From an uncultured Alphaproteobacteria bacterium (GTDB lineage Bacteria; Pseudomonadota; Alphaproteobacteria; RF32; CAG-239), in the NCBI GenBank assembly GCA_947588655.1, contig CANPYS010000017.1, positions 1 through 38,895 on the forward strand: DNA of 38,895 nucleotides. Reading direction: 5' to 3'. The notes beneath the pieces were generated by a model that saw only the letters and a list, made by a program, of their open reading frames with translations, was not told where the DNA came from and did not search any database. This document shows positions 1-38,895 of this stretch, one piece after another. Both the position numbers and the translations under genes were made by a program. The first letter of the stretch is position 1. Each line of letters opens with the position of its first letter.

Positions 1-48
1 AATCGAATAGATAAAGTACGCCATATGTTTAATAAAAAAGAAAATTAA
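1..48 (+). CDS. C-terminal end of upstream gene (probably portal protein)
   Basis: Frame 1 is open from the window edge and ends NRIDKVRHMFNKKEN followed by a stop at 46-48. A terminator lies about 40 bases downstream. In lambda order the gene directly before the S49 protease is the portal (gpB), so portal is the likely identity. Only 15 residues are visible and none is diagnostic. Confidence 0.4.
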   Translation, partial: NRIDKVRHMFNKKEN

Positions 49-86
49 GTTACTATTCGCTAAATTACAATTTATAGGGTAAAGAT

Positions 87-113
87 AATAGGAGCCGAAA
101 GGCTCTTATTTTT
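87..113 (+). terminator. Rho-independent terminator after upstream gene
   Basis: Stem aatag-gagcc / ggctc-ttatt with a GAAA loop at 97-100, followed by a T-rich tail. It separates the upstream gene from the small cargo gene. Confidence 0.7.
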
Positions 114-129
114 GTGCCTTTAAATCCTA

Positions 130-199
130 TTCACTTACAAAACTTTTCTTATTATATATGTTAAATCGTATTCACTCTAAAAAGTTTGTTGTATTAAGA
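130..199 (+). promoter_or_regulatory. Possible tandem promoters in an imperfect direct repeat
   Basis: The string TAAATC(C/G)TATTCACT occurs twice, about 41 bases apart. Each copy gives TTCACT, then 17 bases, then an AT-rich hexamer: TATATA at 153-158 and TTAAGA at 194-199. The first pair is a reasonable sigma-70 promoter; the second is weak. The repeat could instead be a pair of operator sites. Confidence 0.35.
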
Positions 200-235
200 A
201 TGGTGTCGTGATAGATTTTTCTCAAAGGGATATAT

Positions 236-466
236 TTGGATTTTAATATTATTATTACGAATTTAGATTTAGTAGATGATGAACAAAAAAAGATTCTTGT
301 TTCTAATATAAAATCAAAGATATTAGAATTAAAAGAATTACTAAATGAAAGACATTCTCATAGACAACATATTCCTAATGTTGGAAAACAAATGTTCAAA
401 CAACAATTAGCATTAGTAGAAACATTAGAAAAGTGGATAATTGATTTTGAGAATAGTTTATGCTGA
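236..466 (+). CDS. Small hypothetical protein, cargo gene between portal and protease
   Basis: 76 aa from a TTG start. AAAGGG at 224-229 is well placed upstream, and no ATG start is available. The protein is Lys/Glu/Leu-rich and probably helical, with no membrane segment or signal peptide. I recognise no family. It has candidate promoters upstream and a terminator downstream (569-596), and sits between two conserved phage genes, so it is an independent transcription unit (moron). It is more AT-rich than the structural genes that follow. A second short frame overlaps its end and may be its true C-terminus. Confidence 0.6.
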   Translation: MDFNIIITNLDLVDDEQKKILVSNIKSKILELKELLNERHSHRQHIPNVGKQMFKQQLALVETLEKWIIDFENSLC

Positions 467-548
467 CTATGAGTGGTTTAGTATCTTAGGTATTTATGGA
501 AAATTAAAGGTAAATGCTTACGGTGAACAAAAACCTGAAGAAGATTAA
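441..548 (+). CDS. Short overlapping frame, possibly second cargo ORF or shifted C-terminus of the 76-aa protein
   Basis: The frame just after the 76-aa stop reads ADYEWFSILGIYGKLKVNAY and ends in EED before a stop at 546-548. It looks coding-like and runs up to the terminator. The frame opens after a stop at 438-440, with TTG starts at 441 or 447 but no clear ribosome site. It may be a separate 35-residue protein, or a frameshift may have removed the end of the upstream gene. Neither is proven. Confidence 0.25.
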   Translation: MILRIVYADYEWFSILGIYGKLKVNAYGEQKPEED

Positions 549-568
549 CAAATAATCTTAAATTTATG

Positions 569-596
569 AGCTCTCGAGAAATCGGGAGCTTTTTTT
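569..596 (+). terminator. Terminator of the small cargo gene
   Basis: Stem AGCTCTCGA / TCGGGAGCT (one G-T pair) with a GAAA loop, followed by six Ts. It lies 22 bases before the protease start. Confidence 0.8.
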
Positions 597-618
597 ATAC
601 CTAAAAGAAAGGAACGAA

Positions 619-1731
619 ATGAAACTAATGCAAAAGACAGTGTGGGCAATAACGCCCGAGATGCTTTCATCAATGATAGCAATAGCGCACCAAACGAACA
701 AGAGTCCTGAGGCCATAGCCAAAGAAATGGGCCGCGACATGAAAAACACCTACGCCGTCTCTATTCGAGGCGGCGTTGCTGTTATACCGATAACAGGTCC
801 GCTATTCAGACACGCTAATCTTCTGACGGCGGTCTGTGGTGCAACATCTTATGAACTCTTGGCACAAGACTTTAACAAAGCCCTGAATGATCCGAACATA
901 TCAGCCATTTTGTTTGATATAGACAGTCCGGGTGGTGAAGTTAACGGTTGCTCGGAGTTGGCCGATATGATCTACAAGGCTCGCGGTAAAAAGCGAATTA
1001 TCGCCTATGCGTCAGGCTCTTGTTGCTCGGGAGCCTATTGGATTGCCTCGGCTTGCGACAAGATTATGGTGGCGGATACTGCGATTGTCGGTTCCATTGG
1101 AGTTGTGTCTATCTTTGAAAAAGAGGACGAGAAGCAAACCATAGAGATTGTTTCTTCGCAAAGCCCGAACAAGCGACCGGATGTGGAAACAGAAGAAGGG
1201 AAAGCCAAAATCCAGGCTCATATTGATGCGTTGGCAGAGGTTTTTATTCATAAAGTTGCGCTTAACAGGGATATCTCCCCGAAGGAAGTTATCGAAAACT
1301 TCGGTGGCGGAGATGTTTTTGTTGGGCAAAAAGCCGTCAGTATCGGTCTGGCGGACAGCCTAGCTTCGTTTGAAGCCATCATCTCAGACCTTAACACTCA
1401 ATCAACGGAGAAATCATTCATGAATGATACTTTAGAAAAAACGTCTGTTGACATCAAAGCACAGGAACGCGAGCGCATGTCTCAAGTTCTTTCTGCCGAA
1501 AATGTCAAAGGCAAGGAAGCAACTGCTCAGACATTGCTTGCCAAGACCGATTTGTCAGCATCTGACATTTTGGCCATTTTAGAAACAGTGCCGGTTGCCA
1601 AACAAACCAATGCGCTTGATGTGGCAATGGCACAAATCAAAAACCCGGCGATCACACCATCTGCCGAGGATAAAGAAGAAACACCCGAAGACGTTGCTAA
1701 GCGCATCGCTTCTTACACAATTGGAGGTTAA
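619..1731 (+). CDS. S49 family capsid maturation protease with C-terminal scaffold (lambda gpC-like)
   Basis: 370 aa with AAAGGA upstream of the ATG. A ClpP/SppA-type protease core spans about residues 40-250. FDIDSPGGEV (99-108) is the conserved SPGG region. ASGSCCSGAYWIAS (131-144) carries the predicted nucleophile Ser137. Lys185 in SPNKRPD is the likely general base by position. The C-terminal 100 residues are charged, helical and scaffold-like. In lambda-type heads this protease cleaves scaffold and portal inside the procapsid. The decoration and capsid genes follow within a few bases. An in-frame internal start at 1420 probably makes the scaffold alone. Confidence 0.93.
   Translation: MKLMQKTVWAITPEMLSSMIAIAHQTNKSPEAIAKEMGRDMKNTYAVSIRGGVAVIPITGPLFRHANLLTAVCGATSYELLAQDFNKALNDPNISAILFDIDSPGGEVNGCSELADMIYKARGKKRIIAYASGSCCSGAYWIASACDKIMVADTAIVGSIGVVSIFEKEDEKQTIEIVSSQSPNKRPDVETEEGKAKIQAHIDALAEVFIHKVALNRDISPKEVIENFGGGDVFVGQKAVSIGLADSLASFEAIISDLNTQSTEKSFMNDTLEKTSVDIKAQERERMSQVLSAENVKGKEATAQTLLAKTDLSASDILAILETVPVAKQTNALDVAMAQIKNPAITPSAEDKEETPEDVAKRIASYTIGG
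1420..1731 (+). CDS. Nested scaffold protein from internal start (Nu3-like)
   Basis: Met268 of the protease is an ATG in the same frame, preceded by GGAG at 1407-1410, nine bases upstream. Starting there would yield a 103-aa protein, MNDTLEKTSV..., made only of the charged helical C-terminal domain. This is the arrangement of lambda C/Nu3, where the scaffold is the C-terminal part of the protease gene expressed alone. The start is inferred from sequence; the family precedent is established. Confidence 0.55.
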   Translation: MNDTLEKTSVDIKAQERERMSQVLSAENVKGKEATAQTLLAKTDLSASDILAILETVPVAKQTNALDVAMAQIKNPAITPSAEDKEETPEDVAKRIASYTIGG

Positions 1732-1734
1732 AAT

Positions 1735-2073
1735 ATGACAGTACAAGGATTTACGGACCAAGGGTTCACAATTGCCGATAATTTATTGGCGGGCGAATTT
1801 CCAAGAGTTAGCATTGTGGCCACAATTACAGGTGGTTCTTATGAAAAAGGAACAGTATTGAGTAAATCTGATGACAAATATACGATTTGCTCTGATGAGC
1901 CCGAGGCAATTTTAGCTGAAACCGTTGATGCTTCTTCAAAAGATAAACAAGCCGTTATTTATTTAACCGGCGAATTTAATTTGGCGGCTTTGAATGCCGG
2001 TGTTGATGTCTCAACCCTGATTGATAAGCTTAGGGCTAAAAGCATCTTTATTAAAACAAATCAAGCATATTGA
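1735..2073 (+). CDS. Head decoration protein (lambda gpD-like)
   Basis: 112 aa, starting three bases after the protease stop and preceded by TTGGAGG. The size matches lambda gpD (110 aa), and the layout SYEKGTVLSK ... AILAETVDAS ... AVIYLTGEFN fits the head-decoration (HDPD) family beta-tulip fold. It would trimerise on the expanded capsid and stabilise it. Its place between protease and major capsid gene matches lambda C-D-E. Confidence 0.88.
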   Translation: MTVQGFTDQGFTIADNLLAGEFPRVSIVATITGGSYEKGTVLSKSDDKYTICSDEPEAILAETVDASSKDKQAVIYLTGEFNLAALNAGVDVSTLIDKLRAKSIFIKTNQAY

Positions 2074-2085
2074 AAGGAATAAATA

Positions 2086-3114
2086 ATGGATATTTTCTCT
2101 ACAAACGTGCTCGCAAAAGTCGTTGAGCGTTTACATACGCCTTCGTCTTTCTTGTTAGATACTTTTTTTCCGAATGTGCAAACTTCGGATAAAGAAGAAA
2201 TTTTCTTTGATGTGACGGACAGTAAACCGCGCATTTCTCCGTTTGTTTCACCTTTGCTTCCCGGAAAAGTCGTTGATAGCGGTGGTTATCAGACCAAATC
2301 TTTCAAACCGGCTTATGTGAAAGATAAACGTCGTTTTGATGCGAATATTCCGTATAAACGCATTGCCGGTGAAACAATAGGCGGCGCATTATCTCCGGGT
2401 CAACGTTATGAACGCGCCTTGGCTACAACTTTGACTGACCAGTTGGAAAACTTGACACGTCGTGAAGAAGTTATGGCAGCTGAAATCTTAAGAACCGGAC
2501 AAGTTGTTGTTTCCGGCGATGGTTATCCGTCAACAACAGTTAATTTTGGGCGAGATGAGGCCTTGACAAAAGCTCTGATCGGCTCTGCTACATGGGAAAC
2601 ATCATCAGTTAATCCGATAAGCGACCTTGAAGATTGGGCAGATTTGATTCAAAGCAAATCCGGGGTTGTGGCAAAAACCGTCATTATGGATCCGGATGCT
2701 TGGAAAATCTTTCGTTCAAAAGATGATGTCAAAAAGTTCTTGGACTATCGCAGAGGCACAAACAACACTTTGAATGTTGATCCGTTTATACGCGGTGAAA
2801 ACTCAAAAGTGCGCTTTGTCGGTTCTATCGGTGACTTTGATATTTACGTTTATAATGATCTTTATATCAATGATACCGGCGTTGAAACAAAACTTTTGCC
2901 GTCAAAAACAGTTATTTTGGGCGCCAAAGACGGACTTGAAGGTACTCGTTGCTATGGGGCTATTCATGATGAAAAAGCAAACTGGACCGCTCATCGCTAC
3001 TTTACGAAGTCGTGGGTTGAAGAAGATCCATCGGTTCGTTGGCTGTTATTGCAATCTGCGCCCTTGGTCGTTCCTTATCGTCCGAATGCAACATTGTGTG
3101 CAACCATTGGTTAG
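2086..3114 (+). CDS. Major capsid protein (lambda gpE / Phage_cap_E family)
   Basis: 342 aa, close to lambda gpE (341 aa). It starts with DIFSTNVLAKVVERL and has the family pattern LDTFFPN, a long DKRRFDANIPYKRI segment and a C-terminal KSWVEEDPSVRWLLLQSAPL region typical of this family. AAAGGAA precedes the ATG. It forms the capsid shell together with the decoration protein encoded just upstream. Confidence 0.93.
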   Translation: MDIFSTNVLAKVVERLHTPSSFLLDTFFPNVQTSDKEEIFFDVTDSKPRISPFVSPLLPGKVVDSGGYQTKSFKPAYVKDKRRFDANIPYKRIAGETIGGALSPGQRYERALATTLTDQLENLTRREEVMAAEILRTGQVVVSGDGYPSTTVNFGRDEALTKALIGSATWETSSVNPISDLEDWADLIQSKSGVVAKTVIMDPDAWKIFRSKDDVKKFLDYRRGTNNTLNVDPFIRGENSKVRFVGSIGDFDIYVYNDLYINDTGVETKLLPSKTVILGAKDGLEGTRCYGAIHDEKANWTAHRYFTKSWVEEDPSVRWLLLQSAPLVVPYRPNATLCATIG

Positions 3115-3123
3115 GAGGTATAA

Positions 3124-3357
3124 ATGCGTATTAAGACCTTAATTACATTAGTTGTGTCTGCGGGCAAGGAAATTGCTCCCGGAAAGGAGTATGATTTAAA
3201 CGAAGCGGATGCAAAAAGTCTGATAGAACGTGGTTTTGCTGTAGCTGTTAAGGGAGGTCAAAAGCCGGCAGCACAGCAACAACAATTACAGAAATCTGAT
3301 AAAACAGGGGGTAAAGATGAGCCTTCCTCTCAAAAAGGCGGTGGACAGCCTGTTTAG
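3124..3357 (+). CDS. Small virion protein in the FI slot
   Basis: 77 aa with AGGAGG directly upstream. The N-terminal half (IKTLITLVVSAGKEIAPGKE) is a compact beta-rich start, followed by DAKSLIERGFAV, a pattern common in small phage head proteins. The C-terminal 35 residues are Gln/Lys/Gly-rich and probably disordered. It lies where lambda encodes FI, a packaging accessory, but no sequence signature confirms that role. Its end overlaps the next gene by 41 bases. Confidence 0.7.
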   Translation: MRIKTLITLVVSAGKEIAPGKEYDLNEADAKSLIERGFAVAVKGGQKPAAQQQQLQKSDKTGGKDEPSSQKGGGQPV

Positions 3358-3610
3358 TCGGTGCGGAACGATCGGGAATTATCAAGGACGTGAAGTCCTT
3401 TTTTTATTGACCGAACCGGATGAAATTGTTGGTGTGGGCTTTGTTAATGCTCACACCAACACGCATTTTATGAAGATTCGGATTTCTGATGCGCCTGATT
3501 TAGCTGTCGGGGATACGATAGAAACAGATACGGTCACTTATCGGATACATACGGAACCGGTCAAAGATATTCATAATCTGATATGGAGTGTCGATGTGCT
3601 ATGCAATTAA
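3317..3610 (+). CDS. Head-tail joining protein (lambda FII-like)
   Basis: 97 aa in a different frame from the preceding gene, with a GGGGG run as ribosome site inside it. The sequence (VGFVNAHTNTHFMKIRISDA ... LAVGDTIETD ... YRIHTEPVKD) is the beta-rich type typical of FII-like head-tail connectors. Size and position both match lambda FII (117 aa), which joins the packaged head to the tail. The downstream ATG overlaps its stop. Confidence 0.7.
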   Translation: MSLPLKKAVDSLFSRCGTIGNYQGREVLFLLTEPDEIVGVGFVNAHTNTHFMKIRISDAPDLAVGDTIETDTVTYRIHTEPVKDIHNLIWSVDVLCN

Positions 3611-4176
3611 AACTTGCACTACAAGGGAAACTGTCTGATGTTATGGAAAAGCACTATTCAGAAGCTGCCAAGGCTGTTACATTAGGAATATCGGCGGCAA
3701 CAAACGGATTAAAAAGTTCTTTACGTGAACAAGTTCGGTCAGCCGGTATGAGTTCCAGAATGGCAAACACTTGGCGTGGTATCGTCTATCCGAAAGGGAA
3801 AACGAGTATTCGTGCAGCAGGTTTAGTCTATTCTAACGCCGAAAAGATTATGCAAGGCTTTGAATATGCAAGCATTATCAGAGGCAAAAATGGTTTATGG
3901 CTTGCCATTCCGACCGATGCAATCCCGAAAAAAGCACGCGGTAAACGTATGACACCGGCACTTTATGAGCAGATGAAAGGCGTGCGGCTACAATTTGTGT
4001 ATCGCCGCAATGCCTGTTCATTACTTGTCCATACCCAAAAGAAAAAGACGGTCATCGCCTTTATCTTGGTACCGCAAGTTAAAATGCCGAAATTGATTAA
4101 CTTTGAAAGTGAAAGCGAGCGTTGGCAAAACAAAGTGCCGAGCTTGATTTTACAAAATTGGGGCGAAGATGAGTAA
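3601..4176 (+). CDS. DUF6441 family minor tail protein (Z-like position)
   Basis: 191 aa from the ATG at 3601, which overlaps the upstream stop. The track's start at 3583 lacks a ribosome site, whereas GGAG at 3585-3588 serves 3601 at a long spacing. Features are an N-terminal helix (LQGKLSDVMEKHYSEAAKAV), a WRGIVYPKGKTSIRAAGLVY block and a basic centre PKKARGKRMTPALYEQ. I recognise this as the DUF6441 type found in alphaproteobacterial siphophages, in the slot of lambda Z (tail completion). The function is inferred from position. Confidence 0.75.
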   Translation: MQLKLALQGKLSDVMEKHYSEAAKAVTLGISAATNGLKSSLREQVRSAGMSSRMANTWRGIVYPKGKTSIRAAGLVYSNAEKIMQGFEYASIIRGKNGLWLAIPTDAIPKKARGKRMTPALYEQMKGVRLQFVYRRNACSLLVHTQKKKTVIAFILVPQVKMPKLINFESESERWQNKVPSLILQNWGEDE

Positions 4177-4594
4177 AAGAGAACTCGTTTTAAACACTTT
4201 ATTTGAAAAACTTTCAACGCTTGATGTGGCCGTTAAACGCAATGATCCTCTTCCACAAAAAATCCCTGAGGGTGGTTTGATTATCCTGCGCGATGGTAAT
4301 GTCGGCGATCCGGAGATTTTATTGTCGCCGCCTTGCTACATTTTCACACATCGGGCCGAACTGGAAGTCATCGTTCAAAAGGAAACACCGACTGAGCGCG
4401 ATCAAGCCTTGGACTGGCTGTTAGTTGAAATCGGTGAACTTTTACAAGAAGACCCAAGCCTCAGTGGTGAAGTTGATTATATGCACGCGGATCCACCCGA
4501 GTTTGTGGAAGAACCGGTCGAAGGCGGTATCCCCATCAAAGGTGCGATCGTTCCCATTGTCCTTGAATACACCTCAAATTCTAACTTAATTTAA
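4169..4594 (+). CDS. Tail terminator-like protein (U-like position)
   Basis: 141 aa, overlapping the preceding gene by 8 bases. It opens with a helix (MSKRELVLNTLFEKLSTL), then LIILRDGN and PTERDQALDWLLVEI, and ends in beta strands. This alpha/beta layout and length fit tail terminators of the gpU type, which cap the tail tube and fix its length. Database entries of this kind are sometimes mislabelled acyl-CoA transferase. The assignment rests on synteny more than motif. Confidence 0.7.
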   Translation: MSKRELVLNTLFEKLSTLDVAVKRNDPLPQKIPEGGLIILRDGNVGDPEILLSPPCYIFTHRAELEVIVQKETPTERDQALDWLLVEIGELLQEDPSLSGEVDYMHADPPEFVEEPVEGGIPIKGAIVPIVLEYTSNSNLI

Positions 4595-4608
4595 CAAAGG
4601 AGACAATT

Positions 4609-5550
4609 ATGTCACGAGCATATGGCTGGAATGCCAAACTATTAATTGCTGAAGAAAGTACTTACGGTACTCTTTCTTCGGGAACTTATACCCAAGTACC
4701 GTTTGCCTCAAGCGCTATTGATAGCGAACAAGGGCTTATTTCTTCAAATGTTTTGGGACTTGGACGCGATCCGACCACGCCTTTTCAAGATGTTATCAAC
4801 GTGGAAGGCGATTTGTCAGTACCGGTTGATCTCAGAAACATCGGAATTTGGCTGAAAGCTGTTTTCGGAGCCCCGGAAACGACCAACGAGGATGGTATTT
4901 ATACGCATACATTTGACAGCGGTAAAACCTCGCTTCCGAGCTATTCACTTGAATTAGGATTAGCCGAAGTGCCTGAATATATCAGATTCCTTGGCGCACG
5001 TGCGAATTCTATTGCCTTTAACTTTGCTAGGTCTGGTGAAGCGCAAGCTACAGTTTCTTTAATGGCACAAAGCGAAACAGCCTTTGAAACATCTGTTTCC
5101 GAAACACCTGAAATCAAAAAATATACGCGTTTTTCACAATTTCAAGGTTTTATCAAATCCGGTGGCGAAACATTGGCTAATGTAACCGGTGCCTCGGTTA
5201 CCTATTCAAATAACCTTGAAAAAATTGAGACAATCCGGAGCGATGGTAAGGTTGAAGCTATTGATTTGGGTGTGGCCTCTTTATCCGGTTCGATTGCGGT
5301 TCGTTATGGCGATAACTCTTTAATGGACAAGGCAAGAACCGGTGTGCCGGTGGACATGGAGCTTGGTTATCAGCTCTCCGAAACACAAAAATTGGTTATT
5401 ACCTGCCATGAAGTCTATCTGCCAAAACCGAAACGTTCCATTTCAGGCCCGGGCGGCATTGAGTGCTCTTACGATTTTCAAGGGGCTAAGAATGCCGAAC
5501 TCGGCAAAATGGTAACCGTACAATTGATTAATGATGTGGAGGAATACTAA
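4609..5550 (+). CDS. Major tail tube protein (V-like)
   Basis: 313 aa preceded by AAAGGAG. It begins SRAYGWNAKLLIAEESTYGT, the usual opening of phage tail tube proteins of the Phage_tube_2 type. ISGPGGIECSYDFQGAKNAE near the C-terminus resembles the tube-forming beta-sandwich region. Length and position match a V-like gene just before the G/GT chaperones. It would polymerise into the tail tube around the tape measure. Confidence 0.88.
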   Translation: MSRAYGWNAKLLIAEESTYGTLSSGTYTQVPFASSAIDSEQGLISSNVLGLGRDPTTPFQDVINVEGDLSVPVDLRNIGIWLKAVFGAPETTNEDGIYTHTFDSGKTSLPSYSLELGLAEVPEYIRFLGARANSIAFNFARSGEAQATVSLMAQSETAFETSVSETPEIKKYTRFSQFQGFIKSGGETLANVTGASVTYSNNLEKIETIRSDGKVEAIDLGVASLSGSIAVRYGDNSLMDKARTGVPVDMELGYQLSETQKLVITCHEVYLPKPKRSISGPGGIECSYDFQGAKNAELGKMVTVQLINDVEEY

Positions 5551-6086
5551 TGTTAAAGTTAAAATTTAAGAATGAGCCTTATTGGCTTGATTTGGGAATG
5601 GGTGTCCGGGTTAAAGTTAAACCCTGCACATCTTCTGTGTTTTATGAAGCAAAAGCCGATATGAATTCTAAGGTGGCCGATATGGCCAAGCGCATTAAAG
5701 ATGTTCGCGAAAACGGAGCAAAAGATGAAAACTTGCCTGATTTAGAGGACCTCACAAAGCGTGAAGCCTTTGCTGATCAGCAGTTAATCTTGGGGCTTGC
5801 GCTGGCGGGTATCATTGAATGGGACGGCATTTTGGAAGCCGAAACAGACGAAAAAGCACCGTTGACACCGGTCAAAATTGAGGAGCTCTTCACGAACTTT
5901 TGGAGTATCGCCGAAACATTCAGACAACAGTATTGCGGCATTCAAGAAATACTCGAGGCCGAAAAAAACGCATATACGCCCGAGCAAGATGGCACTTCGG
6001 CTCCGGGCGAAACTACTGCCAAGGATGCGGCGAGCAAGAAATCAACTGCCCCATCTACAGATGCCGATATGTCGAAACAACCTTAA
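5550..6086 (+). CDS. Tail assembly chaperone, G-like zero-frame product
   Basis: 178 aa, with its start overlapping the tail-tube stop as TAATG. The N-terminal 140 residues are ordered (beta start, then helices around SSVFYEAKADMNSKVADMAK and FADQQLILGLALAGIIEWDG). After the slippery site at 5963 the zero-frame tail is low-complexity Ala/Thr/Ser/Pro. Together with the shifted product it should bind the tape measure during tail assembly, as lambda gpG and gpGT do. Confidence 0.82.
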   Translation: MLKLKFKNEPYWLDLGMGVRVKVKPCTSSVFYEAKADMNSKVADMAKRIKDVRENGAKDENLPDLEDLTKREAFADQQLILGLALAGIIEWDGILEAETDEKAPLTPVKIEELFTNFWSIAETFRQQYCGIQEILEAEKNAYTPEQDGTSAPGETTAKDAASKKSTAPSTDADMSKQP

Positions 6087-6271
6087 AAACCACAGAAGGA
6101 CATCAGGCTTGGGAGGTTTTATTAAAACTTTCCGAGCCTGACCTTGGGGTTGCGCTGACGGTGGCTGAGAATTTGGGATTAAAAAGTGCGGTAATGACTG
6201 AACTGTTATCTGTCGGAATCCAAGGAATTAAGGCCGGCATGAGTGATATGTCAGAAAGTGGCAGAAGCTAA
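5550..6271 (+). CDS. Tail assembly chaperone, GT-like -1 frameshift product
   Basis: Slipping back one base at A-AAA-AAC (5963-5969) continues the chaperone for 100 codons, giving about 240 aa. The extension carries a Cys cluster (YCQGCG, then NCPIYRC) and then TTEGHQAWEVLLK and a helical end. This looks like real protein, unlike the zero-frame tail over the same bases. No good independent start exists for this frame. Lambda uses the same -1 logic for gpGT. The Cys cluster suggests metal binding (inference). Confidence 0.65.
5963..5969 (+). promoter_or_regulatory. -1 ribosomal frameshift slippery heptamer A-AAA-AAC
   Basis: Zero-frame codons read GAA AAA AAC, so the X-XXY-YYZ heptamer is in the correct phase. 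The new frame stays open to 6271. It lies about 120 bases before the zero-frame stop. Confidence 0.6.
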
Positions 6272-6281
6272 GTCAGATATC

Positions 6282-6310
6282 TTGAATTTTTATTTTGTGT
6301 TTGATATTAA
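6282..6310 (+). promoter_or_regulatory. Predicted promoter of the secreted repeat protein gene
   Basis: TTGAAT at 6282-6287, 17 bases, TATTAA at 6305-6310. The site lies 25 bases before the ATG of a cargo gene that ends in its own terminator. Confidence 0.4.
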
Positions 6311-6334
6311 TAGAGTAAAAAGAAAGGATTAGTC

Positions 6335-6793
6335 ATGAAAAAGATACTTTTTGCCTTATGTTTTTGTCTCTTAACTTTTAATGCAAATGCGCAAATTCGT
6401 TGTCATGAAGACAGTCTCGGATATCGGAATTGCAGTGGAACAAATTCTGATGGTGAATACGTAAACATTCGCTCGCATACAGACAGCCTTGGCTACACAA
6501 ATACCTACGGTTCAATTGGCGACAGAGATGTAAATACGCGCTCTCATACCGATAGCCTTGGATACACGAATACTTACGGCTCTATTGGCGATGATGACGT
6601 AAACACCCGTTCACATACTGACAGCCTCGGTTATACAAATACATATGGTTCAATCGGCGACAGAGATGTTAATGTTCGCTCATATACGGATAGCCTGGGA
6701 TACACAAACTCCTATGGAAATATTGGTGATGACAGCTTTAATTCTCGTTCACATACTGATAGCTTAGGTTATACAAACTACTACGACTATTAA
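6335..6793 (+). CDS. Secreted tandem-repeat protein, prophage cargo (moron)
   Basis: 152 aa with AAAGGA upstream. A signal peptide (MKKILFALCFCLLTFNANA, cut after ANA) is followed by a degenerate first unit and then 23-residue repeats of the form RSHTDSLGYTNTYGSIGD at residues 46, 69, 92 and 115, with a truncated last unit at 138. The repeats are Tyr/Ser/Asp/Gly-rich and should form beta structure outside the inner membrane. Their codons differ mostly at silent positions, so the protein pattern is under selection. It sits between tail chaperone and tape measure with its own promoter and terminator, so it is probably a lysogenic conversion gene. The function is unknown; surface or periplasmic action is inferred. 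Confidence 0.8.
   Translation: MKKILFALCFCLLTFNANAQIRCHEDSLGYRNCSGTNSDGEYVNIRSHTDSLGYTNTYGSIGDRDVNTRSHTDSLGYTNTYGSIGDDDVNTRSHTDSLGYTNTYGSIGDRDVNVRSYTDSLGYTNSYGNIGDDSFNSRSHTDSLGYTNYYDY
6398..6790 (+). repeat. 69-bp coding tandem repeat, about six units
   Basis: Repeats encode the 23-residue motif. Full units start at 6470, 6539, 6608 and 6677, with a partial unit at 6746 and a degenerate unit before them. Adjacent units differ by silent third-base changes, so the array is old rather than freshly slipped. Confidence 0.85.
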
Positions 6794-6814
6794 TTAAAAC
6801 AAATTTCAACAAGG

Positions 6815-6846
6815 CACCTCAACCGTTTGGTTGGGGTGTTTTTTTA
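6815..6846 (+). terminator. Terminator after the repeat protein (copy A)
   Basis: Ten-bp stem CACCTCAACC / GGTTGGGGTG with loop GTTT and a T run. It is homologous to the terminator at 8785 but with compensatory changes at the loop-proximal pairs. Confidence 0.85.
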
Positions 6847-6858
6847 TGGAAAAAACGA

Positions 6859-7011
6859 ATGAACACAGCGAAAAAACTTTCAATCAGGCTTGAAGCGGTG
6901 GGCGGCGATAAGGTCCGACAAGAGTTCAAGAATATCGGCTCAGACGTCCTTTCAGCGGATAACTCAAGTCATGCGACCTGCAAACGATAACCTAAAAGTC
7001 TTGGATAACAC
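6859..7011 (+). pseudogene. Truncated duplicate of the tape-measure gene start
   Basis: About 153 bases match the first 161 bases of the intact tape-measure gene at 8830. The match starts ATGAACACAGCGAAAAAACT and ends at TTGGATAA(C/T)AC. A net 8-base deletion after GGCTCAGAC breaks the frame, leaving about 43 codons. Scattered substitutions show that the two copies come from diverged lineages or have been apart for some time. The preceding terminator is duplicated with it. This is a recombination scar at the left edge of the hipBA insertion. Confidence 0.88.
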
Positions 7012-7033
7012 TTGGCTAGAACTCTTTTAAAAA

Positions 7034-7079
7034 TTGCTTTATAAAGCAAGTTAAACCACATAAAATGCTTTATAAAGCA
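7034..7079. promoter_or_regulatory. Twin palindromic operators upstream of hipB
   Basis: TTGCTTTATAAAGCAA at 7034-7049 and TGCTTTATAAAGCA at 7066-7079 are perfect palindromes with centres 31 bp apart (about three helical turns). They are likely HipB/HipBA autoregulatory sites. A possible promoter lies just downstream: TTGATT (7098), 17 bases, TAATCT (7121). Confidence 0.6.
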
Positions 7080-7156
7080 ATTTTTATAAAAAATGACTTG
7101 ATTTCTTTTTTAAATTTCACTAATCTGTTTATGTGAATTTTAAGCAAGGAGCAAAT

Positions 7157-7498
7157 ATGGTTAAAAGAAAAGTCCTAGAAAGATCAACACCTAGTGCTGT
7201 AGAGAAAACGATAAAAGGCTTGGGCGAAAATTTAAGAACAGCTCGTTTACGTCGCAAGCTGACAATAAAAGAAGTTGCTGATAAAATTGGTGTCGGTATT
7301 CGTGTGGTAAGTGATGCTGAGCACGGTAAACCAACAACTTCCATTAAAGTTTATATGGCTCTTTTATGGGTTTACGATTTGCTAGAATCGGCAGTAGATT
7401 TAGCAAACCCGCTAAAAGATGAAATTGGCTTGCGCTTATTCAGTCTAAAAGATCCTAAACGCAGTCGAAATAAGGAGACAATAGACAATGACTTCTAA
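7157..7498 (+). CDS. hipB: HipB-like antitoxin, XRE-type HTH regulator
   Basis: 113 aa from the ATG at 7157, which has AAGGAG five bases upstream; the track's GTG at 7133 has no such site. An XRE helix-turn-helix spans about residues 20-75 (LGENLRTARLRRKLTIKEVA ... VVSDAEHGKPTTSIKVYMAL). In HipBA systems this protein binds the operators and neutralises the HipA kinase. The downstream hipA start overlaps its end by 11 bases. It is cargo inserted between the repeat protein and the tape measure, and more AT-rich than its phage neighbours. Confidence 0.88.
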   Translation: MVKRKVLERSTPSAVEKTIKGLGENLRTARLRRKLTIKEVADKIGVGIRVVSDAEHGKPTTSIKVYMALLWVYDLLESAVDLANPLKDEIGLRLFSLKDPKRSRNKETIDNDF

Positions 7499-8759
7499 AA
7501 AGCAAGAATGCTTTGTATATATGACATTGCCCGGTCAAACCGACCAAATAACAGCGGGTAAATATGTTTTAGAAAAGACAGAACAAGGGATTGATGTTGG
7601 GCATTTTGTTTATGGCAGGTCTTACTTAAGTCGTGCTGATGCAGTTGAGATTGATCCTATAGAATTAAAACTAAAAAATAAAGTATTTAATACAGTTACT
7701 ATGAAGGGTGTCTTTGGGGCATTACGTGATGCTTCTCCTGACTATTGGGGCCGTAGAATCATTGAGCATAATTTAAAAGTTGCTCAGGCAGATGAAATGA
7801 CTTATTTACTTCAGTCGGCAGATGACCGTATAGGAGCTTTAGGGTTTGGACTTAATCAAACACCGCCTGCTCCAAATAGAGTATTTAATCAAAAAATACA
7901 GCTTGATAGATTGCAAAAAGAAGCAGAATTATTAATAAATGAGGAAGTAAAGCCTGAAAATCCTGTTACGGCACAAGTACAAGAACTTTTGCTCATTGGA
8001 ACCTCTATGGGGGGAGCTCGTCCAAAGGCAGTTATTGAAGATGATAATAAGCTGTGGGTGGCGAAATTCAACCGTTCAGATGATAAATGGAACAACGCAT
8101 TAGTTGAATATGCTATGCTGAAACTTGCAGAAAAATGCGGAATAGAAACAGCTTTAAGCAAGGTTGTTTCTGTTGCGGGAAAAGATGTCTTACTTGTCAA
8201 GCGTTTTGATAGAGAAAAAGCTTTAGATGGATATCTGAGATATCGGATGATAAGTTCATTAACAGTTTTGCAAGCCGGTGATGATTATACTCAGCGAGAA
8301 AAATGGTCTTATATTCGATTAGCAGAAGAGTTAAGGCGCATATCAAAACAAGCAAAACGTGATGCGGAACAGTTGTTCAGACGGATGGTATTTAATGCGC
8401 TTATTTCTAATACAGATGATCATCCGCGTAATCATGCTTTTATTGCACAGGATAAAAATTGGCAACTCTCACCTGCATATGACTTAACACCAAACCCGTT
8501 GGTGAGCATAGAACAACGTGATTTAGCAATGATTTGCGGTCGTATGGGACGTTTTGCTAATAAAGATAATTTGTTGTCAGAAGCAGATAAGTTCTTACTG
8601 AATCAAGATCAGGCAAAAAAAATTATTGATGATATCTATAAAATTGTAAAAAACGAATGGTATGCCATAGCAAGGTATGCAGGAGTAACCGAAACAGATT
8701 GTGAAAAAATTAAATCTTCTTTTGTTTATGAAGGATTTAATTATAATCAAAAATCTTAA
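7488..8759 (+). CDS. hipA: HipA-family Ser/Thr kinase toxin
   Basis: 423 aa, typical HipA length. An N-terminal beta domain spans about residues 10-110. GTSMGGARPK (171-180) is the Gly-rich ATP-binding loop. The catalytic loop SNTDDHPRN holds Asp310, and LSPAYDL holds the metal-binding Asp332. E. coli HipA phosphorylates glutamyl-tRNA synthetase and causes growth arrest; the target here is unknown. It is translationally coupled to hipB and followed by a terminator. In a prophage it may stabilise the element or block superinfecting phages (inference). Confidence 0.92.
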   Translation: MTSKKQECFVYMTLPGQTDQITAGKYVLEKTEQGIDVGHFVYGRSYLSRADAVEIDPIELKLKNKVFNTVTMKGVFGALRDASPDYWGRRIIEHNLKVAQADEMTYLLQSADDRIGALGFGLNQTPPAPNRVFNQKIQLDRLQKEAELLINEEVKPENPVTAQVQELLLIGTSMGGARPKAVIEDDNKLWVAKFNRSDDKWNNALVEYAMLKLAEKCGIETALSKVVSVAGKDVLLVKRFDREKALDGYLRYRMISSLTVLQAGDDYTQREKWSYIRLAEELRRISKQAKRDAEQLFRRMVFNALISNTDDHPRNHAFIAQDKNWQLSPAYDLTPNPLVSIEQRDLAMICGRMGRFANKDNLLSEADKFLLNQDQAKKIIDDIYKIVKNEWYAIARYAGVTETDCEKIKSSFVYEGFNYNQKS

Positions 8760-8784
8760 AAAGACAAACTTTCTGATAGATAAC

Positions 8785-8817
8785 CACCTCAAGGTTTAGG
8801 CCTTGGGGTGTTTTTTT
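8785..8817 (+). terminator. Terminator after hipA (copy B)
   Basis: Ten-bp stem CACCTCAAGG / CCTTGGGGTG, loop TTTAGG, then seven Ts. The tape-measure start follows 13 bases later. Confidence 0.87.
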
Positions 8818-8829
8818 ATGGAATAAAGA

Positions 8830-11475
8830 ATGAATACAGCGAAAAAACTTTCAATCAGACTTGAAGCGGTGGGTGGTGATAAGGTCCGACAAGAGTTCAA
8901 GAATATCGGCTCAGACGGACAGAAGGCCTTTCAGCGGATAACTCAGGTTATCACACCTGCAAATGATAACCTAAAAGTCTTGGATAATACAGCCAAGGCC
9001 TTTAATAATACCCTGAAACAGGCGGCATCGTTGGTCGGAGCATACCTTGGATTACGCAGTCTGACTTCGGCATTTAAGGGTATTGTGCAGACAAACAAAG
9101 AGTTTGAAAGCTTAATCGGATCCTTAAAAACGGTGACCGGTTCGGCCAAGGGCGCACAAGAGGCTTTTTCTATGATTGAACAGTTTGCGCTGGACACACC
9201 ATATCAGTTGGAAGAGATTATTGAAGCCTTTATTCGGTTAAAGGCGTTGGGCCTTGATGCCACATCTGAGGCCTTAACCTCATACGGAAATACCGCTTCG
9301 GCCTTTGGTAAAAATATTATGGATTTTACAAATGCCGTTTCTTCAGCTGTGATGCTGAATTTTAAGTCGCTTCGGACCTTTGGTATTCAAACGCAAGTCG
9401 AGGGTGACAAAGTCCTGTTCACTTTCCAAGGTATTACAACAAGTGTTGGTAAAAGTGCGCAAGAAATTGAAGCCTACTTAAAATCTATCGGTCTTGTGAA
9501 CTTTGGCGGCGCGATGAGGGAACAAATGGACACCATGGGTGGTGCCATGTCCAACATTGAAGATGCCATCAGTAAATTAGTCCGATCAGTTGGCGAAAAC
9601 GGTCTGAACAAGGCTCTGAAAGAGGCATTTTTGCAGTTCAATGAATTGCTGGACGGATCAGGTGAAGCGGCAAAAGCTATCGGCCAAACCTTGGCAGTTG
9701 CTGTCAACGTGGCAAGTAAAGCGTTCTTTACATTAGCCCAATACATTGAGCCGATTATCACGCTCTTAACTGTCCGGTTGGGTGCAAGCCTGGTTACAAA
9801 AGGAATTGCCCTGTTAAAGGCAAGCGTTGATGCGCTGAACGTTGCACTTATGGGAACCGGAAGTGCCGGAGCTTCTGCCACCCTCGGCCTTAAAATGATG
9901 TGGCAAGTTTCAAAAACGGCCGCTACACAGATGTACGCAACAGCGGTGGCGGCAAAGGTTCTTGCCGGTGCAGTCGGGCTTTTGAAAGGTATTATGGCAC
10001 TTCTTGGTGGTCCAAGCGGCTTAATTTTGCTTGTTGTCTATGGCCTTTATAAATTGATAGATAGTCATAATGTGGCAAAACATGCGGCAAATGATCACTC
10101 GGAAACCTTAGCAAAACTGAAGGAACAAATGGCCGAAACAGTCAAAGAAACAAATAACCTCGTTACCGCTCAAAGCAAGAATCAAGCTGTTGCCGAATGG
10201 TCGTATAAATTAAAGGTGGCAGAAAAGAACATTAAGGATCTGAAGGAAGAATTAAAAGATACCGGAGGAATTTCGTTCTTTCAACGCCATATGCCAAATA
10301 TGTTTTTGAAAGAGTATGAGATTTTTGCAAATGATCTGGCCGATATTCTTTCTCAGTCAAAATATAACTTGGAGGAATATGAGCGCGAGGTTTGGAACTT
10401 GGCGTCAGAATACCCGGATTTCAAACCGCAAGCTGACAAAATACAAGAAAAACTTTTGCTTTTGAAAGCAGCTGAGATAGATGCACAAAAGGCTCGAGAT
10501 GAGTTGAAATACATTCAAAACCCGGAACTCAGGCCGAAAGAAGAAAAGCCGGCAGTCCCGAAACTGCCTGTCCTGCCAAAAACTGACACATCAGCTTATG
10601 AAAAGACTATTGAGGACATCAAACAAAAGGTTTTTGAATTGCAGGATCCTTATGATCAGGCCATGCAAAAAGCGGCCAAATGGCGTGATGATGCCCTTCA
10701 AAACCTGGATAAAACCAAAGCCGGCTATGAGGATTTTAAAAATGATGTAAACCGGGTTTATGACGATATGGTTAAAAAAGCAGGCGAAGCCGCTCTTCAA
10801 AGTTCAACCGATTGGAAAGACGGTTTAACCCGAGGAATGAAAAGCGTTTATAACGATGCCTCGGATATGGCTTCCATGACCGAAAGTTTGATTAAGAATT
10901 CTTTCAAATCAATGGAAGATACGCTGACAAATTTTGTCATGACCGGTAAAGCGAACTTTGGAGACTTTGTTAACTCAGTTGTTGAGGGAATGGTTCGAAT
11001 GGCCATGCAATATGCTGTGATACAACCGCTTATGGGCGGTATTATGGGCTACTTCGGCATTCCGACAGCGCATACAGGAGGTGTTATTGGTACGGATTCT
11101 TTATCACTTAAGGCTGTTAGTCCAAGCGTTTTTGAAAATGCTCCCCGTTTTCATACCGGAGGTTTGGTCGGCGGCGAGATTCCGATTATCGCGAAAAAAG
11201 GCGAAACGGTATTCACACCGGGACAGATGAAAGCATTGGGCGCAGAGTTAAATTCAAAACCGCCGGTTTATGTCAATGTGAATGTTGTCAATAAGGCTTC
11301 AGGTACCAGAACAACAGCAAACCCCACACGCGACATAAACGGCAATGTTAATCTGGGTATCATTGTTGAGCAGATTGAAGGCGTAATTGGTAAAAACATC
11401 AGTAAAGGTGAGGGCTTATCGCCGATTCTGGAACAAAGGTATGCGTTAAATCCGGCTTATGGGAGTTATAGATGA
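8830..11475 (+). CDS. Tail tape measure protein (lambda gpH-like)
   Basis: 881 aa; lambda gpH is 853. It has an N-terminal coiled coil, hydrophobic stretches at about residues 290-410 including GLILLVVYGLYKLI, a second coiled coil (430-650), and near the C-terminus LTNFVMTGKANFGDFVNSVV, the conserved lambda tape-measure C-terminal motif. It sets tail length and is threaded through the tube, escorted by the G/GT chaperones. GGA lies about 8 bases before the ATG. Its first 160 bases are duplicated on the other side of hipBA. Confidence 0.95.
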   Translation: MNTAKKLSIRLEAVGGDKVRQEFKNIGSDGQKAFQRITQVITPANDNLKVLDNTAKAFNNTLKQAASLVGAYLGLRSLTSAFKGIVQTNKEFESLIGSLKTVTGSAKGAQEAFSMIEQFALDTPYQLEEIIEAFIRLKALGLDATSEALTSYGNTASAFGKNIMDFTNAVSSAVMLNFKSLRTFGIQTQVEGDKVLFTFQGITTSVGKSAQEIEAYLKSIGLVNFGGAMREQMDTMGGAMSNIEDAISKLVRSVGENGLNKALKEAFLQFNELLDGSGEAAKAIGQTLAVAVNVASKAFFTLAQYIEPIITLLTVRLGASLVTKGIALLKASVDALNVALMGTGSAGASATLGLKMMWQVSKTAATQMYATAVAAKVLAGAVGLLKGIMALLGGPSGLILLVVYGLYKLIDSHNVAKHAANDHSETLAKLKEQMAETVKETNNLVTAQSKNQAVAEWSYKLKVAEKNIKDLKEELKDTGGISFFQRHMPNMFLKEYEIFANDLADILSQSKYNLEEYEREVWNLASEYPDFKPQADKIQEKLLLLKAAEIDAQKARDELKYIQNPELRPKEEKPAVPKLPVLPKTDTSAYEKTIEDIKQKVFELQDPYDQAMQKAAKWRDDALQNLDKTKAGYEDFKNDVNRVYDDMVKKAGEAALQSSTDWKDGLTRGMKSVYNDASDMASMTESLIKNSFKSMEDTLTNFVMTGKANFGDFVNSVVEGMVRMAMQYAVIQPLMGGIMGYFGIPTAHTGGVIGTDSLSLKAVSPSVFENAPRFHTGGLVGGEIPIIAKKGETVFTPGQMKALGAELNSKPPVYVNVNVVNKASGTRTTANPTRDINGNVNLGIIVEQIEGVIGKNISKGEGLSPILEQRYALNPAYGSYR

Positions 11476-11954
11476 CAGTAATTTTTCCAGAGAAACTGCC
11501 TTATCCGACAACAGAAGGCTATACCATAAAACCAGGTGAAGCTATTGTGCGAACTGATATGGAAGCTGGTCCAGCAAGACAAAGGCGGCGTTATGAACAA
11601 ACACCATCTAAAATTGCTGTTCGTTGGGTCATGAACCGAGAGCAATTTTCACTTTTTGAAGCGTGGTATAAATATTATGCAAAAGAAGGTGCCGAGTGGT
11701 TTGTTATAACACTTTTAGGTGGTCTTGGCCTGTTAAAACAAGAAGCTAGATTTACTCAACAGTTTGAAGCAAAACTTCTCAACGGATATTTATGGGAAAT
11801 TACATCTGAGCTTGAAGTTCGCGATAGGCCAACACTTTCTGATGGTGCATTAGCAATTTTATTAGACAATGACTATGAAAAATTAGCAAATGCTGTAGAT
11901 CGCTTACACTATTTCATTCATACTGAATATCCACAATTTATTAAGGTTTTATAA
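11472..11954 (+). CDS. Minor tail protein in the M slot
   Basis: 160 aa, overlapping the tape-measure stop by 4 bases. A central segment (VRWVMNREQFSLFEAWYKYY) and a following Gly-rich loop and beta pair (SELEVRDRPTLSD) resemble small tail-tip assembly proteins encoded right after the tape measure. I cannot name a family securely. From here to 14188 base composition is more AT-rich than in the flanking genes, which suggests a swapped module. Confidence 0.65.
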   Translation: MTVIFPEKLPYPTTEGYTIKPGEAIVRTDMEAGPARQRRRYEQTPSKIAVRWVMNREQFSLFEAWYKYYAKEGAEWFVITLLGGLGLLKQEARFTQQFEAKLLNGYLWEITSELEVRDRPTLSDGALAILLDNDYEKLANAVDRLHYFIHTEYPQFIKVL

Positions 11955-11955
11955 A

Positions 11956-12768
11956 ATGGCAAATATGGAAGAAAGACTTCAAGCTGTAGTTTCCCAGGCC
12001 GAGGCAGATGGCGAAATATGGCATACAATAATTCATGGTAACAGTAAAACGAGTATTCCAACGAATAGCGGTAATGTGCCAACAGTTGCCAAGCAATTAA
12101 AGGATGTTCATGATGAAGTAGTTAATGGCGTTATTGACTACTTAACTGAATGCAGAGATGCTTGTGACCTAGCGCTTCAAACTAAGACGGAAACGATTGC
12201 AATTAAAAATGAAACAAATTTGATAAAAAACGATACAGAAACTATTAAAAATGAAACCGAAAACCTTAAAAACCAGTCTCAGGCCATTTTTAACAATATC
12301 GCTAATGCAACAAGTTCCTCTGTTTTAACAATTCAAAGCGAAGGAAATGCACAGGTATCAAATGTCAGAAGTGCAGTTGCTGAGCAAATTGCAGAAGCAA
12401 TAAGTCAAGCAAACAGAGCTGAGGTAGCCACAAGTTCAAAAGCAAACTTAGATTTTTCAAATATTGCACCAACTACTGCGGCTAAAATAGGGATTATTGG
12501 TTGGGTTGCGCCAGATTGGTCAAGACGCCAAGTTTTTGCATCTGAAACAGACCATACCATAAGTCAATATGGTTGGATATTGATGAGAAACGTTATTTAT
12601 AACAGTTCACTGAGCGGATATATCAATGGAAATCTTGTATTTCGACAATATGGAAACTACGGCCATTGGGAAGAATATAACAGTCTTATGTTTTTAGTAA
12701 GTCCGGGTGACGTTGTAAAACTTGTTGGTGGCGGTGAATTAACTTTCATGCCTTGCAAAGGAGTATAA
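11956..12768 (+). CDS. Tail fibre/tip protein A, paralogue of the next gene
   Basis: 270 aa, starting one base after the preceding stop. Residues 1-60 (EERLQAVVSQAEADGEIWHT ... VAKQLKDV) match the start of the next gene closely. A coiled coil with repeats such as IKNETNLIKNDTETIKNETE follows. The C-terminal 100 residues (WVAPDWSRRQ ... GSGELTF-like end with FMPCKG) are unrelated to the neighbour. The layout is a shared anchor, a trimeric stalk and a private tip, as in receptor-binding fibres. No catalytic motif is visible. Confidence 0.75.
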   Translation: MANMEERLQAVVSQAEADGEIWHTIIHGNSKTSIPTNSGNVPTVAKQLKDVHDEVVNGVIDYLTECRDACDLALQTKTETIAIKNETNLIKNDTETIKNETENLKNQSQAIFNNIANATSSSVLTIQSEGNAQVSNVRSAVAEQIAEAISQANRAEVATSSKANLDFSNIAPTTAAKIGIIGWVAPDWSRRQVFASETDHTISQYGWILMRNVIYNSSLSGYINGNLVFRQYGNYGHWEEYNSLMFLVSPGDVVKLVGGGELTFMPCKGV

Positions 12769-12769
12769 A

Positions 12770-14188
12770 ATGCCAAATTTAGAAGAAAAACTTCAAACTG
12801 TTGTTTCTCAATCAGAAATAGATAGTTCAAAATGGCATATTATAATTCATGGAGATGACACAACAACTGTACCTACCGATAATGGAGATGTGCCTTCTGT
12901 TGCAAAACAGTTAAAAGACGTGCGAGCGGAAATAATTAATGGGTTGGAAGATTATGTTGGTGATTGTCGGCAAGCCAAAGCTGATGCTTTGCAGATAAAG
13001 TCCGAAACAGAAAGTATAAAAAATGATGTTAATATGTTGAAAGGACAAACGAAAAACCTAAGAGATGAAACGGAGACATTGAAAGAATTATCTCAAACCA
13101 CATATAACAGCATTGCCAGTGCAACTTCTGCCTCTATAGCACAGATCCAGTCTGAAGGCTCTGTTCAGGTAGCGTTGGCAACTGCACAGGCAGAACGTGC
13201 ACTATCTTATGCCCAAAATGCGGCATCAACACCCCTTGGCACAAAACTTACTATCCCTGCAAGTTCAAAGGTTCCTGATGGATATGAGCCCGTTTGGTTT
13301 AAAAACACGATAACGAGAGAGCGTTATCCGGACTTTTTTAGTCAATTGGTGGATACAAACAGTTTAGTTTTGATTAGCGAGGAGACATATGATAGCCAGG
13401 TAGAAATTTATGGGATGTGCGCTAGTTATGTGAAAGTGGACAATAATACACTTATTTTGCCTTTATTAGTTAATTTTGGGCGCGGTGGTACAATTAATAA
13501 TTTGGGAAATGTTGAATTAGATCAATTTCAAGGCCATTGGCATGAAATGGTCTATCGTCAAGATTCAAGCTCATCTGGCTACAGATCCGACATTTTTGGA
13601 ACGAATGGTTACACTACAGGCAGTTATACAAACACAAGTGGTTCAGATGAATGGATGCAACGCCTTGGAAATCGCACAAACGATGCTCTGTGTGCCATTA
13701 CGCCTATTACTGACTATACAAACGGTATTCCAAGAATTGGTCCAGAGACAAGACCAAAGGCATACTATGAGCTGACATACATAAAATGCGCTGATGTTAC
13801 TAGACCTTTGACAACTGAGGAAACGGCAGAACTCAGAAACTTAGTGATTTTATTACAACAGAAAGTAGAAGAAGCGGAAAACCGAATAGTATGTTCAAAG
13901 ACATCTACAAGATGGGTAGAAAAAGATAAAAAAACTGGTCTCATAAAACAAGGTGGAAAAGTTACGATTTCTACTAAAGGAGCGGTCACTTTTCCTGAAA
14001 AATTTCCAAATGCTGTTATTAGTGTTATTGTTACGCCAAACGAAATCCCAACCAATGCTACAAGTGATAATAACTATGTAGCATGTGCATTAAATATAAC
14101 AAATAGTTCTTTTGTAATAAAGTATTACGATTCTGACTCCTCTGAAGTGCGGTCTGGTGTTATTTCGTGGTCAGCTATAGGGTATTAA
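12770..14188 (+). CDS. Tail fibre protein B with collar-like and gp53-like C-terminus
   Basis: 472 aa. It has the same N-terminal anchor (EEKLQTVVSQSEIDSSKWHI) and coiled coil as the preceding protein. Then come a tail-collar-like region (LPLLVNFGRGG, DQFQGHWHE with paired His, PRIGPETRPKAYYELTYIK), a short coiled coil (LRNLVILLQQKVEEAENR) and a C-terminal beta domain ending GVISWSAIGY, like gp53-type fibre tips. The HxH may bind metal in a fibre trimer. It is probably the main receptor-binding protein. One base separates it from fibre A. Confidence 0.82.
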   Translation: MPNLEEKLQTVVSQSEIDSSKWHIIIHGDDTTTVPTDNGDVPSVAKQLKDVRAEIINGLEDYVGDCRQAKADALQIKSETESIKNDVNMLKGQTKNLRDETETLKELSQTTYNSIASATSASIAQIQSEGSVQVALATAQAERALSYAQNAASTPLGTKLTIPASSKVPDGYEPVWFKNTITRERYPDFFSQLVDTNSLVLISEETYDSQVEIYGMCASYVKVDNNTLILPLLVNFGRGGTINNLGNVELDQFQGHWHEMVYRQDSSSSGYRSDIFGTNGYTTGSYTNTSGSDEWMQRLGNRTNDALCAITPITDYTNGIPRIGPETRPKAYYELTYIKCADVTRPLTTEETAELRNLVILLQQKVEEAENRIVCSKTSTRWVEKDKKTGLIKQGGKVTISTKGAVTFPEKFPNAVISVIVTPNEIPTNATSDNNYVACALNITNSSFVIKYYDSDSSEVRSGVISWSAIGY

Positions 14189-14199
14189 AGGGAGGAATA

Positions 14200-14742
14200 A
14201 TGACCGATACAACGCTTTCAGAAGCACTAAAAGAAGCCTATGCTTCAGCTCCGAGTGATGTGATTTTACTTCACACCTTGGAGCTTCGACACCCGACATT
14301 TGTTGATGACTATGGGAACTCGACAGCCATTCGCGTGGTCCGGGATCACGTCAGCCACACTTGTACGCTTGAAAACTCGGCTCCGCTTAATCCGGGTGAA
14401 GCTGTGGAGTTTGTGGCCATGGCCTTTGATTTGGAATTGCCACCGGTCAACAACACGCCGACACCTGAGATTTCGGTCACGATCGACAACGTTTCAACCG
14501 AGATGATCGCTTATCTTGACCGAGCGATTGAAACACAAGACATGATCGAGCTGACATACCGCCCATATCTGTCTGACGACCTGACAACGCCACAGATGGA
14601 TCCGCCGATAACCCTGGTTATTACAGATATTCATGTGGACTGTTACAAAATATCAGCAACGGCTCGCATGATGGACATCGGAAATAAGTCGTTTCCGAGT
14701 GAAAACTATACCGTTAAAAACTATCCGGGATTAACACGATGA
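14200..14742 (+). CDS. DUF1833 family tail protein (L slot)
   Basis: 180 aa from the ATG at 14200, preceded by GGGAGG; the track's start 33 bases upstream has no comparable site. The pattern LHTLELRHPTF ... VEFVAMAFDLELP ... DIHVDCYKISATARMMDIG ... NYPGLTR is the DUF1833 family. These proteins lie directly before NlpC/P60 and J genes in siphophages, in the slot of lambda gpL, a tail-tip component. The next gene overlaps its stop by 4 bases. Confidence 0.85.
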   Translation: MTDTTLSEALKEAYASAPSDVILLHTLELRHPTFVDDYGNSTAIRVVRDHVSHTCTLENSAPLNPGEAVEFVAMAFDLELPPVNNTPTPEISVTIDNVSTEMIAYLDRAIETQDMIELTYRPYLSDDLTTPQMDPPITLVITDIHVDCYKISATARMMDIGNKSFPSENYTVKNYPGLTR

Positions 14743-15143
14743 CACATTTTGCTTGTAAATATATAGGCTTGCCCTGGGTTGCAGGTGCGCAAGGCCCTGA
14801 TGAATTTGACTGTTGGGGAATGGTGCGCTGGATCCTGAAGCACGAATACGGCATAGAAGTGCCGGCGGTAAATGTTAATCCGGATAATCTTAGGAGCGTT
14901 TTAATCGCATTCAAAAAGGATCCTGCTCTCCGGGCGTTTAATGAGGTTGAAAAACCGCAAGACGGTGATGTTGTCCTGCTTCGTCAGTCAAAACATCCGG
15001 TTCATGCCGGCTTATGGTTAGACGCAGACGGCGGTGGTGTTTTACATTGTTGCCGCGATGCCGGTGTTATCTTTCAAAACTTACCATCAATGCGCCTGTG
15101 CGGGTGGCAAATAGACAGCTATTATCGAGTAAAAGGAAAATAA
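14739..15143 (+). CDS. NlpC/P60 family tail-tip peptidase (lambda gpK-like)
   Basis: 134 aa. DEFDCWGMVRW holds the predicted nucleophile Cys25, and HPVHAGLWL the catalytic His89. The start PWVAGAQGPDEFDCWG is typical of phage cell-wall peptidases. It cleaves peptidoglycan stem peptides during DNA entry and is built into the tail tip. Only the NlpC half is present; lambda gpK also has an N-terminal Mov34-like part. It is followed by the fic insertion rather than directly by an I/J-type gene. Confidence 0.9.
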   Translation: MTHFACKYIGLPWVAGAQGPDEFDCWGMVRWILKHEYGIEVPAVNVNPDNLRSVLIAFKKDPALRAFNEVEKPQDGDVVLLRQSKHPVHAGLWLDADGGGVLHCCRDAGVIFQNLPSMRLCGWQIDSYYRVKGK

Positions 15144-15212
15144 AAATTCCAGAAAAAATATATCAGATTTCTGGAAAATTATGCATTTTTTTAGATTATT
15201 ACTAAAAATAAC

Positions 15213-15260
15213 TTGCAATTGCGGAGAAAAAACGTCATAATCTCCGCAAATAATGCGGAG
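15213..15260 (+). promoter_or_regulatory. fic promoter with overlapping TGCGGAG operator triad (5' copy)
   Basis: TTGCAA (15213), 17 bases, CATAAT (15236) is a plausible promoter. TGCGGAG at 15220, TCCGCA at 15243 and TGCGGAG at 15254 overlap it with spacings 16 and 5. The last copy also supplies the ribosome site. The same triad with the same spacing follows the gene. Confidence 0.55.
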
Positions 15261-15265
15261 GAAAT

Positions 15266-16372
15266 ATGTATATTCACGAATTAAAAGACTGGCCTAAGTT
15301 TATATGGAAACAGGAAAAGATTTCAAATCTTTTAGCTGAAGTATCATTTTTACAAGGAAATATCTTAGGAAAAATGAAAGCCCTTGGATTTACATTTCAA
15401 CAAGAGGCTATACTTCAAAGTATGACTGATGAAATTACAAAATCCAGTGAAATAGAGGGTGAATTGCTTAATACAGAGCAAGTTAGATCATCTATCGCAA
15501 GACGATTGAATATTAACAATAGCAATCCTGTTACAAGTAGTCATCATATTGACGGAATTGTAGAAATGATGATTGATGCAACGCATAATTATAAGGAAGA
15601 TATTACTCTTAAACGATTATGCGGATGGCATGCATCATTATTTCCAACAGGTTATAGTGGTATGTATAAAATCGTTGTAGGGAAACTGCGTGATGACAAA
15701 GATGGACCGATGCAAGTAGTATCGTCTGATATGGGGAGATCTATCGTTTATTACGAAGCTCCTTCTGCAGATAAATTGCCAACTTATGTTAACGACTTCT
15801 TAGACTGGACTAATAATGAAAAGACTATTCATCCAATTATCAAAACGGCCATAACGCACTTGTGGTTTATTACCTTGCATCCTTTTGAAGATGGAAACGG
15901 TCGTATTACCAGAGCTTTAACAGATATGATGCTTTCTAGAGCAGAGGATACCCCGTATAGATTTTATAGTATGTCAGCTCAAATTCAAAAAGATAAAAAA
16001 GAGTATTATAATGTTTTAGAAAGAACTCAAAAGGGAAGTTTAGATATAACAGAATGGTTAGAATGGTTTTTGCAGTGCTTAACCAAAGCTATTCATAATT
16101 CGGATGAGTTAATGGATAAGATTGTTCATAAAGCATTTTGCTGGCAAGAATTTAATAAAATTGATCTGGATCAAAATCAGCGAAAGATCATTAATATGCT
16201 TTTAGATGGTTTTGAAGGTAATTTGACATCCAGTAAGTGGGCTAAAATATGTAAATGTTCGCAAGATACGGCCACACGTTCTATAAAATACTTAATAGAA
16301 AAAAATATTTTAGAACAAGAAGGATCTGGTCGTAGCACACATTACGTATTAAAATGCGGAGAAAAAGATTGA
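15266..16372 (+). CDS. Fic family protein with N-terminal DUF4172 and C-terminal winged HTH
   Basis: 368 aa with GGAGG five bases upstream. The N-terminal part (MKALGFTFQQEAILQSMTDE) is DUF4172-like. SSEIEGE (60-66) matches the inhibitory motif (S/T)xxxE(G/N) ahead of the Fic core, i.e. class II. HPFEDGNGR (205-213) is the complete catalytic motif, so AMP transfer to a target protein is expected. The C-terminal 70 residues form a winged HTH (WAKICKCSQDTATRSIKYLI). The HTH and the repeats on both sides suggest autoregulation. It sits between K and J with its own promoter and terminator as cargo. The target is unknown. Confidence 0.92.
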   Translation: MYIHELKDWPKFIWKQEKISNLLAEVSFLQGNILGKMKALGFTFQQEAILQSMTDEITKSSEIEGELLNTEQVRSSIARRLNINNSNPVTSSHHIDGIVEMMIDATHNYKEDITLKRLCGWHASLFPTGYSGMYKIVVGKLRDDKDGPMQVVSSDMGRSIVYYEAPSADKLPTYVNDFLDWTNNEKTIHPIIKTAITHLWFITLHPFEDGNGRITRALTDMMLSRAEDTPYRFYSMSAQIQKDKKEYYNVLERTQKGSLDITEWLEWFLQCLTKAIHNSDELMDKIVHKAFCWQEFNKIDLDQNQRKIINMLLDGFEGNLTSSKWAKICKCSQDTATRSIKYLIEKNILEQEGSGRSTHYVLKCGEKD

Positions 16373-25075: not shown

Positions 25076-26191
25076 CTATGTCTCCTTCCTAGCTTCTTCA
25101 ATAGAGCCTTTTATCAAAATCGGACAAATGTCTTTAATTTGAGTTTTCAAGCGTTCATTGAGTGCTTTACGTGAATTATAAATATTAAAAATATTCACGA
25201 TATCTTGTTGTAAATCTGTATCTGGCAGTGGTAGTCTCACTTCTTTCATTAGACTAAAGTCAAATATATCTCGTACTGAACCAGCAGAAAAATACCATGC
25301 GTATCTTTGAAATTCACTTCTTCCAAACCACAGCATTAAGTATTCGGGAATTATTTTTTCAGTCTTTATTACCTTAAATACCTGATACATAGGAGAAATA
25401 ATACACGGCTTATCATCTGAATACAATGCAATTGAGCCTATATTAATTCTCGCTGGATTATATGCAAAGTTACCGTTTCTAGCTATAGTATACTTTGCAA
25501 TATCAACACCAAGCATATTTGCACGCGTATCTACAAACGATCCGCTTGCTTCTACACCTTGGACGTGTTTAACCGCTCTGTTTGAATTTGGTTCATTGAC
25601 TGCATCAATGTACGGTCCAATTGCTTCGCAAGGTATTTTTCTTCTTAAATCTTCTATATACGCATCGCAAACCAGTTTTAAATCTTCTAATCCTCGTTCA
25701 TAGCATTTTTGATTAGATAGCATAGCATTATAAACATCAACATACTTCTGCTGAATTCCAATTGGCGGTAGGTCAAGTTCAATGTTACAAAAAACATCCC
25801 AGTCAAGATTAGAACGAATGCTTCCATCACTACAAAAAGCACCATACCTATCTTTTTCTTTTGATAAAAATGTCATGAAAAAATAAGTAGGAATTACAAT
25901 ATCTTGTGCAAAAATTTCAAAAGTTGTATAAGCCGGTGAAACTATTATCAGATCCTCATTAGAATACATACTGATTCTTATACACTTATCTCTGCCTGTT
26001 TGCATACCACTATAGACAAAACGATTTTTTCTAACAACTTTATAATTTGTTTCATCAAGTCCTTCTGTGTTTGCAACAGTTGGCATAAATTCTTTGTTGA
26101 TGTTTATACCGTAGAAATCCTTGATTCCAAGATTATTACGTTCATCTATTAAAGTAACTAAATCTCCAATTTTATACCTAGTCAATGCCAT
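25076..26191 (-). CDS. hsdS: Type I restriction-modification specificity subunit (HsdS)
   Basis: 371 aa from the ATG at 26191, preceded by AAGGGA; it overlaps the hsdM stop by 14 bases. It has two target-recognition halves with related endings: SDGSIRSNLDWDVFCNIELD (first) and SAGSVRDIFDFSLMKEVRLP (second). Each is followed by a helical spacer, as expected for binding a bipartite target. TRDs vary by recombination, so the target sequence cannot be read from this sequence. hsdR follows after one base. Confidence 0.94.
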   Translation of the reverse strand: MALTRYKIGDLVTLIDERNNLGIKDFYGININKEFMPTVANTEGLDETNYKVVRKNRFVYSGMQTGRDKCIRISMYSNEDLIIVSPAYTTFEIFAQDIVIPTYFFMTFLSKEKDRYGAFCSDGSIRSNLDWDVFCNIELDLPPIGIQQKYVDVYNAMLSNQKCYERGLEDLKLVCDAYIEDLRRKIPCEAIGPYIDAVNEPNSNRAVKHVQGVEASGSFVDTRANMLGVDIAKYTIARNGNFAYNPARINIGSIALYSDDKPCIISPMYQVFKVIKTEKIIPEYLMLWFGRSEFQRYAWYFSAGSVRDIFDFSLMKEVRLPLPDTDLQQDIVNIFNIYNSRKALNERLKTQIKDICPILIKGSIEEARKET

Positions 26192-27782
26192 ATCCAATTC
26201 CCTTAAATGCTTCCAGCAGCATAGTTTGAGATTCTTTTTCCTGTTTTATGATGTCTCGCATTTCATTTTGAATACGGGCCATTTCTTTTTCGTAGTCAAT
26301 TTCTAGATCATGGTCGATAAACTCAATGTATTTGCTTGGTGTCAGTGTCCAGCCTTTTTCCTCAATCTCTGCAATACCAACACTGCGATAAAGTTCCGGC
26401 ACAGCATAATTTGCACCATCTGTTCCTTCAGATTGCCATTTGTGATAAATTTCAGCGGCTTTGTTAATTTGCTCGGTTGACAGCTGAACTTTCTTTTTAT
26501 TTTCGTTCTTTACAGCGTTTTCTCTCCATTGGCGCAGATCCATAAATAAGATTTCATGCTCACGGTTGCGAAGGTTACGTCCATGATATTCGCCGCCTTT
26601 TTTATTTTGGTTCAAAATCCACAAGGTAACACTGATATCTGTTGTAATAAACAATTCTCGCGGTAGAACAATGATTGCTTCCACTTTATCATTTTGGATC
26701 AGGCGTTGGCGGATTAATGTTGTATCACTATCATTCAAAGCACCATTAGCAAGCAGGAATCCGGCAACACCATCTGCTTGTTTTAAGTGTGAAAGCATAT
26801 GCAGGATCCACGCATAGTTAGCGTTGCTTTCCGGTGGAGTAGCATAATCAGCCCAACGAGCATCATGTTCCAAATTCGGATCATACCAACCCTTCAGGTT
26901 AAACGGTGGGTTTGCCATGATGTAATTGAAGTATAAACCTTTATGCAAATCGTGCGTAAAAGATGAATCGTTTGTTTCGCCAAGATTATGGCTGAGACCG
27001 CGCAAAGCCAAGTTCATTTTCGCCAAACGGTATGTCGCGGCATCTTTTTCTTGTCCGAAAATATTAATGCGGCTGATGTCGCCTTGCTTAGATTTTACAA
27101 GCTCAGCACTTTGGATAAACATACCGCCGGAACCGCAAGCCGGATCGTATAGCGTTCCTTCCCATGGCTCAATCATTGAGGCAATCAACTGCACAACATC
27201 GTGCGGGGTATAGAATTCACCTTCTTCTTTAGTGGCATTTACCGCAAACTCTTTTAAGAAATACTCATAAACCCGGCCGATCAGATCTTTTTCTTCGCCA
27301 AAGGCTTTGTGACTGATTTTATTTACTTCATCAACCAGTTTTTTAATATCGTTAGCACCAAGGTTTCGAGTGGTAAATGTACCCTCAATGAAACAACCTT
27401 TTAATTGCTCAGAAGAGGTAGCAATGCTGTGAAGTGCAGTATCAAGAGCTACGTTCAGCGATGGTGCCGGTGTATTAATAATGGTGGACCAACGCGCTTC
27501 CGGCGGAAGATCATAGGTTCCGTCCGCAAAAGTTGCATCATCAAAGAATGCCGCCCGGATATTCTCATCATCTGGATCAAGGTTCTGTGCAATCAAGGTT
27601 TGGCGCAATTTTTCAATACCATCTTCATATTTTTCGCCGATAAAGCGTAAAAACACAAGGGTTAACATCATGTCTCTTTTTTCAAAGAATGAGCCTGAAT
27701 TACGAGCCGCCCGCAAAATATCGCGACAGTTAAATAAAATATTGTCAATGTTTAATGCTGTATCTTTTGCCTTTTTAGCCAT
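26178..27782 (-). CDS. hsdM: Type I restriction-modification methyltransferase subunit (HsdM)
   Basis: 534 aa. The N-terminal helical HsdM_N domain includes KRDMMLTLVFLRFIGEKYED. The N6-adenine methylase core has SAM motif DPACGSGGMF (213-222) and catalytic NPPF (291-294), preceded by GEFYTPHDVVQLI. It methylates adenine in the HsdS target and protects the host. It starts two bases after the WYL gene stop and overlaps hsdS, so translation is coupled. Confidence 0.96.
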   Translation of the reverse strand: MAKKAKDTALNIDNILFNCRDILRAARNSGSFFEKRDMMLTLVFLRFIGEKYEDGIEKLRQTLIAQNLDPDDENIRAAFFDDATFADGTYDLPPEARWSTIINTPAPSLNVALDTALHSIATSSEQLKGCFIEGTFTTRNLGANDIKKLVDEVNKISHKAFGEEKDLIGRVYEYFLKEFAVNATKEEGEFYTPHDVVQLIASMIEPWEGTLYDPACGSGGMFIQSAELVKSKQGDISRINIFGQEKDAATYRLAKMNLALRGLSHNLGETNDSSFTHDLHKGLYFNYIMANPPFNLKGWYDPNLEHDARWADYATPPESNANYAWILHMLSHLKQADGVAGFLLANGALNDSDTTLIRQRLIQNDKVEAIIVLPRELFITTDISVTLWILNQNKKGGEYHGRNLRNREHEILFMDLRQWRENAVKNENKKKVQLSTEQINKAAEIYHKWQSEGTDGANYAVPELYRSVGIAEIEEKGWTLTPSKYIEFIDHDLEIDYEKEMARIQNEMRDIIKQEKESQTMLLEAFKGIGYGID

Positions 27783-27784
27783 GT

Positions 27785-28741
27785 TTATATTTCCTTCTGT
27801 TTCAAAAGTATTCTTTCTTCAAAATCTTCCGGTTTTATAACCTTTACATGCTTACCCCATGTGTAAAGGTGCCAATCCATTTCAAGTACGCCGCCGGCCC
27901 GGAATTTAACTGTTAAGGTGCCGTCCGGATTGCGGATTGCTTCTTGCTTCGGATGAAATGTATATTGAGCCGCAGAATCAGCAACTTCGGCATCAAATAA
28001 CCACTCTACATCAAAGGGCTCTTCCTGATATACGCCAAAAGCTTGTTCACTAAATTCTTTAAGCGAGAAATGAGGATCGCGCTTAAAATAGGTGTTTAAA
28101 ACCTCAATTTCCTTTATTTTATTCAGGTTAAAATGGCACATTTTGCGCTTTGCCGGATCCCAAGCGATTAAATAATGCTTGTTTCCATACAAAAAGCCAT
28201 AAGGGAATAGCTCCCGCCAATCTTTATTATGCTCGGAATCGTATTTTATTTTTATGCGGTTGCAAGCAATAATGGCATAACGAAGTTGCTTTAAATGTTC
28301 TATATTTATGATAATTTTCGGTCCGGGCCTGAATGCGTAACCCTCAGCTTCCAATAGAGCTTCAGCATCCGGTTCAATTCGGTTCACCGCATCATTACCG
28401 ATTATGGCCTTAATTTTATGTAAAACCGTATCAATATAGCGGGAATCTATCATGCTCTTTGTTGCTAAAAGCTTAGAAGCATTTTGGAGCGCGTGGATTT
28501 CTTCCATTGAAAAATTGACCATTTCGTGGCCGGTACCTTTGGGTAAACGCCAACGTTTCGTATTATAACGACCGCTTATTTCTTGAATTTGCGGGTATTT
28601 TTCGGCAATAGCATCTTTCATGCGAATCGATGTTCGGAGGGAAACATCATACTTTTCCATGATGTCTTTCAAGGAAACGCCATCATCTCTGTCCTGCATC
28701 CACAGAATCAAGTCATTGAGCGTTTGTGTCTTTTTATACAT
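27785..28741 (-). CDS. WYL-domain transcriptional regulator of the restriction operon
   Basis: 318 aa with GGAG six bases before the ATG. The N-terminal HTH has DGVSLKDIMEKYDVSLRTSI. The WYL region (ELFPYGFLYGNKHYLIAWDP, about 176-195) and a C-terminal WCX-like extension (VLEMDWHLYTWGKHVKVIKP) follow. Such regulators repress defence operons until a ligand, perhaps nucleic acid, is sensed. It is the first gene of the operon WYL-hsdM-hsdS-hsdR-DUF262, so it probably controls all five, itself included. Confidence 0.92.
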   Translation of the reverse strand: MYKKTQTLNDLILWMQDRDDGVSLKDIMEKYDVSLRTSIRMKDAIAEKYPQIQEISGRYNTKRWRLPKGTGHEMVNFSMEEIHALQNASKLLATKSMIDSRYIDTVLHKIKAIIGNDAVNRIEPDAEALLEAEGYAFRPGPKIIINIEHLKQLRYAIIACNRIKIKYDSEHNKDWRELFPYGFLYGNKHYLIAWDPAKRKMCHFNLNKIKEIEVLNTYFKRDPHFSLKEFSEQAFGVYQEEPFDVEWLFDAEVADSAAQYTFHPKQEAIRNPDGTLTVKFRAGGVLEMDWHLYTWGKHVKVIKPEDFEERILLKQKEI

Positions 28742-28771
28742 TTCCGGCTCCGTTCATACAGTAACTAGCAC

Positions 28772-28799
28772 ATTGTACTCTATTTTTTTTAAATGTCAA
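28772..28799 (-). promoter_or_regulatory. Strong predicted promoter of the WYL-hsd operon
   Basis: On the minus strand: TTGACA (28799-28794), 16 bases, TACAAT (28777-28772). A second TTGACA lies nine bases upstream at 28814-28809, forming a direct repeat that could be part of a WYL-regulator site. Confidence 0.65.
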
Positions 28800-28867
28800 T
28801 CAAATTCGTGTCAAAAAATGGCATTATTCTATTTTACTTTTTGATATGCTTATACATCAAGTTTTAA

Positions 28868-29128
28868 TTAATCTTTTTCTTTTAGCTTCTTGATTTTTTG
28901 ATGTTCTTTTTTCAGATCGATTTCACATTGTTTATATCTTGCAACCATTTGTTCCATTTTACGGCGCATCCGCTCTAAACGTCGTTTTGGACGATCTGGT
29001 AATGTAGTTCCGTACGCCTTTTTAAGAATGATTTCTATTTGGGTTAAAGTGCGTGCTGCGTAGTAATAGATCATTGTGAAATTGGTTCTATTGCTTGGCA
29101 TTATATCTTGATATTTTTTAAATTTCAT
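28868..29128 (-). CDS. Small basic coiled-coil protein of unknown function
   Basis: 86 aa with AAAGGA eight bases before the ATG. A short N-terminal part (TNFTMIYYYAARTLTQIEII) is followed by a basic stretch (DRPKRRLERMRRKMEQMV) and a Lys/Glu coiled coil to the end. There is no signal peptide. I do not recognise the family. It lies between the restriction operon, on the same strand, and the divergent hipBA. It might bind nucleic acid, judged only from charge. Confidence 0.65.
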   Translation of the reverse strand: MKFKKYQDIMPSNRTNFTMIYYYAARTLTQIEIILKKAYGTTLPDRPKRRLERMRRKMEQMVARYKQCEIDLKKEHQKIKKLKEKD

Positions 29129-29220
29129 GGCATTTCCTTTCTAGGTAGCGTCATGAATGCTTGGAAAAAACTGAAAGTCCAGAAGAAAGTTTGGGTTTTA
29201 AAGTTTTATTTCTATTTTTC

Positions 29221-29334
29221 TTACCGTTCGGTAATATTTTTGGCTATCTTCGTCTTGCCTTATAAAAATGTTACCTATCGGTAAGATTTTTGTTGATTTT
29301 TTATAAAATAGGTGCTAATCTTACCAAGAGGTAA
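29221..29334. promoter_or_regulatory. Three TTACC-N4-GGTAA operators at 50-bp spacing, with hipBA promoter
   Basis: Palindromes at 29221-29234, 29271-29284 and 29321-29334 share TTACC/GGTAA arms with different 4-base centres. The spacing is exactly 50 bp. A promoter candidate, TTGATT (29293), 17 bases, TAATCT (29316), runs into the third site, which also overlaps the ribosome site. This fits HipB autorepression. Confidence 0.72.
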
Positions 29335-29339
29335 GAAAA

Positions 29340-29555
29340 ATGAAGATACGAGATTCAAAAAGTTTTGGCAAAGCCATAAAAGAATATAGAAAAAAACAAG
29401 GATTAACACAAATTCAGTTATCTGCAGTAGCGAATGTCAGTCCGCGATTTATAGGTGAGCTGGAAAGAGGAAAGCCTACGATAGAATTGGAAAAAGCACT
29501 GTATGTGGCATGGATTTTAGGGCTAAATTTAAGCGTTGCAGATATTGAGGAGTAA
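29340..29555 (+). CDS. hipB: HipB-like antitoxin, compact XRE regulator (second system)
   Basis: 71 aa, almost entirely an XRE HTH: FGKAIKEYRKKQGLTQIQLS, then SPRFIGELERGKPTIELEKA. GAGG precedes the ATG. The third TTACC operator lies directly before it, and hipA follows after 3 bases. It should bind the operators and inhibit the kinase. It is unrelated in length and operator type to the hipB inside the phage late genes. Confidence 0.87.
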   Translation: MKIRDSKSFGKAIKEYRKKQGLTQIQLSAVANVSPRFIGELERGKPTIELEKALYVAWILGLNLSVADIEE

Positions 29556-29558
29556 TTC

Positions 29559-30797
29559 ATGGTAAGAAGATTGAATGTATATTTATATGGTCAAAAAGCA
29601 GGAATTTTATCCGAAGATTCATTAGGTCGTCTAGAATTTCAGTACGAAGATGATGCTCCCCCTTTGTCTGTCAGAATGCCTGTGCGTAAAACGATATATG
29701 AACCGATTTATGCAGAACCATTTTTTGATAATTTGACTCCTGAGGGAGATGCTTTAAGCCTTATTTCTAAAAATTTTCACATCTCTGAAGAAAATACCTT
29801 TTCTATATTAAATCAAATAGGCGGTGATTGTGCAGGAGCTGTTTCTTTATATTCAGATGAGCCAAAAATTTATATAGATACCCCATTGAAAGAGATTGAT
29901 CATGTACTGCTTTCAAAAATTATAGATAATTTACCGACAAATCCTTTATTAACAGGCATGGAAAATGCACCGCGTTTATCTCTGGCCGGAGCGCAATCGA
30001 AATTTGCTGTTTATAAAGCAGGTGATGGCAAATATTACCGTTCTGATGATGAACATCCAACAACCCATATTATCAAAATTACCAATAAGCATTTTAATGG
30101 TCTTCTTGAAAATGAGCTGTTTTGTATGACATTGGCAAAAAAATTCTTTAATGACGCAATAAATGTAGAACTGAAAATTGTTGATGGAAGAAAATATCTG
30201 GAAATTGATCGTTATGATCGAAAATCATTGAACGGGAAGATTGAGCGTATTCATCAAGAAGATTTTTGCCAAGTGTTAGGATATTTGAGTCGTAAAAAAT
30301 ATCAATCTGACGGCGGGCCGAAATTGCCGCAAATATATAGTGCTATCACACAGTACTCTAGTCAAAAAGCAACAGACGGATATAAATTTATAAAGCTTCT
30401 GATTTTTAATTATCTGGTCGGTAATACAGATGCTCATGCTAAAAATTTTTCTTTTATACATTTGGATAAAAATAATAAGGTCATTTTATCTCCGGCGTAT
30501 GATTTGGTATCCGTTGATGTGTATCCTAGAAAAATTGTAAGTCATGATATTGCAATGACTATAAATGGTAAAGGCACTTATGATTCTCTTCATAAAAAGG
30601 ATTGGATAGCTCTTTTTACACAATTGCACCTGAATGCTACAAGCATGATGAAAGAAATGAAAAGAACTTTTTTAAATATTATAGAAGACAGTCATGTTTT
30701 GGCCGATCAACTTAATAAAAACGAGCTTACTTCATCTGATATTTATGAAAAAATACTGAAAAATATTGAAAAAAGATATAATACACTATTTGAATGA
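29559..30797 (+). CDS. hipA: HipA-family Ser/Thr kinase toxin (second system)
   Basis: 412 aa. The N-terminal domain has FFDNLTPEGD (55-64), a HipA hallmark. SLAGAQSKFAV (141-151) is the flexible ATP loop, with the Ser usually autophosphorylated in E. coli HipA. The catalytic loop GNTDAHAKNFS has Asp291, and LSPAYDL holds the metal Asp. All catalytic residues are present, so it should be an active kinase. It is more similar in layout to classical E. coli HipA than the phage copy. It could stabilise the defence block or act as a phage-triggered arrest system (inference). Confidence 0.93.
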   Translation: MVRRLNVYLYGQKAGILSEDSLGRLEFQYEDDAPPLSVRMPVRKTIYEPIYAEPFFDNLTPEGDALSLISKNFHISEENTFSILNQIGGDCAGAVSLYSDEPKIYIDTPLKEIDHVLLSKIIDNLPTNPLLTGMENAPRLSLAGAQSKFAVYKAGDGKYYRSDDEHPTTHIIKITNKHFNGLLENELFCMTLAKKFFNDAINVELKIVDGRKYLEIDRYDRKSLNGKIERIHQEDFCQVLGYLSRKKYQSDGGPKLPQIYSAITQYSSQKATDGYKFIKLLIFNYLVGNTDAHAKNFSFIHLDKNNKVILSPAYDLVSVDVYPRKIVSHDIAMTINGKGTYDSLHKKDWIALFTQLHLNATSMMKEMKRTFLNIIEDSHVLADQLNKNELTSSDIYEKILKNIEKRYNTLFE

Positions 30798-31062
30798 TGT
30801 ATTTAAATGCATAAGACGTAAAATCAGCTACAATGGTTGTAATATTGAGTTTCAATTGATAAAAGTCTATATTTTATAAGGTTATTTCAATCTTCCGCGA
30901 AAAATGAGTGGCTGTTCACACTGGGTGGAAAATCAACCCTCTAGGTAAAAATATGGTTTGTAAAAATTGAGGAAGTCCTTGTGTTTTCAGGGTTATATCG
31001 CTATAATATGTCTAAATGAAAGTGAGGCGGTATCAAAGTAGGGATTTTCCCTAGATGTCGCC

Positions 31063-31105
31063 GACCACTAAAAAAGCCACCTCTATGGTGGCTTTTTTAG
31101 TGGTC
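31063..31105. terminator. Perfect 19-bp hairpin terminator
   Basis: GACCACTAAAAAAGCCACC pairs fully with GGTGGCTTTTTTAGTGGTC around a 5-base loop. The A/T runs make it usable on both strands. Confidence 0.75.
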
Positions 31106-31143
31106 ATTTACCAGATTTCTTGAACCAGCGACCTCGGGAGAGG

Positions 31144-31194
31144 CACTGTTCTTAAAAAATTTGCCATTGGAGCGGCAGATTTTTAAGAACAGTG
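31144..31194. repeat. Long imperfect hairpin
   Basis: CACTGTTCTTAAAAA at 31144 pairs with TTTTTAAGAACAGTG at 31180, and an inner GCC/GGC pairing extends the stem. On the minus strand the left arm runs into tRNA-like sequence (GAGGTCGCTGGTTCAAG). Confidence 0.7.
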
Positions 31195-31252
31195 GATAGC
31201 GGTTGTCGGCGCGCGAGGAGCGAGCGCGAACGAACAAGCCTAAAACCGCTTT

Positions 31253-31308
31253 GACCGAAGCGTAGTTACGCCGCAGACGATTTGTCGGCGGCAGCGTTAC
31301 GGAGCAAG
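31253..31308 (-). repeat. Hairpin-spacer repeat, copy 3 (inverted)
   Basis: On the minus strand it reads CTTGCTCCGTAAC, a GCCGC/GCGGC hairpin, then TAACTACGCTTCGGTCA. This matches the spacer elements of the arrays at 31417-31702 and 38427-38585 around another stem. Confidence 0.55.
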
Positions 31309-31315
31309 AGTGTAT

Positions 31316-31339
31316 GTTCAAGTCCAGTCAATCCGACCA
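31316..31339 (+). other. tRNA 3'-end fragment (T-loop to CCA), Pro-type acceptor
   Basis: TTCAAGT (54-60), CCAGT (61-65), CAATCCG (66-72), A73 and CCA fit tRNA geometry exactly. G72 with A73 is typical of bacterial tRNA-Pro. The bases upstream do not complete the T-stem, so this is a fragment, as left by integration into a tRNA 3' end. A possible partner half lies inverted near 31123. Confidence 0.45.
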
Positions 31340-31378
31340 AAAGTCGTATAACGGCACATCTAAAGGCACTTTGGTGGG
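31335..31378. repeat. Left arm of an imperfect inverted-repeat pair
   Basis: CCAAAAGTCG and TAAAGGCACTTT match, in reverse complement and with equal spacing, the arm at 31726-31770. About 34 of 44 positions agree. The arms enclose the hairpin array. Confidence 0.65.
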
Positions 31379-31416
31379 TCTCGGAAAATTTATGTACCTC
31401 TTTGGTCTTACTTATA

Positions 31417-31702
31417 AGGGTTGCCAGAAATGGCAACCCTAACTCGTTTCGGTCTTGCTCGTAAGTTTTGCGTTAAGCGCAAAACTAACTTGCTTCGGTC
31501 ACTGCTCTGTAACGCTTGCTTTGGCGCTTATCAGCGCCTTGCAAGCTAACACTCGCGTTATATCGCCTAAAAAACAACAACTTTTGTTGTTTTTATAGGC
31601 TCTACTTGCTTTGTAAAACCTGCCACGGTCGCTATTGCTCCCTTGCAGTTTTAACAAAGCTACGTCGCTTGTGGTAAAAACAACCCGCTGGGGTTGTTTT
31701 TA
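31417..31702 (+). repeat. Array of perfect hairpins separated by conserved spacers (copy 1)
   Basis: Consecutive stem-loops are AGGGTTGCCA/TGGCAACCCT, AGTTTTGCG/CGCAAAACT, GCTTGC..GGCGC/GCGCC..GCAAGC, GCCTA-A/T-rich arms/TAGGC, GCTTTGT/ACAAAGC and TAAAAACAACCC/GGGTTGTTTTTA. The spacers contain CTTGCTCGTA, TTGCTTCGGTCAC, GCTCTGTAAC and CTCGCGTTAT. The spacers recur almost unchanged at 38427-38585 (inverted), while some stems are replaced. Confidence 0.85.
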
Positions 31703-31725
31703 TCCTCGCGCACTAAAAATTTCCT

Positions 31726-31770
31726 CACCCTTAAAGTGCCTTTATTTGTACCATTCTCCGACTTTTGGGC
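31726..31770. repeat. Right arm of the imperfect inverted-repeat pair
   Basis: AAAGTGCCTTTA and CGACTTTTGG mirror the left arm at 31335-31378. The enclosed interval is about 435 bp. Confidence 0.65.
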
Positions 31771-31911
31771 CCCTAAATATTTAAGCAGAGGGACTTTCGG
31801 CGTATTTGCGTAGGTATTTCATATTTTGTCTCTTGGGTGGCTTTTTTTAGTTGACTTCATTATTGCTCATTATTAAAATTAAACGTATTGAAATCTGCAG
31901 AAAGGGACTCT

Positions 31912-32562
31912 ATGAAAAGACTATATTCAATTGAGTGGCTTAGAATTTGGTTTACTGCTTTAATTATTCTTTGTCATACTGCATATTATAACTTAATAAC
32001 GAATTTTTTTCATGGTCATAGTGTGTTAAGTGGTTCAACTTATACCGATGTATTTTTTCTAATAAGCGGATTTTTTATCTTTATATCATTGCAGAATGCA
32101 AAGGATGAGTCAATTATTCAAGTAATTAAGCATAGATGTTTACGTCTTTTACCCGCTTTGTGGCTTTATAAAATATTATGTGTTATTTTATTGTCGTATA
32201 AATTTAAATATTTACCAACAGATTTGATAATGTTTAATAAAAATGTTGGGATTGATGTTCAGACAAATACACATATTATTTGGTTTGTTGATGTTTTATT
32301 TTGGGTTAATATTTTTTATATTACACTTTATTTTTCTTGTAAAAATAAAATTCATTTTTTCTTTCTAACAACTTTAATAATGTATTTTTCTTTAGTTATC
32401 TTATTTAGCCACGATAATATCAATTTTCATTTTCAAATGGCAACAATTTATTTAGATGGAGGTGTTCTAAGAGGGTTGGCTTTTGTTGGTTTAGGGATTA
32501 TAGTAGCTTCATTGCCCAAATGCCCTACCTTGTCTTCCCCCCCCCCTCACACACACAACTAA
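31912..32562 (+). CDS. Acyltransferase family 3 membrane protein, N-terminal part (frame ends at C10 tract)
   Basis: 216 aa from the ATG at 31912, with AAAGGGA upstream. YSIEWLRIWFTALIILCHT is the start of acyltransferase-3 proteins, with the catalytic-type His in the first membrane segment. DVFFLISGFFIFISL is the family's second signature. Several further membrane helices follow. After GLGIIVASLP the frame enters a C10-T-(CA)5 tract and stops. The rest of the protein continues in another frame. One added C, or loss of one CA, joins both parts into about 350 aa, the normal family length. Such enzymes O-acetylate surface sugars. Confidence 0.85.
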   Translation: MKRLYSIEWLRIWFTALIILCHTAYYNLITNFFHGHSVLSGSTYTDVFFLISGFFIFISLQNAKDESIIQVIKHRCLRLLPALWLYKILCVILLSYKFKYLPTDLIMFNKNVGIDVQTNTHIIWFVDVLFWVNIFYITLYFSCKNKIHFFFLTTLIMYFSLVILFSHDNINFHFQMATIYLDGGVLRGLAFVGLGIIVASLPKCPTLSSPPPHTHN

Positions 32563-32963
32563 AAAAAGATACGTATAAAAAAGTTACAAGTATAGCTATT
32601 TTGATCTTAGAGATCTTTATAACTTTTATGGTCTTTTTTTATCCGATGCTGACTGATTTGAATAAAGGAAAAGCTTTAAATTATATTTTATGGTCTGCCT
32701 TATTCTTATATTTGATGAGATATGAATATGGTGCTTTTTCTAAAATCTTTAATTCTCAAAATAAACTGTCTTTTTTGTCGGAAATATGTTATGAAACGTA
32801 CATCTTTCAGTTTTTTGCGATAACAGTTATTGAAAAATATTTTTCTTTTCTTCCGATAATTTTTCAAATTTTGTTCATTTTGATTTTGTCTTTTGTGATT
32901 GGAAAAATTGTACATGAAATAGTCAAAGTTATTTTTAAAATGCTGATATCTAAAAAAGTTTGA
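32520..32963 (+). CDS. Acyltransferase family 3, C-terminal part in shifted frame
   Basis: The frame from the tract onward encodes three or four more hydrophobic helices (VTSIAILILEIFITFMVFFY, LNYILWSALFLYLM, FFAITVIEKYFSFLPIIF, ILSFVIGKIVHEIV). These complete the membrane fold of the preceding part. The ATG at 32520 lies inside the upstream frame and has no ribosome site, so separate translation is unlikely. It should be expressed only when the tract is in frame. The locus ends at a terminator shared with the convergent gene. Confidence 0.75.
   Translation: MPYLVFPPPSHTQLKKDTYKKVTSIAILILEIFITFMVFFYPMLTDLNKGKALNYILWSALFLYLMRYEYGAFSKIFNSQNKLSFLSEICYETYIFQFFAITVIEKYFSFLPIIFQILFILILSFVIGKIVHEIVKVIFKMLISKKV
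32537..32557 (+). repeat. C10-T-(CA)5 simple repeat, likely phase-variation switch
   Basis: Ten Cs, one T and five CA units lie within the acyltransferase reading frame. Change by one C or one CA shifts the frame between off (as here) and on. Confidence 0.75.
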
Positions 32964-32985
32964 AATTTTAAGTTTTCTAACAAAT

Positions 32986-33013
32986 AAAAAAGCCACCTAA
33001 AGGTGGCTTTTTT
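32986..33013. terminator. Bidirectional terminator
   Basis: AAAAAAGCCACC / GGTGGCTTTTTT with loop TAAA, between the acyltransferase and the convergent minus-strand gene. It resembles the hairpin at 31063. Confidence 0.9.
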
Positions 33014-33494
33014 ATAAGAGGCCTTTGGCATGAGCCAAAGATTTTGCTACAGCCCAAAATCCGTGAAGTTTTTCGTAAGATTTAATTAAGGCTGTGTTTC
33101 CAGATTCCACAAGCGCTATTTGCGCGGTTTCCTCCAAGTTACGCTTTGAAATGTAAAATTGAATCAATTTTACATTTTTTTGATGAATGAGCGCAACTTC
33201 TGCTTCAGGACTTAAAGCATTCACGTCAATGTAAGCCTTGATGATTTCGCTTTCGGGGCGTTTTATGAGCCTTGTTTCCGCTTTTGGCCAAAGTTTGTGA
33301 CGCAAAACATAGTCCATAAGCAAATTTGGGGCTGCAATGTCAATGAAAAACATTTCATTCAAAGGACGAAATGCGTTGTCCTTGTAGTAAGTTTTCATTT
33401 CAACCTTTGAGCCGGAATTAATCAAGTCGCGCTCTTGCTTAAAAGGTAAATTTTTTTCCATAATAACTAATTTAATAATATTTTGTGCAAACAT
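33012..33494 (-). CDS. Hypothetical protein with short helical repeats
   Basis: 160 aa from the ATG at 33494 (MFAQNIIKLV); the track's start six codons earlier is a TTG. The second half carries repeats of about 24-28 residues of the kind AEVALIHQKNVKLIQFYISK and AQIALVESGNTALIKSYEKL, predicted helix pairs. There is no signal peptide or membrane segment. I do not recognise a named family. It probably makes protein contacts. It is divergent from the glycosyltransferase gene and convergent with the acyltransferase. Confidence 0.75.
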   Translation of the reverse strand: MFAQNIIKLVIMEKNLPFKQERDLINSGSKVEMKTYYKDNAFRPLNEMFFIDIAAPNLLMDYVLRHKLWPKAETRLIKRPESEIIKAYIDVNALSPEAEVALIHQKNVKLIQFYISKRNLEETAQIALVESGNTALIKSYEKLHGFWAVAKSLAHAKGLL

Positions 33495-33616
33495 TTTATA
33501 TCTTTCTTTCAAAATGTCAAGAACACATTAAAAATTTGTGTGTGATCTCATAATTGCATTGCAAATGTTTTTTTAGTTGTTATGCTACTAATGTGTTTTA
33601 TTTTGAAAGATTTTTT

Positions 33617-35503
33617 ATGCCTACGGTTTCGGTTATTGTTCCGGTTTATAAAGTTGAAAAGTATTTGCCTAGATGCTTGGAAAGCGTTTTGGTACAAACT
33701 TTTACTGATTTTGAGCTGATTTGTATTAACGATGGTTCGCCTGATTCTTGCTTGCAAATATTAGAAAGTTATGCTCAAAGAGATAAGCGTATTAAGGTCT
33801 TTTCGCAAGAAAATCAAGGACTCTCCATGGCCAGAAACAACGGTCTAAAACAAGCTTCCGGTCAGTATATTTATTTTTTGGATTCTGATGATTATATTCA
33901 TCCGCAGTGTTTGGAAATCGCTATTTATTTTGCAAAACAGTATCAGGCGGATTTAATTAGCTTTGACTTTGTTAAAGGTTCAAATGACAAAATTTTGCAT
34001 AATCAATATCAATTGGATAAAATTCCTTTTAAAATAACAGATTCTCCTGTTTTTCTTGGAACAAGCAAAAAAACTTGGCGGATAGCTTTTAATTCTTGGA
34101 GCAAGCTTTTCAAACGAGAAATTCTTGATGGAATAGATTTTATTGGAGGCATTCATTTTGAAGATTATCCTCATACGCTTGCTGTCTTGTCAAAAAAGCC
34201 TTTAACCGTTGTTCTTAAAGCCTCGTTGTATTTTTATACTTTGAATGAAAATTCCATTTCGCATCAAAAAGTAAATCCGTCTCAGATTCGTGATTATCAT
34301 ATTGGTGTTCGTTCTGTTTTTGAAAAGTATGCTTCTCCTCAACTCGTTAGGGAGCGTATTTTTTTGAGGAAACACTTTTTGTGGCGAATTTTAAAGCATC
34401 AGTTTAAACTTTGTCAGTGGGCAGATTCTGAAAATAGGTTGCAGATGTTTACACAGTTTGCAACGGAATTAAGAGATTTAGTCGCGCAAAATTTGCTTTC
34501 ATGGCACAATCAGCATCTTATAACATATTGGGCTTATCGGAAAATTATGAAAGATTTCCCTCAAAATGCAACAGATAGCCCCAAAGCAAAGCCTTTCCGT
34601 GTGGCGATTTTTGCTTCTTATGATTCGGAAGGTAAAATACATGATTATGTGTTGAATTATATTCAAAAATTAAAGCAGGTCTGTCAAAAAATTGTTTTTG
34701 TAGCAGATAATGAGGCTGTTGATCTTGAACAGAAAAAACTTGACGGTTTAGTAGAATTTAAGCAATTTCATCGTCATGGAGAATATGATTTTGGTAGTTA
34801 TAAAATTGGTTACGAGTGGCTTTTGAAACAAGAGTGGGTTAATCAGGTTGATGAGCTTGTTATCTGTAACGATTCTTGTTTTACAGTTGGCTCAATTAAA
34901 CCTTTATTTGATATGATGTCTTTTAGCAGGTGCGATTTTTGGGGCATGACACTTGCGAATACTAGAAAGCCACATTTGCAATCTTTTTTCTTGGTTTTTA
35001 AAAAAAATGTTTTTCATTCAGTAGAGTTTAAAGATTTTATAAAATCAATTAAGTCTCAAAAAAGAGTCTTAGATGTTATTCTTAACTATGAAATCCCTTT
35101 GAAAGCTCTGTTGGAAAAAGCAGGCTTTAGAGGAACAGGTTATATTCAGAATTTAAAATCGCCCCATCAACGACCTTTAACGACACTGAGCAAAGGTATG
35201 CCTCTTGTAAAGAAAAAATGCTTTTTAAAGCCAAAGATTTCATTAGAAGAAACTTCTTTGGAGGGGGTCGGGAGATTGTTATGGAAAATCAAAAAAATTT
35301 CAAGAACAGATTATGATTCTATATTATCTTTTCTGAAGGAATCGCCTTTTTGGTTAACTTTACGTATTTTTTGCTGCTTTTATTTCATTAAAATTAGACG
35401 CTTTTTTTATTTTAGGAAAATGAAAGAAAATGGCGATATTGTATTTAAGATTTTCAAAATTCCGGTTTATCGTTTGAAAATAAAGCAAAAAAAAGGAATT
35501 TAA
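33617..35503 (+). CDS. Glycosyltransferase family 2 fused to rhamnan synthesis F (RgpF) domain
   Basis: 628 aa from the ATG at 33617 (MPTVSVIVPVY); the track's start adds 21 residues that do not fit the family. The GT-A domain spans about 4-250, with VSVIVPVYKVEKYLPRCLES, NDGSPDS and the metal-binding DSDD in YFLDSDDYI. The RgpF domain spans about 325-545 (FRVAIFASYDSEGKIHDYVL ... DELVICNDSCFTVGSIKPLF ... CDFWGM). The C-terminal tail is KIFKIPVYRLKIK. The enzyme probably extends a rhamnose-containing or similar surface polysaccharide. The ogt start overlaps its stop. Confidence 0.9.
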   Translation: MPTVSVIVPVYKVEKYLPRCLESVLVQTFTDFELICINDGSPDSCLQILESYAQRDKRIKVFSQENQGLSMARNNGLKQASGQYIYFLDSDDYIHPQCLEIAIYFAKQYQADLISFDFVKGSNDKILHNQYQLDKIPFKITDSPVFLGTSKKTWRIAFNSWSKLFKREILDGIDFIGGIHFEDYPHTLAVLSKKPLTVVLKASLYFYTLNENSISHQKVNPSQIRDYHIGVRSVFEKYASPQLVRERIFLRKHFLWRILKHQFKLCQWADSENRLQMFTQFATELRDLVAQNLLSWHNQHLITYWAYRKIMKDFPQNATDSPKAKPFRVAIFASYDSEGKIHDYVLNYIQKLKQVCQKIVFVADNEAVDLEQKKLDGLVEFKQFHRHGEYDFGSYKIGYEWLLKQEWVNQVDELVICNDSCFTVGSIKPLFDMMSFSRCDFWGMTLANTRKPHLQSFFLVFKKNVFHSVEFKDFIKSIKSQKRVLDVILNYEIPLKALLEKAGFRGTGYIQNLKSPHQRPLTTLSKGMPLVKKKCFLKPKISLEETSLEGVGRLLWKIKKISRTDYDSILSFLKESPFWLTLRIFCCFYFIKIRRFFYFRKMKENGDIVFKIFKIPVYRLKIKQKKGI

Positions 35504-35964
35504 TGTTTGTTGCTTTCTGTGATAGTCATTTAGGGAAGCTGACGCTTTTGGAAGAAAATGAGGCGCTTTGTGGCTTGCGTTTTGGTGCTGATTGCCCGAA
35601 GTTTGCCGAGCTTTCCGTCACACCTTTGCTTTCAGAGGCGCAAAAACAACTTCAAGCTTATTTTGATAAGCGTCTTTTTGCCTTTCACTTGCCGCTTGTT
35701 TTTCACGGCACGCCTTTTCAAGAGCGCGTTTGGAACGAGCTTTTAAAAATTAAGTACGGCGAGGTTATCAGTTATCAGGAATTGGCGGCGCGGGTTGGTA
35801 ACTTTAAAGCTTGTCGCGCGGTCGGGCTTGCTAACAACCGCAACCCGATTGCCGTTATTGTGCCTTGTCATCGTGTGGTGGGGAAGTCGGGCGCGCTTAC
35901 GGGATATGCCGGTGGACTTCATATTAAACAATATCTTTTGTACTTGGAGCAAAATCATGGCTGA
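35503..35964 (+). CDS. ogt: Methylated-DNA--protein-cysteine methyltransferase
   Basis: 153 aa, starting in TAATG with the previous stop. The active site IVPCHRVVG holds Cys122, which accepts the alkyl group from O6-alkylguanine. PFQERVWNELLKIKYGEVIS and the Asn/Arg region (CRAVGLANNRNP) form the DNA-binding HTH and guanine pocket. The N-terminal half is short, as in Ogt. nfo overlaps its end by 8 bases, giving a repair pair. Confidence 0.94.
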   Translation: MFVAFCDSHLGKLTLLEENEALCGLRFGADCPKFAELSVTPLLSEAQKQLQAYFDKRLFAFHLPLVFHGTPFQERVWNELLKIKYGEVISYQELAARVGNFKACRAVGLANNRNPIAVIVPCHRVVGKSGALTGYAGGLHIKQYLLYLEQNHG

Positions 35965-36796
35965 AAAATTGCATATCGGGTGCCACTTGTCAGCTTCCAA
36001 AGGCTTTTTAGCAATGGGGAAAGATGCCCTGAAAATCGGGGCGGATACGTTCCAGTTTTTTACACGCAATCCGCAGGGCGGGCGCGCGAAAGACTTGGAT
36101 CTTAAAGATCTTGAGGCTTTTCTTTTGCTTGCAGAAGAGCATCAATTTGCGCCGATTGTGGCGCATGCGCCTTACACGTTAAACCCGTGCTCGGATCATC
36201 CGCAAACCTTGGAATTTGCCGAAATGGTTTTTGAAGATGACCTGAAACGTTTGGCGTGTTTGTCGCATGTTTATTATAATTTTCATCCGGGAAGTCATGT
36301 CGGGCAGGGCGCCGAGAAGGGCATAGAGCTCATTGCAAATCTTTTGAACAAGGTCTTGAAATATGCCCAAAATACAACCGTTTTGTTGGAAACTATGTCC
36401 GGCAAAGGTAGTGAAGTCGGTGCGCGTTTTGAGGAGTTAAAAGCCATTTTGGATCGTGTAGACGAGCCTCAAAAAATGGGCGTGTGTTTGGATACGTGTC
36501 ATGTTTATTCAGCAGGTTATGATTTAGTTTCGGATTTAGAGGGCGTTTTGAAAGAGTTTGATACTGTGCTCGGCTTGGAAAAACTGAAAGCGATTCATCT
36601 TAATGATAGCAAAATGCCTTTTGCCTCGCATAAAGATCGGCATGAAAAAATCGGGCAGGGGACGCTTGGTGCGGAGGCGTTAGTGCGGCTTGTGAATCAC
36701 CCGAAATTAAAGGGGCTTCCGTTTATTTTGGAAACCCCGAACGAACTTGACGGTTGGCAAAAAGAAATTTCTTTTTTTAGGCAATCTTTTATTTGA
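35957..36796 (+). CDS. nfo: Endonuclease IV (AP endonuclease)
   Basis: 279 aa from the ATG at 35957, with GGAG seven bases upstream; the track start 54 codons earlier lies inside ogt. The TIM-barrel family motifs are all present: GCHLSASKGF (start), NFHPGSHVG, LLETMSGKG, GVCLDTCHVYSAGYD, AIHLNDSK and RHEKIGQG. Their His, Glu and Asp residues bind three zinc ions. It cleaves DNA at abasic sites. Its end overlaps the convergent methyltransferase gene by 8 bases with no terminator between. Confidence 0.96.
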   Translation: MAEKLHIGCHLSASKGFLAMGKDALKIGADTFQFFTRNPQGGRAKDLDLKDLEAFLLLAEEHQFAPIVAHAPYTLNPCSDHPQTLEFAEMVFEDDLKRLACLSHVYYNFHPGSHVGQGAEKGIELIANLLNKVLKYAQNTTVLLETMSGKGSEVGARFEELKAILDRVDEPQKMGVCLDTCHVYSAGYDLVSDLEGVLKEFDTVLGLEKLKAIHLNDSKMPFASHKDRHEKIGQGTLGAEALVRLVNHPKLKGLPFILETPNELDGWQKEISFFRQSFI

Positions 36797-37781
36797 ATTT
36801 GTATTCAAAAAAGTTGCCTAATTTCTTTGCTTTATATTTTATTTTCAGTCCGAAGATATTAATTATTCTGTATTTAAAAATAGTGGATTCCTTATCTTTT
36901 TTTAGCTGAGAAAATATAGAAAAACGTTTTTGCTTTTTTCTTTGTTTGCGTTCATTTATTTTCTCTATATACAGATTTTGTTGAACTAAAATAACATTTT
37001 CAAAATAGCGCAGATAAAATTCACCGTAATGCTTTTTTATAAAATGCTTGATTTTATTTAATTGATCAAGGGTTGGAAAATATGTCCAATGCAAGGCTAG
37101 AAGGTTAAAAACATTATAAATATTTTTAAGGCTTTCTTCATTTAGTCTGATAGCACCAATATTGTTAAAATAACCTCTTAATCCTTTAAAAGAGTCAGGT
37201 GAGGGAATGATTTTTTCGCCGTATATGGCGCTTATTAAGGTGTTATTTGTAAACTCGCTACCACGCTGAGGGCATATTTGTAAATTTGTATCATGAAAAA
37301 CAATTACAGCTTCCTTTTTTAAATAAGGAAAAATGCCCAAAGCATCAAGAATCTCACCAGGATTTGCATGAACGGTATCAATCAGAACTAAATCAACATT
37401 ATCACCTATTTTATCAATATAATCATAAATTGTTCCACCCGTTAAAAGAGTCCATTTCTTTTTTAAGTCGGGGAAGCTGTCCATCAAAAAGCCTGTAAGT
37501 TTGCCTTTCAAGGAATAACACTCTTTGTTCAAATCAACAGAATATAGGTGCGCATCATCTAAATTTTTAATAGCATTTAGGATAATGCCTGAAGAGCCAC
37601 CCTTTGAAACACCGATTTCTACAATCTTTTTAGGCTTTTCTCTTAAAATAAGCGAATTTAAAAAATTCCGGTCTTGATCGGTCATTTCAGAATATTGTGT
37701 ATAATTATGCTGGTTTGTCAGTTCATTTAAATATTTTATTTCTTTTTCTGTAGAAGTTATAAGAGTTGGTTCAAAATTCAT
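36789..37781 (-). CDS. Class I SAM-dependent methyltransferase (CmcI-like)
   Basis: 330 aa from the ATG at 37781 (MNFEPTL), with AAAGGA upstream. The Rossmann core has KKIVEIGVSKGGSSGIIL (SAM motif I, about 57-74), LYSVDLN (motif II) and DLVLIDTVHANPGEILDAL. The motif-I pattern with Lys-Gly-Gly-Ser is typical of cephalosporin hydroxylase-like sugar methyltransferases. The C-terminal tail YRIINIFGLKIKYK resembles the tail of the nearby glycosyltransferase. It probably methylates a surface glycan. Confidence 0.85.
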   Translation of the reverse strand: MNFEPTLITSTEKEIKYLNELTNQHNYTQYSEMTDQDRNFLNSLILREKPKKIVEIGVSKGGSSGIILNAIKNLDDAHLYSVDLNKECYSLKGKLTGFLMDSFPDLKKKWTLLTGGTIYDYIDKIGDNVDLVLIDTVHANPGEILDALGIFPYLKKEAVIVFHDTNLQICPQRGSEFTNNTLISAIYGEKIIPSPDSFKGLRGYFNNIGAIRLNEESLKNIYNVFNLLALHWTYFPTLDQLNKIKHFIKKHYGEFYLRYFENVILVQQNLYIEKINERKQRKKQKRFSIFSQLKKDKESTIFKYRIINIFGLKIKYKAKKLGNFFEYKFK

Positions 37782-37830
37782 GATTATATTTCCTTTCATC
37801 TAACAATTCCAAACTTCGCCGTTTTAGTGG

Positions 37831-37907
37831 CATTTGCGAAGGATTCAGGAAAAATTTAGCTATATTGTTGTCCTAGACTCTTCCACCTTTTGTGTGTCAG
37901 AGTGACG
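37831..37907 (+). repeat. Dispersed intergenic repeat, copy 1
   Basis: CATTTGCGAAGGATTCAGGA, AGCTATATTGTTGTCCT and CAGAGTGACG align with 38349-38420. It is partly palindromic (CAGGA..TGTTGTCCT). Confidence 0.7.
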
Positions 37908-37919
37908 TTTTAGTGAGTT

Positions 37920-38309
37920 TTTTCCCTATCTCAAAAAAAGGTACGTTTTTTTGTGCATTTTTTAGTAAAAATAAGTTATTGAAAAAACAGAGTAAAAAAT
38001 TATTGACAAGTGTTGTATTTTGAGGTACGTTTTTTTGCGTATATTTTAAAAATAAATCGTTATAAGTTGTTATTTTCTCAAATCAAGCTTAGGCGGAAAG
38101 TGGCGCATACTCTCCGCCTGTTTTTTTCAATGATATAATTTAAATCTTATAAAAAATATGAAGAATCAATAACTTATCATCAAAATGTGTGCAAAAAAAG
38201 GTACCTTTAAAAGTGCAATTTGTCAAGCAAATAATGCATTGTTTTTTCAAATATAAATTTCTTTGACGATTTGCACATTTAAACGTACCTTTTTTTGAGA
38301 AAGGGAAAA
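37920..38309. repeat. 390-bp element with 38-bp terminal inverted repeats
   Basis: The left end TTTTCCCTATCTCAAAAAAA (37920-37957) and the right end (38272-38309, reverse complement TTTTCCCTTTCTCAAAAAAA) agree at 34 of 38 positions through GGTACGTTT and GTGCA. The GGTAC motif occurs twice more inside (38024 and 38200). No coding frame fits a transposase, so it is MITE-like. Flanking repeats end in CAGAGTGACG and CGTCATGCTG. Confidence 0.8.
38003..38127 (+). ncRNA. Candidate small transcript inside the 390-bp element
   Basis: TTGACA (38003), 17 bases, TACGTT (38026) could be a promoter whose -10 overlaps a GGTACG motif. A clear terminator follows: AGGCGGA (38091), 15-base loop, TCCGCCT (38113), then GTTTTTTT. 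The predicted RNA is about 90 bases with no ORF. The -10 is weak, so this is only a candidate. Confidence 0.22.
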
Positions 38310-38348
38310 TTCCCTCAAACGTCATGCTGAGCTTTGGTGCGATAGCAC

Positions 38349-38420
38349 CATTCGCGAAGCATCCAGGAACAATAGAGCTATTTTGTTGTCCTGAACTCTT
38401 CGCTGGCGCTCAGAGTGACG
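38349..38420 (+). repeat. Dispersed intergenic repeat, copy 2
   Basis: CATTCGCGAAGCATCCAGGA, GAGCTATTTTGTTGTCCT and GCTCAGAGTGACG match copy 1 in the same orientation. The unit here starts earlier, at CGTCATGCTGAGC (38321), giving inverted ends CGTCA..TGACG. Confidence 0.72.
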
Positions 38421-38426
38421 TAGAGG

Positions 38427-38585
38427 TTTCAAAACACCAAAAGTAATTGGTGTTTTGAAAGCGAGATAACGCGATTGTTAGCTTGCTTTGGCGATGACAA
38501 GCGCCAAAGCAAGCGTTACAGAGCGGTGACCGAAGCGAGTTAGTGTTGCTATAAAGGCAACACTTACGAGCAAGAACGTTTCGGG
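38427..38585 (-). repeat. Hairpin array with conserved spacers (copy 2, inverted)
   Basis: Read on the minus strand: CTTGCTCGTA, hairpin AGTGTTGC/GCAACACT, spacer with CGCTTCGGTCACCGCTCTG, hairpin GCTTGCTTTGGCG/CGCCAAAGCAAGC, spacer TAACAATCGCGTTAT, hairpin TTTCAAAACACCAA/TTGGTGTTTTGAAA. The 27-base spacer between the first two hairpins matches copy 1 at 25 positions, while the last stem is unrelated to that of copy 1. Confidence 0.85.
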
Positions 38586-38595
38586 AGCTCATAAA

Positions 38596-38657
38596 GAGAT
38601 GCTGAAACAAGTTCAGCATGACTTTTGGAGGAGATGCTGAAACAAGTTCAGCATGAC
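38596..38657. repeat. Two tandem palindromic repeats
   Basis: GAGATGCTGAAACAAGTTCAG followed by CATGAC occurs at 38596 and 38631. Each contains the palindrome TGCTGAA-ACAAG-TTCAGCA. A related GTTCAGGATGACG follows at 38668. Confidence 0.85.
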
Positions 38658-38712
38658 ATTTAGGGCGTTCAGGATGACGATTCTGGGGACTTTTTTATTT
38701 AAGGAGTAAAAA

Positions 38713-38895
38713 ATGAAGTACGTTTTAATTTTAATAGCAATTTTGTTTTCAAATCAGGCGGTGGCGCTGAATTGTGAAAAGCAGCCGACTTGTGCGGAGT
38801 TAAATTATTCCAAAGATGATGATCCACAATGTGCCGATGACGGCTATATCCTATGTCCGTTTGACTTTTCCTATAAAAAATGTTTACAGCCTGAT
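38713..38895 (+). CDS. Secreted Cys-rich protein, N-terminal part (cut by window end)
   Basis: 61 codons are visible from an ATG with AAGGAG six bases upstream. A signal peptide (MKYVLILIAILFSNQAVA) is followed by LNCEKQPTCAELNYSK and then CADDGYILCPFDFSYKKC. The regular Cys spacing suggests disulfide-bonded repeats in the periplasm or outside the cell. It is probably a host gene. I do not know its function. Confidence 0.82.
   Translation, partial: MKYVLILIAILFSNQAVALNCEKQPTCAELNYSKDDDPQCADDGYILCPFDFSYKKCLQPD

Follow-up and report, generated by a model that had tools for sequence, protein, structure and literature searches.

The window, that is, the whole 38,895-nucleotide stretch of DNA analyzed here, is contig 17 of an assembly of 1,552,048 bases in 55 contigs from an uncultured alphaproteobacterium. 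On its forward strand, a gene for an acyltransferase-3 (AT3) protein starts with the ATG at 31912, preceded by a Shine-Dalgarno-like AAAGGGA (31901..31907, +) that we identified by direct reading of the sequence. A promoter-like site, TTGACT-17-TAAAAT, lies further 5' (31851..31879, +). It was recovered by a consensus scan that returned 13 such sites against 7.4 expected in shuffles, so that the scan is not evidence of function and the site is a weak indication of a promoter. The reading frame from the ATG encodes 216 aa as assembled, the N-terminal part of the protein (31912..32562, +), and closes with a premature stop at 32560-32562. Just 5' of this stop lies a tract of ten C residues (C10; 32537..32546, +), which a single T at 32547 separates from an adjoining (CA)5 dinucleotide repeat (32548..32557, +). 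The C-terminal part of the protein is found in another frame (32547..32963, +) and runs to its natural stop. It is followed by a hairpin with a T-run, built on a perfect 15-nt inverted repeat (32984..33015, +), which was missed by the consensus scan and is likely the terminator of the acyltransferase gene.

The two parts were searched apart against the Acyltransferase-3 profile (PF01757), and both scored above the curated cut-off of 31 bits, with the N-terminal part covering profile positions 2-200 (61 bits, E 1.2e-16) and the C-terminal part positions 207-320 (37 bits, E 2.4e-9). Reading through the tract yielded a match to positions 2-320 of 326 (92.5 bits, E 3.6e-26). No further stop or frameshift was found in either half. 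The original prediction had placed a frame change at the C10-T-(CA)5 tract of an otherwise intact acyltransferase gene, and had argued that one added C or one lost CA would restore about 350 aa. The coordinates proved exact, the halves complementary within PF01757, the gene free of other lesions and the frame arithmetic correct: one in three tract phases gives an AT3 protein of about 350 aa.

The family is characterized by an R-X10-H motif in TMH1 and an RXXR motif at TMH3 (PMC9833829). The former is present in the predicted protein (R11, H22) and invariant in the 12 sequences aligned, and the latter reads RCLR. As a caveat, nearly all of the compared homologs have a histidine at the position of Gln299. 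Judged by its sequence, the gene belongs to the Acyltransferase-3 family (PF01757). In the alignment, the peptide encoded by the tract is an insertion shortly C-terminal to an invariant glycine, with no counterpart in 11 AT3 homologs. An AlphaFold2 model consisting mostly of long helices (mean pLDDT 74, pTM 0.77) places this peptide in a loop connecting two of the long helices; an earlier model built on three sequences was too poor to be used (pLDDT 48). Foldseek analysis of the model matched no solved structure at E <= 0.001, and searching PDB sequences with a profile likewise gave no relative. Since no solved relative was matched, family membership is argued here without recourse to the fold. 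Additionally, neither GTDB nor viral contigs yielded a close relative of the acyltransferase, and phage records yielded none either.

Several other features surround the gene. A dispersed repeat (31345-31720), in which parts of roughly 115-155 bases are 75-95% identical, often occurs at contig ends; among the matches listed to positions 31300-35503, 69 came from this genome and 62 from a congener, nearly all of them to the repeat. A gene pair for an HTH regulator and a HipA-like kinase, named from sequence motifs, is located at 29340-29555 and 29559-30797, and a second similar pair (7133-7498 and 7488-8759) lies inside a prophage region. A tRNA attachment site for this prophage was sought, and there is no tRNA within the window. 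The C10 tract is the only run of C or G longer than six in the window.

We then surveyed the whole genome for such runs. A pattern search for C or G runs of at least 8 preceded by a non-C base found 57, and one additional run sits at a contig end. The tract loci thereby hold 58 runs of 8 or more (7 of length 8, 32 of length 9, 16 of length 10, 2 of length 11, and 1 of length 12). Because two loci are represented twice, these correspond to about 56 distinct tracts with lengths of 8-12. Shorter runs in the same tract-bearing stretches numbered 379 (length 4), 39 (length 5), 3 (length 6), and 0 (length 7). A background sample of 400 kb, which consisted of contigs without tracts and was thus not random, contained 825 runs of length 4, 77 of length 5, 3 of length 6, and none longer. 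The distribution is bimodal: the long tracts form a class of their own, set off by a gap beneath it, and are not the upper tail of the shorter runs.

Counting only tracts of at least 9, this genome has 51 and the next-highest of the 152 genomes compared within its family has 14; the one congener compared has 11, and most family genomes have 0-3. Within the genome, eighteen tracts are concentrated in contig 4 (33-65 kb), where roughly half of the cluster's genes carry one, and a stretch of contig 22 (17-24 kb) is also tract-rich. As a separate observation, we counted 14 C9+ tracts in genome G104 of the same family and 15-32 in genomes from four other families of the class (G050, G052, G037, and G041). 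These raised counts possibly represent independent phasomes or merely higher G+C.

According to Pfam, the tracts lie mainly in genes predicted to act on surface glycans. These genes encode glycosyltransferases (GT2, GT4, GT6, GT10, and GT11) and WbsX, AlgX-like and hexapeptide acetyltransferases (including the PglD type), two polysaccharide pyruvyltransferases, NAD-dependent epimerases, a DegT aminotransferase, and an IspD-like cytidylyltransferase. The tract genes of the contig 4 cluster include a ketoacyl synthase III, a transketolase-half, a methyltransferase, a short-chain dehydrogenase, and an FkbH-like gene. Further tract genes encode a large EGF/BigA-type surface protein and three DNA methyltransferases (EcoRI-type, N6/N4, and C5). 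As for the AT3 gene, the halves of the GT2, epimerase, and N6_N4_Mtase tract genes match complementary parts of one family. The original prediction had also pointed to the neighboring prophage and defense genes as a meaningful context for the acyltransferase. This link found no support: as most of the sibling tracts are in glycan genes at other places on the chromosome, the proximity to the prophage is probably incidental.

Among the 51 tracts in coding sequence, 39 have G on the coding strand, and the acyltransferase C10 belongs to the minority with C (12/51). For the 46 tracts with an open frame of at least 20 codons on both sides, 21 were in frame and 25 out of frame (16 and 9 in the two other phases). 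The tracts of the DNA methyltransferases (L065 at 2683 and 9514, L081 at 2758) are within the gene or abut it, and these genes are possible phasevarions, i.e., global methylation switches. In one case (L064, 2647-2656), a C10/G10 tract is located between TTGACA and a likely -10 element, 5' of an outer-membrane beta-barrel gene, a promoter-spacer position at which it could possibly act as a switch of promoter strength. A similar TTGACA adjoins a G tract at the end of contig 16 (L075).

Two loci are present in the assembly with two tract lengths each. Contig 22 at its end and contig 1 at its start share identical flanks (37 and 66 bases) around G12 and G10, respectively, and contigs 18 and 36, which overlap at their starts, are identical over 67 and 26 bases around G9 and G10. 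The genes concerned encode a GT11 fucosyltransferase-type protein and an NAD-dependent epimerase resembling GDP-fucose synthase, and each locus combines an in-frame with an out-of-frame length. We conclude from these two sibling tracts that the sequenced population was probably mixed for tract length, and PCR or sequencing stutter could contribute to the length differences. Further, six tracts are no more than 80 bases away from a contig end where 0.33 would be expected, as if the assembler had broken the contigs where lengths were mixed. These are not six independent events, because two pairs of ends represent the same locus each. Two more contigs also break off at tracts, and a search for their partner contigs found none.

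These observations bear on an alternative explanation, namely that the C10 length is an assembly or sequencing error and that the acyltransferase gene has a different, fixed tract length and is simply intact. Homopolymers are error-prone in sequencing and assembly, and the genome is a 55-contig assembly. Against an error, however, stand the absence of any G/C run longer than 6 from 400 kb of tract-free sequence, which makes the tract unusual at any length, the nearly even division of sibling tracts into in-frame and out-of-frame states, and the two lengths at two loci. We regard an error as improbable on these grounds. Long single-base runs can also be slippery for ribosomes and RNA polymerase, and recoding on C10 could in principle produce some full-length protein, with tract length tuning the output. 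The many siblings of varied length instead favor slippage at the level of DNA, and recoding appears to us the least probable of the alternatives considered in this study.

Comparison with the congener indicates how the tracts have evolved. Several genes of the congener have orthologous tracts at identical positions. At the contig 30 locus, both genomes have G9; by sequence reading, the gene is in frame in the congener and out of frame in the present genome. Two AlgX-like genes differ in tract length (G10 here vs. G9 in the congener for contig 4, and G10 vs. G11 for contig 22), and the contig 13 tract is G10 in both genomes. The tracts have thus outlasted the split between the species, with lengths that shift. 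A more distant homolog of the contig 30 gene (L127, 53% identity) has no tract, so that at least one tract arose within or near the genus.

The AT3 gene itself was not found in the congener genome; at the corresponding locus, the congener has a conserved glycosyltransferase (73%) with a different gene upstream. This accessory distribution, together with the low G+C content of the gene (26.5%), would suit a decaying pseudogene, in which a slippage mutation has become fixed in a horizontally acquired gene. Against such decay stands the lack of a second lesion in either AT3 half, and the break coincides with a class of tract seen in dozens of other genes that are intact but for their phase. We therefore consider a pseudogene very unlikely, slightly more so than an error of assembly or sequencing.

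Enzymes of the AT3 family acylate surface glycans with groups that they carry across the inner membrane. We propose that the C10 tract of the acyltransferase gene is a slipped-strand, phase-variable contingency switch, captured in the OFF state by the assembly and belonging to a genome-wide set of such switches, and we put the probability of this reading at about 0.85. DNA polymerase would slip during replication, so that C residues are gained or lost at C10. A whole AT3 acyltransferase with ten helices would arise in one of the three phases, and its expected activity is the O-acylation of a glycan at the cell surface. In either remaining phase, translation would end just 3' of the tract and leave a half-protein, presumably nonfunctional. 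The approximately 56 tracts together would let each cell show one combination of coat features, with many coat-building genes probably being switched on and off at random by the cells. Slippage at C10, its reversibility, the acyl group, its acceptor, and the benefit are all matters that we infer. A phase-variable surface acyltransferase, as the original prediction had it, is well supported by the set of about 56 tracts of the same class, two of which are present in the assembly with an in-frame and an out-of-frame length each.

Phasome surveys apply cut-offs of 7 or more for poly-G/C and six units for dinucleotides (PMC6321876). C10 exceeds the hypermutable threshold for poly-G/C, and it combines the further marks of a contingency locus, a position at which length toggles the frame of a gene with no other lesion and an excess over what composition would give. 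An additional proposal had been that C10 and (CA)5 act as two independent switches on the one gene. The frame arithmetic works, and the repeat, which abuts the C tract, is the only (AC/GT)5 in 616 kb examined. With five units, however, it remains below the dinucleotide cut-off of six (PMC6321876), no sibling tract has a partner dinucleotide, and there was no sign of CA variation. (CA)5 is probably no switch by itself, and we rate a double switch as low as pseudogene decay. Returning to slippage at C10 as the preferred reading, loss of mismatch repair was considered as a cause of the tracts and rejected with regard to MutS, as the mutS gene is intact in this genome; intact MutS may slow slippage.

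The proposed mechanism is of a known kind; the host and the number of tracts are unexpected. A search of the open-licence literature returned no poly-G/C phasome described for gut alphaproteobacteria. We lean, by a narrow preference, toward the broader view that a small-genome, probably commensal gut alphaproteobacterium has expanded, within one genus, a poly-G/C phasome on the scale of Campylobacter (about 56 tracts), which would combine combinatorial variation of the coat with several switchable DNA methyltransferases even though mutS is intact. The gut commensal lifestyle is judged probable from the record name of the congener and from the small genome. It is an open question if only pathogens have multi-locus phase variation (PMC11868660). 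If our view is true, such variation is not a pathogen trait, and any one assembled genome from bacteria of this kind gives a false picture of the coat genes that are functional. With about 56 tracts in a genome that is an outlier in its family, the question of pathogen restriction can be addressed with existing metagenome reads.

Phase-variable acetylation by AT3 proteins affects immunity or phage in the cases of Haemophilus influenzae oafA and Salmonella oafB (PMC9558356). As is proposed for the gene described here, H. influenzae oafA is a phase-variable AT3 gene acting on a surface glycan, switched by tetranucleotide repeats instead of a C mononucleotide tract (PMC9558356). Salmonella oafB likewise provides on/off O-acetylation of the surface by an AT3 protein, a function that is predicted here, and this acetylation blocks phage BTP1. 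The Salmonella gene differs in its epigenetic switching, in contrast to the slippage proposed here, and in a fused SGNH domain that is absent here (PMC9558356). By analogy to Salmonella OafB and Shigella Oac (PMC9558356), a role of the acyltransferase in modifying a phage receptor is plausible.

ON/OFF switching by replication slippage is also described for a gut commensal, Bifidobacterium breve; the switch there concerns two pilus clusters of a Gram-positive bacterium and not a genome-wide set (PMC9187656). Among alphaproteobacteria, Bartonella has about 50 in-gene mononucleotide repeats of 9 or more, some with ON/OFF length variation, but these are mostly poly-A (62-79%) and located in adhesin and secretion genes (PMC11466379), whereas the tracts reported here are poly-G/C and in glycan genes. 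The poly-G/C phasome of Campylobacter jejuni and its relatives has a similar length profile, with length 9 accounting for 53% of tracts there and 55% here, and length 10 for 26% and 28%, respectively (PhasomeIt; PMC6321876). Both sets have tracts mostly in open reading frames with G on the coding strand, prominent surface-structure genes, and a mix of in-frame and out-of-frame states (PMC6321876). C. jejuni strains have 18-39 phase-variable genes (PMC6321876) compared to about 56 tracts here, and unlike Campylobacter, the host described here is an alphaproteobacterium with an intact MutS.
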